Of a stretch of 64,000 nucleotides of DNA, positions 1 through 64,000 are shown in pieces. Positions within the stretch are counted from its first letter, which is position 1; each line of letters begins with the position of its first letter. Origin of the DNA: Teretinema zuelzerae (GTDB lineage Bacteria; Spirochaetota; Spirochaetia; Treponematales; Treponemataceae); contig NZ_JAINWA010000003.1 of assembly GCF_021021555.1 (NCBI RefSeq), forward strand, positions 992,001 to 1,056,000, given 5' to 3'. The notes under the pieces are model-generated. The model searched no databases and was not told the DNA's origin. It saw nothing but the letters and a program-made list of their open reading frames with translations. Both the position numbers and the translations under genes were made by a program.

Positions 1-315
1 GGGGAGGTAGATCCAGCGGTCGTCGGCTCCGGAGGCGGTTTCGATGGTGAGGAAGCGGGTGCCGGCGACGCTCGCCGGTTTCTGGAAGACGATCATGGAG
101 CGGGTAATTCCCTTTGCATCGCTGGAGTACTGGTCGAGCAGGCGCTCGGAGGAGGAGCCGTCTTTCGCGGTGATGATCATGCGCGCGCGGGAGGAGACGG
201 TGTCCGCCTTGATGCGGTCGCGGGAGGATTTAACGATCGAGTCGGCGTCCTGCGCGCCGAGCGCGAGGCTGAAGGCCGCGGCCAGTGCGGCGGCAAGTAT
301 GAGGCGGTGTTTCAT
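1..315 (-). CDS. LolA-like outer-membrane lipoprotein-sorting protein (3' part beyond window)
   Basis: 105 codons are visible from the ATG at 315 and the frame is open to the window edge, so the C-terminus is missing. The first ~21 residues form a cleavable signal peptide (MKHRL, then an Ala/Leu-rich core ending near LGAQ). The mature part begins with a short helix (DADSIVKSSRDRI) followed by strands, and contains a FQKPASVAGTRFL stretch. That P-x4-GTRFL pattern is typical of the periplasmic lipoprotein-sorting proteins found next to MMPL/RND exporters. The ATG overlaps the stop of the upstream MMPL gene as ATGA, so the two are translationally coupled. Inferred role: periplasmic carrier for lipid or lipoprotein handed over by the exporter. 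The substrate is unknown. Confidence 0.75.
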   Translation of the reverse strand, partial: MKHRLILAAALAAAFSLALGAQDADSIVKSSRDRIKADTVSSRARMIITAKDGSSSERLLDQYSSDAKGITRSMIVFQKPASVAGTRFLTIETASGADDRWIYLP

Positions 316-3062
316 TTGGTTGCTCCTTTGTCGAGAAATGCGGGTTTAAGCCAGTTCAGCAGAACCGGCAATACGATGAGGGCGGAGAGTGAGGCGGTGC
401 CCATGGTGAAGGCGATGAGAAGGCCGAACTGGGCGAGAATGTTGAATTCCGAGAAGGCGAGCACGCCGAAGCCGGCGCCGACGGAGACCGCGTTGATCAG
501 GATTGCCTTTCCCGACGAGGCGTATGCCCGCTCGAGGAAGCCGTCTTTTCCGCCTGAGGCGCGCCATTCGCGGTAATAGGCTTCCAGATAATGGATGATG
601 TAGTCCACGCCGATGCCGATCGCGACGCTGGCGACCAGGGCGGTGCCGATGTTGAGCTTGATGCCCAGGAAGGCCATGACCGCGAAGTTGAGCAGGATGG
701 AGAGAGCAAGGGGCACGATGCCGATCGCTCCCGCCAAAACCGAGCGGTAGCTCAAAGCAATGATGAGGAAGACCATGACGAGCGATATGCCGACGGAGAC
801 GAGCTGGGACTGGACGACGAGCTTATTTAACGCGCCTTCCACCAGTGCGAATCCGCCGATGGTGACGCTCGCGTCCTTGGGGAAATGGGCGGCGGCGTAG
901 TCTTCGATTTCGCGGATCGCGCGGTCGGTGTCTATCTGGCCGGTGGTCCTGAGCTGCACGTTCATTCTGACGGCGCGCGGCTCCAGGGGATCGTCCGCGA
1001 AGGCGCCGATATCGCCTGAAAGGAGCATCATGTAGTTTCCGATTACGCTGCGCAGTCCTTCCGCGTCTGTTTGTCCGTAGCGCGCGGGGTCTGCAGGCAC
1101 TTCGTAATACGAGGCGCCTTCGTAGTTCACCTGGCGTTTGACGCCGCGCACGAAATCGCGCACCGAAACGTCCCGCGCGTCCGAGGCGAGGAGAGAGGAG
1201 TCCAGCACGGGAGCGAGCTCCGCGAGGGTGCCTACGGAAATCGAGGAGTTCAGAGCCTCAAGGCCGCCGCCGGCTTCGAGCGGGGAATCGTTCATGGCAG
1301 GTTCGTCCGGGCCGAAGTTTCCGAAGTCTCCAAAACCGAAGGACGAGTCTGTCGCCTCCCCCGCATCGCCCGAGCCGAAATCGCCGAAACCAAAGGAATC
1401 AGGGCCTGCAGAGCTGGAATCGCTCTGCGAAACGCGGATGCCGGAGGGTTCCTCATCCGCGTTGTACACCTGATTTATGCGCTTTAATAAATGCGTAAAG
1501 GAAGTCACCTTGCCCACCTCGGGAACGCGGGTTTCCAGATAGGACGCAAGGCCGTCCATCGCGGAGAGCACGTCGGGGCGGAGGACTCCTCCCGGCTCGC
1601 CCGATTCCACCACGACGCTCACGAGCTTGGAGCCGCCGAACTGCCGGCGGATGAAGGCGTCGGAGCGGGCCATGTCGGTGTCTTCCTTGAAATACTCGAC
1701 GAGCACGTTGTCCACCACGATGCGCGGAATAAGGAAGGCGGAGGCGGCGATAAGAACCGCCGTGAACACGAGCACCTTGCGTTTTCCCCGGACGATGCCG
1801 AGGAAGCTCGTCGTGATGGCGCGGCTCAGCGGATCGCCGCCGCCGAATTCCGGAGCGGATTCGCCTGACCCCGCGGCGGCTTCATCGGAGGCGGAATCGA
1901 CCGCCCGGATGAACTGCTTGCGCGGCTTTAAGGGAACCGGGCCCCGAACCAGAAAGAGGGCCGGGATGAAGGTGAGCGCAACGATGAATGAAACGATTAC
2001 CCCGAAGCTCGCGAAGTAGCCGAATTCCCGTATGGGAATGACGCTCGTAAAGCAGAAGGACACGAAGCCGACGAAGGTGGTGAGCGCCGCGAGGAAGACG
2101 GGCTTTCCCACGATCCTGACCAGATGGAACACCAGGGCCCGGTGGCTTTCCGCGTCGAGCGTTTTTGCTTTCTCACGCTCGTCGATGTAGTGCGAAACGA
2201 CGTGGATGCCGTAGGCGCTGCCCACCGCGACGAGGATTACCGGGAGCACCGTGGTGAGCACGGACATTTTCACTCCGAACAGGGGCATGGCTCCCACCGA
2301 CCAGATTGTCGCGACCAGAACGGTGATGATGGGAACGATGACGGCGAAGGCCCGCTTAAAGGAAAAGAAGAGAACGAGCAGCACGACGAGCACGACCAGG
2401 GGCACGAGGATGATCAGATCCTTCATGACCGATTCGTTGATGGTCGCGCTGAACACCGGCATGCCCGTCACGTAGACGCGCGTATCCGCTTCGTCGAAGA
2501 GGCCGCGGGCGACTCTGCGGATTTCGCGGAAGGTCGCCAGGGTTTCGGGGCTTCCGGCCTCGTCGCTCGCGACGTCCAGGGCGACCACGATCTGGGTCGC
2601 GGTGAAATCATCGGAAACCAGCATGCGGTCGTACATATCCCACGAGAGAATGCGAGACTTAACCGCGGCGACTTCTTCCGGGAGGCCGGAAAAGGTTTCC
2701 GGCACCAGCGGTTCCACCAGGATCGAGCCGTCGCGGCCGGTGATGTAATCCGTCGATACGAGGGAGACGGAGGCTTCCACGAGGGGCAGCTTGGAGAGGG
2801 CTTCGTCGTAGGCGCGGAGCTTGTTCAAAAACTCCGAGTCGAACACCGTGCCGTACCTGCGCTCCAGCCCGACGAGAATCGTGATCTGGTTGCCGAACAC
2901 CTCGTCTATCCCCTCGGCGGTAACCCGCGCGGGATTGTCTTCCGGGATGAAGCGGTAATTGTTGTTATCGATCTCCACCCTGCCCAGCTGCAGGAGGAAG
3001 AAAGCCGTAATTGCCAGGATCACTGCGATGATCAGGCGCGGCCGCCTGAAAAATTGTTCCAT
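312..3062 (-). CDS. RND/MMPL-family exporter
   Basis: 916 residues with the classical duplicated RND layout: TM1 at ~10-26, a periplasmic loop to ~212, TM2-6 at ~213-373, TM7 at ~429-449, a second periplasmic loop to ~735, then five more TM segments. The half-repeat motif GSAYGIHVVSHY (~281-292) matches GIGVDYIIHYLEAYY in the second half, as in MMPL/HpnN-like proteins. Such pumps move lipids or other hydrophobic compounds from the inner membrane using the proton gradient. The start at 3062 has an AAGGAG site 8 bases upstream. An odd feature is a low-complexity Gly/Phe/Asp insert at ~545-600 containing two SFGFGDFG copies. The gene lies between a TetR regulator (22 bp gap) and a LolA-like gene (4 bp overlap), so the three form one operon. 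Substrate unknown. Confidence 0.9.
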   Translation of the reverse strand: MEQFFRRPRLIIAVILAITAFFLLQLGRVEIDNNNYRFIPEDNPARVTAEGIDEVFGNQITILVGLERRYGTVFDSEFLNKLRAYDEALSKLPLVEASVSLVSTDYITGRDGSILVEPLVPETFSGLPEEVAAVKSRILSWDMYDRMLVSDDFTATQIVVALDVASDEAGSPETLATFREIRRVARGLFDEADTRVYVTGMPVFSATINESVMKDLIILVPLVVLVVLLVLFFSFKRAFAVIVPIITVLVATIWSVGAMPLFGVKMSVLTTVLPVILVAVGSAYGIHVVSHYIDEREKAKTLDAESHRALVFHLVRIVGKPVFLAALTTFVGFVSFCFTSVIPIREFGYFASFGVIVSFIVALTFIPALFLVRGPVPLKPRKQFIRAVDSASDEAAAGSGESAPEFGGGDPLSRAITTSFLGIVRGKRKVLVFTAVLIAASAFLIPRIVVDNVLVEYFKEDTDMARSDAFIRRQFGGSKLVSVVVESGEPGGVLRPDVLSAMDGLASYLETRVPEVGKVTSFTHLLKRINQVYNADEEPSGIRVSQSDSSSAGPDSFGFGDFGSGDAGEATDSSFGFGDFGNFGPDEPAMNDSPLEAGGGLEALNSSISVGTLAELAPVLDSSLLASDARDVSVRDFVRGVKRQVNYEGASYYEVPADPARYGQTDAEGLRSVIGNYMMLLSGDIGAFADDPLEPRAVRMNVQLRTTGQIDTDRAIREIEDYAAAHFPKDASVTIGGFALVEGALNKLVVQSQLVSVGISLVMVFLIIALSYRSVLAGAIGIVPLALSILLNFAVMAFLGIKLNIGTALVASVAIGIGVDYIIHYLEAYYREWRASGGKDGFLERAYASSGKAILINAVSVGAGFGVLAFSEFNILAQFGLLIAFTMGTASLSALIVLPVLLNWLKPAFLDKGATK

Positions 3063-3084
3063 ATATATACGCTCCTTGTCGCGT

Positions 3085-3756
3085 TTATTCGATGGGCAGA
3101 ACCAGCAGAGAGCGGTCGCAGCCGGGCGAAGCCAAACCGCGAAGCACGATCTCGAAGGTTTCCTTCATTTCTTCCAGGATTATCCGGTTGTTGCGCATGG
3201 CGAGCGGAAGGCGCGCCACGTTTTCAACGATGCCGCCGGTGATCATGATGATGGTACGTGTTACCCTGACCGGATCGATGGAGGGGTCGAGGCTGCCGTC
3301 CGCGACGCCGCGGGAGAGAATGTCCTGTATCATCCTGAACAGCAGGAGCGGCTCCTGCAGTCCGGCGCCGGAGTTCTCTTCCACGATGTAGGGGAAGCCG
3401 GGGTTGAGCGCGTTCTTTACGCCGAACAGCACGATGATCTCGCTCGATTCGCCGAATATCTCGAGATAGCTCAGCCACAGCGTGCGGATCGCCTGCAAAC
3501 CAGAATCCTCCGGCCTGATTTTCTGCTGAACATAGTCGATAAAGTACGAGCCGGCTTCGTGGAAGAACTCTTCCAGAAGGGACTGCTTGTTGTCGAAGTA
3601 GAGGTAGAGGGCGCCCTTGCTCAGTTCGCAAGCGGTCGCGATGTCCTGCATGGAGACCGAATCGATGCCGCGCTCCAGTATGAGCCGGCGCGCGGTGTCC
3701 AGAATAAAGGCTCGCCGCTCCTCTTTTTCGCGTTCCTTGCGTTCGCTGATTCCCAT
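3085..3756 (-). CDS. TetR/AcrR-family transcriptional regulator
   Basis: 223 residues. The N-terminal TetR DNA-binding domain lies at ~12-62: the helix FILDTARRLILERG, then VSMQDIATACELSKGALYLYF, an almost canonical TetR helix-turn-helix. The C-terminal ~150 residues are helical and should form the ligand pocket. The ATG follows an AGGAAGG ribosome site. It is the first gene of the exporter operon, and its own promoter region holds three CGGTCA half-sites, so it probably represses itself and the downstream exporter until a ligand binds. The ligand cannot be read from the sequence. Confidence 0.93.
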   Translation of the reverse strand: MGISERKEREKEERRAFILDTARRLILERGIDSVSMQDIATACELSKGALYLYFDNKQSLLEEFFHEAGSYFIDYVQQKIRPEDSGLQAIRTLWLSYLEIFGESSEIIVLFGVKNALNPGFPYIVEENSGAGLQEPLLLFRMIQDILSRGVADGSLDPSIDPVRVTRTIIMITGGIVENVARLPLAMRNNRIILEEMKETFEIVLRGLASPGCDRSLLVLPIE

Positions 3757-3778
3757 GAACCTTCCTGTTTAAAAACGC

Positions 3779-3802
3779 CGGTCATTTACTGACCGCCGGT
3801 CA
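3779..3802 (-). promoter_or_regulatory. Probable TetR operator upstream of the exporter operon
   Basis: CGGTCA-TTTAC-TGACCG at 3779-3795 is a perfect 6+6 inverted repeat. A third half-site CGGTCA follows at 3797-3802. It sits between the regulator's start codon (3756) and its predicted -10 (3811-3816), where a bound repressor would block transcription. Assignment to the adjacent TetR protein is inferred from position. Confidence 0.65.
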
Positions 3803-3810
3803 TTTATATA

Positions 3811-3839
3811 AGCATACAAAATTTATATTGAGAATTCAA
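3811..3839 (-). promoter_or_regulatory. Predicted promoter of the tetR-MMPL operon
   Basis: Read on the minus strand: TTGAAT (3834-3839), a 17 bp spacer, then TATGCT (3811-3816), in an AT-rich stretch. The start site would lie just upstream of the operator palindrome. Confidence 0.5.
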
Positions 3840-3969
3840 GAAGAAAACGACGCAAAAAATCGACGAAAAAGATCACGAGCCGGCAATGGATTTCGCCTCC
3901 GCCGGCTGCGGCTGCTAGAGCCCGCCCCTGCAGGCGCGTTCTGCCTCGGCCCTGATGTTCCGTATCTTC

Positions 3970-3998
3970 TTGTCTAACGGGGTTGAAATCGGTACAGT
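3970..3998 (+). promoter_or_regulatory. Predicted gpmI promoter
   Basis: TTGTCT at 3970-3975, a 17 bp spacer and TACAGT at 3993-3998. This gives a leader of about 35 nt carrying the AGGAGA ribosome site of gpmI. Confidence 0.4.
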
Positions 3999-4040
3999 AA
4001 AGGTACGTAGCGTGTATTTTTTGAAAGCAGGAGATAGATT

Positions 4041-5699
4041 ATGGTGAAAGCGTTAGAGAAAAATTCGAAATGGCAGGGACGCAAGGGACCGGTGGTCCTC
4101 GTCATCATGGACGGCGTCGGATACGGTAAATACAGCGAAGGCGACGCGGTCGCGGACGCCCACATGGAAGCGCTCGCCGACTTCCAGAAAAACTGGCCCA
4201 CGACCAGGCTCAAAGCCCACGGCACGGCGGTCGGCCTCCCCTCGGACGAGGATATGGGCAACAGCGAGGTCGGGCACAACGCGATCGGCTGCGGCCGGGT
4301 GTTCTCCCAGGGCGCGAAGCTGGTGTCCTCCTCCCTTGAAACCGGCGCGATGTTCTCGGGCGACACCTGGAAAAAGCTCGTCGGCAACGTGAAAAAGACC
4401 GGCGGAAAGATGCACTTTATCGGGCTCTTTTCCGACGGAAACGTGCACTCGCATATCGACCACCTGAAGGCTATGCTCGTTCAGGCTAAAAAAGACGGAG
4501 TCAAGTCCGCCCGCATTCACGCCCTCCTCGACGGACGGGACGTCGGCGAAACGAGCGCCCTGGACTATATCGATCCGTTCGAAGCCTGGCTCAAGGAGCT
4601 CAACGCGGACGGCTCGGATTTCCGCATCGCCTCAGGCGGCGGCCGCATGTTCATCACGATGGACCGCTACAACGCGGACTGGTCGATGGTCGAGCGCGGC
4701 TGGAACGTGCACGTGTTCGGCAAGGGCCGGCTCTTCGCGAACGCTCATGAAGCGATCGAAACCTGGCGGAAGGAGATCCCCGGGATCATCGACCAGGACC
4801 TGAAGGAATTCGTGATTGCCGAAAACGGAAAGCCGATCGGAACGATCGAGGACGGCGACTCGGTAGTGTACTTCAACTTCCGCGGCGACCGCGCGCTCGA
4901 GCTCACCGCAGCCTTTGAAACCGGGGCGGACTTCGACAAGTTCGACCGCGTCCGCGTTCCCGCGGTAGAATACGCGGGCATGATGGAATACGACGGAGAC
5001 CTCCATATTCCGGCTCAATACCTGGTCACCCCGCCGGCGATCGACCGCACCATGGGCGAATACCTCGCCGCCTCCGGCGTGCGAACCCTCGCGATCAGCG
5101 AAACCCAGAAGTACGGCCACGTAACCTACTTCTTTAACGGAAACAAGCTCGGCAAGTTCGACGAAAAACTCGAGGACTACGTCGAGATCAAGAGCGACGT
5201 CCTCCCCTTCGAGCAGCGTCCCTGGATGAAGTGCGCGGAAATCACCGACTACGTGCTGGAAGCGATTCCTTCGGGAAAATACGACTACATCCGGCTCAAC
5301 TTCCCCAACGGCGACATGGTCGGACACACCGGCATCTACGAAGCGGTGCTCTGCTCGATGGAAGCGATGGACCTCCAGCTCGCCCGCCTCAAGAAGGCGG
5401 TAGCGGCGGCCGGCGGCGTAATGGTGATGAGCGCGGACCACGGAAACGCGGACGACATGTTCGAACACGAGAAAAAGTCCGGCGCGGTCTCCCGCAAGGA
5501 AGACGGCTCGCCCAAGGCGAAGACCAGCCACTCGCTCAACCCCGTTCCCTGCATCGTCTACGACCCCGCCTTCAAGGGCGAGTACAAGAAGGAGCTGAAG
5601 GAAGGCCTCGGCATTTCCAGCCTCGCGGCGACCTGCATCGAGCTTCTCGGCTACAAGGCTCCGGAAGACTACGACGTCTCCGTCCTGAACTGGAACTGA
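4041..5699 (+). CDS. gpmI: 2,3-bisphosphoglycerate-independent phosphoglycerate mutase
   Basis: 552 residues, cytoplasmic, interconverts 3- and 2-phosphoglycerate in glycolysis. Alkaline-phosphatase-fold signatures are present: the metal-binding VIMDGVGYG near residue 22, the phosphoserine motif DMGNSEVGHNAIG with Ser75, and the late metal site MSADHGNADDM at ~462. NFPNGDMVGHTG and HSLNPVPC are also characteristic of the family. The length is slightly above the usual ~510 residues because of a longer middle region, as in the spirochaete/plant-like branch. The start is supported by AGGAGA 7 bases upstream. It is monocistronic and convergent with the receptor gene to its right. Confidence 0.97.
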   Translation: MVKALEKNSKWQGRKGPVVLVIMDGVGYGKYSEGDAVADAHMEALADFQKNWPTTRLKAHGTAVGLPSDEDMGNSEVGHNAIGCGRVFSQGAKLVSSSLETGAMFSGDTWKKLVGNVKKTGGKMHFIGLFSDGNVHSHIDHLKAMLVQAKKDGVKSARIHALLDGRDVGETSALDYIDPFEAWLKELNADGSDFRIASGGGRMFITMDRYNADWSMVERGWNVHVFGKGRLFANAHEAIETWRKEIPGIIDQDLKEFVIAENGKPIGTIEDGDSVVYFNFRGDRALELTAAFETGADFDKFDRVRVPAVEYAGMMEYDGDLHIPAQYLVTPPAIDRTMGEYLAASGVRTLAISETQKYGHVTYFFNGNKLGKFDEKLEDYVEIKSDVLPFEQRPWMKCAEITDYVLEAIPSGKYDYIRLNFPNGDMVGHTGIYEAVLCSMEAMDLQLARLKKAVAAAGGVMVMSADHGNADDMFEHEKKSGAVSRKEDGSPKAKTSHSLNPVPCIVYDPAFKGEYKKELKEGLGISSLAATCIELLGYKAPEDYDVSVLNWN

Positions 5700-5846
5700 T
5701 AAAAAGATAGACCAAAGCCGGGGGCGCGCGCAAAACGGCGCGGCCGGCTTTCGGCTGCCGCGAGCCGCGCCCGCGCCGAAGGGCGCGGCCGGCAACCTGC
5801 GCGCGGCGCGTTGAGCCTGACTTCGGCGAGCGGCCGGACGCGGGCT
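5700..5846. other. Very GC-rich convergent intergenic region with a 12 bp direct repeat
   Basis: Between the convergent ends of gpmI and the receptor gene. GGCGCGGCCGGC occurs at 5737-5748 and again at 5782-5793, and several short GC hairpins can be drawn. No U-tract follows on either strand, so I cannot call a Rho-independent terminator here. Confidence 0.5.
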
Positions 5847-7721
5847 TTATTCGGCGTCGACGCGGAAGGCGCCGACTGCTTCGTCGAGCTGGGAGATGGT
5901 TTCGCCGGTGCGCTCGGCCATGGTGGCGAGGCGGACGGCACCCGAGTTGACCTCAGCGATGTCGCGGGTGATGCTTTCCACGCTCGAGGAGCTTTCGGCG
6001 GTGCTGTCCCTGAGCCGGGCGATTTCGCGCATAATCGTTTCGCTGCCGCGGTTCATTTCGGCCGAGCCGGTTTGCACCTGGGCGGTTATGTCGTTCATCT
6101 GTTTCAGCGCTTCCAGAATCTGTCGCGCGCCGTCCTGCTGCTCGCCTATCGCCATTTTGAATTCCTGCACGAGGGCGTCAGTCGAACCGATGCGCTCGGC
6201 GACCAGGGCGAACGACGCCTTCGAAGCGCCGGAAGACTCCACCACCATATTGATTCCCCGCTGAACCTCGGCAAGAACCGTGCTGATCTTCTTAGAATTT
6301 TTAGACGCGTTTTCCGCGAGCGATCTGATTTCGTTCGCGACTACGGCGAAGCCCATGCCGGCGCTTCCGGCGTGAGCCGCTTCGATCGCGGCGTTCATCG
6401 CGAGCAGGTTCGTCTGGGCGGCGATCGCGGCGATCACCTTGTTGGCGTCCTGCAGAGAACGCGAGTCCGCGGCGATTCCGCTGATTCTTTGAGCGGTCGC
6501 TTCCTGCATGCCCGTGCCTTCCCGGGCCGCTTCCGAAAGTTCGGCGAACTGTTCCGCCATGATGGATGTCGAGTTATTCAAGGCGCCGATATTGCCGACC
6601 ATCTCTTCGATCGAGGCAGAGGCTTCCGTTACGCTCGCGGCCTGTTCGGTGATCAGGCGGTCGAGCGAGGCGATGTTTCCGGTAATCTGCTCGACGGCTC
6701 CCGACACTTCCTGAACGCTCGCCTTCTGAATCGAGTTTTTATCCGTTACGATTTTCGCTCCGGCCGATATTCGCTCGATGGACGCGGCAGAATCCGAAGC
6801 GTTGCGGGTCAATCCGGTTCCGAGCACGATGAGCTGGTTCTGCGCGTCCTTGATTTCGCGCACGCTGTTCGCAAGCCCTTCGGTAAAGCGGTTGATCAAT
6901 CCGGTTATGGTTCCCAGTTCGTCGACGGATGAAAGATAGATGCGGGAAGACAGATTTTTCTCCGAACCCGCGAGCTGGTCCAGCTGGGTAATGATCTGCG
7001 TGAAAACCTCTCCCATATTTGCGCTCCACACCCGTACGAAGGCGATGGCGACGCCGATGAAAACGAGCATTCCGAAACCGCTCGACAAAACCGAACCGCG
7101 CGGAATGCCTGCGAGCGAACCCCACTTACCCATCAGAACAATTCCCAGGGACAGGGCGTACAGAATGCCGAGGATGATGCAGAAAAGCGGAATGATCATC
7201 GCCTTACCTTGCTGGCGGTGATCCCGGAGCTTTAAGGGAAAGGAAACCAGCTTCTGGCTTGAAACGAACTTGATGGTGAGCCTGTCGGTCAAATTGTAGA
7301 TGCCGGCGGCTCCCAACAGAGCCCAGGAGTAGGAAATGCCGGCGATGGGAAACGTCAATCCCGGATACAGGCCGATGACTCCCGCGAACAGGGAAACAAG
7401 AGCGATCCATGCAAAAGCTATCGCAAGATAGACGACGAAAATCTGCAGGGGAATCGCGCCGGTGCGCTTCATCGTCGCCATCGCTTCGTCCTCGGTGATG
7501 CCGGGACGGTTATAATCGATTGCATAGAGCGGAGCCCACAGGGAGCTCGCGGCAATGGTCGCCGCGACTGTGAGCAAACCGGACAGGAACACGGTCAGGA
7601 ATACCGGCAAAAAAGCCGCGGAAGGAGATCGGAAAAAGGCGCATTCTATCGCGACTGGAATTACCGCTCCTGCGCTGCAAGCGCCGGAAATGAGCCTGAA
7701 GTAGCCTGAATACGATTTCAC
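5847..7721 (-). CDS. Methyl-accepting chemotaxis protein with polytopic membrane sensor
   Basis: About 624 residues from a GTG at 7721. This start has GGAGG six bases upstream. The longer alternative from 7760 would run through the promoter of the divergent CYTH gene and has no ribosome site. The first ~250 residues hold about six hydrophobic segments and no large periplasmic domain. A HAMP-like linker and a long coiled coil follow. The receptor tip is NLLAMNAAIEAAHAGSAG, which contacts CheA/CheW, and FAVVANEIRSLAENASKN follows it. The signal is probably sensed within or near the membrane. It is transcribed alone, divergently from the CYTH gene. Confidence 0.93.
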   Translation of the reverse strand: MKSYSGYFRLISGACSAGAVIPVAIECAFFRSPSAAFLPVFLTVFLSGLLTVAATIAASSLWAPLYAIDYNRPGITEDEAMATMKRTGAIPLQIFVVYLAIAFAWIALVSLFAGVIGLYPGLTFPIAGISYSWALLGAAGIYNLTDRLTIKFVSSQKLVSFPLKLRDHRQQGKAMIIPLFCIILGILYALSLGIVLMGKWGSLAGIPRGSVLSSGFGMLVFIGVAIAFVRVWSANMGEVFTQIITQLDQLAGSEKNLSSRIYLSSVDELGTITGLINRFTEGLANSVREIKDAQNQLIVLGTGLTRNASDSAASIERISAGAKIVTDKNSIQKASVQEVSGAVEQITGNIASLDRLITEQAASVTEASASIEEMVGNIGALNNSTSIMAEQFAELSEAAREGTGMQEATAQRISGIAADSRSLQDANKVIAAIAAQTNLLAMNAAIEAAHAGSAGMGFAVVANEIRSLAENASKNSKKISTVLAEVQRGINMVVESSGASKASFALVAERIGSTDALVQEFKMAIGEQQDGARQILEALKQMNDITAQVQTGSAEMNRGSETIMREIARLRDSTAESSSSVESITRDIAEVNSGAVRLATMAERTGETISQLDEAVGAFRVDAE

Positions 7722-7743
7722 ATTGAACCTCCGCGGGACAACA

Positions 7744-7771
7744 TTGACAAATTTCGGCATCCGGGAATACT
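7744..7771 (+). promoter_or_regulatory. Predicted promoter of the CYTH gene, leaderless arrangement
   Basis: TTGACA at 7744-7749, a 16 bp spacer and AATACT at 7766-7771. Only six bases (GGAACG) separate the -10 from the ATG at 7778, and no Shine-Dalgarno is present, so transcription should begin at or next to the A of the start codon. Confidence 0.6.
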
Positions 7772-7777
7772 GGAACG

Positions 7778-8353
7778 ATGACTGAAATAGAAATTAAAGC
7801 GCATGTATACGAACCCCTTGCCGTAGAAAAAACAATTTCGCAATTCGCGGGCGAGCCCCGGCGTCTTGAGAAAAAGGATGAATACTGGGCTCATCCCGAA
7901 AACGGAAAGCGCGTCAGAATCCGCGTCGAAACCGAATTCGACTCCGGCGGAAAGACGGCGTCCGTTAGAAAAATGATAGCATATAAGAGAAAAGAACTCA
8001 AAGATACAGTGGAAATAAACGATGAAATCGAGTTCTCCATCGATTCGCAGGACGATTTCCAGGCGTTTTTAAGCGATCTCGGCTTCGCGCCCAAAGACCG
8101 GAAACAGAAGAAAACGCTTTCATGGACAGTTGCAGAAACCGCCCGTCCGCCGATTACCATTGAATTATCGGAAGTCGAACCGATCGGATGGTTCGTCGAG
8201 ATCGAGATTTTGATGGAAAATCCGGGAGAAGAAAGCATCGCACGGGCGAGGGAAAGCCTTATGGACACCCTGGCGCGCTGCGGCGTAAGCGAAACCGAGC
8301 TGGAAACCAGATACTATACGGATCTCTTAGCGGATTCTGCAAAGAAAATGTAA
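7778..8353 (+). CDS. CYTH-domain protein (class IV adenylate cyclase / triphosphatase-like)
   Basis: 191 residues. The N-terminus carries the ExExK signature (E3-I-E5-I-K7) that defines CYTH triphosphate-tunnel enzymes. Further charged strands follow, such as GKRVRIRVETEF (~43-54) and KKTLSWTVA, and the acidic VEIEIL (~142-147), that line the tunnel. The family includes CyaB-type adenylate cyclases, thiamine triphosphatases and inorganic triphosphatases. The sequence shows the fold but does not decide the substrate. The gene appears leaderless and divergent from a chemotaxis receptor. Downstream is a long structured untranslated region ending in a terminator. Confidence 0.85.
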   Translation: MTEIEIKAHVYEPLAVEKTISQFAGEPRRLEKKDEYWAHPENGKRVRIRVETEFDSGGKTASVRKMIAYKRKELKDTVEINDEIEFSIDSQDDFQAFLSDLGFAPKDRKQKKTLSWTVAETARPPITIELSEVEPIGWFVEIEILMENPGEESIARARESLMDTLARCGVSETELETRYYTDLLADSAKKM

Positions 8354-8450
8354 AAGATCTCCAGATACATTTGCATCCTGAGAAGGGCGAGATTATACTC
8401 CTAATTAACCGGTAGCACCGGCGCCGGTTTTGGCGCTGATCTCGCCGGCC

Positions 8451-8514
8451 CTGGCTATTGCCAGCCATGGCTCTATGCCAGCCTTGGCTATTGCCAACCC
8501 TGGCTATTGCCAGG
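8451..8514. repeat. Four tandem TGGC-N-GCCA mini-hairpins
   Basis: Units: CTGGCTATTGCCAG (8451-8464), TGGCTCTATGCCA (8468-8480), TTGGCTATTGCCAA (8484-8497) and CCTGGCTATTGCCAGG (8499-8514), spaced 16-17 bases. Each is a stem with a 4-5 base loop. The flanking bases change in complementary pairs between units (C/G, T/A, CC/GG). Confidence 0.8.
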
Positions 8515-8651
8515 ACCCTTCTGTGCGGCGCTTAAGTGACAGCCCGGCAACCGAAGGGAAAGACGGTAGAATATGTCCGGTTTCGCCCCGCAAGAGCTTT
8601 CCGGAACCTCCTTGAAGACCGTTTTTCCAGTTGACCGGGCTTCTTATTTAT

Positions 8652-8692
8652 GGGCACCTCGAAAAACATTCGGTTAGTTTTCCTCGGTGCCC
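8652..8692. repeat. 41-base imperfect inverted repeat
   Basis: GGGCACC (8652-8658) pairs with GGTGCCC (8686-8692), and the inner AAAAC pairs with GTTTT around a short loop. It has no adjacent T-tract on either strand, so it is not a normal terminator. It may be a structured RNA element or a dispersed intergenic repeat. Confidence 0.6.
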
Positions 8693-8705
8693 TTATATAA
8701 TACGG

Positions 8706-8735
8706 ACGGCTGTCGAATAGACAGCCGTTTTTTTT
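8706..8735 (+). terminator. Rho-independent terminator (plus strand)
   Basis: ACGGCTGTC (8706-8714), loop GAATA, GACAGCCGT (8720-8728), then an eight-T run. It ends whatever plus-strand transcript crosses this region, either CYTH read-through or a small RNA. Confidence 0.9.
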
Positions 8736-8760
8736 CTGAAGCGCCGGAATCGCTTCCGCT

Positions 8761-10080
8761 TTATAGATCCACCGGAGCGTCGTTTTTCTCGCCGCCGGTT
8801 ACGAAGCCCATTGTGATGAAGGCCAGCAAAAAGAAGACGGCGCAGAACACGAACATGGTTTTATAGCCGCCCACGTCGATGAAGAATCCGGCGAAGGAAG
8901 GCGCGACGATTGCCGCAAGCTGGGAGAACGTGTAGTAGAGGCCGGTGTATACGCCGATGTTGTGATGATGGGCCATCTGCCAGAGCATCGGAAACGAGTT
9001 CGCGATGATCGCAATCCAGAAAATTCCGAACAGAAACATGAGTCCCCAGAACGCGAGCTTGAGGCCTGCCAGCGGAATGCCAGCGGCCGAGGCTCCCGTT
9101 TCAAGAAAGAACACGGCGAGAACCGCGACGATGAGCACGAGCAGAGAGAGGCGGATTACGCGCTTCCGGCCCCACTTGCTGGCGGCGTATCCCATCGGAA
9201 TAGCCGCAAGGGCGGACGAGATGCCGACCATACCCATCGCCAGGGGGCCCTGTCCGGTGGAAAGGCCGAAGGTGACGATGCTGTATTGGGTCAGATAGGG
9301 AACCACGCCCTGATAGCCGACGAACCAGAAAAACAGGCTCAACAGAACCAGAAAGCCGCTTTTGTCGCTTGCGGCGAATACGAGCCTGATGCTCTGGAAG
9401 AAGGGAATTTTCTCCGGTGCGGGAGTGCCGTCCGCGCCGGAGTCTGCCCGGGAAGTTTTATTTTCGCGGACGAAGGCAACCAGAAAGACGACCGCGATCA
9501 GTACGAAGAGGGCTCCAGCGGGAAAGGCGAGTCGGTTCTTCGTCGCGCCGAGAAGGGGCAGCACCGTATCCACGTCCATGAGCCTGGCGAGAAAGAGGGT
9601 TCCCACGATCGCCGCGATGTTGCCCATCGTGTTGATGACGCCGTTCGCCTGGGAGCGGAACTTGCCGGGAATGGTGTCCGGCATCAGGGCGACGACCGGT
9701 CCGCGGACCGACTGCTTAAAGAGGTTCAGAAAGAGCAGAAGAACGATGAGGGCGAGCAGAGAAGTCTCGGCTGCGTACGGGATTCCAGCGAAACAGATTG
9801 CTGAAAGCGGAAGCAAAACAATGATCCACGGCATCCTGCGGCCGAGCGGCGTTCTCGTATGGTCGGACCAGATGGAAACGACGGGAATCAAGAAAAGGGC
9901 CAGAAGATTGTCGAGGGACATGATCAAGCCGATGATCGTTTTATACGGTATATAGTTCGAAAGAAAAATCTGTACGTAGCTGTCGTAGAGGGGATCCATC
10001 ATCCCCATGGTGAAGAATCCGAAGCCTATCAGAAAGGTCAACGGCAGGTAGGATCGAAAATGTTTTGCTTTTGCTTCCAT
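8761..10080 (-). CDS. MFS sugar transporter (SLC45/GPH-like)
   Basis: About 439 residues from the ATG at 10080. A second ATG lies three codons upstream, at 10089, but GGGG sits 8 bases before the inner one. Twelve hydrophobic segments are visible, with the MFS loop 2-3 pattern SDHTRTPLGRRMPWI at ~70-85, as in sucrose/SLC45 and glycoside-pentoside-hexuronide symporters. A second RKR-type loop, SKWGRKRVIRL, lies near 310. It lies 35-67 bases downstream of a beta-mannosidase gene on the same strand, so uptake of a mannoside or manno-oligosaccharide is likely. The start region is folded into a strong hairpin, described separately. Confidence 0.88.
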   Translation of the reverse strand: MEAKAKHFRSYLPLTFLIGFGFFTMGMMDPLYDSYVQIFLSNYIPYKTIIGLIMSLDNLLALFLIPVVSIWSDHTRTPLGRRMPWIIVLLPLSAICFAGIPYAAETSLLALIVLLLFLNLFKQSVRGPVVALMPDTIPGKFRSQANGVINTMGNIAAIVGTLFLARLMDVDTVLPLLGATKNRLAFPAGALFVLIAVVFLVAFVRENKTSRADSGADGTPAPEKIPFFQSIRLVFAASDKSGFLVLLSLFFWFVGYQGVVPYLTQYSIVTFGLSTGQGPLAMGMVGISSALAAIPMGYAASKWGRKRVIRLSLLVLIVAVLAVFFLETGASAAGIPLAGLKLAFWGLMFLFGIFWIAIIANSFPMLWQMAHHHNIGVYTGLYYTFSQLAAIVAPSFAGFFIDVGGYKTMFVFCAVFFLLAFITMGFVTGGEKNDAPVDL

Positions 10081-10113
10081 GCTATACACCCCTTTTGGGG
10101 GAAGTATAGCATG
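10078..10113 (-). promoter_or_regulatory. Hairpin enclosing the RBS and start codon of the MFS gene
   Basis: In the minus-strand mRNA, CATGCTATAC pairs perfectly with GTATAGCATG, and an inner CCCC-AAAA-GGGG forms a second stem. The GGGG Shine-Dalgarno and the ATG at 10080 are both inside the stem, so translation of the transporter should be low unless the hairpin is opened. Confidence 0.7.
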
Positions 10114-10147
10114 GAATAATGAGGTTATTGCGAGAAAATCATGAGGC

Positions 10148-12835
10148 TTAGCCGATGTCCGCGACTGTTCTGACCTTGAGCGCCCGGGCGAACTGTTCGG
10201 CCGTTACGGCGAGAACGGTTCCTTCGGCGGGAGAGTCCGACCAGATTTCATCCTTGCGGACGAAAACGGCGGCGGTTTCCCCCGGCGCGAGGTCGAAGTA
10301 ATTATCGGAGAACAGGGCGTCGAAGCCGGCGGTATCGAGTTCGATCGAGCGGGCGCAAACAGCGGAAGACACTCGTATTTCGAACCGGTCGCCCGAGTCC
10401 GCGACAGCGAAGGTCGGCGTTTCCTTTTTCCACTCATAGTGCTTCGGCGGAACGAAGAGAACAGAGCCCCGGCTTCCCGGCTCGATGAACGGGCCTTCGA
10501 CAGAAGAATTGACGGAAGAATCGTCCGGTGCCGGCAACTCGCCGTCATTCGCGACAAAGGAATAATAGAGAATCGCCTTCCGCCGCGCGTATTCATCGGC
10601 AAGGATATCCGAGAAATCGAGGAAGACCGCTTCCGCGTCCGTCCATGCGGGAACTCGAACAGCCCGGCTTCCGGCGGAGAGAACCGTTGTTCCCGAAATC
10701 GAGCCGCTCTCGTCGATAAGGCGCCACAGGACCGTGCCGGAAACATCCCGCGCGGTTTCGTTCGCGACGTGAAGGCTCGCGGAGGATCCCGTTTCGCAGG
10801 CGGAAAGGAGCACCGGGGCGAAAAAGCGGCGGGACATGTAGTGAAGCGCCTTCCAGCGCCCGTACCAGTCGATGCTCGCCCAGGAGGCGACCGGCCAGCA
10901 GTCGTTGAGCTGCCAGTACACCGCGCCCATGCAGCGGTTTCCGTTCCGGTTCCGCCGCCAGTGTTCGACGCCGTACCTCAAGCCTTCGGCCTGAATCAAT
11001 TGAGAGGCGTACACCAGGGCTTCGAAGTCGCGCGGGTACCGGTAATTCGCGCTTATATAATGAAGAATCTTCGCGTTTCCAGAATCGCATTTTTGATGGG
11101 CTTCCATCACCGGGGAGAAGATATTGCGGTCTTCAGGCAAGGTAAACGCTTCGATGGTTTTCATCGAGGGAAAGGATTCTATGCCGAACTCCGACATAAA
11201 ACGGGAATAGCATTCGCGGTAGGCGGTAAAGGGCTTGAGCCCGTGCCACACCGTCCAGTTGTGCATATCGCCGCGCTCTTCCGCGTTCGGTTTGAAAAAC
11301 GAGCCGCCGGACGACGGAGACGAGAGCCAGTAGAAGGTTTCCGGATCGAGTTCGCGGTTCAACGCGGGAAGAATCTCTTCGTAGAGCCTGATGTAATCGG
11401 CCTTGAGCGCCGGTGAGTACTTCTCCGACCAGCCCCAGGAACACCAGGCTTCCTCCTGTTCGTTGTTGCCGCACCAGAGCCCGAGGCTTGCGTGATGGCG
11501 GACCCGCTTCACGTTGTCGATTATCTCGGCGACGATGTTCTCCCGGAACGAAGGGCTGAGCTCGTACACGCCGCAGGCCATCATGTGGTCGTGCCAGATC
11601 ACAAGGCCGTATTCGTCGCAGAGATCGTAGAAATCGTCTTCCGGGTAGTTCGCCCCTCCCCACACGCGGATGCAGTTGTGACGGGCGGCGGCCGCTGAGC
11701 GGACGAGCCGTTCGGTCCGTTTGCGGGTATTCCGCGCGATAAGGGAATCCTCCGGCACGTAGTCGGCTCCCATGGCGAAGAAGGCGGTTCCGTTCGCCTC
11801 GAAGGCGAAGGATTCGCCCCATTCGTCCGCGTCCCGCCTGACGGAGAGGGTTCGCAGGCCGAGACGGAGCTTTTTCTCGTCGAGCGTTTGCGCGCCGGCG
11901 CCTTCGTTGCGCGAAAGAACGACGGTCAGATCATAGAGATGCTGGGCGCCCAAGCCGTTCGGCCACCACAGCATCGCCCGGGGAATGCTGAGGGCGAGAG
12001 TCTTCTCGTAACAGGTTTCGCCCGGGGTTTCGAAGCCGGTGAACGTTTTTTCGGCGCTATCGGCGAGGGCGCAGGAGGCAGAGAATTCGCTGCCGTCCGG
12101 AGCGGTCGCGCTGACGGTCAGACCCAGGTTCTTCCATCCGGGCGCTTGCGCCGAAGCGCGCAGACGCACGCGCGCGAAAAGCTCTACGTCGGCTGTTTCA
12201 CCCTTGCGGTTCGAATGAGTTTGTACAATATAGACGTCGCGGATGTCGACTTCTTCCGGAAGCGCGATGTACGCCGGGCGCCAGATTCCAAGATCGGGGA
12301 GCACGGGGCCCCAGTCCCAGCCGCTCATCGAATGGGCTTTGCGCAGGTGGCAAAAACCGGGGTATTGGCCGCCTGAGCCGCCGGGAAGCGGGAGACGGGT
12401 TTGCTCGGCCTGCATTTGGGCTGTCGGCGAAAGAAGACGAACCGTCAGGGTGTTTTTTCCGGGACGAGCGAGGCCCGCGAGGTTGAATTTCCAGGTGCGG
12501 TGCATGTCGGCGGTATTTCCGATGTGCGCACCGTTCAGGTACACCTCGGAAAGCGTATCGATTCCTTCGAATACCAGCTCGATCAGGGATCGCGATGCGA
12601 TTTCCGGCGAAAGGTCGAAATCCCGCGTAAGCGTCCAATCGGCGGCCGCCAGAGCCGCATAGAGGCGCTCGTTCTCCCTCCAGAACGGGTCGGGAGAGGA
12701 ACCGGTTTCCAAACAAGCTGAAAAAAGAGAACCGGGAACGGTCATCGACGAAGGAACGGCAAAGCCTTCGAGCCCTGCGGTTTTTCCTTCAGGGCCTGCA
12801 AGAGTCCACGTTCCGTTCAAATCAATCGTGCGCAT
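10148..12835 (-). CDS. Beta-mannosidase (glycoside hydrolase family 2)
   Basis: 895 residues without a signal peptide, so it acts in the cytoplasm and removes terminal beta-mannose from imported oligosaccharides. The GH2 order is clear: an N-terminal sugar-binding jelly roll (~1-190, with HSMSGWDWGPVLPDLGIWRP), Ig-like domains, then a TIM barrel starting near FFAMGADYVPED. The acid/base Glu is E459 in WCGNNE and the nucleophile is E549 in MSEFG. The barrel text VWGGANYPEDDFYDLCDEYGL is the beta-mannosidase rather than the beta-galactosidase form. GAGGAG precedes the ATG. The same-strand MFS gene follows closely, giving a transport and hydrolysis pair. Confidence 0.95.
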   Translation of the reverse strand: MRTIDLNGTWTLAGPEGKTAGLEGFAVPSSMTVPGSLFSACLETGSSPDPFWRENERLYAALAAADWTLTRDFDLSPEIASRSLIELVFEGIDTLSEVYLNGAHIGNTADMHRTWKFNLAGLARPGKNTLTVRLLSPTAQMQAEQTRLPLPGGSGGQYPGFCHLRKAHSMSGWDWGPVLPDLGIWRPAYIALPEEVDIRDVYIVQTHSNRKGETADVELFARVRLRASAQAPGWKNLGLTVSATAPDGSEFSASCALADSAEKTFTGFETPGETCYEKTLALSIPRAMLWWPNGLGAQHLYDLTVVLSRNEGAGAQTLDEKKLRLGLRTLSVRRDADEWGESFAFEANGTAFFAMGADYVPEDSLIARNTRKRTERLVRSAAAARHNCIRVWGGANYPEDDFYDLCDEYGLVIWHDHMMACGVYELSPSFRENIVAEIIDNVKRVRHHASLGLWCGNNEQEEAWCSWGWSEKYSPALKADYIRLYEEILPALNRELDPETFYWLSSPSSGGSFFKPNAEERGDMHNWTVWHGLKPFTAYRECYSRFMSEFGIESFPSMKTIEAFTLPEDRNIFSPVMEAHQKCDSGNAKILHYISANYRYPRDFEALVYASQLIQAEGLRYGVEHWRRNRNGNRCMGAVYWQLNDCWPVASWASIDWYGRWKALHYMSRRFFAPVLLSACETGSSASLHVANETARDVSGTVLWRLIDESGSISGTTVLSAGSRAVRVPAWTDAEAVFLDFSDILADEYARRKAILYYSFVANDGELPAPDDSSVNSSVEGPFIEPGSRGSVLFVPPKHYEWKKETPTFAVADSGDRFEIRVSSAVCARSIELDTAGFDALFSDNYFDLAPGETAAVFVRKDEIWSDSPAEGTVLAVTAEQFARALKVRTVADIG

Positions 12836-12881
12836 GTAAAAACTCCTCTAATACTGATGAAAATGATACTGCAATCGACGT

Positions 12882-12903
12882 AAAAAACGCCCGGATCCGG
12901 GCG
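12882..12903 (-). terminator. Rho-independent terminator of the RNA methyltransferase gene
   Basis: On the minus strand CGCCCGGATCCGGGCG (12888-12903), a perfect palindrome, is followed by six T. It lies 6 bases past the methyltransferase stop and separates it from the beta-mannosidase gene. Confidence 0.88.
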
Positions 12904-12908
12904 CGAGT

Positions 12909-13958
12909 TCATCGGTTCAGCCGATACACGGCGGCCTTTTTTCCGTTTACCAGAATATCGGTCCGAAAGCCCTCGCGGGCGGCGCAGGCGGAAAAAGACG
13001 GCGATACGGCGGCCGCGCGCTCGAAGAGGTCCTTTGCTCCGGTAAGAACGACGGCCTTTCCGCCGGGAGCGAGGATTCTGTCCAGTTCCGCCAAGAAGGC
13101 CGAATAGAGGGAGCCGAGTTCTGCCGAGTCGGAATAGCCGCCCGCCTCCCATTCGCCCCAGGGAGGGTCGGCGGCAACGAGATCGACCGAAGCGGTTTCG
13201 ATCATGGCGAGATTTCGCGCGTCTCCGCAGTGGATCCGAACGCGGGAATTCCCGGAAAAGCGGCGCTTGAGACCGGAGACCAGGGACGAATCCGAATCCA
13301 CCGCGACGATCGCGGCGTTCGGACAGAGAATCTCGAGCTGGGCGGGAATCGAGCCGTAGCCGGCAAAGGGATCGCAGACGAGCTTCTCCGTTCCTGAAGG
13401 CTGCGCCAGGGCGGCGACAAGCAGAGCCGTTTCGCTCTTTAATTCTCCCGGCCGCGGAGCCGGTCCCTTTTTAGCCGGGTGCTGGGGAAGCTTGCAGGCG
13501 AAATACGCCGGACCTTCCTGGCGGATGAGAAACCAGAATTCGGCGCCGCCGGAAAGCTTGTCGAGCCGCATCCGCGCCGAAGAGGCGATGTATTCTTCCG
13601 CTTTTTGGACAAAGCGCTTATCCACGCTTTCAAAGCGGCTCGCCCGCGAAAAGCGCAGGCGGAAAGAATTTCCCGGGATTTTGGGAGCGGCGAAGCCCGC
13701 CAGCGAATCTTTCTTGATGATTCCGTGGATCATGTCCGGAAAGGATATGCCCGGCGACGCCCATTCGCGGACGACGGCGAACACATTGGTGAAAAAAAGC
13801 GGCGCTTTTAAAAGCGGATCGGCCGACGGGGCGCTGAACAGCACCATTCCGCCGGACCGGGAGACGATCTTGACTGATGGAAGAAAGCGGCGGAGCAGCA
13901 GGGGAACAATTTCTTCGAAGCCCGCGGGGAATGTCACCAGAAAGCGTAAGTCGCGCAT
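12909..13958 (-). CDS. THUMP/Trm11-type RNA (guanine-N2) methyltransferase-like protein
   Basis: 349 residues. The C-terminal half is a class I SAM-dependent methyltransferase: CDPFAGYGSIPAQLEIL (motif I, ~187-205), IVAVDSDSSLV (motif II), IHCGDARNL, and the catalytic AADPPWGEWE near 265. DPPW is the amino-methylating motif of tRNA/rRNA guanine N2 enzymes (UPF0020: RlmL, Trm11, TrmG10). The N-terminal half would bind RNA. The exact RNA target cannot be told. The start has no ribosome site. Instead TAGTAT ends six bases before the ATG, so the gene is probably leaderless. Confidence 0.85.
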   Translation of the reverse strand: MRDLRFLVTFPAGFEEIVPLLLRRFLPSVKIVSRSGGMVLFSAPSADPLLKAPLFFTNVFAVVREWASPGISFPDMIHGIIKKDSLAGFAAPKIPGNSFRLRFSRASRFESVDKRFVQKAEEYIASSARMRLDKLSGGAEFWFLIRQEGPAYFACKLPQHPAKKGPAPRPGELKSETALLVAALAQPSGTEKLVCDPFAGYGSIPAQLEILCPNAAIVAVDSDSSLVSGLKRRFSGNSRVRIHCGDARNLAMIETASVDLVAADPPWGEWEAGGYSDSAELGSLYSAFLAELDRILAPGGKAVVLTGAKDLFERAAAVSPSFSACAAREGFRTDILVNGKKAAVYRLNR

Positions 13959-13964
13959 GCGGGC

Positions 13965-13993
13965 ATACTACACCATCGGGTTTGCATTTTCCA
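13965..13993 (-). promoter_or_regulatory. Predicted leaderless promoter of the RNA methyltransferase
   Basis: Minus strand: TGGAAA (13988-13993), 17 bp, TAGTAT (13965-13970), six bases, then the ATG at 13958. It overlaps the divergent receptor promoter back to back. Confidence 0.5.
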
Positions 13994-14010
13994 GCTCCCG
14001 GGGGTACTAT
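13982..14010 (+). promoter_or_regulatory. Predicted leaderless promoter of the second chemotaxis receptor
   Basis: TTGCAT at 13982-13987, a 17 bp spacer, TACTAT at 14005-14010, six bases, then the ATG at 14017. The intervening GGGGGT is too close to the ATG for normal Shine-Dalgarno spacing. Confidence 0.55.
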
Positions 14011-14016
14011 GGGGGT

Positions 14017-15885
14017 ATGAAGCTTAAAGCGAGATTTTCACTCATCATCGGTTCGTTGCTCTTCATCGCGGCGGCGCTGACCGCGTTCGTAATCTTTTCA
14101 TTCTCCCATGTTTCCCGCCTGCAAACCTATCAGACGAGAACCAGCGATACGGTCACCGAATGGGTGAAGCTGCGCATCTTCCTTTCGGATATTTTCACCG
14201 TATCATTCGACGTCGATACGGTCGATTCGCGCTGGATGGATATAAATACGAATTTCTCCGGCTCGTTTTCGGGCATCGCCGAATCGCCTCTGCGCGGCCG
14301 GCTATCCGCCGAGACGAACGAGCTTATCGACAACGCCGGCAATCTTCTGGAGCTCATGCAAAAGTCCTTTACCGCCCTCGACTCCGAAATCGGCCAGCTC
14401 TCAGCGGCAGGGATCGCGTCGAACACCAAGCTCCAGCTGAAAAGCCGAGGACTCAGCTCCGTTTTCAATTCGCGCGAATCGGAAGATTCGTCCGCGGTGA
14501 CGCTCTGCTATCTCCAGCTCAGTTCGTCGCTCTACAAAATGAACGTATATTCGGCGCCCTTCGAATCGATACTCGAAGAAATCAAAAACCATCTGGACCG
14601 GGACGTTTCGGCGAATATCCGCAGCGTTTTGCTCAGAAGCATACTCGTTCTCGCCGTCCTTTCCCTGGCCGCCTTCATCGTCATCTTCCGTATGACCTCG
14701 AAAATCGTACGGCGGCTCGACTCGCTCAGAGACAGCACGGAATCGCTCGCCGCGAAGGACCTGACGATCTCCGTCGGCGACCGGTACAAGGATGAAATCG
14801 GCGAACTTTCCGGCCATCTCGACACCTCCATCAAGGCGCTCAACGGCGTGATGAAATCCGTGCAGACGGCTGCCGACGACGCGACGGGCATGAGCGAGTC
14901 AATCAACTTCGCCGCGGGAGAAGTGACGACCGCTACCACAGAAATAAATTCCAACATCGAATCCATGGACAAGCAGTTCGACAATATCAAGACCGCGATG
15001 AAAAACGCGTCCTCCGCGCTGGAATCGATGTCCTCCTTCCTGGTTACGTTCATGACCGACATCGAACGCCAGAACAGTTCGATCGCCGACAGCGGAAAAG
15101 CGATTTCAGTCATGTCGGAATCGATCAACACCGTATCGAAGAAGGGCAGGGACAAAACGCGGCAGATGGATGAGCTTCAGCGGGTCGCGCAGGAAGGCGA
15201 AGAAAAAATCGAGAATACCGAGTCGATTCTCGTCGGCGTTACCGGCCAGCTCGACGAGGTTCATTCGTTCATCACCATGATCAATTCCATCGCCGAACAG
15301 ACGAGCATTCTGTCCATGAACGCGGCGATAGAAAGCGCGCATGCGGGAGAGGCGGGAAAGGGATTCGCGGTAGTGGCGGACGAAATACAGAAACTCGCGG
15401 AGTCTACCACCGAGAACGCGCAGCTGATTACGACGACACTGACGGAAATCAGCTCCAACGTACAGGAAGCCCGGAATTCGAGCCAGAGCGCGACGGAGGC
15501 TTTCAGCAACACGACTTCCGCAATCCAGGAATTGAATGTAACGCTGAACGAAATCGTATCCGCGCTCGAGCTGATCGACGAACGGAGCGGGGAGCTCTCC
15601 CGCCAATCGAAGGAAGTTCTCGATACGACGTCAGGATTATCAGTTAAAACCGATAAACTGGATTCGTTGAGAAAAACCGCAATACATGAAATTATTCAGA
15701 TGGACTCGATCATCGCAGAATCGAGCGGAGGGGTTTCGGAAATCGCCGCCGGAACGGGAGACATCCTGAAACGCATCATGGAAATACACGAGCTCAGCAC
15801 GAAGAGCAAGGAAGCGATGAAGGTTTTAGATTCTATGCTCGAGGAATTCCGTACGACCGATTCTACAATTCAAGAGCTTGATTGA
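14017..15885 (+). CDS. Methyl-accepting chemotaxis protein (periplasmic sensor type)
   Basis: 622 residues. TM1 at ~7-29 is followed by a periplasmic helical region of ~170 residues, TM2 at ~208-228 (ILVLAVLSLAAFIVIF), a HAMP domain, and a long cytoplasmic coiled coil. The signalling tip is TSILSMNAAIESAHAGEAGKG, then FAVVADEIQKLAESTTEN. The open frame extends further upstream, but the ATG at 14017 starts exactly at the signal-anchor and fits the promoter. Its last 23 bases overlap the end of the convergent response-regulator gene. The attractant cannot be read from the sensor domain. Confidence 0.93.
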   Translation: MKLKARFSLIIGSLLFIAAALTAFVIFSFSHVSRLQTYQTRTSDTVTEWVKLRIFLSDIFTVSFDVDTVDSRWMDINTNFSGSFSGIAESPLRGRLSAETNELIDNAGNLLELMQKSFTALDSEIGQLSAAGIASNTKLQLKSRGLSSVFNSRESEDSSAVTLCYLQLSSSLYKMNVYSAPFESILEEIKNHLDRDVSANIRSVLLRSILVLAVLSLAAFIVIFRMTSKIVRRLDSLRDSTESLAAKDLTISVGDRYKDEIGELSGHLDTSIKALNGVMKSVQTAADDATGMSESINFAAGEVTTATTEINSNIESMDKQFDNIKTAMKNASSALESMSSFLVTFMTDIERQNSSIADSGKAISVMSESINTVSKKGRDKTRQMDELQRVAQEGEEKIENTESILVGVTGQLDEVHSFITMINSIAEQTSILSMNAAIESAHAGEAGKGFAVVADEIQKLAESTTENAQLITTTLTEISSNVQEARNSSQSATEAFSNTTSAIQELNVTLNEIVSALELIDERSGELSRQSKEVLDTTSGLSVKTDKLDSLRKTAIHEIIQMDSIIAESSGGVSEIAAGTGDILKRIMEIHELSTKSKEAMKVLDSMLEEFRTTDSTIQELD

Positions 15886-16471
15886 CGGCTTCAACGAAAT
15901 CGGGAAGAGAGACGGGTTTCTTGAAAAAGCGGTCCGCGCCCATTTGAGCAAGTTCTTCTTCAAGGCCGGGATCTTCCAGAGCGGTGATGACGATGACGTA
16001 CGGCTTGCCGAAGGTAGCGTCGGTTTTGATTCTCCTGCAGATTTCCTGGCCGTTGACTCCGGGCAGGGCCAGGTCCAGAATCACGAAACCGGGTTTGCGG
16101 TCCGCAAGCTGGGCGCCGGCGTCGAATCCGTCGAAGGATTGAAGCACGCTCATGCCCTGCAGATTTTTTTCAAGATAGTTTTTTATGGCGTTATTGAGGG
16201 CGACGTCGTCGTCGATGACTATGAGGGATTTCCAGTTGGCTTCAGGGCCGATGACGTCCTGGAGTACTTCGGGCATGCGCATTCCGCGCTCTAAAATGAA
16301 GCTGACGAGATCGTCCCGATAGACGCGATATTGGCCGCCGGGCGTGTTAAAAGTCTTCAAATAGCCGTTTTTGATCCAGTTGATCGCTGTCTGATTGACG
16401 ACTCCGCAAAGATTTGCGACTTCAAGAGCGGAAAAAATCTGGATGCGCCGTGTTTTTACTTCCTTGTTCAT
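15863..16471 (-). CDS. Response regulator with N-terminal excisionase/MerR-like HTH and C-terminal receiver
   Basis: 202 residues. Residues ~12-60 (FSALEVANLCGVVNQTAINWIKN, GYLKTFNTPGGQYRVYRDDL) look like a MerR/excisionase winged helix. The receiver spans ~82-200 with the acidic cluster D87-D89, phospho-acceptor D133 in FVILDLALPG, T163 and the conserved Lys in FFKKPV. The order is the reverse of the usual receiver-then-DNA-binding layout. GAGG lies just before the ATG. It is convergent with, and overlaps, a chemotaxis receptor by 23 bp. Likely a phosphorylation-controlled DNA-binding protein; the partner kinase is not in view. Confidence 0.85.
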   Translation of the reverse strand: MNKEVKTRRIQIFSALEVANLCGVVNQTAINWIKNGYLKTFNTPGGQYRVYRDDLVSFILERGMRMPEVLQDVIGPEANWKSLIVIDDDVALNNAIKNYLEKNLQGMSVLQSFDGFDAGAQLADRKPGFVILDLALPGVNGQEICRRIKTDATFGKPYVIVITALEDPGLEEELAQMGADRFFKKPVSLPDFVEAVNQALEL

Positions 16472-16519
16472 AATACCTCACATGGAAATATAGACCAAAC
16501 CAAGGGTCATCTCAAGCAC

Positions 16520-17140
16520 TTAATCAGTGTTTCCAGCCTTTTTAAGGCATGTTTTAATGGTTTGACGGGAAAACCCCGCGCGCGATAAAGAGGTTACCAA
16601 TTTATTCCCCTCGCGGCCGCGCGCGATAAAGCGTTCTGCGGCCTTCATACAGCGCGATTCCTCGTCTTCGGGGGAAAGGGACGCCGAAACGCTTTCCTCG
16701 GCGATTTCCGCGGAAACGCCCCTGCTGCGGAGCTCCGCGACGAGACGAGAGCGGCCTTCCGCGCGATGAATTGACCGCGAGCGAAGCCAGGCTTCCGCGA
16801 AGCGCCTGTCCGAAAGCCAGTTTTTCTGCTCGAGATAATCGAGCGCCTGCGCGATCGCTTGTTGCGAATGGCCCTTTCTGGCCAATTTTACCGACAATTG
16901 AAACCGGCAGTGTTCAGCTCGGGCCAGGTATGCGACGGCGTCGCGCTCGGCAAGATAGCAATGCGAAGCGAAAAGAAGCGCTTGGGTTTGTTCCGGGGAC
17001 AGCCGGAGTCCCGGTTTGAGAGCGGAAAGAAGGGACGCTTCTACGTATTCGTCTCTGAGAAAAAAAGAAGGGCCTTCGGCCGCGGATACCTTGAGTATCC
17101 CGGCTGAGGCCCATTCCAAATCGAGAAGAGTAGCCAGAAT
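16520..17140 (-). CDS. recX: RecX-family regulatory protein
   Basis: The C-terminal ~160 residues carry the three-helix RecX repeats: LSVKLARKGHSQQAIAQALDYLEQKNWLSDRRFAEAWL is the core, then RLVAELRSRGVSAEIAEESV and a last repeat ending in LKKAGNTD. RecX inhibits or tunes RecA filaments. The reading frame is open to an ATG at 17260, but that start lies inside rpsI. The true start must lie near or after the rpsI stop (17142), where I see no ATG with a ribosome site. A GTG or TTG start (for example the TTG near 17116) is likely, so the given end is approximate. It sits downstream of rplM-rpsI on the same strand. Confidence 0.8.
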   Translation of the reverse strand: MLATLLDLEWASAGILKVSAAEGPSFFLRDEYVEASLLSALKPGLRLSPEQTQALLFASHCYLAERDAVAYLARAEHCRFQLSVKLARKGHSQQAIAQALDYLEQKNWLSDRRFAEAWLRSRSIHRAEGRSRLVAELRSRGVSAEIAEESVSASLSPEDEESRCMKAAERFIARGREGNKLVTSLSRAGFSRQTIKTCLKKAGNTD

Positions 17141-17141
17141 A

Positions 17142-17534
17142 TCAGCGTTTGCTGAACTGGAATCTTCTGCGAGCACTGCGCTGACCGTACTTCTTTCTTT
17201 CAACCATGCGGGAATCCCGGGTAAGGAGTCCGTTGGCTTTAAGGGAAACTCTGTTTCCAAGATCGATCTGGGCGAGGGCGCGGGAAATGCCGTGGCTGCA
17301 AGCTCCGGCCTGTCCGTTGAGTCCGCCGCCGTATACGGTGATCACCACGTCGAACTTGGTGTCGCTGGCGGTAACCATGAGGGGCTGGCGAACAACCTGC
17401 ACCTGCTCGGGGGTGGCGAAATAAGAGCTCGCTTCCTGATCATTGACCAGGAGCTTTCCATTTCCTTCGCGGATAAAAACGCGGGCAACGGCGGTCTTGC
17501 GGCGGCCGGTTCCCATTCCGATATTTTTGATCAC
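17142..17534 (-). CDS. rpsI: 30S ribosomal protein S9
   Basis: 130 residues with the S9 signatures: GRRKTAVARVFIREGNGKLLVN near the N-terminus, GQAGACSHGISRALAQID in the middle, and the basic tail RKKYGQRSARRRFQFSKR that reaches the ribosomal P site. It follows rplM by 15 bp in the widely conserved rplM-rpsI pair. Confidence 0.98.
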   Translation of the reverse strand: MIKNIGMGTGRRKTAVARVFIREGNGKLLVNDQEASSYFATPEQVQVVRQPLMVTASDTKFDVVITVYGGGLNGQAGACSHGISRALAQIDLGNRVSLKANGLLTRDSRMVERKKYGQRSARRRFQFSKR

Positions 17535-17549
17535 GATCCTTACTCCTCG

Positions 17550-17978
17550 TTAGACTTCCACAACCTGCGGATTCTGGGCGGCATGCGGGTGCGCGGCACC
17601 GGCATAGATCTTCACGTTTCCGAGCATCCGACGACCGAGAGGTCCCTTCGGAAGCATTCCCTTGATGGCGAGCATCAGGGGATCGGTGGGATGGCGTTCA
17701 AGCAGCTTGTTATAGCTGAGAGCCCGGAGATGACCGACAAAACCGGTGTGGTGATAGTAAATCTTGTCCTGAGCCTTGGTTCCGGTTACGGCTGCCTTCT
17801 CGGCATTGATAATAACAACGTAATCGCCTGTGTCCTGGTGAGGAGCGTAGGTAACCTTGTGCTTGCCCCGAAGCATAGCGGCGGCTTTAGCGGCAACGCG
17901 TCCTACGGGCTTATCTGCCGCGTCGATCACGAACCAGGCGCGGGGAGCCTCTTGTTCCTTCAAAAAAATAGTCTTCAT
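17550..17978 (-). CDS. rplM: 50S ribosomal protein L13
   Basis: 142 residues from MKTIFLKE at 17978, which has an AAGG site 7 bases upstream. The longer open frame to 18020 has no such site. L13 signatures are present: GRVAAKAAAMLRGKHKVTYAPHQDTGDYVVIIN, YYHHTGFVGHLR and MLPKGPLGRRML. L13 is an early assembly protein of the large subunit. Confidence 0.98.
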   Translation of the reverse strand: MKTIFLKEQEAPRAWFVIDAADKPVGRVAAKAAAMLRGKHKVTYAPHQDTGDYVVIINAEKAAVTGTKAQDKIYYHHTGFVGHLRALSYNKLLERHPTDPLMLAIKGMLPKGPLGRRMLGNVKIYAGAAHPHAAQNPQVVEV

Positions 17979-18089
17979 GTGCGTACCTTGAATAAAATTA
18001 TTCCTCGCATCGGGGCTCAAGCATCAGACCCGATCCGTTTTGCGCAAGCGATGAAAATCACCGCAAGACGCAGATAATGTGGGTTACTC

Positions 18090-18119
18090 AATATATAAAA
18101 AGAAACCGGATGATGTCAA
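18090..18119 (-). promoter_or_regulatory. Predicted rplM-rpsI promoter
   Basis: Minus strand: a consensus TTGACA (18114-18119) followed by an A/T run with TATATA (16 bp spacer) or TATATT (18 bp spacer) at 18090-18097. The leader is about 105 nt, room for autoregulation, although no L13-type site can be identified by eye. Confidence 0.65.
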
Positions 18120-18128
18120 GGGCCGATG

Positions 18129-18377
18129 CTATTCCGTCTTGCCGCCCGCGGCTTTCGCGGCTTCCTCTTCCTTTTTTGCCTCTTCCTTGTCTTTCAGGTC
18201 GGCTATTCCGATGAAAATGGAAACGAGGCCGACAAAGGCGGCGAAAACCGGAAGGCCGCCGCGAAGAAACAAAATCATGTCAGCTCCCCAGCCCAGACCA
18301 AAACCCGCAAGTTCGGGGGGAAGAGCGGCGAAAACGGTGAACAACACAAGAATAATTCCGGCAATTAAGGCAACCAT
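18129..18377 (-). CDS. Small two-helix membrane protein, unknown
   Basis: 82 residues with two hydrophobic segments (~3-20 and ~38-60) joined by a Gly-rich turn, and a highly charged Lys/Glu/Ala tail (KDKEEAKKEEEAAKAAGG). An AAGGAG site stands before the ATG, so this is a real gene despite its size. I do not recognise a family. The tail is probably cytoplasmic and may bind a partner. Confidence 0.7.
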   Translation of the reverse strand: MVALIAGIILVLFTVFAALPPELAGFGLGWGADMILFLRGGLPVFAAFVGLVSIFIGIADLKDKEEAKKEEEAAKAAGGKTE

Positions 18378-18447
18378 TGGAAAATCTCCTTATTACGGAC
18401 GATCGATCATCCGTTTACATTCATAATATTCTCATATGCCGACGCTC

Positions 18448-18477
18448 TGGTCAACCGAAGCCTCTTTTCAGTATACT
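18448..18477 (+). promoter_or_regulatory. Weak predicted azlCD promoter
   Basis: TATACT at 18472-18477 with a poor -35 (TGGTCA, 18 bp spacer). The -10 ends ten bases before the azlC ATG, and no ribosome site is present. Confidence 0.35.
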
Positions 18478-18487
18478 GACGCCCATC

Positions 18488-19171
18488 ATGAATTCATCGT
18501 CTTCAGTTATAAAAGCCGCGTTTCCTGTCACGATTCCGGTTCTTTTCGGCTACATCGCGATCGGAATCCCCTTCGGCCTGATGCTCGTCAAGGCCGGGTA
18601 TCCCTGGTGGCTCGCGCCGATCATGAGCGTTCTGATGTACGCCGGAGCGGGCCAGTATATCGCGATCGGTCTTTTCGCGGCGAACGCCCCTCTTGCGGGA
18701 ATGCTCGTCACCATGCTGATGGTGAATATCCGTCATATCGTGTACGGACTGTCCCTGATAGAAAAATTCCGCGGCGTCGGCAAATGGAAGGCGTATCTGG
18801 TGTTTTCGCTCACCGACGAAACCTACGCGATCCTGACCGGAGTAAAAGCTCCCGACAATATAAAACCGGGATCGTTCTACGGGACAATCGCCCTTCTTGA
18901 TCAATCATACTGGATTCTCGGAAGCGTCGTCGGGGCGCTTGCCGGAGAGCTCATCCCCTTCTCTTTCGCCGGGATCGACTTTGCGCTTACGGCTCTCTTC
19001 GTCGTCCTGCTGATGGATCAGCTCACCCGTACGCGGGATATGCTTCCGGCGGCGATCGGATTGCTCTGCGCGGTCGCGGCGCTGGCGCTGTTCGGGCCGG
19101 GACAGATGCTCATCGCGGCTCTCTGCGGAGGGCTCGCTATTCTGATACTGGTTCGGGGGAGGCAGAAATGA
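18488..19171 (+). CDS. azlC: AzlC-family branched-chain amino-acid exporter, large subunit
   Basis: 227 residues from MNSSSSVIKAAFPVTIP at 18488. The frame is open further left but without support. AzlC hallmarks are VLFGYIAIGIPFGLMLVKAG, YAGAGQYIAIGLF and MLMVNIRHIVYGLSL, with about six TM segments. AzlC with AzlD exports branched-chain or related amino acids. The last four bases overlap azlD. Confidence 0.93.
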   Translation: MNSSSSVIKAAFPVTIPVLFGYIAIGIPFGLMLVKAGYPWWLAPIMSVLMYAGAGQYIAIGLFAANAPLAGMLVTMLMVNIRHIVYGLSLIEKFRGVGKWKAYLVFSLTDETYAILTGVKAPDNIKPGSFYGTIALLDQSYWILGSVVGALAGELIPFSFAGIDFALTALFVVLLMDQLTRTRDMLPAAIGLLCAVAALALFGPGQMLIAALCGGLAILILVRGRQK

Positions 19172-19494
19172 CGCCGCTTGCAGGAACTATCGCAGCAACC
19201 GTATTAATGGGACTTACGATTCTCGCCACGAGGGCCTTTCCCTTCCTCCTCTTTTCACGGCGAGATCCGCCGAGGATCATCAGATTCGTTGAAAAATACA
19301 TACCGCCGATGGTCATGGCGGTGCTCGTCGTCTATTGCCTCAAGGATATCCGCTGGACGGAGAGTCCGTCGGGATTCAGGGAGATTCTGGCGATCGCGCT
19401 GGTGATTTTACTCCACGCGCTGAAAAAAAACGCCCTGCTCTCCATTTTCGGAGGCACGGCGTTTTACATGATTCTCATTAATATATGGAAATAA
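19168..19494 (+). CDS. azlD: AzlD-family branched-chain amino-acid exporter, small subunit
   Basis: 108 residues with four hydrophobic segments and the AzlD pattern LATRAFPFLLFSRRDPP near the N-terminus and LHALKKNALLSIFGGTAFYM at the end. The ATG overlaps the azlC stop (ATGA), so the two subunits are made together. Confidence 0.93.
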   Translation: MTPLAGTIAATVLMGLTILATRAFPFLLFSRRDPPRIIRFVEKYIPPMVMAVLVVYCLKDIRWTESPSGFREILAIALVILLHALKKNALLSIFGGTAFYMILINIWK

Positions 19495-19541
19495 AAGAGC
19501 GTGGAAGTCGCGTCTGATAGAGCGGCGCGCGGCCGGTTATA

Positions 19542-19970
19542 TCAGGCGAACTTCCGGGAAACCAGAATCAGCGCGCCCAGTACCATCAGATGGCTGGAAA
19601 GCGTGCTCATATAGCGCAGAACGCTGGAAACATTGCGGAAAATCGTTCCGCCGCCGATGGGGGCGATAAAGTCCACCAGAACGATGTTCGCGATCCACAG
19701 GATAATGAAGATGAAAAGAATCATATCCGTGATGCGCAGATCCGTGGTGAACAGCTCGGTGAGCAAAAAGAATCCGGCGATGATCTCGAAGACGCTCAGA
19801 ACGACGATCATGATCGTGACGATCGACCTGCTCTCGAACAGGCCGTTAAGAAAGCGGACGACGGGTTCCAGATCGCCTGCGCTCGAATTGAGGAGACCGG
19901 TAACTCCGCTCGCGAGCAGAAAAAGAGCAACCGCAACTTGAAGAATAATGAGTCCCAGACCGCGTTTCAT
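19542..19970 (-). CDS. Four-TM membrane protein, unknown
   Basis: 142 residues with four hydrophobic segments (~5-25, ~50-70, ~80-102, ~120-138) and short loops, no signal peptide. AAGGAG precedes the ATG. It faces azlD convergently and the AKR-like gene divergently. I cannot assign a family. Confidence 0.65.
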   Translation of the reverse strand: MKRGLGLIILQVAVALFLLASGVTGLLNSSAGDLEPVVRFLNGLFESRSIVTIMIVVLSVFEIIAGFFLLTELFTTDLRITDMILFIFIILWIANIVLVDFIAPIGGGTIFRNVSSVLRYMSTLSSHLMVLGALILVSRKFA

Positions 19971-19999
19971 TTGAATCTCCTTGATCTTTTGTGTACTAT
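19971..19999 (+). promoter_or_regulatory. Predicted leaderless promoter of the AKR-like gene
   Basis: TTGAAT at 19971-19976, a 17 bp spacer, TACTAT at 19994-19999, then seven bases to the ATG at 20007. No Shine-Dalgarno. Confidence 0.55.
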
Positions 20000-20006
20000 A
20001 TCCCGT

Positions 20007-20912
20007 ATGTTATACCGCCATTTACCCAAAATTACAAACGGGATTTTTTCTATTATTGCACCGGACTTCGCCTCCAGGCGCTTTTCCGCCCCGATGTCCG
20101 CATCGGCGAAGCCCGCCGCGAATCCGCTCGCGCCGAAGGCGAAAACGGCCCCCGAAGACGAAACCCCGGCAGTCATGAAACAGGCCGCGGAAGCGGGAAT
20201 AAACGCGTATTACGCGGGCGAGAGCGTTTCGAGAATCCAGGAACTCAAGGCTTTGGAAGCTCAGGCCGGATTCGCCTCAGCGCCCTGGCGAATCATCGCC
20301 GCGCCGGAAGGAACATCCGGAGAAAAACTGAAACAACTTCTTGAAGAAGTGCGATCGGATGCGCGGACCTATATCGAAGTACGCATCGGAAATCCGCGCG
20401 CGGCTCTTGCCCTCCAGGGAAACGCTTTTCTCACTGCGGCACGCGCGCTTTTGAATGATGGAAAACTTGCCGGCATTGGATTCTCAGCGCCATTCCAAAC
20501 TGAAACCCTGCGCACCGCGCTTGAGTCCTTCGCAGACTGGGATTTCTGCACCCTTGAACTCAATTATCTTGCCGAAGGTCCGGATTCGCTTCTCGCAGAA
20601 ATGGCATCCAGGGGCATGGCGATATTCGCGAGGGATCCGCTTGCTTCCGGCAAGCTGGCACAGGTTCCTCCCGAGGTGCACGAAATTTTCCGCAACGCGA
20701 CAGTGCCCCGGCGCCACGACGAATGGGCCCTGCGATCCCTGTGGGAACGCCAGGAAATTACCGCGATCCTCATCGAACCGGAGAATTCGTTTCTGTTCGG
20801 AGTCAGGACGATTTTGGCGGAAACCGGGAGGCCGAACAGTCTTCCTTCCGCGGAGCTTGCGGTGATCAGGAACGCGGCAGCCGAATTCAGGCGAATTCTC
20901 AAAAAGTCTTGA
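20007..20912 (+). CDS. Degenerate aldo/keto-reductase-like protein (probable pseudoenzyme)
   Basis: 301 residues from MLYRHLPK, the same opening as ferredoxin-type aldo/keto reductases (MLYRxLPKTG). The back half keeps AKR features: FCTLELNYLAEG, GMAIFARDPLASGKLAQVPPEV and EWALRSLWERQEITAILI, which correspond to the late barrel strands and cofactor loops. The front half does not: AGINAYYAGES stands where AGINxxDTAxxYG is expected, so the catalytic Asp and Tyr are missing. The 4Fe-4S tail of longer family members is also absent. The frame is intact, so this looks like a maintained non-catalytic relative. It precedes potABCD on the same strand. Confidence 0.6.
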   Translation: MLYRHLPKITNGIFSIIAPDFASRRFSAPMSASAKPAANPLAPKAKTAPEDETPAVMKQAAEAGINAYYAGESVSRIQELKALEAQAGFASAPWRIIAAPEGTSGEKLKQLLEEVRSDARTYIEVRIGNPRAALALQGNAFLTAARALLNDGKLAGIGFSAPFQTETLRTALESFADWDFCTLELNYLAEGPDSLLAEMASRGMAIFARDPLASGKLAQVPPEVHEIFRNATVPRRHDEWALRSLWERQEITAILIEPENSFLFGVRTILAETGRPNSLPSAELAVIRNAAAEFRRILKKS

Positions 20913-20966
20913 CACAATCGAGCAAATCCAACACATTCAGCTTTGCAGTTATATACTATATATCGG

Positions 20967-22172
20967 ATGCTGCAAGTTGAAATGAATTCAAGAGAATTCA
21001 TCGAGAAACCGGCCGACGGTTTTCCGGGAGGACAAAGAAAAACATTGAAAGGGTGCGACGTTTCTATCGATAACGTGTCCAAGTCTTTCGGGACTTTCCA
21101 CGCGCTTGATGCCGCGAACATCAAGATTAATAAGGGCGAATTCTTTTCGCTTCTGGGACCATCAGGGTGCGGCAAAACCACCCTGCTGCGCATCATCGCG
21201 GGCTTCGAAACTCCGGATTCCGGAATCGTCGCCTTTGACGGCAAGAATGTCATCGGTATTGATCCGAATAAAAGACAGTCGAACACCGTTTTTCAAAACT
21301 ACGCGCTTTTCCCCCATTTATCAGTCTTCGAAAACGTTGCCTTCCCGCTTCGTATCAGAAAGCTGCCGAATGCAGAAATACGTACGAAGGTAATGGATTA
21401 TCTCCAGCTCGTCCAACTGGACGCCCATGCGCATAAAAAGCCGAACCAGCTTTCAGGCGGCCAGAAGCAGCGGGTAGCCATCGCGCGCGCGCTCATAAAC
21501 GAACCCAGCGTTCTCCTTCTGGACGAACCGCTTTCGGCTCTTGACGCGAAGCTTCGGCAGAACCTCCTGGTGGAACTGGATAAAATACACGACAAGATCG
21601 GAATCACCTTCATTTACGTTACGCACGACCAGAGCGAAGCTCTTTCGGTTTCAGACCGCATCGCCGTCATGAATCAGGGCAAGGTGCTGCAGATCGCCTC
21701 TCCGTTCGAAATTTACGAAACTCCCGCTACGGAATTCGTCGCGAAATTCATCGGCGAAACGAATCTCTTCGATTCGCGCGTAGTCGAATGCTCGGCGTAT
21801 AAACAAGACGAGTTCATGTGCACCCTCGACGTACCCGAACTCGGAAAGCAGATCAAGGTGACCGACTACGACAAAACCGAAATCGGCCAGCAGGTGAGCT
21901 TCACCGTCCGCCCCGAAAAAGTAAGAATCACTCTCGAGGCTCCCCAGTCGGGCAATCGAGAGCTGAATGTGTTCAAGGGCGTAGTCGAAGAGCCGGTATA
22001 CTCGGGATTCCAGTCGAAATTCTACGTAAAGCTCGAAAACGGCGCGGAAGTAAAGGTGTTCAAGCAGCACCAGAACTATCTTGAAGACGGCCCCGAGATC
22101 GCGTGGAAGGACGAGGTGTACGTATCCTGGAGCGCGAACGACGGATACATCGTCGAGGTGATCAATCAATGA
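20967..22172 (+). CDS. potA: Spermidine/putrescine ABC transporter ATP-binding protein
   Basis: About 401 residues from the ATG at 20967. An ATG at 20982 is also possible, and the start is not certain. Walker A is GPSGCGKTTLLRIIAG, the Q-loop is FQNYALFPHL, the signature is LSGGQKQRVAIARAL, Walker B is VLLLDEPLSALD and the switch His is in VTHDQSEAL. A C-terminal TOBE-type regulatory domain follows (~265-400, with FTVRPEKVRI). TATACT at 20952-20957 may be the -10. First gene of a potABCD operon; the stop overlaps potB as ATGA. Confidence 0.95.
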   Translation: MLQVEMNSREFIEKPADGFPGGQRKTLKGCDVSIDNVSKSFGTFHALDAANIKINKGEFFSLLGPSGCGKTTLLRIIAGFETPDSGIVAFDGKNVIGIDPNKRQSNTVFQNYALFPHLSVFENVAFPLRIRKLPNAEIRTKVMDYLQLVQLDAHAHKKPNQLSGGQKQRVAIARALINEPSVLLLDEPLSALDAKLRQNLLVELDKIHDKIGITFIYVTHDQSEALSVSDRIAVMNQGKVLQIASPFEIYETPATEFVAKFIGETNLFDSRVVECSAYKQDEFMCTLDVPELGKQIKVTDYDKTEIGQQVSFTVRPEKVRITLEAPQSGNRELNVFKGVVEEPVYSGFQSKFYVKLENGAEVKVFKQHQNYLEDGPEIAWKDEVYVSWSANDGYIVEVINQ

Positions 22173-23059
22173 CCCGGGCAAGAACATTGTCCGGCCAGAA
22201 TTTCGGCCCCCGCTACAGCTTCCCCATGGGAGCCTGGTTCACTCTGTTTTTCATACTCCCCCTTGCCATCATCATTTCATATAGTTTTATGAAAAAAGGG
22301 CTGCACGGCGGAGTCGAGCTTAAATTCACCCTCACCGCGTACGCGCAGATGTTCAACTCGAGCTACGGCAAGCTGCTGGTCAGAACCTTGTGGGTGACCT
22401 TTCTGGCAACGGTAGTGTCGATCCTTCTCGCGCTGCCCTGCGGCTACGCGATGGCGCGCAGCAAGAACCAGACCTTTCTGCTGTTTCTCGTAATCATCCC
22501 CTTCTGGACCAATTCGCTCATCCGCATCAACGCATGGATCGCGATTCTGGGAAACGAGGGCTTTATAAACGAGACGCTCAGAAAGTTCGGCCTGATTACG
22601 GAAAGCCTCCCGCTTCTCTATAATCAGGGAGCCGTGATTCTGGTCATGATCTACATGTACCTGCCCTACGCGATTCTCCCGGTGTTCACGGCCATGGACA
22701 AGTTCGACTTTTCCCTGCTGGAAGCGGCGAGAGACCTCGGCGCGTCTAAAAGCGAGTCGATGATGAAGGTGCTTCTGCCGAACGTGAAGTCCGGCATCGT
22801 CACCGCGATCATCTTCACCTTCATACCGATTTTCGGCGCGTACACCGTGCCGCTGCTCGTCGGCGGAAAGGATTCCTACATGATAGGAAACGTGATCGTC
22901 GATCAGGTGACCAAGATCAGAAACTGGCCGCTCGCTTCGGCCTTCTCGGTATTCATCACCATCGTGAGCACGGCCGGAGTGTTATGGATGATGGGAACCA
23001 GCGCCCGGGAAGCGGCCAGGAACAAAAGCCAGGCCGTCAAACAGGAGCCGACAGTATGA
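22169..23059 (+). CDS. potB: Spermidine/putrescine ABC transporter permease
   Basis: 296 residues from MTRARTLSG at 22169. Six TM segments, and the permease EAA loop EAARDLGASKSESMMKVLLPNVKSG near residue 190 that docks on PotA. The FTLTAYAQMF and FWTNSLIRINAW regions are typical of PotB. It overlaps potA and potC by four bases each. Confidence 0.95.
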   Translation: MTRARTLSGQNFGPRYSFPMGAWFTLFFILPLAIIISYSFMKKGLHGGVELKFTLTAYAQMFNSSYGKLLVRTLWVTFLATVVSILLALPCGYAMARSKNQTFLLFLVIIPFWTNSLIRINAWIAILGNEGFINETLRKFGLITESLPLLYNQGAVILVMIYMYLPYAILPVFTAMDKFDFSLLEAARDLGASKSESMMKVLLPNVKSGIVTAIIFTFIPIFGAYTVPLLVGGKDSYMIGNVIVDQVTKIRNWPLASAFSVFITIVSTAGVLWMMGTSAREAARNKSQAVKQEPTV

Positions 23060-23946
23060 GCGCCCAGAAACCGGATACCCTGTACCAGCATTTCGTATCG
23101 CGCCTTTCCAAGAAAAAGCCGATGTCGGAACCCGCCAGGCACGCTCGCCGCGCCGAACAGAATTCCGCAATCAAATTTTCGCTGTCGAACACCCTGTTGG
23201 CTGTTTCGCTGATCTTTCTCTTTCTGCCCCTGATCGTCATCGTTTTTTATTCGTTCAACAGCGCGAAGGGAATGGTATGGCGGGGATTTTCCCTGGATTG
23301 GTACAAGAAACTCTTCCTTGACTCGGATAAACTGTGGTCCTCGTTCGGAAACAGCGTACTCATAGCCTTCAGTTCGGCGGCGGTCGCGACCGTGATCGGT
23401 TCGCTCGCCTCCATCGGCGTGAACTGGTACCGTTTCCGCGGACGCGCCTACATCCAGACGGTGAGCTTTCTTCCTATGGTTTTGCCGGAAGTGATCATCG
23501 GCATCTCGATGCTGATTTTCTTTTCGGCGGTGAATATTCCGCTGGGAATGATAACGATCTTCGTCGCGCATACGACGTTCTGTCTTCCCTTCGTGTTCCT
23601 GATGGTGCTGGCGCGCCTCGACGAATTCGACTACTCGATAATCGAAGCATCCCACGATCTGGGAGCCTCGGAGAGGCAGACCCTGTTCAAGGTGATAATT
23701 CCGGCGATTATGCCGGGAATACTTTCAGCCTTCATGATGTCGGTCACCATGTCGCTGGAAGACTTCGTCATCACGTTCTTCGTATCGGGACCGGGCTCGA
23801 CAACCCTGCCGCTTTACGTATTCTCGATGGTTCGCTACGGCATTTCCCCCGTAATCAACGCGTTGTCGTTCATCATGATTCTGGGGACGATGGGAATCGC
23901 GTTCATGCTCAGGAATTTCCTGAAAAGCATCGCCGCGTCAAAGTAA
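23056..23946 (+). CDS. potC: Spermidine/putrescine ABC transporter permease
   Basis: 296 residues. It opens with ~45 hydrophilic residues not needed in the core family, then six TM segments. The EAA loop reads EASHDLGASERQTLFKVIIPAIMPG. SFNSAKGMVWRGFSLDWYKKLF and SLEDFVITFFVSGPGSTTLP are PotC signatures. Coupled to potB by ATGA. Confidence 0.95.
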   Translation: MSAQKPDTLYQHFVSRLSKKKPMSEPARHARRAEQNSAIKFSLSNTLLAVSLIFLFLPLIVIVFYSFNSAKGMVWRGFSLDWYKKLFLDSDKLWSSFGNSVLIAFSSAAVATVIGSLASIGVNWYRFRGRAYIQTVSFLPMVLPEVIIGISMLIFFSAVNIPLGMITIFVAHTTFCLPFVFLMVLARLDEFDYSIIEASHDLGASERQTLFKVIIPAIMPGILSAFMMSVTMSLEDFVITFFVSGPGSTTLPLYVFSMVRYGISPVINALSFIMILGTMGIAFMLRNFLKSIAASK

Positions 23947-23989
23947 CCTGTTTCGCTCATTCGCTTAAAATAGAAGGAGGCTTTCAGCC

Positions 23990-25042
23990 ATGAAAAAGAA
24001 CATTGTCAACGTCCTGACTCTCGCTTTGGTCGCGCTGGCCGCGCTTTTCGGAGCAGCCGGATGCAAAAAGGGAGACGGAAAAACCCTGTACCTCTACAAC
24101 TGGGCAGTGTACACGCCCGACTCCGTCATCAAGCAATTCGAAGAAGAATTCGGAGTCAAGGTCGTCTACGACGACTTCGCGTCCAACGAGGACATGTACG
24201 CGAAGCTCAAGGCGGGCGGATCCGGCTACGACCTCATCGTACCCTCCGGCGACTATGTCTCGATTATGAAAGAACAGGGAATGCTCGAGAAAATCGATCT
24301 TTCCAGGATTCCCAATGCCAAGTATCTCAAGAAAGAAACTCTCGAAAAAGCAACCTATGATCAGGCCATGGAATATTCCGTTCCGTACTATATGGGAGCG
24401 GCAGGCATCGCCGTTAACAAGGAAAAGGTTCCGAACTTCGAAGAATCCTGGTCGATCTTTGCCAGAAAAGACCTTGCCGGACGCATGTCAATGCTCGACG
24501 ACATGAGAGAGGTGCTCGGAGACGCTCTTGCCTACCTCGGATATTCGGTCAATACGACGAACCAGGCAGAACTCGACCAGGCCCTCGCTCTTGTGAACAA
24601 CGAATGGAAGCCTAACCTGGTCAAATTCGACGCGGAAGGATTCGGAAAGTCCTTCGCCGCAGGCGAGTTCTGGGTAGTTCAAGGCTACGCCGAAGTCGTA
24701 TACGGAGAAATTCCTCCGGAAAAATACGATACCGTCGCGTTCTTCATCCCCAAAGACGAGGGCGGCCCGATGTATATCGACAGCCTCTGCATCCCCAAGG
24801 GAGCCCGCAACCCTGAACTGGCCCACGAGTTCATCAACTTCATCCTCCGCCCCGAAATCTACGCTGAATTCCTGGACAGCTTCGGATTCCCTTCGACAAT
24901 CCACACCGAAGCCGGAGCCCTGCAAAAAGTACAGCCCTATTACAGCGCGGAGAGCCTGGCAAACTGCGAGTTGAAGGAAGATCTCGGCGCTGATCTCGAA
25001 CTGTATAACCAGATCTGGCAGAAAATTCGCTTTACCGAATAA
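23990..25042 (+). CDS. potD: Spermidine/putrescine-binding lipoprotein
   Basis: 350 residues with a lipoprotein signal: MKKN, a hydrophobic core, then the lipobox GAAGC with Cys25, so it is anchored outside the inner membrane. The mature protein matches PotD: LYLYNWAVYTPDSVIKQFEEEFG, DLIVPSGDYV, PYYMGAAGIAVNKEKV and FIPKDEGGPMYIDSLCIPKGA. AAGGAGG stands before the ATG. Last gene of potABCD. No terminator is evident downstream. Confidence 0.95.
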   Translation: MKKNIVNVLTLALVALAALFGAAGCKKGDGKTLYLYNWAVYTPDSVIKQFEEEFGVKVVYDDFASNEDMYAKLKAGGSGYDLIVPSGDYVSIMKEQGMLEKIDLSRIPNAKYLKKETLEKATYDQAMEYSVPYYMGAAGIAVNKEKVPNFEESWSIFARKDLAGRMSMLDDMREVLGDALAYLGYSVNTTNQAELDQALALVNNEWKPNLVKFDAEGFGKSFAAGEFWVVQGYAEVVYGEIPPEKYDTVAFFIPKDEGGPMYIDSLCIPKGARNPELAHEFINFILRPEIYAEFLDSFGFPSTIHTEAGALQKVQPYYSAESLANCELKEDLGADLELYNQIWQKIRFTE

Positions 25043-25059
25043 TCCCCCGCGGATATACT
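25031..25059 (+). promoter_or_regulatory. Predicted promoter of the GGDEF-EAL gene
   Basis: TTTACC at 25031-25036, inside the potD end, a 17 bp spacer and TATACT at 25054-25059, ten bases before the ATG at 25070. The leader would be about 3 nt. Confidence 0.5.
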
Positions 25060-25069
25060 GAGTCCACCC

Positions 25070-26869
25070 ATGAACCCGGACACCGTATATCGATCAATAC
25101 TTGACCGGATGCCCCAGCTCGTGCTGGCGGCATCCGTTGTTTCTTCGCCCGACGGCGGCATTCACGATTTTCGCATAACATACGTAAACAAAGCGTGGGA
25201 AACGCTGACCGGCTCTCTTACGGCCACTGTGGAAAACAAGCTGTTTTCCGAGACTGTGTACGCGAACTCGGGCATAGCCTGGGTCGACGCCGCAGGCCGT
25301 CTTTTTTCCGGCAAAACCGATGTGCATAGCGTACAGTTCAGCGAGCTTCTGGAAAAATGGCTCGATTTCCGTTTTACCCTCCTTGACGAACAGACTCTTA
25401 TGGTTACGATCGACGACGTAACCGAAGCCAGACAGGCTGAAACCCGTTTAAAAGAGCAGAATCTCAGGCTATCCGCCCTGTCTGCCGAATTAGCCGAATC
25501 CAAGAAAAATCTGAAAGTTAAACTTGAACGCATCGAAAACCTCAATTCCAATCTTGAACAGATGGCGTTTTTCGACCGGCTCACCGGGCTCCCGAACAGA
25601 CTCCGGTTCACCGCTGTTCTTACCGCGCAGATTGAAGAGGCGCGGCGAAAGGGCGAGCGCGTCGCGTTGGCGATTCTCGACGTTGACAATCTGAAAACCC
25701 TCAACGATTCTCTGGGCCACGAAGCAGGAGACGCCGTTCTTGCCCAGATGGGAGCGAGGCTGAAGGCCTACGAGTGCGATACAATACTCGCAAGCCGGTT
25801 CGGAGGCGACGAATTTCTTATAATTTTCCGGGAATTCGAGCACGAAGCGGAAATGCTTCATGTGATAAACGCAATTCGGGAAGACCTTGAAAAAAACTAT
25901 TCATGGGAAGACGCTCCCCTCCATAGTTCGGTCTCCACCGGGGCGGCGATCTTTCCCGACGACGCCGACACCCTCGAAAACCTGCTGAAATACGCGGACA
26001 TCGCCATGACGGACGCAAAACGACGGGGCAAAAACACGCTGTCTCTCTTCCATTCGGTCATGCAGGAAAATCTGATGAACCGGCTTAAAATGGAATCGAG
26101 AATGACGGACACCCTTGAAAAAGGCCTCTTTCAGGTTTTTTTCCAACCGCAGGTCGATTCCATAACCGGGGATCTTAAAGGATTCGAAGCGCTGGTGCGC
26201 TGGTTCGACACCGAACTCGGCTATATAAGCCCGGACAGGTTCATTCCGCTCGCCGAGGAAAGCAAGATCATCATTGCGTTGGGAGACTGGATACTGGATA
26301 CGGTATGCAGAATACTCGCCTCGTGGAGGTCCGAGCTCGGGTTTACCGGAACGGTTTCCGTCAACATATCCCCCGTTCAGCTGAAATGCCGCGATTTCAC
26401 GGAAAAGCTGAAAAGAACGCTCGACAAATACGGCATAGATCCGGGAGCCATAGAGATCGAAATCACCGAGGGGATATTGATAGATAATTTCGACCAGGTT
26501 ATCGAGATTCTCAATGTCATCAAAAAGATGGGCATGAGAATTTCCCTGGACGACTTCGGTACCGGGTATTCATCCCTGAGCTATCTGCAGTTCATCCCGC
26601 TCGACACCCTGAAAATCGACAAGTCGTTCATCGCGAATATTACGAGAGACGGCCGAATCGAATACGAAATAACCAATGCGATCGTGACGCTGGTGAACAA
26701 GCTCGGTTTGAACACCATCGCGGAAGGCGTTGAAACAAAAGAACAGATGGACGTGATACGGGCGATCAACTGCCGTACCGTTCAGGGGTTTTATACGGGC
26801 AAGCCGGCCCCGGCGATCGAATGCGAAAGGCTCATCCGCTCAGGCGGCTACTCAGGCGTTCCCCGATAG
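25070..26869 (+). CDS. PAS-GGDEF-EAL cyclic-di-GMP protein
   Basis: 599 residues, no TM segment, so cytoplasmic. An N-terminal PAS-like sensor (~5-118) leads by a coiled coil (~120-162) into a GGDEF domain with an intact active site (RFGGDEF, ~243-249). The EAL domain starts near 352 with FEALVRW (EAL at 373-375), IEIEITEGIL and DDFGTGYSSL, the latter carrying catalytic Asp residues. Both diguanylate cyclase and phosphodiesterase sites look competent, so it may be bifunctional or switch on the PAS signal. Its last 22 bases overlap the convergent M15 peptidase gene. Confidence 0.95.
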   Translation: MNPDTVYRSILDRMPQLVLAASVVSSPDGGIHDFRITYVNKAWETLTGSLTATVENKLFSETVYANSGIAWVDAAGRLFSGKTDVHSVQFSELLEKWLDFRFTLLDEQTLMVTIDDVTEARQAETRLKEQNLRLSALSAELAESKKNLKVKLERIENLNSNLEQMAFFDRLTGLPNRLRFTAVLTAQIEEARRKGERVALAILDVDNLKTLNDSLGHEAGDAVLAQMGARLKAYECDTILASRFGGDEFLIIFREFEHEAEMLHVINAIREDLEKNYSWEDAPLHSSVSTGAAIFPDDADTLENLLKYADIAMTDAKRRGKNTLSLFHSVMQENLMNRLKMESRMTDTLEKGLFQVFFQPQVDSITGDLKGFEALVRWFDTELGYISPDRFIPLAEESKIIIALGDWILDTVCRILASWRSELGFTGTVSVNISPVQLKCRDFTEKLKRTLDKYGIDPGAIEIEITEGILIDNFDQVIEILNVIKKMGMRISLDDFGTGYSSLSYLQFIPLDTLKIDKSFIANITRDGRIEYEITNAIVTLVNKLGLNTIAEGVETKEQMDVIRAINCRTVQGFYTGKPAPAIECERLIRSGGYSGVPR

Positions 26870-27762
26870 CCCCATTTGCCCAGAACAATCAGCTCCGGTC
26901 GATACTCGAAGTGCATATTGTCCCACAAATGCCACTTCCCTCCCCACACGAAGCCTTCTTCTTCGAAAATTTCCACGACCGCGTCTGGAGGCATCCACCG
27001 GCGGTCCAGAGGTATCAGCATCCATTTTTCGTTCCAATAACTGATCCAGTTCCAATAGATGTTTTTCTGGCCCCAGCCGACGGGAAGAATATCGATGGCG
27101 ATGCCCCAGCTATGCTGGCTCCTGCGCGTGCTGTCGCGGACTTCGCGCCAGTTGTAGCCTTCTATGCGGGAAATCTGGGAAAGAAAACGCGCAACCTCCG
27201 GGTTTGAACCGGCTTCGTCGTTCAATCTCTGTTCTATTCGCTTGAGAGCGGGCACGAGCGAGCGGTGAACAGAGACGCGGGCGGTGAGCCAGTCGAAACG
27301 GGTAATCGATGCTTCTATTTTTCGCCGGGATTCTCCGCCGTACAGAAGTGTGTAAAAAGCGGGATTGAAATCGAGAGCGTTTCTGCGCTGCTCCGCGAGC
27401 AGTTCGGCGTTCAGTCTGCCGATGGTTTCTTCGGTGAATCGGGACGGATCAGGGATTTTATCGGGATACAGATAGTCGACGTAGGCCCGCCACTGCGATT
27501 CGGTTCCCAGATCCTTCTTTAAAAGAAGCCTCCCCCGCGCCCAATAGAGACGGGTTCCGTCTATCTCCAAAAACCAGTCGCCCTGGACGGAATCGTAATC
27601 CACCAGGGATATCCGGTCCGGATACGAGACGAGCAGGGAGCGCAGCACGAGCCAGGGGTCGTCGAATACGCGCTCGGAAGGGTCGGACCATGCGGGAAGG
27701 GTCGACGACGGGCTGAACAAAAGCATGCAGAGCAAAAGAAGCGACAGGGCTTTTCGATTCAT
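26848..27762 (-). CDS. Exported M15-family D-Ala-D-Ala carboxypeptidase-like protein
   Basis: 304 residues from MNRKALSLLLLCMLLF at 27762, a signal peptide of about 25 residues. The frame is open 41 codons upstream but without a start signal. The zinc-peptidase M15 core is at the C-terminus: SQHSWGIAIDI (His and Asp ligands, ~216-226) and the final DNMHFEYRPE with the third His. It should trim peptidoglycan stem peptides in the periplasm. TATAGT ends six bases before the ATG with no ribosome site, so the gene looks leaderless. Confidence 0.85.
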   Translation of the reverse strand: MNRKALSLLLLCMLLFSPSSTLPAWSDPSERVFDDPWLVLRSLLVSYPDRISLVDYDSVQGDWFLEIDGTRLYWARGRLLLKKDLGTESQWRAYVDYLYPDKIPDPSRFTEETIGRLNAELLAEQRRNALDFNPAFYTLLYGGESRRKIEASITRFDWLTARVSVHRSLVPALKRIEQRLNDEAGSNPEVARFLSQISRIEGYNWREVRDSTRRSQHSWGIAIDILPVGWGQKNIYWNWISYWNEKWMLIPLDRRWMPPDAVVEIFEEEGFVWGGKWHLWDNMHFEYRPELIVLGKWGYRGTPE

Positions 27763-27768
27763 GGCGAG

Positions 27769-27798
27769 ACTATACACCCGGGAACCGTTAATCCGCAA
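27769..27798 (-). promoter_or_regulatory. Predicted leaderless promoter of the M15 peptidase
   Basis: Minus strand: TTGCGG (27793-27798), 18 bp, TATAGT (27769-27774), then CTCGCC and the ATG at 27762. Confidence 0.5.
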
Positions 27799-27811
27799 GA
27801 CGAGGGGAGAA

Positions 27812-29254
27812 TCACTCCTCCTCCCGGCAGCCTTCGAGGCGCTTGAGCCGCTGTTCGTCAAGACGAACGGAGAGATTCTTTTCATTCGACGGAAGAACCG
27901 TTCCCCGGGGAGCGCCTTTCGCGCGGCGAAGATATTTCACTCTGGTGTAGTACAGATCGGCCGATCCGGCCTTCCTGCCCTTCGAATAAAAAAGAGCGAG
28001 GGTTCCCGCGTCGATCATAATTTCCAGGGGAAAGGTTTTACCGGGCCGGTTTTTGATGAACACGTAGCCGCCAGGCCAATCCCGCGTGTGAAGCCACAGA
28101 TCGAAACCCTTTACATGGCGGCGCAGCAATTCGTCGTTTTCAGCCGCGGTGCGGCCGACAAGAATGGTCCAGCCGTCCACCGTAAAGCACAAGCCGGGAT
28201 ATTTCTTTTCGATCTGCTGCCGGGGGCGGTTTTGTTTGCGGAGGGCTTTTTGGATGATGAGCGGATTCGGTTCGGATTCGAGGGAAGCAAGTTCGGAGGC
28301 AAGAGCTTCCAGGGTTCTCCTGCTCGACGCGATGTCCTCTTCGAGATTTGCAAGGCCGGACACCGCTTTCCGGTATTTTTCATAATAGCGCGCGGCGTTA
28401 TCCTGCGGCTTGAGCAAAGGATCGAGGGGGATGAGCACGACGCCGCCGGTCTCCCAATCGGCAACCTCGATCGTGTCCATTCCCTGCTTGATAGCCCACA
28501 GATTCGCGGTCAAAAGATCGCCCTGTTTTCTCCAGCGATCCGCGTGCAGGAATTCCTCGCGTTTTTTTTCAAGGCGGACCAAGGCGGTCTTGATTCTGAC
28601 GGAGCGGGTATCGAAGCGGCGTCGCGCTTCTTCTATCAAGGCTTCCCGCGACAGGGTTTGAGCGTGTTCGGCGTACCAGCGGTCTATCTTGTGGTTAAAG
28701 GCGCCTTCGCCGGGAAGGTCGCGGACAACCCAAACACGATCCTCCTGCTGTTTAGGCTGAGGGGGCTCGGGAGTCCAGCTTTCGCCGGTAATTTCGTTCC
28801 GCTTGGGACGGCGATAGAAAACGTCGAGAATCACGCCGGCGGAATCCGTCACGATAATGTTGGCCGCTCCGCTCCAAAGCCTGATGTACATCGAAAAGCG
28901 TTCGTCGCCCCGGGACAGGATCATCTCGACGATTCGATTCGAATCGAGCTGCCGGACCGAAACAACCCGGGAGCCGCGCAGGCGGGAACGGCAGAACTCC
29001 ATGAAACGCAGGGGTTTTTCGCTCTTCGGCACTGCCCGCCGGGTTTCATGGAGGCGGCAGACGCCCGGAGCGAGGCACACCAGAAGCGTTACGGAGACCG
29101 CAGGGCTATCGGCGCCGGTAGATTCTCCGCGGGCGCCCTTGTACAGATGGAAAGCGATCGTGTCGAAAGACGGCTGGACAACCGCCTGAAGGAAGGATCC
29201 TTCGAGGCGCAATTCTTCGAGAATCAGGTCTATTTCAGCGCAGTTTAAGGACAT
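27812..29254 (-). CDS. NFACT-family protein (RqcH / fibronectin-binding-like)
   Basis: 480 residues from MSLNCAEIDLIL at 29254, which has GGGAG five bases upstream; the frame runs ten codons further. The N-terminal NFACT-N domain (~1-250) contains FSMYIRLWSGAANIIVTD. A coiled coil lies at ~255-330. The C-terminal NFACT-R/DUF814 domain contains FDLWLHTRDWPGGYVFIKN and a Lys/Arg-rich end. Relatives such as RqcH bind split 60S-like/50S subunits and add Ala tails to stalled chains. It is shorter than the usual ~570 residues. It is divergent from metF. Confidence 0.85.
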   Translation of the reverse strand: MSLNCAEIDLILEELRLEGSFLQAVVQPSFDTIAFHLYKGARGESTGADSPAVSVTLLVCLAPGVCRLHETRRAVPKSEKPLRFMEFCRSRLRGSRVVSVRQLDSNRIVEMILSRGDERFSMYIRLWSGAANIIVTDSAGVILDVFYRRPKRNEITGESWTPEPPQPKQQEDRVWVVRDLPGEGAFNHKIDRWYAEHAQTLSREALIEEARRRFDTRSVRIKTALVRLEKKREEFLHADRWRKQGDLLTANLWAIKQGMDTIEVADWETGGVVLIPLDPLLKPQDNAARYYEKYRKAVSGLANLEEDIASSRRTLEALASELASLESEPNPLIIQKALRKQNRPRQQIEKKYPGLCFTVDGWTILVGRTAAENDELLRRHVKGFDLWLHTRDWPGGYVFIKNRPGKTFPLEIMIDAGTLALFYSKGRKAGSADLYYTRVKYLRRAKGAPRGTVLPSNEKNLSVRLDEQRLKRLEGCREEE

Positions 29255-29285
29255 AGCGGCTCCCACTATACACCGGAAAACCATC

Positions 29286-29315
29286 TTGCAGTAACCCCGG
29301 CCATCAGGCTACACT
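29286..29315 (+). promoter_or_regulatory. Predicted leaderless promoter of metF-metH
   Basis: TTGCAG at 29286-29291, an 18 bp spacer, TACACT at 29310-29315, then seven bases (GGCCTCT) to the metF ATG at 29323. There is no ribosome site and no room for a methionine riboswitch. Confidence 0.5.
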
Positions 29316-29322
29316 GGCCTCT

Positions 29323-30195
29323 ATGAAAATCGATCATATACTGGACGAAAGAAAACTGACCGTTTCCTACGAGATATTTCCGCCGAAGCAGGATTCGGCC
29401 TTCGACTCCGTTATCGCGTGCGCGGAAGAGCTTGCCGAGCTCGATCCGGATTTCATCAGCGTCACCTACGGAGCAGGCGGCGGTACATCGGCCAATACGG
29501 TTAAAATCTGTTCGCATTTACAAAGCAGAGGCGTCACTCCCCTCGCCCATTTAACCTGCCTTTCCTCGACCAAGGACCATGTGCACCGCATAGTCGACGA
29601 GCTGAAGGACCAGGGCATAGAAAATATTCTCGCGCTCAGGGGCGACCGCCCGAAGGATCCCGATTTCGTCGCGCCGGGAGATTACCGCTACGCGTCCGAT
29701 CTGGTGAGCGACCTGAAAACGAGGGGCGAGTTCTGCATCGGAGGAGCGTGCTATCCCGAGGGACACCCCGAAAGCGGACACAAGGACCGGGACCTCGCCA
29801 ACCTGAAAACAAAGGTCGACGCGGGATGCTCCTTCCTGACGACGCAGATGTTCTTCGACAACAACATGCTGTACAGCTTTCTCTACCGCGCGCAGGCTGC
29901 CGGCATCAGGGTTCCCATTCTGGCGGGCATCATGCCGGTCACGAACGGCAACCAGCTCAAGCGGATGATGGAGCTTTCCAACGCCTACCTCCCGCCGAAA
30001 TTCCTCGCCCTGGTAGACCGCTTCGGGGACAACAATGAAGCAATGAAACAGGCGGGCATCGCCTATGCCACCGAACAAATCATCGATCTGGTGACCAACG
30101 GGGTGCGGGGCATCCATATCTACGCCATGAACAAGCCCGACGTGATCCGGCAGATCGTCGGCAACATATCAGCGATTCTCCGGGAGGCGAGATGA
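29323..30195 (+). CDS. metF: Methylenetetrahydrofolate reductase
   Basis: 290 residues, cytoplasmic flavoprotein that makes 5-methyl-THF for methionine synthesis. MetF features: VSYEIFPPKQDSAFDS at the start, FISVTYGAGGGTSANTV, ILALRGDRPKD (FAD/folate site) and FLTTQMFFDNN. The last bases overlap metH as ATGA, so methyl donor and methyltransferase are co-translated. Confidence 0.97.
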   Translation: MKIDHILDERKLTVSYEIFPPKQDSAFDSVIACAEELAELDPDFISVTYGAGGGTSANTVKICSHLQSRGVTPLAHLTCLSSTKDHVHRIVDELKDQGIENILALRGDRPKDPDFVAPGDYRYASDLVSDLKTRGEFCIGGACYPEGHPESGHKDRDLANLKTKVDAGCSFLTTQMFFDNNMLYSFLYRAQAAGIRVPILAGIMPVTNGNQLKRMMELSNAYLPPKFLALVDRFGDNNEAMKQAGIAYATEQIIDLVTNGVRGIHIYAMNKPDVIRQIVGNISAILREAR

Positions 30196-32660
30196 CCTTC
30201 AGGGAGGCGCTGAAAGAGGGATTCGTCTTTTTCGACGGCAGCATGGGAGCCCTTCTCCAGGGCATGCAGGCCGAAGGCCGCTGTCCCGAAGGATGGAAGC
30301 TGCCGGAAGAATTGAATTTGAGCAACCCCGACATAATCGAGGCTGTTCACGAGGAATACCTCGCAGCCGGCGCAAACGTCGTACTTACCAACACCTTCGG
30401 CGGAACCCGCTGCAAGCTCGACGAAGCAGGGCTCGCGGTCGAAGAGACGGTCTCCGCGGCGGTCGCGGCGGCCAGGAGGGCGGCGGCCAGGCATCCGGGA
30501 AGCTTCGTTGCCCTGGACATCGGGCCGACGGGAAAACTCCTCGAGCCGATGGGGACATTCTCCTTCGACGAAGCGTACGAAGCCTTCGCCGAACAGGTTC
30601 GAGCAGGAGCCGCGGCAGGCGCGGATCTCGCGCTCATCGAAACGATGAGCGATCCCTACGAAATGAAGGCCGCGATTCTCGCGGTCAAGGAACACAGCGA
30701 TCTTCCGGTCGTGGCCTCCGCGACCTTTCAAGACAACAACCGGACCCTTTCGGGAGCCGATCCCGCCGCCGTCGCGGCGATGATGGAAGGGCTCGGAGCG
30801 GACGCGGTCGGCTTTAATTGCGGCGGCGACCTCGAGCATGCGAGGGAGCTCGCGAGGGAGTTCGTCCGCTGGTCGTCCTTACCGGTATTCATGGAGCCGA
30901 ACGCCGGGCTCCCGACTGTGGAAAACGGAAGAACCGTATTCAAGGTAGGCCCGGAGGAATTCGCGCAAACCCTTAAACAGGGAGCGATGGACGGAGTCAG
31001 GCTGCTCGGCGGCTGCTGCGGAACGACGCCGGCCCACATCGCGGCAATGACGCGCGCCTGCCGCGGTCTCCAGCCTCTTCCCGTTCCGGACAAACGGAAC
31101 GTGCTCGTTACCTCGTGGAGCGGAGCGCTCGAACTGGGCAAGGGCCCCCTTATAGTGGGAGAGAGAATCAACCCCACCGGCAAGAAAAAATTCAGGGAAG
31201 CGCTGCTCGACAACGATATGAACTACGTTCTGAACGAAGGAAAGCGGCAGCTGGACGCGGGAGCGCACATTCTAGACGTTAACGTCGGCCTTCCGGGCAT
31301 AGACGAAGCGGACATGATGATCCGCGCCGTCCGGGAGCTGCAGCGCACCTTCCCGGCCCCGTTGCAAATCGATTCGAGCGAACCGGAGGTGCTGGAAAAA
31401 GCCCTTCGCTACTATAACGGCAAGGCTCTGGTCAATTCGGTGAACGGCAAACAGGCGGTCATGGACGCGGTATTCCCGGTCGTGAAAAAATACGGCGGAG
31501 TCCTGGTCGCCCTCGCGCTCGACGAAGACGGAATCCCCGATACGGCGGAAGGCCGGCTCCGCGTCGCGCGCAAAATAGTCGAGAAAGCCGAAGCCATGGG
31601 GATAGACCGGAAAAACATCATCGTCGACACGCTCACCATGACCGTCAGCTCCCAGCAGAAGGAAGCGATGGAAACGGTGAGGGCCATACCGATGGTGAAG
31701 AAGGAACTCGGCGTCGCCACCATCCTCGGCGTTTCGAACATATCGTTCGGACTGCCGCAGCGCGACGTAATCAACTCGGTGTTTTTCGGCGCAGCCTTGA
31801 ACGCGGGGCTCGACGCGTGCATCATCAATCCCCTTTCGGAACCGATGATGGCCGTATGGCGCTCGCACCGGGCGCTTTTCGGACTCGACGAGAACTGCCT
31901 CGAATATATCGGAACCTATTCCGCGGCAGCTCCTGTTTCCATGGCGGGAGCAGGAAACGGCGTTCCCGGCCCGGCGCGATCGGAGGGAGGAGCGGCAGGG
32001 CCCGATACAGCCGGCGCTCCGAAGAATTCAGATCGAATCGAAGAAATGAAAGACGTCATTATTTCAGGAATGAGGGATCTCTCGAAGCCCCTCGCTGAAG
32101 AACTCCTGCAAAAATACGCGCCGGTAGAAATCATCGATCGATGCATCGTGCCGGCCCTGGACGCGGTGGGAAAGGATTACGAGAAGGGGAAAAAATTTCT
32201 TCCCCAGCTTCTTCTGAGCGCGGACACGGTTTCGCGAGCATTCGAAGCGATCAAGGAACATCTTGAGAAAACAGGAGCGAAAACGGAACCGAAGGGATCC
32301 ATCGTCATCGCGACAGTCCACGGAGACATACACGACATCGGGAAAAACATCGTGAAGGCGATGCTGGAAAATTACGGATACGCGGTGCTCGATCTGGGAA
32401 AGGACGTGCCGCCCGAACAGGTGGTGCAGGCGGTGAAGGACGAGAAGCCGGGAATCGTCGGCCTTTCGGCGCTCATGACGACGACCGTCGCGAATATGGA
32501 AAAGACTATCCGCATGATCCGCGAGCAAAATCTTCCGGTGAAGATCATGGTCGGAGGAGCCGTGCTTACGCCGGAATACGCCGAGCGCATCGGCGCGGAT
32601 TTTTACGGCAAGGACGCGATGGCGAGCGTAGCGATCGCGCGCGGAGTATTCGGAAAATGA
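30192..32660 (+). CDS. metH: Cobalamin-dependent methionine synthase, short form
   Basis: 822 residues against ~1200 in E. coli. Domain order: homocysteine/zinc barrel (~1-290, DGSMGALLQ, GFNCGGD, GGCCGTTPAHI supplying the Cys ligands), pterin barrel (~315-580, VGERINPTGKKKF), a Gly/Ala/Pro linker (~582-612), the four-helix cap (~612-690) and the B12 domain with VHGDIHDIGKNIV whose His binds cobalt (~712). The C-terminal AdoMet reactivation domain is absent, so another protein must rescue cob(II)alamin. The next gene overlaps by ATGA. Confidence 0.96.
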   Translation: MTFREALKEGFVFFDGSMGALLQGMQAEGRCPEGWKLPEELNLSNPDIIEAVHEEYLAAGANVVLTNTFGGTRCKLDEAGLAVEETVSAAVAAARRAAARHPGSFVALDIGPTGKLLEPMGTFSFDEAYEAFAEQVRAGAAAGADLALIETMSDPYEMKAAILAVKEHSDLPVVASATFQDNNRTLSGADPAAVAAMMEGLGADAVGFNCGGDLEHARELAREFVRWSSLPVFMEPNAGLPTVENGRTVFKVGPEEFAQTLKQGAMDGVRLLGGCCGTTPAHIAAMTRACRGLQPLPVPDKRNVLVTSWSGALELGKGPLIVGERINPTGKKKFREALLDNDMNYVLNEGKRQLDAGAHILDVNVGLPGIDEADMMIRAVRELQRTFPAPLQIDSSEPEVLEKALRYYNGKALVNSVNGKQAVMDAVFPVVKKYGGVLVALALDEDGIPDTAEGRLRVARKIVEKAEAMGIDRKNIIVDTLTMTVSSQQKEAMETVRAIPMVKKELGVATILGVSNISFGLPQRDVINSVFFGAALNAGLDACIINPLSEPMMAVWRSHRALFGLDENCLEYIGTYSAAAPVSMAGAGNGVPGPARSEGGAAGPDTAGAPKNSDRIEEMKDVIISGMRDLSKPLAEELLQKYAPVEIIDRCIVPALDAVGKDYEKGKKFLPQLLLSADTVSRAFEAIKEHLEKTGAKTEPKGSIVIATVHGDIHDIGKNIVKAMLENYGYAVLDLGKDVPPEQVVQAVKDEKPGIVGLSALMTTTVANMEKTIRMIREQNLPVKIMVGGAVLTPEYAERIGADFYGKDAMASVAIARGVFGK

Positions 32661-33526
32661 CGCCGACCACCAGAAACATCAACATCGCGCCGCTGTTCGT
32701 CGACGCTTTTTTCTCCAGGGAAACCCGGCCGATTTTCTTTTCCTACATGCGCACGGTGATCAAGGATTTTTTCTGGCTCCAGTTCTCGGTCAAGTTCGGA
32801 TTCAAGAAGATACAGATAATCGACGCCGACCATCCTCTGGACGCCCAGGTGCCCTTCACCCCGGAACGGGTCGGAACCTATCTCGACTTCGTCGCCTTCT
32901 GGATACGTCCGCTCGGCTACATCGGAAAGAAATTCGGCAAGGAAAAGCAGCTCGAATATACGCGGTCCTTTCTGCGCTACGTGGACCGATGCTACCGGGA
33001 CGCCGCCGAGGTATACCGGTTCAGAATGACGACGACGAAGAGGCCGAAGTACTATAAGGGCCGCTTCCTCATGATACACCTGTTCGATCCGCATTATCTG
33101 TGCGTTCCGAGCCTTCACGTCATCATCGTCGTGCTCGCCTATACCTTCTATAGAAGGGCGTTCGCCGAGCTGGGGATCGAAGGGGAGGAGCTGGAAGCCC
33201 TGAACAGGGAAATGTACGAGGGCGCGGTTGCCATCACGGAGACGGTGCTATACATCAAACAGCACAGCGTAAACTGCATTCCGGCGGCCCTCTACGCCAT
33301 GACCCGCATATTCCCGGAAGAGGTCACTCCGACTGAAGCGACGCGCTTCATTGCGAGCCTCTTCGCCCGGGCTCAGGATATTCCTGCCGCCGAAGTGGTG
33401 CGGATTCAGGAGCATATCGAAAACCTCTACGAGATTTTGTTTCTGGAAGGCTGCCATGACTCGTCCTGGATCACCCCGCTCCAGAGATGGCTCATGAAAT
33501 ATCCCCTCCAGTCTTTCACAGACTAA
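32657..33526 (+). CDS. Orphan protein coupled to metH, faint PAP2-like motifs
   Basis: 289 residues with no signal peptide and at most one or two weak hydrophobic stretches. I do not recognise the family securely. A stretch CVPSLHVIIVVLAYTF (~152-167) resembles the PSxH motif of PAP2/lipid phosphatases. About 50 residues later YIKQHSVNCIPAALYA has a conserved-looking His where the third PAP2 motif would be, and RMTTTKRP precedes both. The family is normally strongly membrane-embedded, which this is not, so the match may be chance. The ATGA overlap with metH means it is co-translated with methionine synthase. Confidence 0.55.
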   Translation: MTPTTRNINIAPLFVDAFFSRETRPIFFSYMRTVIKDFFWLQFSVKFGFKKIQIIDADHPLDAQVPFTPERVGTYLDFVAFWIRPLGYIGKKFGKEKQLEYTRSFLRYVDRCYRDAAEVYRFRMTTTKRPKYYKGRFLMIHLFDPHYLCVPSLHVIIVVLAYTFYRRAFAELGIEGEELEALNREMYEGAVAITETVLYIKQHSVNCIPAALYAMTRIFPEEVTPTEATRFIASLFARAQDIPAAEVVRIQEHIENLYEILFLEGCHDSSWITPLQRWLMKYPLQSFTD

Positions 33527-33550
33527 CCCCATCCGTTTAAAGAAAAAAAA

Positions 33551-33578
33551 AGCGCCGCCCGAAGGCGGCGCTTTTTTG
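33551..33578. terminator. Bidirectional Rho-independent terminator
   Basis: AGCGCCGCC (33551-33559), loop CGAA, GGCGGCGCT (33564-33572), with an A-run on the left and a T-run on the right. It serves both the metF-metH operon and the convergent helicase gene. Confidence 0.93.
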
Positions 33579-33581
33579 AAA

Positions 33582-35630
33582 TCAAATCTCTTTCCGTTTA
33601 AGGAAGGCTTCGGCTCCGCCTTCGGGGCGGGGTCCTCGGCTATAGGTCCGGGCTTGTCTGCGTCCGGCATCGGGTCTATCCCCGCCGCCGAAACGTCCGG
33701 GACCGCTGCCTTCGCTTCTTCCAAATCCGCCGGGATGGCCGCTTCTTGGGCGATCATTGCGGGGTCGGTCGTCGCGAGGGCGGTCATCGGCAGAGCGCGC
33801 TCCGCGATAACCGGGTCCGCGGGGTCGGGCATTGCCGTCTCCGGCAAAACCGCCGCCCGGGTATCCTTCACCGAAGCCCCTGGCAGGACCGCGACGGTTC
33901 CCGCCGCGGGGTCCTGAGTGGAAATCTCCGCCTGAATCCTTCACATCGACGTGCATATGAGGCACGTTTCTGCGCTGCTTGGACAGGTCCAGAGCAGCCG
34001 CGGCAGCGTCGGCCGGAAGAGTCGCGAGGGAGAACGCATCCATTACTTCGATGCGGTCGACCAGGCGCTCGGGCACTCCGATCAAATCGCGGAAGAACTG
34101 GGCGACTCCGCGGCGGTTCATGCCGTCGCGGCGTCCGAGACCGAGATATAAGCGCACATGCGACCGGTCGTTGCCGGGATTCCGCATGGTCTTGATTTCA
34201 GTATAGTGGTCGGGGGAGAGGGCATCCCCGTACTGCAGCGAGAGTACCGCGGCAAGAACCTCTTTCGGATCCCGCCCCTCGCTGAGGGATTCGGCGAACT
34301 CCAGAAATTCCGGAGCTACCGAGACAGACGCTGCTTCCGCCGACGGAGAAGCGCCATCGGCGCCTTCCGCATCCGCGGCTGCTGAAGTCTGGTCGAAGAA
34401 ACGGGCAATGTCTCCGGTTGTCGCGCTCATCAAGCGATTGCGCTTGATATCGAGCACTTCCCGGACGGTCGGAACCTGTCCTTCTTTTAATTCGCCGCGC
34501 GCATGGTTTCGAAGATATCCAAGGCGGCGGCGTTCTTCCGGTCGAACGAAGGTGATAGCCATTCCCTTTGCTCCTGCGCGGCCGGTCCGTCCCACCCGGT
34601 GGGTGTAAGTCGGTCCGTCGTACGGAAGCGCATAGTTGACTACGTGGGTCAAACCTTCTATATCGATGCCCCGAGCCGCCACGTCGGTGGCGACCAGGAT
34701 ACGGGTTTTCTTTACTCTGAATCGGCCGAGAATCTTTTCGCGCTGACTCTGCGCGATATCTCCGTGCAACGCCGCGGCCTGATAATGGCGCTCATCGAGC
34801 TCCTTGGCAACGGCATCCGCATCGGCCTTCGTCTGGCAAAAGACAAGTCCGTAAAAATCGGGAGAGGAGTCGATAAGGCGGACCAGTGCTTCCGTCTTGT
34901 CGTCTTCCCGCACGAACCAGCAGAACTGTTCGGTTAGTATCGGCTCTTCGGGCCTGTTCTCTTCCTCTACGATTTCGTAATCGCCCATGAAGTTCGAAGC
35001 GATAGAAAGAATCGCCTGGGGCATGGTGGCAGAGAACATGAGGACGCGGGCTTCGGGATTGGCCCGGCCGAAGATGGCCTCTATGTCTTCGATGAATCCC
35101 ATGTTAAGCATTTCGTCGGCCTCGTCGAGGATGAAATACTCTATCTTTGAAAGATCCAGCGAACGGCGTTCAAGATGATCGATCACGCGGCCGGGTGTTC
35201 CGACTACGATTTCAACTCCGTTTCTCAGCGTGCGCAGCTGGTCTACTATCGAGGCGCCGCCGTATACGGTCGCGGTTCTCGGATAGGTCTCGGAGCGCAG
35301 AGAGTCGATTTCGCCTGCGACCTGCACGGCGAGCTCGCGGGTAGGAACGAGGACAAGGGCGCGGGGACAATGCTTGTCGGCGCGGAGTTCCTGTACAAGG
35401 GGGATGCCGAAAGCGGCCGTTTTTCCGGTTCCGGTGCGGGCCTTCGCGATTACGTTCGCGTCTCCGTTCAATAAACGGGGAATCGCGAGAACCTGAATCG
35501 GCGTGGGCTCGGTAAAGCCTTTATCCTGGACGGCTTTCAGAGCGACGTCGTCGAGTCCGAGATCTGCGAAGGAGATAGTATCCTTCCCGTCGAAAGATTC
35601 TTCTTTCGTTTCCAATGAGGTGGTATCCAT
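33582..35630 (-). CDS. deaD: DEAD-box RNA helicase with DbpA-like domain and RGG tail
   Basis: 682 residues from MDTTSLE at 35630, which has AAGGA six bases upstream; the frame is open 34 codons further. Helicase motifs in order: Q motif FTEPTPIQVLAIP (~38-50), ARTGTGKTAAF, PTRELA, DEADEML, SAT, the C-terminal RecA domain with ATDVAARGIDIEGL and HRVGRTGRAG. A DbpA-type RNA-binding fold follows (~465-545, RLYLGLGRRDG), then a Gly/Arg/Asp-rich disordered tail (~570-682). This is the CsdA/DeaD layout used in ribosome assembly and cold adaptation. A long upstream region suggests leader control. Confidence 0.93.
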   Translation of the reverse strand: MDTTSLETKEESFDGKDTISFADLGLDDVALKAVQDKGFTEPTPIQVLAIPRLLNGDANVIAKARTGTGKTAAFGIPLVQELRADKHCPRALVLVPTRELAVQVAGEIDSLRSETYPRTATVYGGASIVDQLRTLRNGVEIVVGTPGRVIDHLERRSLDLSKIEYFILDEADEMLNMGFIEDIEAIFGRANPEARVLMFSATMPQAILSIASNFMGDYEIVEEENRPEEPILTEQFCWFVREDDKTEALVRLIDSSPDFYGLVFCQTKADADAVAKELDERHYQAAALHGDIAQSQREKILGRFRVKKTRILVATDVAARGIDIEGLTHVVNYALPYDGPTYTHRVGRTGRAGAKGMAITFVRPEERRRLGYLRNHARGELKEGQVPTVREVLDIKRNRLMSATTGDIARFFDQTSAAADAEGADGASPSAEAASVSVAPEFLEFAESLSEGRDPKEVLAAVLSLQYGDALSPDHYTEIKTMRNPGNDRSHVRLYLGLGRRDGMNRRGVAQFFRDLIGVPERLVDRIEVMDAFSLATLPADAAAAALDLSKQRRNVPHMHVDVKDSGGDFHSGPRGGNRRGPARGFGEGYPGGGFAGDGNARPRGPGYRGARSADDRPRDDRPRNDRPRSGHPGGFGRSEGSGPGRFGGGDRPDAGRRQARTYSRGPRPEGGAEAFLKRKEI

Positions 35631-36047
35631 ACATGGTCCTTGGGCGGCACTTATGCGTCCGCACGATGGTTGATCGGCATATCCGTTCGGGAATTCCGTC
35701 GCGAAAAGAGACAACGGAGGGACCCTCAGCAAGCCTCGATCAGGCCGTTCACATAAGTCCCCTGGGTATCATGTATCGCGCGATGTACTCGTTCGTATCT
35801 GTTATGCCGGTTGATAAACGCGGGAAGTTTTCTCCCGCTCCTCGGGACGAACAGGACCCATTGGGTTGTCCGCCACAACTCTCTATCTGACGAGGGTACA
35901 ATAGCACACTACAATATTCGTGTATAGCGCATTTAATGTAAAACAGTGCGTTTTATCGCAAATTCGCTCTTTTTTACTATAATAACGCATAAAAAACAAT
36001 CTTTTCGCCCACTTGAAAAAAATTACGACAGCCCGCTATTATACGAC
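35631..36047. other. 417-base divergent intergenic region, deaD and glnA leaders
   Basis: No credible gene. Near 35820-35840 GCGGGA..TCCCGC and near 35864-35878 GTTGT..ACAAC form small hairpins that would lie in a deaD leader. The stretch 35885-36040 is AT-rich and should hold both promoters. A TATAAT at 35978-35983 is the best glnA -10, but its -35 is poor. A deaD promoter in the AT-rich part would give a leader of about 250 nt, like cold-shock helicase genes; that is inference. Confidence 0.5.
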
Positions 36048-37379
36048 ATGTACAGTTACACAAAAGAAGACATCATGAAGATGGTGGCAGACAACGACGT
36101 CCGCTTCATCCGGCTTCAGTTTACCGATATTTTCGGAACACTGAAAAACGTGGCGATCACGATCAGCCAGCTCGAGAAAGCGCTGGATGGGAAGTGTATG
36201 TTCGACGGCTCCTCTGTAGAGGGCTTTGTCCGCATCGAAGAATCAGACATGATTCTCAAGCCGGATCTGAACTCGTTCTGCCTCTTCCCCTGGCGGCCCT
36301 CCCCCAACCGGGTCGCGCGTCTTATCTGCGATGTGTACACCCCTGACAGAAAGCCCTTCCAGGGATCGCCGCGCCAGATTCTGAAAAACGTTCTGCAAGA
36401 ATGCGCCGACATGGGATACAGTTTAAACGTCGGCCCTGAACTCGAGTTTTTCCTTTTCCACACGGATTCTGAAGGCGCGCCCACCCTTAAAACCCTCGAC
36501 AAGGGCGGATACTTCGAAATGGGCCCAATCGATCTCGGAGAAAACGCCCGGCGCGACATGGTTCTTACCCTCGAGGAAATGGGATACGAAATCGAAGCGT
36601 CGCACCACGAATGCGCCCCCGGACAGCATGAAATCGACTTTAAATACGGCGATGCCCTTGAAACCGCCGACAAGATGGTCACCTTCAAGCTTGCGGTAAA
36701 AACCATCGCCCAGCGGCACGGACTCCATGCGACCTTCATGCCCAAGCCCATCCACGGAATCGCGGGCAGCGGGATGCACCTGAACCTTTCCCTTTCCAGC
36801 AACAAAGCCAACGCGTTCCCGAGCGAAACCGACCAATACGGCCTCGCCCCGATCGCCTATCACTTCATCGCCGGAGTCATGAAGCACATCAAGGGAATCA
36901 CCGCGGTCACAAACCCCCTGGTCAATTCCTACAAGCGTCTGGTTCCCGAATACGAAGCGCCGGTATACATTGCCTGGTCGGCCAGAAACAGAAGCCCCCT
37001 CATCAGGGTTCCCTTCGCTGGAGGCCACTCAACCCGCGTCGAAATCAGAAGCCCCGATCCAGCGGCGAATCCCTACCTCTCGCTCGCCCTCGTTCTTGCA
37101 GCCGGTCTTGAAGGAATCCGGGAAAAGCTTGTTCCGCCCGCTCCGGTAGACGGAAACATCTACGAACTGAACCCTGCCCAACGGAAAAAGCTCAAGATCG
37201 AGAACCTCCCGGGAGATCTCAACGAAGCCGTTCAGGAAATGAAGAAAGATCCGCTTATCAAGCAAGTGCTCGGAAATCACATGTTCGAGAAATACATCGA
37301 AGCCAAGGAAAAAGAATGGCTCGATTACAAGGTGCGCATTTCCCAATGGGAAATCGACCAGTATTTGACGACATACTGA
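36048..37379 (+). CDS. glnA: Glutamine synthetase, type I
   Basis: 443 residues from [13 protein letters not shown] at 36048, the normal GSI-alpha start; the extra open frame upstream is not supported. Signatures: [42 protein letters not shown] and [24 protein letters not shown], which carry the metal and glutamate ligands. The length and the lack of the adenylylated-Tyr region fit the alpha type, controlled by feedback rather than adenylylation. Monocistronic, with its own terminator. Assimilates ammonia; carAB and asnB nearby consume the glutamine. Confidence 0.97.
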
Positions 37380-37391
37380 TTCGCGTATAAG

Positions 37392-37421
37392 GAGGCTGCC
37401 GAAGGGCGGCCTCTTTTTTTT
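37392..37421 (+). terminator. glnA terminator
   Basis: GAGGCTGCC (37392-37400), loop GAAG, GGCGGCCTC (37405-37413) with one T-G pair, then an eight-base T-run. Confidence 0.9.
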
Positions 37422-37753
37422 GCTCTTTCGTTTCCACCCCAAAAAAAAAGAAAAAAAAGCGTATTCGCCGCCGCTCGGGGATTCGCTTAAAAAAACGAGA
37501 AACCCGAAATCTTGCGGCTAAAATTATTAAAAACGCCTTATTAAAACACGATAATAAATCAAAACATGTTTACAGCGCTCATTATTTCGCTAAATACCGC
37601 AAGAAATACATCAATAAACAGAAAAAAATGCACTCAAAAAGCGTTTTTAAAGAATACAGCTTTTATCAAAGCGTTTTTTAGAAAAATATTGCATAAAGAC
37701 AGAAAGAATGATACGGTTCTGAGCGGGAAAGCTGTAAACCGGGGGAAACGATC
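37422..37753. other. AT-rich carA upstream region with repeated GCGTTTTT
   Basis: About 330 bases of A/T-rich DNA in a GC-rich genome, no gene. GCGTTTTT occurs at 37641-37648 and 37671-37678, exactly 30 bp apart, each preceded by an A-run, so that each is an AAA-GCG-TTT near-palindrome. An inverted copy (AAAAACGC) lies near 37529. The A-tracts suggest UP-elements or an operator for carAB. No clear -35/-10 pair can be chosen. Confidence 0.45.
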
Positions 37754-38836
37754 ATGAAAGGTTATCTGATACTGGAAGACGGTACGGTCTTTGAAGGGAC
37801 GCTCCAGGGCGATGAAAAAGAAACGCTCTGCGAAGTCGTATTCACCACGGGAATGACCGGATACGGAGAAACCGTAACCGATCCTTCGTTCGAGGGACAG
37901 GCGGTCGTTATGACCTACCCGATGATCGGGAATTACGGTTCGAACCGCGAAGACCGCGAATCTCTGCGTCCCTGGATATCGGCGCTCATTGTGCGCGAAC
38001 TCGCCTCCTTTCCCAGCAATTTCCGCAACGAACAGCCCTTTGCCGACTATCTCGGGGAGAACGGGATTCCGGTTCTTTCTGGAGTCGACACCCGCTCGCT
38101 CACCCGGCGGCTGCGCGACAAGGGAACGATGAACGGGCTGATCACCTATAAAAAACCGGGAGACATCTCCAGCCGCCTCGAAGAAATCCGCAAGCATACG
38201 GTCAGGCACAGCGTCATCCGCGTGAGCAGGAGACACCCTGAAACCTTCGGAACAGGGGCGAGGAAGATCAGTCTTCTGGATTTCGGCGCGAAGGAAAACA
38301 TCATCCGATCCCTCGTTTCCCGGAATTGCACGGTTACCGTATGGCCCTGGGATACGCCGGCCTATGTGATACTCGACTCCGAGCCTGACGGCATTATGCT
38401 CTCCAACGGACCGGGAGACCCGAAGGAATGTTCGGGCATCCTCCGGCACATCCGGGAGCTCATGGATTCGGGAATTCCCCTCTTTGCGATCTGCCTCGGC
38501 CACCAGCTCCTCGCCCTTGCCTCGGGATTCGACACGGGCAGGCTGAAGTTCGGCCACCGCGGATGCAACCACCCGGTGAAGGACCTTGAAACCGGCCGCG
38601 TCTACATGTCCAGCCAGAACCACGGCTACTGCGTGCTTCCGGACACGGTCGACGCGAAGCAGGCGAAGATCAGCCATGTAAACGTCAACGACGGCTCGGT
38701 CGAAGGGCTCAGATTCCTCGATAAGCCCGTATCTTCCGTACAGTTCCATCCCGAAGCGAGCCCCGGACCCCGGGAAACCGCATATCTCTTCGATCAGTTC
38801 ATCGCGCAGGCGGATTCCTGCAGGGAGACGAAATAA
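37754..38836 (+). CDS. carA: Carbamoyl-phosphate synthase small subunit
   Basis: 360 residues. The N-terminal CarA domain (LILEDGTVFEGTL, FTTGMTGYGETVTDPSF) is followed by a class I glutamine amidotransferase with the nucleophile Cys in FAICLGHQLLAL (~246) and the His/Glu pair in VQFHPEASPGP. It feeds ammonia to CarB. The stop and the carB start overlap as TAATG. A Gly-rich GGGGG site lies 8 bases before the ATG. No arg or pyr genes are adjacent. Confidence 0.97.
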   Translation: MKGYLILEDGTVFEGTLQGDEKETLCEVVFTTGMTGYGETVTDPSFEGQAVVMTYPMIGNYGSNREDRESLRPWISALIVRELASFPSNFRNEQPFADYLGENGIPVLSGVDTRSLTRRLRDKGTMNGLITYKKPGDISSRLEEIRKHTVRHSVIRVSRRHPETFGTGARKISLLDFGAKENIIRSLVSRNCTVTVWPWDTPAYVILDSEPDGIMLSNGPGDPKECSGILRHIRELMDSGIPLFAICLGHQLLALASGFDTGRLKFGHRGCNHPVKDLETGRVYMSSQNHGYCVLPDTVDAKQAKISHVNVNDGSVEGLRFLDKPVSSVQFHPEASPGPRETAYLFDQFIAQADSCRETK

Positions 38837-41800
38837 TGCCTCTGAATACCAATATAAAGAAGGTTCTGGTCATCGGCTCGGGACCCATCATCATCGGACA
38901 GGCCGCGGAATTCGACTACGCGGGAACCCAGGCATGCCGGACGCTCCGGGAGGAAGGCCTCGAGGTCGTGCTCGTCAATTCTAATCCGGCGACCATCATG
39001 ACCGACCGGGAGATGGCGCATAAGGTATACATCGAGCCGCTCACCGTCGACACCGTCAAGCGGATCATCGAAATAGAGAAGCCCGACTCCATCCTCCCGA
39101 CGCTCGGCGGACAGACCGGACTCAATCTTGCGATGGAACTCGCTGATTCGCGCTGGCTCGAAGAACACGGCGTCACCCTGCTGGGAACGAAGAGCGAAAC
39201 CATCAAGAAGGCCGAAGACCGCCAGGAGTTCAAGGACACCATGGAGTCCATCGGCGAGCCGTGCATACTTTCGAAAGTCGTCACCACCTGGGAAGACGCA
39301 CGGGATTTCGCGCGCGAAATCGGATACCCGGTAATCGTGCGGCCCGCATACACCCTCGGAGGCTCGGGCGGCGGAATAGCGAACGACGAAGGCGAGCTTG
39401 AAGAGATCGCGCCGAACGGACTCGCTCTTTCCCGGGTCGGTCAGGTTTTGATCGAAAAATGCATTTCAGGCTGGAAGGAAATCGAATACGAAGTAATCAG
39501 GGACGGCGCGGGAAACTGCATCATCGTATGCAACATGGAAAACTTCGACCCGGTCGGCGTGCACACCGGAGACTCGATCGTCGTAGCTCCCAGCCAGACG
39601 CTTTCAGATAAAGACCACCAGATGCTCCGCTCGAGCGCCATCAACATCATCAACGCCCTCGGCGTGGAAGGCGGCTGCAACGTCCAGTACGCCCTGCATC
39701 CCGATTCGAGCGACTACGCCGTCATTGAAGTCAATCCGCGCGTCAGCCGATCCTCTGCCCTCGCGTCGAAGGCGACCGGCTACCCGATCGCGAAGGTCGC
39801 CGCGAAAATCGCGCTCGGCTACCGGCTGGACGAAATCCAGAACACGGTCACCGGAAAAACCTTCGCCGCCTTCGAGCCCGCCCTCGACTACTGCGTCGTG
39901 AAAATTCCCCGCTGGCCCTTCGACAAGTTCGTGAACGCGAAGCGGAAGCTCGGCACCCAGATGCAGGCCACCGGCGAGGTCATGGCCATCAGCTGGTCCT
40001 TCGAAGGCGCCCTGATGAAGGCGGTGCGATCCCTCGAACAGAACGTGTGGTCGCTGTGGCACCGAAAGTTCGAAAAACTTTCCACCGAAGAACTGATGAA
40101 GAAAATCACCGAAAAGGTGTCGGACGAGCGGCTATGGGAAATCTCCGAGCTCATGCGGCGCGGAACTCCGGCGAAGACCATCCACGACATCACCATGATC
40201 GACTACTGGTTCCTCGACCGCATCTCCCACATTCTCGACATCGAAAAGCGCATCTCCTTCGGCGCGAAGGATCGGGACACCATTCTCGAAGCAAAGATCT
40301 GCGGCTTCCCCGATCGGGAAATCGCGCGGCTTTTGAACGTCGACGAAAAGGAAATCCGCTATCTGAGAAAACGGCTCCGCATACAGCCGGGCTACAACAT
40401 GGTCGACACCTGCGCCGGAGAATTCGAAGCGGTCACTCCCTACTTCTACTCAGCCTACAACACCGCCAACGAGGCGCTCGACGAGGAGTTCGAAAGCCAC
40501 GTCGCCGCGGACACGCATACGCCCTCGGGCCCCGGCGCGCCGGAAAGCAAGGGAAAGGTGCTCGTGCTCGGCTCAGGCCCCATCAGAATCGGACAGGGAA
40601 TCGAGTTCGACTACTGTTCGGTGCATTCGGTATGGGCGCTGCAGGAACTCGGCTATCAAACAATCATCGTGAACAACAACCCTGAAACGGTTTCCACCGA
40701 CTTCGACATCGCCGACAGGCTTTACTTCGAGCCGCTCACCCCGGAAGACGTCGAGCACATCGTGGAGAACGAGCGGCCGGTCGGCGCCGTCGTGCAGTTC
40801 GGCGGGCAGACGGCCATCAAGCTCGCGGCTACCATCGCGTCGCTCGGCGTGCCTATTCTGGGAACATCCGCGAAAAACGTGGACCGGGCGGAAGACCGCG
40901 AGCTCTTCGACCGGGTGCTCCACAAAACCAAGGTGCCCCGCGCCGCCGGAAAAACGGTGTTCACAACGGAAGAAGCGATCGAAGCCGCGCATGAACTCGG
41001 ATATCCGGTGCTTGTCCGCCCCTCCTACGTGCTCGGCGGCCAGGGAATGGAAATCGCCTGGTCGGACTCGGACATCGTCGAGTTCATGGACATTATCAAC
41101 CAGATACAGCAGGACAATCCCATCCTCGTAGACAAGTATATAGAAGGAACTGAAGCCGAGGTGGACGCTATCTGCGACGGTACGGAAATCCTTCTTCCCG
41201 GAATCATGGAACATATTGAACGGACGGGCATCCACTCGGGCGACAGCATATCCGTCTATCCTGCGCCCAGCCTCACCGCGGCTCAGAAGGCCAAGATGGC
41301 CGAATACTCGGCGAGCCTGGCCAAAGAGCTCGGCGTAGTCGGCTTGATCAACATTCAGTTCATCGCCAAGGGCGACGACATCTGGGTCATCGAGGTCAAT
41401 CCGCGCTCGAGCCGCACGGTTCCCTACTTAAGCAAGGTCACCGGCGTTCCGATCGTACAGCTGGCGACCAGATGCATGCTGGGCGAAAAGCTTGCCGACA
41501 TGGGCTGGGGAACCGGCCTCGTCAAGGAATCCCCCTGGTACGCGGTGAAAATGCCGGTGTTCAGCTTCGAAAAACTGTACGGCGTTGAAACCGCCCTCGG
41601 GCCTGAAATGAAGTCCACCGGAGAGGCGCTCGGCATCGCGAAGCGCTGGGAAGACGCCCTTTACAAGGGATTCCGCGCTTCCGGCATCAAGCTTCGCCCC
41701 GGAAAAGACGGAAAGGGTACCGTCGCAGTATCGCTGCGCGAGCGGGATTGGGAGGAAGGCCTGCCCATCGTGCAGAAATACGCAGGCGCCGGCTTCCAGA

Positions 41801-42111
41801 TCGTCGCGACGAAGGGAACTTGCGATTTCCTGAACTCTCGCGGCGTCCAGGCCGAGCTGATCAACCGGCCGGGAGAGGAAAGTCCGAACATCATCGAAGC
41901 CCTGCAGAAAGGAATGCTGACCCTCGTCATCAATACGCCCACGCGGGGACGGGACAAGTCGCGCAGCGGCTTCCGCATCAGGCGGGCGGCGGTCGAACAT
42001 AACTGCGCGTGCCTCACCTCCCTCGACACCGCGGCGGCCTTCGCCCGCTGCGTAGAGCGGGGCCTGGGACAGGTGCTCGAACCGGTAGACATCGCCCATA
42101 TATTCGAGTAA
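38836..42111 (+). CDS. carB: Carbamoyl-phosphate synthase large subunit
   Basis: 1091 residues, the full two-fold repeat. First half: VLVIGSGPIIIGQAAEFDYAG, GGQTGLNLAMEL and ATP-grasp text VRPAYTLGGSGGG. Second half: VLVLGSGPIRIGQGIEFDYCS and VRPSYVLGGQGMEIAW. The C-terminal ~140 residues are the MGS-like regulatory domain (ATKGTCDFLNSRGVQAELINRPGEE). The middle oligomerisation domain is present, with a short extra Pro/Gly stretch at ~560-570. It makes carbamoyl phosphate for arginine and pyrimidines. Confidence 0.98.
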   Translation: MPLNTNIKKVLVIGSGPIIIGQAAEFDYAGTQACRTLREEGLEVVLVNSNPATIMTDREMAHKVYIEPLTVDTVKRIIEIEKPDSILPTLGGQTGLNLAMELADSRWLEEHGVTLLGTKSETIKKAEDRQEFKDTMESIGEPCILSKVVTTWEDARDFAREIGYPVIVRPAYTLGGSGGGIANDEGELEEIAPNGLALSRVGQVLIEKCISGWKEIEYEVIRDGAGNCIIVCNMENFDPVGVHTGDSIVVAPSQTLSDKDHQMLRSSAINIINALGVEGGCNVQYALHPDSSDYAVIEVNPRVSRSSALASKATGYPIAKVAAKIALGYRLDEIQNTVTGKTFAAFEPALDYCVVKIPRWPFDKFVNAKRKLGTQMQATGEVMAISWSFEGALMKAVRSLEQNVWSLWHRKFEKLSTEELMKKITEKVSDERLWEISELMRRGTPAKTIHDITMIDYWFLDRISHILDIEKRISFGAKDRDTILEAKICGFPDREIARLLNVDEKEIRYLRKRLRIQPGYNMVDTCAGEFEAVTPYFYSAYNTANEALDEEFESHVAADTHTPSGPGAPESKGKVLVLGSGPIRIGQGIEFDYCSVHSVWALQELGYQTIIVNNNPETVSTDFDIADRLYFEPLTPEDVEHIVENERPVGAVVQFGGQTAIKLAATIASLGVPILGTSAKNVDRAEDRELFDRVLHKTKVPRAAGKTVFTTEEAIEAAHELGYPVLVRPSYVLGGQGMEIAWSDSDIVEFMDIINQIQQDNPILVDKYIEGTEAEVDAICDGTEILLPGIMEHIERTGIHSGDSISVYPAPSLTAAQKAKMAEYSASLAKELGVVGLINIQFIAKGDDIWVIEVNPRSSRTVPYLSKVTGVPIVQLATRCMLGEKLADMGWGTGLVKESPWYAVKMPVFSFEKLYGVETALGPEMKSTGEALGIAKRWEDALYKGFRASGIKLRPGKDGKGTVAVSLRERDWEEGLPIVQKYAGAGFQIVATKGTCDFLNSRGVQAELINRPGEESPNIIEALQKGMLTLVINTPTRGRDKSRSGFRIRRAAVEHNCACLTSLDTAAAFARCVERGLGQVLEPVDIAHIFE

Positions 42112-42158
42112 GCGGCTTTTTCAAGCAAAATCGCGCTTTATTCATATTCGCACAAGAG

Positions 42159-42197
42159 GAACTGTCCGGTATTAATTACCGGACAGTTCTTTTTTTT
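42159..42197 (+). terminator. carAB terminator
   Basis: A perfect 13 bp stem, GAACTGTCCGGTA (42159-42171), loop TTAAT, its complement at 42177-42189, then eight T. Confidence 0.95.
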
Positions 42198-42226
42198 ATG
42201 CGGATGAACAGAAATGTAAATAAAAC

Positions 42227-42256
42227 TTGACTGAAAAATCACCTCAATGTTATCCT
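42227..42256 (+). promoter_or_regulatory. Predicted promoter of the acyltransferase-receptor unit
   Basis: TTGACT at 42227-42232, an 18 bp spacer and TATCCT at 42251-42256, giving a leader of ~57 nt that carries AAAGGAA before the ATG at 42320. Confidence 0.5.
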
Positions 42257-42319
42257 TGAGACTATGCATTTTCCGATCGTAAAAAGTTAAAAATCCACCG
42301 ACCGTAAAAGGAATTTGCC

Positions 42320-43297
42320 ATGTGCGCACGCGATTTCATCAAACCGTGGTTCGACGCCTCCGAAGAGTTGGGCGATTTCATCGGCATCCGCTTCGGACGA
42401 ATCCCTCCTGAAAGCACAGAGCCTGAATGGATGTTCAAATCTCATGCAGAATACGACGGAATCGGCGGACTGGCCGACATTCTCCGCTCGAAGGGAGCGG
42501 GAATCGAAACGCTTCCTGAAAACACGCATCCTGCGATGCCCTCCTGGAAACCGTTTTTCGCTATGGCGCATGAATACCTTTTACCCAGACAGCGGGTGCG
42601 CATAGCAGAGTCGCGGCGGTCCGCGGGGAAGGCTCATCCGCAGAAGGCGCCTCAGGCGGCGGCATGGCATGTTTTTTCGCGAGAGGAGACGGCGCGCATC
42701 CAGAAAACAAGCAAGAAGCGAGACATAACCGTCAATTCGTTCCTGTTCGCCCACCTGAACGCCGCGGTCTTTCCGGATATCCCGGGAGAGCACGACAGCA
42801 TACCATGGATGATTCCCGTCAACCTGCGCGGGAAAACAGCCCGGCCGAAGGACACGGACAACCACGCAAGCTTCGTTCGGGCCGAAATCTCCCGCAGCGA
42901 CGATATGCAGGCCGTCCACCGAAAAATTTACGCGGAACTCGAAAAAGGCGCCCATTGGGGAAACTGGAAAGCGTATTCGGCGACAAGAATGCTTCCGCAG
43001 GCAGCTAGAAAAACGCTCATCCGAGGAGACCGCATAACCTCCAAATGGCTGTTCGGAGCTTTTTCCAATCTGGGCGAATGGAACAGCGGAGGAGAGCTTT
43101 CCGTTTCGGAAACCGACGGAGACTGGCTGTTCGCCCCTCCAGCGGTGAGTTTTTTCAAGGCGGCCGCCGGTTGCATCACCTGGAACGGAAAACTGTCCCT
43201 GTGCATGAATCTCCATCCGGAAATATCGACCGACCCCCTGTTCGCCCGAAGCTGGATAGACCGGTGGGTTGAAAGCATCGAAAAAAACTGGCACTAA
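42320..43297 (+). CDS. Condensation/CoA-acyltransferase-like protein
   Basis: 325 residues, cytoplasmic. The HxxxDG catalytic motif of the chloramphenicol-acetyltransferase/condensation superfamily is seen early, in SHAEYDGIGGLADIL (H42, D46, G47). The middle DITVNSFLFAHLNAAVF and IPWMIPVNLRG, followed by NHASFV, match the VTLNDVL... PVNLR...N pattern of wax-ester synthase-like and alcohol acetyltransferase-like enzymes. The usual ~130 residues before the motif are missing, so it is a short version. Substrate unknown. AAAGGAA precedes the ATG. The next gene, a chemotaxis receptor, follows by 23 bp in the same direction. Confidence 0.6.
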   Translation: MCARDFIKPWFDASEELGDFIGIRFGRIPPESTEPEWMFKSHAEYDGIGGLADILRSKGAGIETLPENTHPAMPSWKPFFAMAHEYLLPRQRVRIAESRRSAGKAHPQKAPQAAAWHVFSREETARIQKTSKKRDITVNSFLFAHLNAAVFPDIPGEHDSIPWMIPVNLRGKTARPKDTDNHASFVRAEISRSDDMQAVHRKIYAELEKGAHWGNWKAYSATRMLPQAARKTLIRGDRITSKWLFGAFSNLGEWNSGGELSVSETDGDWLFAPPAVSFFKAAAGCITWNGKLSLCMNLHPEISTDPLFARSWIDRWVESIEKNWH

Positions 43298-43320
43298 GCA
43301 TCGTCAAGGAGCATCGGACA

Positions 43321-45183
43321 ATGAACGCATCAGCAGACACTTCTCGCTATCCTCAAATCGGGACATTGCAATTCGAAGCGGCGATCGTCGGAACGGGAAT
43401 CGCGCTGTTTCCCCTCATCTTGCTCGCTCCCTTCGCGTATCTGACCGGGTATTTCACCCTTGAAGGATTGCTTTCGGTGCTCTCCATGCCGTGGAGCTAT
43501 CTTCTGCTTTTTATCGCCATAGGTGCGCACTTTCTTGCCAGCCGGGCGATTCTCCGCAGCGCGGCCGCTGCCGAAACGGCGAAGGATCTGTCTTCCCGGT
43601 TCAACATGCTATTCATTGCGTCGGGCATCGAACTCGCCGCGGTAATCGGCATTTGCCTGGTCATCGTAATCGGCCTCGCCCGGATCGATTTTCCCCATAT
43701 TTATCCGATAACAGCCGGCTTCATCGCTGCCTTCGAAATGATGATCATGATACCCTTCATCGCGAAGCAGATTCACGACCTGGAGCGGCATCTGAAAGGG
43801 CGATTTCCCGAAAGCGGAGGATGGCTCGGGATACGAACGAAACTCACGTTTTATGTTTCGACTATTTTCAGCGGCACCTGCCTCTTTCTCTTCATGACGA
43901 ACGTCACCGCGAGCTTTGTTCCGTTGACCGGAAGAAGCCTCGTCCTCGGAATCGTCCACCTCAATATGATCGCCTGCGCGGTCGCGCTTTCGATGGTCTT
44001 CGTTCTCATGAGCCAGCTGGTATCATACATCATCAATCCGCTGAAAAGCCTCGTAAGCGGATTCGAAACAGGCGCGGGCGGCGACCTCAGAGCCCGATCG
44101 ATACCCACGACTACCGATGAAATCGGCGCGGCCATGCTGTCCGCCGACCGCTTTTTTACTGGACTGCGGAGCAACATCGGCACCCTGAAACGCCTGCTCG
44201 GCACGCTTGCGGAATTGCGCGACCATTTGACCGCCCAGGTCGACACGACGGCGAAGTCCATACTCCAGATCACCGCAGTTTCCGCGCAAACGCGGGACAA
44301 GGTGGACGAGCAGGCCGGAAGCGTAAACGAGACAGCCGCCGCGATAGAACAGCTCACCCGAAACATCGATTCCCTTACCCGGCAAATCGAGATTCAAAGC
44401 CAGGAGGTTGAACGCTCCGGGTCCGCCATGCTGGAAATGACCGGCGCGGCGCGAAAGATGCATGAAGCGACCGGAGAAAACGCGAAAACGACGCAGAGTT
44501 TGGTGAATCTCGCCGACACGAATCAAGCCCTTATCGGCAAGATGATGGAGGAAATTACCCGCATATCCAGGAGCTCGGAACACCTTGCGGAATCGAACCA
44601 GCTGATCGCGAACGTCGCGAGCCAGACGAACCTTCTCGCCATGAATGCCGCGATCGAAGCGGCTCATGCCGGGGAGGCGGGAAGAGGCTTCAGCGTCGTC
44701 GCCGACGAAATCCGCAAATTGGCTGAGCTCTCGACGCAACAGTCCAAAAGCATTTCCGAAAACCAGAAAACGGTGGTCGCTTCGATCCATGCCATCGTGC
44801 AGGATTCCGCGAAGGTCGAACATGCGTTCAGGGAAATGAGAGAAAGCGTTCGAACCGCAGACTCCCTGAACTCCCGGATGAAGGAATATACCGAGCTAAC
44901 TGCGGAAAGAAGCGCGGACGTGTCGCGGGCGTTGACGCAGATCGGGGACGTTACCGCTTCCGTGCTCAGCAACTCCCAGGAAATGAGGCAGGGCAACAAG
45001 GAAATGCTGGAAGCAGTGTCGCATTTGAGAAGACTCACGCAGGAAATCAACGATTCCATCAGCTCGCTCGGCGACGATATCTCGAAGGTTTCCAGCGCCG
45101 GAGAGCGCCTGAGAACGGACAACGAGAGGACGGTGGAGGCGACGGGAGAACTGGACACGATCGTATCCCAGTACAAAATCTGA
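43321..45183 (+). CDS. Methyl-accepting chemotaxis protein with polytopic membrane sensor
   Basis: 620 residues. The first ~240 contain about six TM segments with short loops, then a HAMP-like region (YIINPLKSLVSGFETG) and a long coiled coil. The tip is NLLAMNAAIEAAHAGEAGRG, then FSVVADEIRKLAELSTQQ. The layout matches the receptor at 5.8-7.7 kb and differs from the one at 14 kb. AAGGAG stands nine bases before the ATG. It probably shares a transcript with the acyltransferase-like gene just upstream. Confidence 0.92.
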   Translation: MNASADTSRYPQIGTLQFEAAIVGTGIALFPLILLAPFAYLTGYFTLEGLLSVLSMPWSYLLLFIAIGAHFLASRAILRSAAAAETAKDLSSRFNMLFIASGIELAAVIGICLVIVIGLARIDFPHIYPITAGFIAAFEMMIMIPFIAKQIHDLERHLKGRFPESGGWLGIRTKLTFYVSTIFSGTCLFLFMTNVTASFVPLTGRSLVLGIVHLNMIACAVALSMVFVLMSQLVSYIINPLKSLVSGFETGAGGDLRARSIPTTTDEIGAAMLSADRFFTGLRSNIGTLKRLLGTLAELRDHLTAQVDTTAKSILQITAVSAQTRDKVDEQAGSVNETAAAIEQLTRNIDSLTRQIEIQSQEVERSGSAMLEMTGAARKMHEATGENAKTTQSLVNLADTNQALIGKMMEEITRISRSSEHLAESNQLIANVASQTNLLAMNAAIEAAHAGEAGRGFSVVADEIRKLAELSTQQSKSISENQKTVVASIHAIVQDSAKVEHAFREMRESVRTADSLNSRMKEYTELTAERSADVSRALTQIGDVTASVLSNSQEMRQGNKEMLEAVSHLRRLTQEINDSISSLGDDISKVSSAGERLRTDNERTVEATGELDTIVSQYKI

Positions 45184-45188
45184 CGCGA

Positions 45189-45217
45189 TTGATTTCCGAC
45201 TCCGGGAAGAGTATTAT
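45189..45217 (+). promoter_or_regulatory. Predicted leaderless promoter of the MarC gene
   Basis: TTGATT at 45189-45194, a 17 bp spacer, TATTAT at 45212-45217, then six bases (CGAGCC) to the ATG at 45224. No ribosome site. Confidence 0.6.
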
Positions 45218-45223
45218 CGAGCC

Positions 45224-45820
45224 ATGAATGTTCTTACGCAAATTTGGTCGTCGGCCCTTATACTCCTGTTCGTCATCGATCCCTTCGGCAACATACCCCT
45301 CCTGTTGGCGATCTTGAAAGATATGCCCCGTAAGAGGCAATTCAAGGTGATCCTCCGGGAAATGCTGGTCGGCCTTGCGGTCATGACCGCGTTTCTCTTT
45401 TTCGGCCGCTCGTTCCTCTCGCTGTTCGGGCTTGAAACCGGAGCGATCAGAATAGCCGGAGCCATCGTTTTTTTCGTCATCGGGCTCAGAATGGTCTTTC
45501 CGGGTCCTGAGGGATCGCTTCCCGTTCCGAACGGAGAACCCTTTCTCGTACCGATCGCAGTACCCCTCATTGCCGGACCGTCGGCCCTCGCCACCCTCAT
45601 CATCATGGGAGAAGGGCAAGTCCTTCCCCGCCCGATGGTGTTCGCCGCCCTCGTCGTCGCCTGGAGCTTATCGTCTGTCATCCTGCTGCTCTCGCCTGTC
45701 GTCTACCGTTTTCTGGGAGACCGCGGACTTGCGGCGATGGAGCGCCTTATGGGGATGCTCTTGCTGATGCTCTCGGTCCAGATGTGCATCGACGGAGCTC
45801 GAGCCTTGGGGATATTCTAA
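45224..45820 (+). CDS. MarC-family membrane protein
   Basis: 198 residues with six TM segments and the family text LFVIDPFGNIPLLLAIL near the N-terminus, FGLETGAIRIAGAIVFFVIGLRM in the middle, and PLIAGPSALATLIIM. MarC/YchE proteins are small inner-membrane proteins of unsettled function; the older link to antibiotic resistance in E. coli has not held. Predicted leaderless. Confidence 0.9.
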   Translation: MNVLTQIWSSALILLFVIDPFGNIPLLLAILKDMPRKRQFKVILREMLVGLAVMTAFLFFGRSFLSLFGLETGAIRIAGAIVFFVIGLRMVFPGPEGSLPVPNGEPFLVPIAVPLIAGPSALATLIIMGEGQVLPRPMVFAALVVAWSLSSVILLLSPVVYRFLGDRGLAAMERLMGMLLLMLSVQMCIDGARALGIF

Positions 45821-45868
45821 GAAACGTAATTAAATACAGATTTACTGCATATTTATTCAATACACCCC

Positions 45869-45898
45869 TTGATTAAACAGCCCTGTTTTCGCTACTAT
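45869..45898 (+). promoter_or_regulatory. Predicted asnB promoter
   Basis: TTGATT at 45869-45874, an 18 bp spacer and TACTAT at 45893-45898. Transcription would start near 45905, only ~15 bases before a terminator-like hairpin. Confidence 0.55.
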
Positions 45899-45920
45899 TC
45901 GTGTACACCAGAGAGGCAAC

Positions 45921-45982
45921 GGGGCTTCCTGCGCACAGTCATGTTCCTGACGTGACCGCGCGCAGGGAGCCCCCTTTTTTTG
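45921..45982 (+). terminator. Terminator-like leader hairpin before asnB (attenuator or sRNA end)
   Basis: GGGGCTTCCTGCGC (45921-45934) pairs with GCGCAGGGAGCCCC (45960-45973) with one wobble pair, and inside it GTCATG pairs with CGTGAC. Eight T follow (45975-45982). It lies between the predicted promoter and asnB, 33 bases before its ATG, so it should stop part of the asnB transcription. Confidence 0.8.
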
Positions 45983-46014
45983 GCGTATATACATCGATCG
46001 AGGAGGAATGAGCA

Positions 46015-47715
46015 ATGTGCGGCATCGTTGGAGCATTTGACATTAAGACTAATACGGAGCCATTCCGTAATCAGATTTTGAAAATGGCCAAGACTCTCAG
46101 GCACCGGGGACCGGACTGGTCGGGCATATGGTCGGGGGAAAAAACCGTTCTGGCCCACGAACGATTGGCGATCGTCGATCCCCTTTCGGGAAAGCAGCCG
46201 CTGTTCAGCAGGGACGGAACCATTGTCCTTGCGGTGAACGGCGAAATTTACAACCATCAGGAGATACGGAAAGACTTCTCCGGGAAATACGATTTTCTCA
46301 CTCAATCGGATTGCGAAGTCATAATCCCTCTCTACCTCGAATACGGGACCGATTTTCTCGATAAACTCAACGGCATCTTCGCCTTCGCCCTCTACGACAT
46401 CAAGAAGGATGTCTACATAGTCGGCCGCGACCATATCGGCATCATCCCCCTCTATCAGGGATGGGACGAAGCAGGCAGATACTACGTCGCAAGCGAACTC
46501 AAGGCGCTCGAAGGCGTCTGCACCGAAATTCGAGAGTTTCTTCCGGGAACCGTGTTCAGCAGCGCGACCGGCAAAACAGAAACCTGGTACTCCCGGCCAT
46601 GGATGGACTATGAAGCGGTGCGGAACGCTCAAACGGATCTCGCGGCCCTCCGCGCGGGGCTCGAAGCTGCGGTAAAACGGCAGCTCATGAGCGACGTTCC
46701 TTACGGCGTGCTTCTTTCAGGAGGACTCGATTCTTCACTGATCGCCGCGATCACGCAGAAATTCGCGCCGAGGCGTATCGAATCGGGAGACTCCCAGGAG
46801 GCCTGGTGGCCGCGCCTGCACTCCTTCGCGGTCGGACTCGACGGCTCTCCCGATCTTGCGGCTGCCCGAAAGGCGGCGGACTTCATCGGAACGGTGCATC
46901 ACGAGATACACTTCACGGTGCAGGAAGGTCTCGACGCGATCCGCGACGTGATCTACCACCTGGAAACCTACGACATTACGACCATCCGCGCGTCGACGCC
47001 CATGTATCTCCTCGCCCGGGCGATCAAATCCATGGGAATCAAAATGGTGCTCTCCGGAGAAGGCTCGGACGAACTGTTCGGCGGATACCTCTACTTCCAC
47101 AAAGCGCCGGACGCGAAAGAACTTCACGAAGAAACGGTGAGGAAGCTGGGGAAACTCCACCTCTACGATTGTCTGCGGGCGAATAAATCGCTTGCGGCTT
47201 GGGGAGTCGAAGGCCGGGTGCCCTTCCTGGACACCGAATTCATCGATATCGCCATGACGCAGAACCCGCGGGACAAGCTGTCGGGCAAGGCCAGCTCCGC
47301 AGTCACAGGCGACGGATCGGTCAGAATCGAAAAATGGATGCTCAGAGAAGCCTTCAAGGACATCCTCCCGCCTGAAATCTGCTGGCGGCAGAAGGAACAG
47401 TTTTCCGACGGCGTCGGCTATTCATGGATCGATTCGCTTAAAAAGCTCTGCGAAGAACGGGTCTCGGACGAGCAGTTCGCCCGCGCCGCAGACCGCTATC
47501 CGGTGAATCCGCCGATGACCAAGGAACAGTACTGGTACCGGAGCATCTTCGAGGAATTTTTCCCCTCCTCGAGCGCGGCGAAAACAGTCGCTTACGAAGC
47601 GAGCGTCGCCTGTTCGACGGCCAAAGCCCTTGAATGGGACGCGGCTTGGAAGAACATGAACGACCCTTCAGGCCGCGCGGTCTCCGGAGTGCACGACAGC
47701 GCATACGGAAAATAA
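46015..47715 (+). CDS. asnB: Asparagine synthetase B (glutamine-hydrolysing)
   Basis: 566 residues. The N-terminal Ntn glutaminase starts MCGIVGAFD with the nucleophile Cys2, then LRHRGPDWSGIW and VNGEIYNHQEIR. The synthetase domain has the PP-loop LLSGGLDSSLIAAI (~237-250) and LSGEGSDELFGGYLYFH. This is the E. coli AsnB type rather than the longer Firmicute type. GAGGAGG lies before the ATG. Expression is probably controlled by the leader hairpin. Confidence 0.97.
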   Translation: MCGIVGAFDIKTNTEPFRNQILKMAKTLRHRGPDWSGIWSGEKTVLAHERLAIVDPLSGKQPLFSRDGTIVLAVNGEIYNHQEIRKDFSGKYDFLTQSDCEVIIPLYLEYGTDFLDKLNGIFAFALYDIKKDVYIVGRDHIGIIPLYQGWDEAGRYYVASELKALEGVCTEIREFLPGTVFSSATGKTETWYSRPWMDYEAVRNAQTDLAALRAGLEAAVKRQLMSDVPYGVLLSGGLDSSLIAAITQKFAPRRIESGDSQEAWWPRLHSFAVGLDGSPDLAAARKAADFIGTVHHEIHFTVQEGLDAIRDVIYHLETYDITTIRASTPMYLLARAIKSMGIKMVLSGEGSDELFGGYLYFHKAPDAKELHEETVRKLGKLHLYDCLRANKSLAAWGVEGRVPFLDTEFIDIAMTQNPRDKLSGKASSAVTGDGSVRIEKWMLREAFKDILPPEICWRQKEQFSDGVGYSWIDSLKKLCEERVSDEQFARAADRYPVNPPMTKEQYWYRSIFEEFFPSSSAAKTVAYEASVACSTAKALEWDAAWKNMNDPSGRAVSGVHDSAYGK

Positions 47716-47726
47716 TACGCATTTAT

Positions 47727-47762
47727 AAAGGCGCGCCCCGGAATCGGGCACGCCTTTTTTTT
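47727..47762 (+). terminator. asnB terminator
   Basis: AAAGGCG-C-GCCC pairs with GGGC-A-CGCCTTT (47727-47757) around a 7-base loop with one internal mismatch, then a run of T to 47762. The convergent HD-GYP gene stops exactly at its edge. Confidence 0.88.
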
Positions 47763-48829
47763 CAGTCTCCGTGCTTGCTCGAAATTTCCTTGAACGACGC
47801 GTGGCAAAAACGGAATACCTCTACCAAGTCAGGATCGAAGGCCGTTCCCTTGCCGTCGCCGATAATAGCGCAGGCATCGTCGAAATCGACCGCTTCCCGA
47901 TATACCCGCTTCGTCATTACCGAGTCGAAGGTATCGGCAAGAGCGATGATTCTCGCGACGAGCGGAATCTTGTGCTCGCGGAGTCCTTCAGGATATCCGG
48001 TGCCGTCCCACCGCTCATGGTGATAGAGGATGAGATCCCGGGCGAAATCCAGGAACCCGTAATCGGGAAACGTAAGGCGAATCATATCGATAGTACGAGC
48101 TCCGTCCGACGTATGTTTTTTGATGAAATCGAATTCGCGCTCGGTGAGCGGTTCGCTCTTGTGAAGGATATAATCCGGAATGTTCACCTTTCCGATATCG
48201 TGGAGACAGGCCATTTCCCCGATTTTCGAAATAAAGTCCTCGGTGATTTCGCCCCGGAACCGGGTAGTCCGTGAAGCGGAACGGGCGAGCTCCGCCGCAT
48301 ACAGGCCGATGCGTTCCAGGTGGCGGGTATTTTCGTTGTCCCGGGCGGACGCGAGCTCCTCAAGGGATTTCACCAGGGAACCCTGGGCGGAGGTGAGCGC
48401 GGAAGAGGAGTCCGCTTTCTGCGTTTGCGAAGCCCCGGCAAGCAGCTTGAACAGCCTGAGTATCCGCAGATCCAATTCCTCCGGATCGTAGGGTTTGCGC
48501 ACATAATCCGCCGCTCCCCGCCGAAACGCTTCCTTGATATCCTTCGGCTCATTATCGCCGGACACGATGATCACCGGAATCCTTGAATAATTCGGTGTGA
48601 ACCGCAGAATATCAAGAAACTCCAGCCCGGTAACGCGGGGCATGTTCATATCGAGAATGATGAGATCGGGATGCGACGCTGAAAGACAGGCAACCGCTTC
48701 TTCATAGGTTTCCGCGCCGGTTACGGTGTACATGCCCTCAAGCTGGTCACGGTAGAGGGCCAGCTGACTTTTACTGTCGTCGATGCATAAAACGTGAAGC
48801 CCGAAGGTGTCGAAATCTGAACTTGCCAT
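47762..48829 (-). CDS. Response regulator with HD-GYP phosphodiesterase domain
   Basis: 355 residues. The receiver at ~10-130 has CIDDSKSQ, the phospho-acceptor Asp in LIILDMNMPRVTG (~58) and VRKPYDPEEL. The HD-GYP domain spans ~165-350 with CLHDIGKVNIPDYIL, HHERWDGTGYPEGL and ALADTFDSVMTKRVYREAV, all metal-binding residues present. It should degrade c-di-GMP when phosphorylated. AAGGAG precedes the ATG. With the GGDEF-EAL protein at 25 kb it forms the c-di-GMP set of this window. Confidence 0.95.
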   Translation of the reverse strand: MASSDFDTFGLHVLCIDDSKSQLALYRDQLEGMYTVTGAETYEEAVACLSASHPDLIILDMNMPRVTGLEFLDILRFTPNYSRIPVIIVSGDNEPKDIKEAFRRGAADYVRKPYDPEELDLRILRLFKLLAGASQTQKADSSSALTSAQGSLVKSLEELASARDNENTRHLERIGLYAAELARSASRTTRFRGEITEDFISKIGEMACLHDIGKVNIPDYILHKSEPLTEREFDFIKKHTSDGARTIDMIRLTFPDYGFLDFARDLILYHHERWDGTGYPEGLREHKIPLVARIIALADTFDSVMTKRVYREAVDFDDACAIIGDGKGTAFDPDLVEVFRFCHASFKEISSKHGD

Positions 48830-48896
48830 GCATGATCTCCTTTTGTTTGAAGTATGGTGGAGATATTTTGATTTTTCCAGTTAAAATAGAAAGGAG

Positions 48897-48918
48897 TTCT
48901 ATACCGATCGGTATAGAA
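48897..48918. promoter_or_regulatory. 22 bp perfect palindrome upstream of the second tetR (operator 1)
   Basis: Centre TATACCGATCGGTATA at 48900-48915, extended by TTC/GAA on either side. It lies just upstream of the -35 of the regulator gene and has the same TATACC arms as the other two palindromes. Confidence 0.7.
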
Positions 48919-48919
48919 G

Positions 48920-48948
48920 TTGACAGTATACCTACCGGTAGGTATACT
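48920..48948 (+). promoter_or_regulatory. Promoter of the second tetR, leaderless and operator-filled
   Basis: Consensus TTGACA (48920-48925), a 17 bp spacer and TATACT (48943-48948), then six bases to the ATG at 48955. The spacer is almost wholly occupied by operator 2. Confidence 0.75.
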
Positions 48949-48949
48949 G
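48924..48949. promoter_or_regulatory. 26 bp perfect palindrome in the tetR promoter (operator 2)
   Basis: Core TATACCTACCGGTAGGTATA at 48927-48946, extended by CAG/CTG. It covers the promoter spacer and -10, so bound repressor would exclude RNA polymerase. Confidence 0.8.
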
Positions 48950-48954
48950 CGAAT

Positions 48955-49533
48955 ATGAGTGAAGAAAAGACCACCCGCCGCACGATTTTAGAGACCGCCC
49001 TTGATTTATTCGCCCTTCAAGGGTACGAGGGAACTGGCGTTCAACAAATCGTCGACAATTCAGGGATAACAAAACCGACGATGTATCACTACTTCGGCCA
49101 TAAACGAGGATTGCTCGACGAAGTGATTCACACTTGGGGACGATCGCTTTTCGACATCTATGAAAAAAGCGCCGACTATCAACATGATTTGGTCATGAAT
49201 CTGAATCTGTTGACGAGGGAAACCATAACCTTTGCCTTGGCGAATCAGTCATTCTACCGGTTGCACTGCGCGCTGTCAGCCGCTGCGCCGGGGACTGAAA
49301 GCCATGCCGCGTATGAACCGCTGAGAAAAGATATCAACGCATGTATTGAAACCCTCTTTGCGAAAGCCTCGAAAGATCATGGAAACATGAAGGGCCGCGA
49401 AAAACTTTACAGCGAATCTTTTCAGGGAATGCTTAAAGCCTGGACACTCCCTGTTCTCAATACAGAATTGCAGCTGACGGACGATCTGTTGCACCGGGTG
49501 GTGCATCAATTCATGCATGGAATTTTTTCTTAA
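48955..49533 (+). CDS. TetR-family regulator controlling the amylase gene
   Basis: 192 residues from MSEEKTTRRTILETALDLFA. The DNA-binding domain spans ~8-55 (GYEGTGVQQIVDNSGITKPTMYHYF, a standard TetR recognition helix). The rest is the helical ligand domain. It has no ribosome site and appears leaderless. Three related palindromes flank it: two before it and one between it and the alpha-amylase gene. Autorepression and control of the amylase follow from that arrangement. The inducer is unknown but may be a sugar. Confidence 0.93.
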   Translation: MSEEKTTRRTILETALDLFALQGYEGTGVQQIVDNSGITKPTMYHYFGHKRGLLDEVIHTWGRSLFDIYEKSADYQHDLVMNLNLLTRETITFALANQSFYRLHCALSAAAPGTESHAAYEPLRKDINACIETLFAKASKDHGNMKGREKLYSESFQGMLKAWTLPVLNTELQLTDDLLHRVVHQFMHGIFS

Positions 49534-49545
49534 AAATTTGTTAAG

Positions 49546-49571
49546 AGGTTGATGAAAATCAGCCTTTTTTT
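49546..49571 (+). terminator. tetR terminator
   Basis: AGGTTGAT (49546-49553), loop GAAA, ATCAGCCT (49558-49565), then T-run. It separates tetR from the amylase, so the amylase needs its own promoter. Confidence 0.85.
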
Positions 49572-49581
49572 GTGATCATCC

Positions 49582-49605
49582 TCTATACCTACCGGTAGGT
49601 ATAGA
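49582..49605. promoter_or_regulatory. 24 bp perfect palindrome upstream of the amylase (operator 3)
   Basis: The same 20-base core as operator 2 (TATACCTACCGGTAGGTATA), at 49584-49603, extended by TC/GA. It ends 27 bases before the amylase ATG and overlaps a possible -10, TATAGA at 49600-49605. Confidence 0.78.
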
Positions 49606-49632
49606 AAGCAAACTTTACATCAGGAGTAAAAC

Positions 49633-51015
49633 ATGAAAGCATCAATCGATTCGAGGATCTTCTACCACATATATCCCCTGGGAATGTGCGGCTGCCCCCC
49701 GCAAAACGATTTTTCCTCGCCCGCCGGTTCCGGTCTCAGGGAGATCGAAGGCCACCTCGACCGCATTGTTGACCTCGGCGTTAATGCGCTCTATATCGGC
49801 CCTTTATTCGAATCGACCGCCCACGGCTACGACACCCTCGACTATTTCCATGTAGACCGCAGGCTCGGCAACAACGACGATCTCAAACGCCTTGTCAGCG
49901 CCTGCCATGACAGGGGAATAGCAGTCGTTCTCGACGCGGTGCTCAACCATGTCGGAAGGCACTTTTTCGCGTTCAAGGATCTCCAGCAAAAAGGAAGAGA
50001 ATCCTCCTATCAATCATGGTTCGCGGGAGTCGACTTTTCCAGGCGCAGCCCCGCCGGCGATCCCTTCCACTACGAAGGATGGAGCGGCCACTACGATCTG
50101 GTTAAACTGAACACCGGCAATCCGGACGTTGCAAATCATCTATTCTCCGCGGTGAAATTCTGGATGGAAGAGTTTCATATCGACGGGCTGAGGCTCGACG
50201 CCGCCGACGTGCTGGAAGGCGGCTTCATGGACAGCCTGAGCTCTTTCTGCCGCGGCATCAATCCCGATTTCTGGCTCATGGGAGAGGTCGTCCACGGGGA
50301 CTACCGAAACTGGGCGCGGCCGGGCAGGCTCGATTCAGTCACGAATTACGAGGCATACAAGGGCTTATGGTCGAGCTTCAACGATAAAAACATGTTCGAA
50401 ATAGCGTGGTCGCTCAACCGACAATTCGGAAACGAGGGCATGTACCGCGATTTTCTTCCCTACAATTTCGCGGACAACCACGACGTACCCCGGGTCGCAT
50501 CTGTTCTCAAAGATCCCGCCCACCTTTACCCCCTCTACGGTCTGCTGGCGGCGATGCCGGGCATTCCGTCAGTATATTATGGAAGCGAATGGGGACTTAG
50601 AGGCGAAAAGAAGGAGGGAAGCGACAGGCAATTACGGCCTCGAATCGAATCGCCTTCCGCCGAACAAGCCGTTTCGCGGATCGACAGGAATTGCGCGCCG
50701 GCAACAGACTACCGCGCCCTCGAAGAAACGATTCGACATGTATTCCGCATCAGAAAAGAAAACGCCGCGCTGAGAAACGGCGGCTTTGTTCCAGTCCACA
50801 CATCGGCCCTGCAATACGCCTTTATCAGATCAAACCCGGAGCAGACGATTCTCGCCGCGGTGAACGCGGACGGCTCGGCTCAGGAGATATCCGTAGCGAT
50901 TCCCGAAGGAGTCTGGCAGGATCTCCTGGACGCAAGCTGCACAATCGAAGCCCGCCGGGGAGGCGCGAAGGTCTCCATACCGGCGAACTGGATCAGGCTG
51001 CTGCGAAAACTATAG
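49633..51015 (+). CDS. Cytoplasmic alpha-amylase-family hydrolase (GH13)
   Basis: 460 residues, no signal peptide. GH13 conserved regions in order: DAVLNH (region I, ~97-102), GLRLDAADV (II, nucleophile Asp, ~194-202), GEVVH (III, acid Glu, ~219) and NFADNHD (IV, ~281-287). It resembles small intracellular amylases/cyclodextrinases that act on malto-oligosaccharides. The C-terminal ~70 residues form the usual beta-sandwich. CAGGAG precedes the ATG. Controlled by the neighbouring TetR protein through operator 3. It is convergent with the SDR-like gene, 4 bases apart. Confidence 0.93.
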   Translation: MKASIDSRIFYHIYPLGMCGCPPQNDFSSPAGSGLREIEGHLDRIVDLGVNALYIGPLFESTAHGYDTLDYFHVDRRLGNNDDLKRLVSACHDRGIAVVLDAVLNHVGRHFFAFKDLQQKGRESSYQSWFAGVDFSRRSPAGDPFHYEGWSGHYDLVKLNTGNPDVANHLFSAVKFWMEEFHIDGLRLDAADVLEGGFMDSLSSFCRGINPDFWLMGEVVHGDYRNWARPGRLDSVTNYEAYKGLWSSFNDKNMFEIAWSLNRQFGNEGMYRDFLPYNFADNHDVPRVASVLKDPAHLYPLYGLLAAMPGIPSVYYGSEWGLRGEKKEGSDRQLRPRIESPSAEQAVSRIDRNCAPATDYRALEETIRHVFRIRKENAALRNGGFVPVHTSALQYAFIRSNPEQTILAAVNADGSAQEISVAIPEGVWQDLLDASCTIEARRGGAKVSIPANWIRLLRKL

Positions 51016-51019
51016 CGGT

Positions 51020-52048
51020 TCAGCGGGTGATGCTCGAGAAAAAGGCCGAGCGAGCGCCTTCCTGGCAGGCGATAACCCGATCGCAGAAGGCGTCGAATTC
51101 GGGATCGCTTACCTGGGCGCGCGGCGTTTCCAGCAGGTATCTGACGCATCGGCGGGCCCCTTCGTCGAAGCGGATGCGGGCGGCATAGCCGGGAACAAGG
51201 CGCTTCACCTTCGTGTTATCGAAAACCACCGAATGGGATTTGTCGCCCGCAAGGGTGCCTAAAAACTCAGGATCGCAGTGGGCAAGAAAATCGGTCGACA
51301 CATGGTATTTCTGAACGCTCATGCCCAGGGCAGAGCCTATCCTGTCGTATATCTGATCCCAGGGCAGTGATTCGTCGGATGTAATATGGAAGGTGTTTCC
51401 GACGGCTGCGGGATTGCCCATCAAACCGCAAAAAGCGCGCGCAAAATCCTCGGCATGGGTCAGCGTCCATAAGGACGAGCCGTCGCCGTGAACCAGAACG
51501 GGCTTTCCTTTCAGAATCCGGTCGATAACCTGCCAGCTTCCTTTTTTGCCGTGTACGGCGACGGGAAGATACCTCTCGTCGTAGGTATGGCTCGGACGGA
51601 CGATGGTGCAGGGAAAGCCGTGCTTGCGGTACTCTTCCATCAGATAATTTTCGCAGGCGATCTTGTTTCGCGAATACTCCCACAGGGGATTGGAGAGGGG
51701 CGTCGATTCGGTGATCAGATAGGAACCGAGCGGTTTTTGATATGCGGAAGCCGAACTGATGAAGAAGAACTGCGTCACCTTTCCGGCGAACAGGCGTACA
51801 TCCCGTTCTAGCTGTTCAGGCACGAAGGCGATGAAATCGGCAACTATGTCGAACTGATGTTCTTTCAGGAGTTCCGCGACCCGCTCTTCGTCGCTTTGAA
51901 TATCCGCCTGAAACACGGTAGCTCCCGGACACACGCGGTCGCCCCGCGTCCCCCGATTCAGCAGAAACACCTCAAAACCTTCAGAAACTGCGCGGGCTGC
52001 GACCGCCGAACTGATCGTTCCGGTTCCGCCTATCAGCAATACCTTCAT
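51020..52048 (-). CDS. NAD-dependent epimerase/dehydratase-family protein (extended SDR)
   Basis: 342 residues from MKVLLIGGTGTISSAV at 52048, preceded by AAGGAGG. The Rossmann motif is GGTGTIS, an Asp-containing second strand motif FIAF/DIVADF follows, and the catalytic YxxxK is in WEYSRNKIACE (~145-149) after the Ser-rich FFFISSASAYQ. It resembles sugar-nucleotide epimerases and isoflavone-reductase-like SDRs; the substrate is open. The frame extends 38 codons upstream without support. Confidence 0.9.
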   Translation of the reverse strand: MKVLLIGGTGTISSAVAARAVSEGFEVFLLNRGTRGDRVCPGATVFQADIQSDEERVAELLKEHQFDIVADFIAFVPEQLERDVRLFAGKVTQFFFISSASAYQKPLGSYLITESTPLSNPLWEYSRNKIACENYLMEEYRKHGFPCTIVRPSHTYDERYLPVAVHGKKGSWQVIDRILKGKPVLVHGDGSSLWTLTHAEDFARAFCGLMGNPAAVGNTFHITSDESLPWDQIYDRIGSALGMSVQKYHVSTDFLAHCDPEFLGTLAGDKSHSVVFDNTKVKRLVPGYAARIRFDEGARRCVRYLLETPRAQVSDPEFDAFCDRVIACQEGARSAFFSSITR

Positions 52049-52115
52049 ATCCGCCTCCTTTGCCGGGAGCGCGCATGCCGTGGAATCGACCGACGCGCAC
52101 CGATCCGTCTCTTTC

Positions 52116-52144
52116 AGTATGAGTGCGGGATCACGGGATGTCAA
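52116..52144 (-). promoter_or_regulatory. Predicted promoter of the SDR gene
   Basis: Minus strand: TTGACA (52139-52144), 17 bp, CATACT (52116-52121). The leader is ~60 nt and carries the AAGGAGG site, a normal leadered gene. Confidence 0.6.
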
Positions 52145-52191
52145 CGACGGGAACACGGGCAAGACCTCGGATCGTCTCTTACGAATCCGTC

Positions 52192-53079
52192 ATGAATCAT
52201 ATGTTTTCCCGAAGCCTTCAAACGCTTATCTTGTTCGCATTTTTTTCAGGATGCGCTCCGGTGCACCAGGAGCTCATTCTCGACGGCGCATTCTGCTCGG
52301 TCGAAGTAGTTCTCCCGGAAACGGGCGAGTCGTATCCGCGCGAGTCGAATTCAGCACATCGAGAGTGGCTCATTATGTGGAGGGACGCAGACGGCGATCT
52401 CCGTTGCGTGAATACCGATAAAAGCAGAGTGCTCATCAGCGTTGAAAGAGGCATCCCCGTGCCCATTCGCGCCTGGTACGCGGAAAAAGACGGACAGCGG
52501 AAAACCGCCGAATTTTCGGCGCGCAGCGTATTACCGGACGCGGGGAGCATATTTCCGCACTACGCGCGATGGGAAAACGGATGCGGAACCGTGGAGCTTT
52601 CCTTTCTGGACGGAATCGCCGCTGAAACCGCGGATTCGGCGATCAGAAACGCGGCGGGCGGCGTCGGATCGGGACAGGCGATAACGGTTCGATTCAACTG
52701 GAACCGCTTCCGGGACGAACTGACGAAGAAAACCTATCCGCATTTAGCGGATATCGAAGCCGCGGCGAGCTCGATTCTGTCGGGAAGCTTTACCCTTCGG
52801 AACCTGCGCGAACAAAACCATATCATCGCGTCCGTTAAGTTGCACGGACCTGAGTGCGGTTCGCCCTTGAGGATGGGCAGCCCGTTCGGAAGAGAGCTTG
52901 TTGCTACAGACCCCCCGGAGAACACGGCCCTGCTTCCCCTGGCGGAAGGCGTAAACTTCTTTTATTCTCCGAAAGGCGCATTCGCCGTCCTTCGCGCACA
53001 GGACGGCGACATCGTCTGTATTTATGAGCCCTATCACTTGCCAGATTCTCCGTCCTCGGATACTGTAGATTCAATATGA
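52192..53079 (+). CDS. Lipoprotein of unknown function
   Basis: About 295 residues. MNHMFSRSLQTLILFAFF is followed by a lipobox ending FFSGC, so the mature protein begins at Cys and is lipid-anchored. The start could be either Met (52192 or 52201). The mature part is beta-rich with no recognised domain. GSGQAITVRFNWNRFRDEL and GVNFFYSPKGAFAVL suggest repeated strands. The stop overlaps the next gene as ATGA, so the two lipoproteins are co-translated. No promoter was found by eye. Confidence 0.7.
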   Translation: MNHMFSRSLQTLILFAFFSGCAPVHQELILDGAFCSVEVVLPETGESYPRESNSAHREWLIMWRDADGDLRCVNTDKSRVLISVERGIPVPIRAWYAEKDGQRKTAEFSARSVLPDAGSIFPHYARWENGCGTVELSFLDGIAAETADSAIRNAAGGVGSGQAITVRFNWNRFRDELTKKTYPHLADIEAAASSILSGSFTLRNLREQNHIIASVKLHGPECGSPLRMGSPFGRELVATDPPENTALLPLAEGVNFFYSPKGAFAVLRAQDGDIVCIYEPYHLPDSPSSDTVDSI

Positions 53080-54161
53080 AACGAATGCTGATTCTCGCCG
53101 TCGCGGCGTTATTCATCTCCTGCGGCGGAAACACTTCCCGACAACAGACCGAGGTCTCCGCTGAACAACCGGCGGAAGCAAGCGTAAAAACAGGCCCGCA
53201 GTGGTTCTATCTGAGCGAAAACGGAATACATCAGGCGGATAATCCGGCCTCGATTCCCGCCAGAACCTTCCGCCCGTGGACTGAAGCCGTGCGCGTCACG
53301 GATGCGGCCATTATCCAGGGCGCGCCGGTTTTTCTCATCAATAAGCTCGGGATCATGGCCGGAGGAGCCGCTGGTTCAGCGCCCGCACTGCACCGCGATT
53401 CGCTCCTGGCGGCGGCCACGTCCGGCGGAATATACCGCACGGATACGGGAGCAGGAATCAGACTCTTCAGGAATTCCATTTTCGCGGAAGGAGAGGGCCC
53501 CGGCGGAGAACAGCCCTGTATGATCGAATGGAATCCCTCGACCGGAAGCGTGAGCCCCTGGCTGTCGAGCCTCGACTTCGGATTGTCTAAGGAAGCGCAA
53601 ATGGTCGCGCTCGACAGAATCGGGACGCGGTGGTACGCATCGTTTAAAACAGTCACTTCCTCGAAGGTCGATTTCGACTACATCGAATTTCAGCAGTTCC
53701 CTCAAAAGGGCGCTCCGGCGTCCGCGGGAATGCGGAAAATAAACCAGGACCAGTATATTTCCGCCATAACCCCCTTTTCGTTCGCCGACGCGCCGGAACA
53801 GCTCGTTTCTCTTCTTGAGGTAATACCAGAATCCACCGGACTTACGGTGAGAACCTATTCACGATCGGCGAAGGCGGGACAAACCTACCAGCGCTCGGGA
53901 GAAGGGGTTTCCGTAGACGCCTCGGCCTACGTGTCCGACGACCGGACCGCGGTCCTCTTCTCCGACGGAACCTTTTACTATCGGCCGGACAACACCTCCC
54001 AGAAACGTGTGATTTTGCGCCTCCCGGCCCTTTCCAGCGGCTATGTATACACGTCCTTCATCATCACCGGTAAATCGCTTCTCGCCTCCTGGGAAGAACA
54101 GCGGTTCTACGAGACCGGAAGAGCGGGTTTACTGGAAACTTCGCTGCCCGATGGGGTATAA
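53076..54161 (+). CDS. Second lipoprotein of unknown function
   Basis: 361 residues with the lipoprotein signal MKRMLILAVAALFISC (Cys16), followed by a Ser/Gln-rich linker. The body is beta-rich with Trp/Tyr/Phe-containing strands and could be propeller-like; I do not recognise a family. Coupled to the preceding lipoprotein gene by ATGA. The promoter of the next gene lies inside its last codons. Confidence 0.75.
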   Translation: MKRMLILAVAALFISCGGNTSRQQTEVSAEQPAEASVKTGPQWFYLSENGIHQADNPASIPARTFRPWTEAVRVTDAAIIQGAPVFLINKLGIMAGGAAGSAPALHRDSLLAAATSGGIYRTDTGAGIRLFRNSIFAEGEGPGGEQPCMIEWNPSTGSVSPWLSSLDFGLSKEAQMVALDRIGTRWYASFKTVTSSKVDFDYIEFQQFPQKGAPASAGMRKINQDQYISAITPFSFADAPEQLVSLLEVIPESTGLTVRTYSRSAKAGQTYQRSGEGVSVDASAYVSDDRTAVLFSDGTFYYRPDNTSQKRVILRLPALSSGYVYTSFIITGKSLLASWEEQRFYETGRAGLLETSLPDGV

Positions 54162-54162
54162 T
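54133..54162 (+). promoter_or_regulatory. Predicted leaderless promoter of the exported protein
   Basis: A weak TGGAAA (54133-54138), 18 bp, then a perfect TATAAT (54157-54162) spanning the stop codon of the upstream gene. Eight bases (AGAAAGCG) separate it from the ATG at 54171. Confidence 0.5.
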
Positions 54163-54170
54163 AGAAAGCG

Positions 54171-54983
54171 ATGAAGCGGAAAACACGGATATTCCTGAGT
54201 TTCGCGATCTGCATACTCGCAGCCCGCCCTTCCTTCGCGGAATACTCGCGATGGTCGCTTCTTGCCGGCCTGGATCTGATTATCAATACGGATGGAGAAA
54301 ACCTCGCCGCTCTGCCGGGCATGGGCGACGACGGAACTCCCGGCGGCCTCGACAGCGGCCCCTCGCCCATCGCAACCTTCGTGGGAGCCGAGTACCGGCT
54401 GCCCGTCAATTCCTGGCTGTCCTTCGCTCCTTCGGGAGTTCTTTACGCAGTTCAATACCGCTTCGAGGAGCGCCCGCTCCCCACCGAGATAGAAAACCGC
54501 ACCGCCTACGTTCCGTCTCTCCTTCTCGACATTCCCCTCGTGGCTCAATGGGAAAACGGCCGCTTCAGCTGGTTCGCCGGCGGAGGACTGGGAATTCTCG
54601 CGCGATGGGCCTTCCTCGAGCCGGGAGTTCCCGCCGACGCGATCAATACCGACGAAACCCTCACCGCCTCCGAGCAGGTTTCGGAAATCAACGGCTATAA
54701 CTGGGCGTCGGCCCGCTGGTTCTACCCCACCCTCCAGGCAGGACTCAAATACCGCCTCGAAACCGGCTGGGGCGGCGGACTCGCGCTCCGCACAGCCATC
54801 CCCGTCTTCAATCTCTGGTCCTCTCCGGAAGTGCCCTTCATCGATTCCCTCATGATCACCGCAGCCCTGACCATTACGCCCCCCGCATCCTCGCGTAAAA
54901 AGGGCGCAGACGCTTCAGCCGAACAAAAAGAAAACCCCTCCGGTTCGACCGAAGGGGCTCCTGAAGTTTTCTTGATAGAATAG
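54171..54983 (+). CDS. Exported protein, probable small outer-membrane barrel
   Basis: 270 residues with a cleavable signal peptide (MKRKTRIFLSFAICILAARPSFA, ~23). The mature part alternates aromatic strands and turns: RWSLLAGLDLIINTDGE, ATFVGAEYRLPVNSWLSFAPSG, FSWFAGGGLGILARW, LQAGLKYRLETGWGGGLALRTAIPV. That pattern suits a beta-barrel outer-membrane protein. The last ~30 residues are charged and low-complexity, and the DNA there doubles as the thrS terminator. No family recognised. Probably works with the two lipoproteins. Confidence 0.7.
   Translation: MKRKTRIFLSFAICILAARPSFAEYSRWSLLAGLDLIINTDGENLAALPGMGDDGTPGGLDSGPSPIATFVGAEYRLPVNSWLSFAPSGVLYAVQYRFEERPLPTEIENRTAYVPSLLLDIPLVAQWENGRFSWFAGGGLGILARWAFLEPGVPADAINTDETLTASEQVSEINGYNWASARWFYPTLQAGLKYRLETGWGGGLALRTAIPVFNLWSSPEVPFIDSLMITAALTITPPASSRKKGADASAEQKENPSGSTEGAPEVFLIE
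54924..54957 (-). terminator. thrS terminator nested in the neighbouring coding sequence
   Basis: On the minus strand CCCCTTCGGT (54948-54957), loop CGA, ACCGGAGGGG (54935-54944), then TTTTCTTTTT. It lies ~50 bases past the thrS stop but inside the 3' end of the convergent exported-protein gene (ends 54983). Confidence 0.85.
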
Positions 54984-55003
54984 AAAATCCCGCGCTTCGA
55001 GCC

Positions 55004-56761
55004 TTACAGCTCGATGGACCGGCTCGAAACCTTTTCTTCTATATAAGAGACGAAGGAGTCGAGGGTCATAACCTTCTGTTCGCCGCTTCTGAAGCGCACA
55101 GCAACGGATTTTTCGTCCATTTCTTTTTGCCCCACAACCAGCTGGTACGGAATTTTGAAGCCCTGATGCTTGCGGATCTTCGCGTTCATCCGGTCGTTGT
55201 CCACGTCCGCTTTGACGCGGATGCCGGCGGCGCTCAGCCGATCGGCGACTTCGACAGCATAGCCGTCGAATCCGGGTGCTACCGGAATGACCACGACCTG
55301 GCGGGGCGCGAGCCACACGGGGAAGGCGCCGGCGTAGTTTTCGATCAGGATGCCGATGAAGCGTTCAAGAGAGCCGAGAGCCGCGCGATGGAGCATAACC
55401 GGAGTATGCTTCGAGTTATCCTCGCCGATGAATTCTGCGTTCAGGCGCTCCTTCGAGGGAAGCTGATAATCTACCTGAATGGTGCCGCACTGCCACTGGC
55501 GGCCGAGGGCGTCGACCAGGGTGAACTCGAGCTTGGGTCCGTAGAAGGCGCCCTCTCCCGGAGCAACTTCATAGTCGAGGTTCGCTTTTTTACAAGCATC
55601 GGCAAGGGCTGCTTCCGCGCGGTCCCAGGTTGCGTCGTCACCGACCCGTTTTTCCGGGCGGGTGGAAAATTTCACCAGAATGGTATCCGGATCGAAGCCG
55701 AAGTCGCGGTACATGCTCTTCAAAAGCTCGCAGAATTTCGCGACTTCCGAGGGAATCTGCTCCTCGGTGCAGAAGATGTGCCCGTCGTCCTGAACGAAGC
55801 CGCGCACGCGCATAATGCCGTGCAGGGAGCCCGAAGGTTCGTTGCGGGTGCAGGAGCCGAACTCGGCGATGCGCAGGGGCAGATCGCGATAGCTTTTGAT
55901 TCCTTGCTTGAAAATCTCGATGTGGCCGGGGCAATTCATCGGCTTGAGGGCGAACAAGCGCTTTTCGCTTTCGGTGATGAACATGTTTTCGCGATATTTC
56001 GCCCAGTGGCCTGAACGCTCCCAGAGGCTCTGAGGCATGACGAAGGGAGTGTTCACTTCCTGGTACCCGTCGGCGCGGATGCGGGTGCGCACATAGTTTT
56101 GAACCAGAAGATATACGAGCCAGCCGTCGTTGTGCCAGAAAATTTCGCCGGGGTTCTCGTCGTCGATATGCAGAAGGTCCAGTTCGCGGGCAAGCTTGCG
56201 GTGATCGCGCTTTTCAGCCTCCGCGAGCATGTCGAGGTACGCCTTCAGATCGTTCGGCTTTTCCCATGCAGTGCCGTAGATGCGGGTGAGCATGGGCCTC
56301 TTTTCGTCGCCGCGCCAGTACGCTCCGGCGGTTTTCATAAGCTTGAAGGATTGGGCGTTGATCTCGCGGGTGTTCGCGACGTGGGGGCCCCGGCAGAGGT
56401 CGAGAAACGCTCCGGATTGATACACGGAAATGATCTCGCTTTCGGGAAGGTCCTGAATCAGTTCGGTCTTGAACGGTTCGTCCTTAAAGAGCTCGAGGGC
56501 CTCCGCGCGGGAGACTTCCCTGCGGACGAAATCGCTGTGCGCGTTGATGAGTTTCCGCATTTCTCGCTCGATCTCGGGAAGGTCGTCCGGAGAAATCGCG
56601 CGGGGAAGCTGGAAGTCGTAGTAAAAGCCGTGGTCGATGGACGGTCCGATCGCCACTTTAGCGCCGGGAAAGAGGGTTAAGACGGCTTCGGCCATAACAT
56701 GGGCGGTGCTGTGCCGCACCAGATCGAGTCGTTCGCTTTTCGGGGGAAGGGTTGCGTTCAT
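55004..56761 (-). CDS. thrS: Threonyl-tRNA synthetase, form lacking the TGS domain
   Basis: 585 residues against ~640 in E. coli. It begins almost at once with the editing domain ([17 protein letters not shown], ~17), so the ~60-residue N-terminal TGS domain is absent. The catalytic core is complete: [23 protein letters not shown] with the zinc Cys, class II motif 2 [19 protein letters not shown], motif 3 [15 protein letters not shown], and the anticodon-binding domain (VVIPVAPGF onward). AAGGAG precedes the ATG. A T-box leader upstream couples expression to uncharged tRNA-Thr. Confidence 0.97.
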
Positions 56762-57106
56762 AAAAGGCTCCTTGCGTTTCGGGAATCATCCAGCCCGACG
56801 GCTGAATGCGGCATATACCGTCTACGCGGGGACGAAAATGCAGGATCCGGTTCGATCTGCCTTTCCGCGGTTCCACCCCGCTTCGATTCCCCCTGACGGG
56901 GAGCGCTCTCATCGCCGTTAACGCACGGAAAACGGCCGCAGATACATAGGCTTGAATACAAGCTGTTCCCCGCGGCGGCTCGGGAGGGGTTTTCATCGGG
57001 ACCGGAACCGGCGGACTCTCAACCTGTGCGGGAATGTCGATTCCAGCAGCTGATCCGCTTCTCTCATGGTTCGGTTCTCCGGCTACTCGTCTCCGTTATC
57101 GCCTGT
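56762..57106 (-). promoter_or_regulatory. T-box leader of thrS (tRNA-Thr sensing)
   Basis: The minus-strand leader of ~345 nt has T-box parts in the right order. Stem I: AACGGAGACGAGTAG with the AGTA loop-E side (57084-57098), GAGAGAAGCGG, and a distal CTGCTGGAATC. The GGAG/CTCC basal helix encloses GATGAAAACC, whose ACC (56988-56990) is a Thr specifier codon. Next come a GCTTG-CAAGC hairpin and GATGAGAGCGCTCCCCGTCAGGGG. The antiterminator bulge is GGGGTGGAACCGCG (56866-56879), in which TGGA would pair with the tRNA acceptor end. No U-tract follows before thrS. Family known (T-box, Rfam RF00230); the specifier assignment is by eye. Confidence 0.85.
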
Positions 57107-57112
57107 AATACG

Positions 57113-57141
57113 AGAATAGCCCCCGTTTTATGCCATGTCAA
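57113..57141 (-). promoter_or_regulatory. thrS promoter
   Basis: Minus strand: TTGACA (57136-57141), 17 bp, TATTCT (57113-57118), with the start expected near 57106, directly before T-box stem I. Confidence 0.75.
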
Positions 57142-57173
57142 GATCCTTTACGGCATCAGGGCTAACCTATGCC

Positions 57174-57202
57174 TTGCCGTTTCGCGGTTTTTAACCGATA
57201 AT
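57174..57202 (+). promoter_or_regulatory. Predicted promoter of the orphan gene at 57213
   Basis: TTGCCG (57174-57179), 17 bp, GATAAT (57197-57202). The -10 overlaps the first possible ATG at 57201, so translation should begin at the second, 57213, ten bases after the -10. Confidence 0.5.
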
Positions 57203-57212
57203 GGTACCAGTT

Positions 57213-58628
57213 ATGGAACAAAACCAGTCTTTTAACGACCTCCTTTTTCAGGCGATCATGGAACGCCAGCAGTATTTCGACTCTATGCTTCTCCCAAAGC
57301 TCCAGGAAGAATTCCGGATAATGCAGAGCGCGTCGAAAACGATTCTGACGGTATTGCAAAAAAAGGGCGTGATCAGGGATGATCCGTACAACTACGACAG
57401 CAAGCGGGCTGATATAGAAGTTCCGCCCGAGGACACGTTCAGCGATAATGAAAAGGCCGCGATCATAGGACGACGGCTTTCGCAGTACGAAGCCATGCTT
57501 GATTACCTCAACAACTACTATCAGTTCAACTGCGATTACCTCGCTACCGACCGTATTCAAAAAATGGTGGCGCTGAACCGCACCTTCACCTGGGAATCGT
57601 TCTCCATCACCTCGACCCGCCCCAACACGAAGGGTCTCGCGGATCTCGTGAACAACATACGGAACGGCTCGGATCCCCTGTCGATCAGCATCATCAACGA
57701 CGCCCTCACCCAGCTCAGCAAATCTTCGATCTCGATCACCAAAACGCTGAAAATGCTCACCGATTTCCACCGCGAACGCTATAAAACAGCCGTTCGCAAG
57801 ATGGTCATGCCCGGAGCGGTGATCAATCCGGCAAGCCTTTCAAACGGAACATCCGCGGCGCTCAAGGAAATTAAAAAATCTTTCGCCGTCAACATGAAAG
57901 ACCAGCCCTTCTACACCGAGCTGATCGAAGAAATTCTGAAAGAAGAATATTCCCCCGAACACGCGGTTCTGCAGCAGGAGCTTCTCGCCCGCCTCGCGAT
58001 TTCCAAACAAAACCAAACAAAAACCGCTTCCGCCGAAAGCCTCAAGCCTGTCCTCCTCGACGGAATCAGAACGCTCGGCAGCGTCTCGCCTCAGCTCGAC
58101 GAAATCGTCGCAAAACTCGCGGAAAACAACCATCTGCTCGCGAACATCGAAAAAAGCTTTTTCGAGAAGTTTTCAGAACTCCTGAAAAAAGCGTTCAACA
58201 TAAAAAAACAGGACGAACTCATCTGGATTACCTCGATCGATCCGGCCACTCAGACCGGCAAGCGCGAGCAGCTCAACCTTACGGAGTTCATCGAGGACAT
58301 CCGCCACCGTTCAAGAATTTTCACCGGCTTCACCCTGCGCAGTTCCCCGGCGTTTCAAAAAATCGAACTCATGGACGAGTCCCAAATTTTGGATCTTCTC
58401 ACCCGTAACCTCGCAGAACTCGGAACGGTTTTGAAGCAGTGCGCGGGGCTCGACGATTATTTTAAGCAGAACGCCCCGCCGGAAATCAGAGACAGAGTGA
58501 GGGGAATTAAGGTGGAAATATCCGCGATCCGCAACAATATCGTAAAAGCCAACCAATGCAGGGCCGAATACGCTTCCCAGGTGGAAGAACAGCAACAACT
58601 CAAAAAACTGGGAATTACTCATGGTTAA
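57213..58628 (+). CDS. Conserved-looking cytoplasmic protein of unknown function
   Basis: About 471 residues from MEQNQSFNDLLFQ. It is soluble, almost entirely helical and hydrophilic, with long amphipathic stretches (for example ~60-200 and ~290-340) but few perfect heptads. No catalytic motif seen. It could be a structural or scaffold protein. The ATG at 57201 falls in the predicted -10, so I prefer 57213. Its end overlaps the OppA-like gene by 8 bases, so the two are probably expressed together. Confidence 0.75.
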   Translation: MEQNQSFNDLLFQAIMERQQYFDSMLLPKLQEEFRIMQSASKTILTVLQKKGVIRDDPYNYDSKRADIEVPPEDTFSDNEKAAIIGRRLSQYEAMLDYLNNYYQFNCDYLATDRIQKMVALNRTFTWESFSITSTRPNTKGLADLVNNIRNGSDPLSISIINDALTQLSKSSISITKTLKMLTDFHRERYKTAVRKMVMPGAVINPASLSNGTSAALKEIKKSFAVNMKDQPFYTELIEEILKEEYSPEHAVLQQELLARLAISKQNQTKTASAESLKPVLLDGIRTLGSVSPQLDEIVAKLAENNHLLANIEKSFFEKFSELLKKAFNIKKQDELIWITSIDPATQTGKREQLNLTEFIEDIRHRSRIFTGFTLRSSPAFQKIELMDESQILDLLTRNLAELGTVLKQCAGLDDYFKQNAPPEIRDRVRGIKVEISAIRNNIVKANQCRAEYASQVEEQQQLKKLGITHG

Positions 58629-60237
58629 ATGCACCAAAACGCCTCTTCTTCTCGCCGCGAGCATCCTGTTCTTTCAAAGCGTCGCCTATGTGTTTTCCGC
58701 AGAACCCTACCCGCAGGAAGAATTCGTCGCCAACATCTCGGCGTCCGCGCCGGAATGGCGCCCTCATTACGCCTATAACGCGGACGAGGCTCAGATTCTT
58801 TCTGCCGTGTTCGAAGGACTCTTCGTATACGACCCCTTCGATCTTGAACCCGTCCCGGCGATCGCCGAATCCTGGACCGTCAGCGAAGACGGAAAAAAAT
58901 GGACCTTCACGCTCAGGGAGAACGCGAAGTTTTCCACGGGCGAGCGGATTACTGCCGAACACTTCAAAAACTCTCTTATCGCGCTTTTAAATCCCGATCT
59001 CAGCGCTCCGTACGCGTCCCTGCTCGATCCGGTCGCGGGGGCCGCGGCATACCGCAACGGCGAAACGTCCGATCCGGCTCTCGTAGGAATCACGGCGAGC
59101 GGTCCGCGGACTCTGGTGATAGAGCTGGTTTCGAGAACCGAGCATTTGCCGAAAATTCTGTGCCACCACGCCTTCAGCGCGGTTCATCCCCGGGATCTTG
59201 CGTTATCCGCAAAAGCCGGCGAAAAACAGGAACCGCCGATATCGAGCGGAGCATTCTCCGTTGCAAGCGTCGACGGCGAACGGATACTCCTGGAAAAAAA
59301 CCCGCAGTACTGGGACGCAGACCGGGTGGAGCTTCCGTCGATCAAACTCGTCCTTTCGGACGATCCCGACGTTCTCACCTCCCGTTTCAACCGGGGAGAG
59401 ATTCACTGGCTCGCCGGATCGGTGAATGTTTCGCGCGTACTCGACAGCGCGTCGATCCACATCAATCCCATGTTCGCGACCGAGTACTTTTTCTTCCGCA
59501 CCACCTGGGGCCTCGGCTCGAACAAGGGCGTCAGGCAGGCCCTGCTCAAGGCAGTGCCATGGGAAGAGCTCAGATCAAGCTATCTGATCCCCGCGAAAAC
59601 CCTCGTGTTCCCGATCGCCGGATATCCGGAACTCGACGGAGTGAGTTCCAACGACCCGGCTGAAGCCTCTCGTCTCCTCAAGGAAGCGGGAATTCTAAAT
59701 CCTGAAACCGAACTTCCGCTCGTAATAAGCATCCCCGAAGCAGACTCGTTCAAGAAGCTTGCGGAAATACTGAAAACAGCCTGGGAAGAACTAGGCTTTT
59801 CCGTCCAAATCAGGGTCATTCCCTACGGAACCTACTACAACACCCTGAGGCGCGACGATTATTCCCTGGGAATCACGTCATGGATCGGAGATTTCGCCGA
59901 TCCGCTTTCTTTCCTGGAAATGTTCAGGCCTAATTCCTCGTTGAACGATTCGGGATGGAAGAACGACGCATATGAACAGCTCATTCTGGACGCCTCAGGA
60001 AAAAAACAAACGAAAGACAGATACTCGGCCCTGGCGGAAGCTGAAAAACTCCTGCTCGGGGAAGGCATAATTCTGCCGGTCGCACACAACCCGTCTTTCA
60101 ACGTAATCGATCTCGACGGAATCGCCGGCTGGTACACGAACGCGCTGGATATTCATCCCTTCAAGTTCGTCCGCTTCGTGGCGGCGAAGCCCCTTCCCGG
60201 CGTGGCGATGGCGGTCCCCGGAGCCCGCGGGCTTTGA
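58621..60237 (+). CDS. Oligopeptide ABC transporter substrate-binding protein (family 5)
   Basis: 538 residues with a signal peptide (MVKCTKTPLLLAASILFF, cleaved near VFSAE); there is no clear lipobox. Family 5 features: EAQILSAVFEGLFVYDP, PAIAESWTVSEDGKKWTFTLRENAKFSTG, ITAEHFKNSLIALLNP and DYSLGITSWIGDFADPLSFL near the C-terminus. It should capture peptides in the periplasm. No permease or ATPase genes are adjacent. Translationally linked to the orphan gene upstream by an 8 bp overlap. Confidence 0.92.
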   Translation: MVKCTKTPLLLAASILFFQSVAYVFSAEPYPQEEFVANISASAPEWRPHYAYNADEAQILSAVFEGLFVYDPFDLEPVPAIAESWTVSEDGKKWTFTLRENAKFSTGERITAEHFKNSLIALLNPDLSAPYASLLDPVAGAAAYRNGETSDPALVGITASGPRTLVIELVSRTEHLPKILCHHAFSAVHPRDLALSAKAGEKQEPPISSGAFSVASVDGERILLEKNPQYWDADRVELPSIKLVLSDDPDVLTSRFNRGEIHWLAGSVNVSRVLDSASIHINPMFATEYFFFRTTWGLGSNKGVRQALLKAVPWEELRSSYLIPAKTLVFPIAGYPELDGVSSNDPAEASRLLKEAGILNPETELPLVISIPEADSFKKLAEILKTAWEELGFSVQIRVIPYGTYYNTLRRDDYSLGITSWIGDFADPLSFLEMFRPNSSLNDSGWKNDAYEQLILDASGKKQTKDRYSALAEAEKLLLGEGIILPVAHNPSFNVIDLDGIAGWYTNALDIHPFKFVRFVAAKPLPGVAMAVPGARGL

Positions 60238-60262
60238 CCAGAGCAGTTTTCTGTGCTATAAT
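60234..60262 (+). promoter_or_regulatory. carD-ispD-ispF promoter
   Basis: TTGACC (60234-60239, overlapping the preceding stop codon), 17 bp, and a perfect TATAAT (60257-60262). Nine bases separate it from the carD ATG and no ribosome site is present. Confidence 0.7.
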
Positions 60263-60271
60263 CGATAAGAT

Positions 60272-60886
60272 ATGAGCGAAGCCGCAATATATTCTGTAGA
60301 CCAGAAAATCGTGTATCCCAGCCAGGGCGTTGGGAGAATCACCGAGATTAAAGAGAAGTCCTTCAAGAACGAAGCCGTCATGTATTACGTGATTTATCTT
60401 GAAGTGTCCGACATGACCGTAATGGTTCCCGTCAAAAAGGCGGCCGAACTCGGGATACGAGCGATCGTTTCACCCGAGGAAGCGCGGAAAGCCCTCGATT
60501 TGATCTCCGAAGAATTCGAACCCATTCCTTCCGACTGGAAGCTTCGATATCAGATCAACCTCGACCTCCTGAAAAAAGGCAGCGTCATCGATATCGCGAC
60601 GATTGTCCGCTCCCTGTACCACCGCAGCAAAATCAAGGAGCTTCCGATCCTTGAAAGAAAACTCTACGATTCAGCGCGCAAGCTCCTTGAAGACGAAATA
60701 ACCTACGCGCTCGACATGCCCCGCAAGGAAGTCGAATCGCTCATTCATACGCATCTTGAACCATTCGGAGTAGAAACCGTTAAACCCGTAAAGGGCGCGG
60801 CCGCAGTGGTGGAAGACGACGACGACGACTTCATGGACAACGATCTTGTGGAAGAGGAAGAAGAAGCCGACGAAATCGACGATTGA
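60272..60886 (+). CDS. CarD-family RNA polymerase-binding regulator
   Basis: 204 residues. The N-terminal Tudor-like RNA-polymerase interaction domain spans ~5-60 (QKIVYPSQGVGRITEI, MYYVIYLEVSDMTVMVPVKKAAELG). A helical DNA-binding domain follows (~75-165, DWKLRYQINLDLLKKG, LYHRSKIKELPILERKLYDSARKLL). CarD/CdnL stabilises open promoter complexes. The last 30 residues are an unusual acidic tail (EDDDDDF, EEEEEADEIDD). It is followed by ispD after 3 bases. Confidence 0.93.
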   Translation: MSEAAIYSVDQKIVYPSQGVGRITEIKEKSFKNEAVMYYVIYLEVSDMTVMVPVKKAAELGIRAIVSPEEARKALDLISEEFEPIPSDWKLRYQINLDLLKKGSVIDIATIVRSLYHRSKIKELPILERKLYDSARKLLEDEITYALDMPRKEVESLIHTHLEPFGVETVKPVKGAAAVVEDDDDDFMDNDLVEEEEEADEIDD

Positions 60887-60889
60887 CAT

Positions 60890-61630
60890 ATGAATCGCTC
60901 AGTAGTCATTACCGCGGCCGGAAGCTCGTCCCGTATGGGTTCCGGCCTTAAAAAAGAATACCGAACGCTGCCGGGTTTCCCGGCAGGCAGTCTTCCGGAT
61001 CCTTCCAGCGGCGCGAAATCCGGTCGCGTGAGCGTCTTGTCGGCCGCAGTGCACGCCTTTCTGTCGTCCGCATACCGATTCGACTCGATAGTCGTCACGG
61101 TCCCCGAGCGCGGAGAGGCCGATGCGGCACGTGTTCTCGCCGAGGACCCGCGCATCGCTCCTTTGATAACCCGAAACAACACACGCCTTTCATTCATATC
61201 AGGCGGCTCTACCCGCCAGGAGTCGGTATTCCGCGCGCTCGAATCCCTTTCGGGCGACGATGCGCCGGGCACCGTTCTGGTACACGACGGCGCCCGCCCC
61301 TGGATCAGCTGCGACCTCATAGACGCGGTGCAAAGAACGACCGAGGAAAGAGGAGCCGCCGTTCCCGGAATTGCCGCGGTGGATACGCAGAAGGAAATCG
61401 ACGAGGAAGGCAGAATCATCCGCCACCTGGAGCGCAGATTCATCGCCGCCGTACAAACTCCGCAGGGATTCCGCTTTTCTCCGCTGCTGGAAGCCCACCG
61501 AAAGGCCGCCGGAGACGGCAGGACCTATACGGACGACGCTGAAATCTGGGGTCGTTACGAAGGCGACGTATTCGTGTGCCCGGGAGACAGGGAAAACAGA
61601 AAGATAACTTTTCCGGAGGATCTCGCATGA
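60890..61630 (+). CDS. ispD: 2-C-methyl-D-erythritol 4-phosphate cytidylyltransferase
   Basis: 246 residues. The nucleotide-binding N-terminus is VVITAAGSSSRMGSGLKKEY, followed by GGSTRQESVFRAL and VLVHDGARPWIS. The C-terminal part has QTPQGFRFSPLLEAH and TDDAEIWGRY. It makes CDP-methylerythritol in the MEP isoprenoid pathway. A Gly/Pro/Ser-rich insert (~28-42) lengthens it slightly. Overlaps ispF by ATGA. Confidence 0.96.
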   Translation: MNRSVVITAAGSSSRMGSGLKKEYRTLPGFPAGSLPDPSSGAKSGRVSVLSAAVHAFLSSAYRFDSIVVTVPERGEADAARVLAEDPRIAPLITRNNTRLSFISGGSTRQESVFRALESLSGDDAPGTVLVHDGARPWISCDLIDAVQRTTEERGAAVPGIAAVDTQKEIDEEGRIIRHLERRFIAAVQTPQGFRFSPLLEAHRKAAGDGRTYTDDAEIWGRYEGDVFVCPGDRENRKITFPEDLA

Positions 61631-62106
61631 TACGGATAGGACTGGGATACGACCTTCACCGGCTGGTCGAAGGAAGGGCCTTCATGCTCGGCGGAATCGA
61701 AATACCGTACAGCAAGGGCGAAGACGGCCACTCAGACGGAGACGTGCTTCTGCACGCCGTGACGGACGCCGTCCTGGGAGCCTCCGGCCTCGGCGACATC
61801 GGCGAGTTTTTCCCGCCCTCCGATCAGCGCTGGAAGGGGGCGGATTCGAAGATGCTCCTCGAGGAAGCGTGGAAGGCTGTCGTACGGGACGGCTGGACGC
61901 TGGAAAACATCGACTGCGTCATCGCCCTGCAGGAGCCGAAATTCCTGCCCTGGCGGAAAGAAGTGCGGGAGTCTATAGCGCAGGTGCTGTCGGTGCCCGC
62001 GGAGAAAATCTTCGTAAAAGCGAAAACCGGAGAGGGCATAGGGTTCATCGGCAGAGGCGAAGCCGTCCAGGCGTGGACGGTCTGCCTTCTGAGCAAGCCG
62101 GACTAA
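61627..62106 (+). CDS. ispF: 2-C-methyl-D-erythritol 2,4-cyclodiphosphate synthase
   Basis: 159 residues, the normal length. Zinc and substrate motifs: GLGYDLHRLVEGR, HSDGDVLLHAVTDAVLGA, GDIGEFFPPSDQ and the final KTGEGIGFIGRGEAVQAWTVCLL. The next step of the MEP pathway after IspD/IspE. The ATG overlaps the ispD stop. Confidence 0.97.
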   Translation: MIRIGLGYDLHRLVEGRAFMLGGIEIPYSKGEDGHSDGDVLLHAVTDAVLGASGLGDIGEFFPPSDQRWKGADSKMLLEEAWKAVVRDGWTLENIDCVIALQEPKFLPWRKEVRESIAQVLSVPAEKIFVKAKTGEGIGFIGRGEAVQAWTVCLLSKPD

Positions 62107-62123
62107 GGCCGATCCGCAAAGCC

Positions 62124-64000
62124 CTATTTCTGAGGCAATTCCAAAATCAGTTCAACCTCGCCGCGCGACAGATGCAGGGCGCGAGCTATTTCGTCGACCT
62201 TCCAGCCCTGATGCGCCAGCTTCACGACATTCTCCCGTATTCCGACGGGAGGAGCTCCCTTCGTCTTTTTAGCCGGTCCGTCTTCCTTTAGAATGTCTCC
62301 CAGAAGCTTCAACTGGTCTTGGGACTGTTTGGAAATTTCTTCGAGCCGGGTCTCGGTTCGGGCGAGCCACTCGCGGGATTTCTGCATTTTTTCTATGCGT
62401 TCTTCGATATCGGAGAGCGTGGAGTCCAGCGTCGAAAGACGCTCGACGGCGGTTCCGATCTTGTTCTTTTCTTCGAGCAGGGCGTCCACGTCCCCGCGAA
62501 GTCCGGTAAGCTCGCCGGGCATGACGGACATGGACTTGCGGTATTCCTGCAGCTCGGACTCGAACTCTTTCAGCATTTCAAAGGCCCGGTCGATGCCGAC
62601 GACGGTTTGATCGAGCACGAGGCCCTTTTTCTCAAGCCGTTCGTATCTGCCGTTGACCTCGGCGATGGAATCCTCGAAGCGCCTGATCTGCACCTGGTAC
62701 TGCTGAATATCGTCGTCGGTGACGGTGAGTTCCGCCATCTTCCGGTCGACCGATTCGGAGAGGGCCATGAGATTGGTGAAATCGGTTTCCAGAAGATCGA
62801 TGCGCTTTTTCTCCGACAAAACCTTGCTGACTTTCTGCGTCGCTTCCTCTTCGAGCTTGCGCACCCTGTTGTACTGCTGTTCGAGCGAGTTCATGCTGTC
62901 GCGGTATACGTCTAGACGCGAAACCTCTGCCCGCAGGCTTTCGATATCCGATTCCAGGGCGACCTTGAGCTGATCCGCCCGCTCGAAAATCTTCGTCTGG
63001 GCGATGAAGCCCTTTTGCTTCCGGTCGATTTCCTCGAGGTTCTTTGAAAGATCCGCGGCGTCAGACTGGAGCTTCTGAAAGAGCTTGTCCCGGTTCTGGT
63101 CGACTGTTTCGCGGATTTCCTGCACCATGAGCTTGAGCGACCGCAGCGTTTGGTCGGTTTCGATTCCGGTTTCGCGGATCTGGCGTTCGGTCTCGGCCGA
63201 CATGGTTTGGTACGACGCCCGGAACTCTTTGAGGGCCTCGGCGGATCGATGGTTGAAGTCCTCGCCGGCCTTGGACATTGCATCGCGGAGGGAGGAAATT
63301 TGAGCTGCGAGTGCGGCGCGTTCGTCCTCCGTTCCCGCGAGGAATTCCCTGAAAGATGACTCCCAGGACGACTGTATGTTCGAGATGGATTCCGCGGCAG
63401 AGGTCTCCAGAGCGGCGACGCGGTCTTCGACCAGGGCGCGGGCCGAGGCCAGATTCTGTTCGTTCTTGGCCTGCCAGGCGGAGAAATCGGAGCGGATGCC
63501 TTCGATAAGGGTTTCCGCGTCCGACCTGGACGCGTCCATCGAGTGCGCGAATTCCTTAGTGCGCTGCTCGATTTCGCGCTCCTGCCTGCGGAGGGCTTCC
63601 TGTATGCTGTGCGCGTGGGCGTCGAGTTCGGTCTGGGCGTGCTGAGCGGCTTTGGAACGAGCCTGTTCGAATTCGGCGCGGTATTGTTCGACGAAGGAAA
63701 GCAGGGACTGATCGCTCGCGGTGATTCGGCCCCTGAGCTCCGATTCGATCGCAGAAATCTGCTCCTCCAGCCGATCGGACTGGACCCGGTACTGCTCCGC
63801 GATGTCCGACAGCCGCTCCTTGAACTGGACGGCCTGGCGGGCCTCTGTTTCCTTGAGCGAAGATTCGCTTTCAGCCGTGAGCGCGTCGAGGCGGGCGTCG
63901 ACGTTGGATTTCCAGTTGTCGAGGGCGGCTGTGATAGCCTCGCCGCGGCGGGCGAGGTCGGAGAAGAAGTCGTCCTCGAAGACCTTGAGCTTTTCGGAGA
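62124..64000 (-). CDS. Large spirochaete coiled-coil protein (SpiroCoCo type), N-terminus beyond window
   Basis: At least 625 residues are open from 64000 down to the stop at 62124, and the frame continues past the edge. An ATG at 63539 is internal, not the start. Almost the whole visible protein is charged heptad-repeat coiled coil (E/K/Q/R/A/L-rich, no Pro breaks), for example EIEQRTKEFAHSM and DLSKNLEEIDRKQKGFI. The last ~40 residues form a compact helical tail: VVKLAHQGWKVDEIARALHLSRGEVELIL, shaped like a helix-turn-helix. The layout suits a cytoplasmic filament or scaffold; function not established from sequence. Convergent with ispF, 17 bases apart. Confidence 0.8.
   Translation of the reverse strand, partial: SEKLKVFEDDFFSDLARRGEAITAALDNWKSNVDARLDALTAESESSLKETEARQAVQFKERLSDIAEQYRVQSDRLEEQISAIESELRGRITASDQSLLSFVEQYRAEFEQARSKAAQHAQTELDAHAHSIQEALRRQEREIEQRTKEFAHSMDASRSDAETLIEGIRSDFSAWQAKNEQNLASARALVEDRVAALETSAAESISNIQSSWESSFREFLAGTEDERAALAAQISSLRDAMSKAGEDFNHRSAEALKEFRASYQTMSAETERQIRETGIETDQTLRSLKLMVQEIRETVDQNRDKLFQKLQSDAADLSKNLEEIDRKQKGFIAQTKIFERADQLKVALESDIESLRAEVSRLDVYRDSMNSLEQQYNRVRKLEEEATQKVSKVLSEKKRIDLLETDFTNLMALSESVDRKMAELTVTDDDIQQYQVQIRRFEDSIAEVNGRYERLEKKGLVLDQTVVGIDRAFEMLKEFESELQEYRKSMSVMPGELTGLRGDVDALLEEKNKIGTAVERLSTLDSTLSDIEERIEKMQKSREWLARTETRLEEISKQSQDQLKLLGDILKEDGPAKKTKGAPPVGIRENVVKLAHQGWKVDEIARALHLSRGEVELILELPQK

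Follow-up and report, generated by a model that had tools for sequence, protein, structure and literature searches.

The leader of the threonyl-tRNA synthetase gene thrS in the window, by which we mean the whole analysed stretch of 64,000 nucleotides from Teretinema zuelzerae, is a full-length T-box, and we put the probability that the thrS transcript begins with a threonine T-box riboswitch at about 90%. The element itself is of a known kind; its host phylum is not listed among those of T-boxes in the literature searched, and we judge its output to be unlike the canonical terminator form.

Identity and anatomy of the thrS leader

The preliminary description of this DNA had placed a T-box at 56825-57106 before thrS, and the element proved real: searched alone, the leader matches the Rfam model RF00230 at 57108-56825 on the minus strand, over the full model (1-219 of 219), with 72.8 bits and an E-value of 5.8e-16. 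A sigma-70-like promoter precedes it, and thrS (55004-56761, minus strand) follows it. No other RF00230 match occurs in the three contigs of the 3.6 Mb genome, and a genome scan with a pattern of the bulge and the 3' arm returned the thrS leader as its single match (none with the reversed pattern), further T-boxes sought by this pattern not being found. When the whole window was scanned with Rfam at the gathering score, nothing matched; the T-box leader reaches 72.8 bits versus a cut-off of 93. A below-threshold covariance score, which the preliminary description had regarded as speaking against a T-box, was therefore obtained to the letter, but relatives exceed the cut-off. The gathering score of RF00230 serves as a practical threshold and does not reflect a biological feature; two of five control genomes with a match reach it and three stay below. 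Among the 294 genomes of the order sample, 11 have a leader that reaches it, as do 25 of the 393 in the phylum sample, and several relatives score higher than the window leader. Given the E-value, the covariation and these above-threshold relatives, we dropped the low score as a refutation.

The predicted fold is supported by compensating changes among relatives. RNAalifold yielded 42 pairs for 13 leaders, 22 of which show changes on both sides, compared with 12.5 in shuffles and 5 to 12 when the partners were slid; 94% of the cells are paired under this structure, versus 81% in shuffles and 35-49% with slid partners. The paired structure is thus kept in close relatives, another point on which the preliminary description had let its claim depend. 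Chance, which it had called unlikely, is excluded by the E-value over the full model, the single match in the genome and the strong covariation, and the specifier fits thrS. The probability that the leader belongs to another structured kind, or resembles a T-box by accident, is practically nil: the score below the gathering score would speak for it, but it is already refuted by the E-value, the ordered landmarks, the covariation and a specifier matching the gene.

Stem I, the ACC specifier and the antiterminator bulge were all found in the sequence between promoter and thrS, in the order given in the preliminary description and on the minus strand throughout. The promoter (TTGACA-17-TATTCT, 57113-57141) matches at 10 of 12 positions in a pattern scan; the leader region contains two promoter-like sites, compared with 0.2 in shuffles, and transcription would be expected to start at the foot of Stem I, close to 57106. 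The base of Stem I is formed by a 5' arm GGC (57101-57103) and a 3' arm GCC (56979-56977), which constitute the first covarying helix with pairs of the GC, AU and GU types. In lower Stem I, GGAG (57091-57094) pairs with CUCC (56986-56983) and adjoins the K-turn, and AGUA (57084-57087) contributes, together with GAA, the S-turn (loop E) of the specifier loop; both motifs are invariant in the 13 leaders. Stem I is long, with a distal bulge AGAGA (57060-57064; Rfam and 13-leader alignments), part of the elbow-binding double T-loop, and its partner GGUUGA in the apical loop (57019-57024), where G-N-U-G is conserved and whose role is assigned according to PMC7583486. The specifier loop GAAAACCC (56987-56994; Rfam alignment) holds the threonine codon ACC (56988-56990), which is assigned by its position in the loop and is invariant in the 13 leaders; GAAAACC is found in the specifier loop of nearly all of 52 leaders of the class.

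Downstream of Stem I follow Stem II (56936-56976; helix 4, compensating changes in 6 of 7 pairs) with the S-turn UGUA (56946-56943), the F-box GCGUUA of Stem IIA/B (56919-56924; Rfam alignment, conserved in the 13-leader alignment) and Stem III (56884-56905; helix 6, compensating changes in 6 of 8 pairs). The antiterminator or antisequestrator (56826-56881) is indicated by the Rfam alignment and by the minimum-energy fold of the 3' part. It includes helix A1 (GCGGGG, 56881-56876, with CCCCGC, 56831-56826), the T-box bulge UGGAACC (56869-56875; Rfam alignment) and helix A2 (GCGGAAA, 56868-56862, with UUUUCGU, 56838-56832) plus an extra hairpin. The Shine-Dalgarno sequence of thrS, AAGGAG (56768-56773), was recognized from the sequence, with the start codon 6 bases downstream. 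The term canonical, chosen in the preliminary description, is apt in that the landmarks are complete and less so in that a terminator is lacking and three usually conserved positions are changed. According to the 13-leader alignment, the window has A in the K-turn where G is usual, and UGUA in the Stem II S-turn where most relatives have AGUA; the base after the specifier is C and not the usual purine, a C that is also found in 3 of the 12 other leaders.

ARAGORN predicted three tRNA-Thr genes in the genome, with anticodons GGU, CGU and UGU. The specifier ACC is complementary to the anticodon of tRNA-Thr(GGU), and the discriminator of all three is U73, which would allow the UCCA end of uncharged tRNA-Thr to base-pair with the bulge UGGA. 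In T-boxes, the bulge and the tRNA discriminator are described as covarying. This covariation is not general in the class, and the window's own match is real: tRNA-Thr(GGU) carries U73 in all 18 other genomes where it was found, and despite this most class leaders (L098, L099, L106, L223 and others) have the bulge UGGU, which results in a U-U mismatch. As a strong proof of a T-box the UGGA-U73 match is weakened by these UGGU leaders, which also face U73 tRNAs.

From these features, binding of tRNA and sensing of its charging by the window leader can be inferred. The ACC specifier of Stem I would pair with the tRNA-Thr anticodon GGU, and Stem I would also dock on the elbow of this tRNA. The free 3' end UCCA of uncharged tRNA-Thr would then pair with the UGGA bulge and hold the antiterminator-like helix, leading to expression of thrS; charged tRNA-Thr would not pair with the bulge, and thrS expression would fall. 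Decay of the T-box in the window, with the fold still inherited but switching lost, is improbable. The changes in the K-turn and the Stem II S-turn, the lack of a competing second fold and a score below that of several relatives would be expected of such a remnant, but every contact element is preserved, the tRNA is matched by both specifier and bulge, the pairing has been kept by compensating changes, and the promoter is located directly upstream.

Occurrence in spirochaetes

A survey published in 2008 found no T-box in six spirochaete genomes (PMC2494555), and a 2013 survey limited T-boxes to Firmicutes, Actinobacteria, Chloroflexi and Thermus/Deinococcus plus Geobacter (PMC3766115). The text of TBDB refers to the major phyla, spirochaetes being unnamed (PMC7778990), and according to a paper from 2023 no riboswitch other than the TPP riboswitch has been characterised in spirochaetes (PMC10319736). 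We found no paper on a spirochaete T-box in the open-access literature, and the preliminary description had not counted spirochaetes among the usual hosts, yet T-boxes are widespread in the class. Those above the threshold have probably already been marked by automatic Rfam annotation. A class of spirochaetes is thereby added to the hosts of tRNA-sensing leaders.

Within the genus, RF00230 matches were obtained for 9 of 12 genomes. A protein search of the remaining three showed that the assemblies of two lack thrS and that in the third a contig ends at thrS, so that every visible thrS leader of the genus has a T-box. At higher ranks, the family sample yielded matches in 13 of 145 genomes and the order sample in 78 of 294; in the phylum sample 72 of 393 genomes match, and all but one of these, 71, belong to the window's class. 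All these counts are lower bounds, few candidates having been scored per genome. In 40 of the 43 T-box loci first checked thrS is the downstream gene, and the matches in the class are mostly located before thrS. Nine related spirochaete loci, mostly from Treponema, encode a related ThrS and have no T-box, which points to loss.

The preliminary description had left open whether the element was acquired by transfer or represents an overlooked lineage trait. With T-boxes across genus, order and class, and with a leader tree that groups by lineage, we favour the latter, i.e. a T-box before thrS as an old trait of this spirochaete class and not a lone transfer. A recent transfer from Firmicutes, in which T-boxes are richest (PMC2494555, PMC3766115), would be in line with the foreign exchange seen in the catalytic core of ThrS; it is nevertheless very improbable, as thrS T-boxes occur in many families of the class, leaders group by lineage, and the flanking ThrS domains and the leader go together. 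An old transfer may have taken place at the root of the spirochaete class.

T-boxes before genes other than thrS were also observed in the class (L210, L230, L233, L239, L244, L247, L250, L251, L258, L259, L261). Targets, named by eye, comprise aspS, a trpBA operon, a tryptophanase, an aminotransferase, a ligase gene with a cupin-type regulator domain, and a sodium symporter-like as well as other transporters, one of them adjoining trpD.

Two kinds of leader and the output of the window leader

Leaders of the genus and its nearest kin are of two kinds, with and without a terminator. The first is found in G003, G010, G005, G008, G036 and one copy of G007; in these sister leaders (L002, L004, L006, L005, L008, L012) a hairpin of -12 to -20 kcal/mol is followed by a U run, and its 5' arm lies within the antiterminator, so that they are, judged by sequence, clearly transcription attenuators. 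The terminator-free kind comprises the window leader, G009, G004, G006, G028 and the second copy of G007. No terminator-like site was detected in the window region 56700-57260, and no terminator in the five further leaders of the window's kind. G007 encodes two thrS of different lineage (L166, L167), each with its own T-box, one with and one without a terminator. The presence of both kinds in one genus, and even in one genome, makes the switch from transcriptional to translational control testable among close relatives.

The two kinds also differ in their predicted folds. For the 3' part of the window leader, the antiterminator fold reaches -48.4 kcal/mol versus -41.1 kcal/mol without A1, and in five of the six terminator-free leaders the antiterminator is the more stable fold, whereas in leaders with a terminator the fold without A1 is mostly favoured, by about 7-20 kcal/mol overall and by about 7-14 kcal/mol in those of the genus and its nearest kin. 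Since no terminator was recognised from the T-box to the start codon of thrS, a translational output is likely, and by exclusion we somewhat favour translation initiation as the step controlled in the window clade. In the window, AAGGAG has a predicted accessibility of 0.45 when the antiterminator is formed and 0.44 when it is not, and constrained folding did not find a helix hiding the window's Shine-Dalgarno sequence. Control of transcription, via Rho or via a terminator lacking a U run, appears rather unlikely for the window T-box. Most known T-boxes do act on transcription through terminators (PMC7583486), sister leaders from the same genus are clear attenuators with U-run hairpins, and folding gave no sequestering helix in the window; against this stand the lack of terminator-like sites in the window region and the further leaders of its kind and the antiterminator as the most stable fold in the window.

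The leader can be compared with two known systems. With the thrS T-box of Firmicutes (RF00230, class I, long Stem I) it shares the Stem I S-turn, AGAGA, the apical loop, Stem II, the F-box, Stem III, the antiterminator bulge and a threonine specifier before thrS. It differs in its spirochaete host and in the changed K-turn and Stem II S-turn, and the terminator of the Firmicutes element, which is also present in the sister leaders of the genus, is missing from the window leader. The translational T-boxes of Actinobacteria (ileS; class II of TBDB) likewise have no terminator, and their switch is expected at the ribosome-binding site; an extra hairpin on A2, as described for translational T-boxes (PMC7583486), is also found in the window. 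Their Stem I is mostly short or intermediate (PMC7583486), in contrast to the long Stem I of the window leader with its elbow-binding loops, and the target differs (thrS).

A possible route to translational control emerges from class-wide comparison. Of 25 terminator-free leaders with a UGGUACC bulge, 22 have GUAC adjacent to the Shine-Dalgarno sequence, versus 2 of 15 leaders with this bulge and a terminator (Fisher P 4e-6, which overstates independence because the leaders are related). For this count, terminator calls in L011, L122 and L211 were disregarded, as on visual inspection they belong to the antiterminator. The pattern is seen in several families (L095, L101, L106, L111, L112, L113, L115, L117, L119-L122, L204, L206, L211, L212, L214-L217, L221); it occurs in none of 22 leaders with another bulge base and in 3% of shuffled contexts. 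The bulge is complementary to GGUAC, and the two are paired in the predicted folds of L111 when folded freely and of L106 and L112 when folded without A1. This suggests that in terminator-free UGGUACC leaders the bulge masks the ribosome-binding site and that tRNA lifts the mask. If true, uncharged tRNA would compete through its 3' end with the ribosome-binding site for the same bulge bases, and the pattern would suggest a simple working principle for translational T-boxes. Beside the window's own Shine-Dalgarno sequence, both GGUUC, which would match the bulge UGGAACC, and the GUAC signature are absent.

History of the threonyl-tRNA synthetase

The thrS gene was identified by TIGR00418 (696 bits), Pfam domains and PDB matches. 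The encoded protein starts at the editing domain (about residues 9-166), lacking the TGS domain found at the N-terminus of E. coli ThrRS, and continues with the catalytic (about 185-480) and anticodon (488-576) domains. Trees of the separate domains disagree: the editing and anticodon domains of the class form largely one grouping, and the catalytic cores split into two deep groups. In the sample used, one of these groups clusters with cores from betaproteobacteria. The ThrS proteins of G005, G008 and G036 are plain mosaics with flanks of one group and the core of the other. The core of the window protein is 95% identical to that of G008 (about 77-90% at the DNA level), and its flanks are nearer to other species.

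These patterns indicate that the ThrS core (about residues 195-480) has been swapped as a cassette between two deep lineages, an exchange seen in the window at 55004-56761 and also at L165, L169 and L172. The leader type follows the flanks of ThrS and not its core, which implies an exchange of the catalytic core beneath a T-box that was itself retained. Selection by natural ThrRS inhibitors is a conceivable cause. A tree of the whole ThrS is misleading as a history of the gene, core and flanks having different histories. Taken together with the GUAC pattern, we tentatively envisage a large spirochaete T-box family in which a terminator-free GGUACC bulge masks the Shine-Dalgarno sequence, from which the window clade with its UGGAACC bulge is derived, and in which the ThrS core was replaced as a cassette; the odds for this combined picture are slightly adverse.

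On the other side of the thrS leader, and diverging from it, lies a gene at 57201-58628 on the plus strand, in which no Pfam domain was found and which is assigned to the TP0584 family (NCBIfam, 609 bits).
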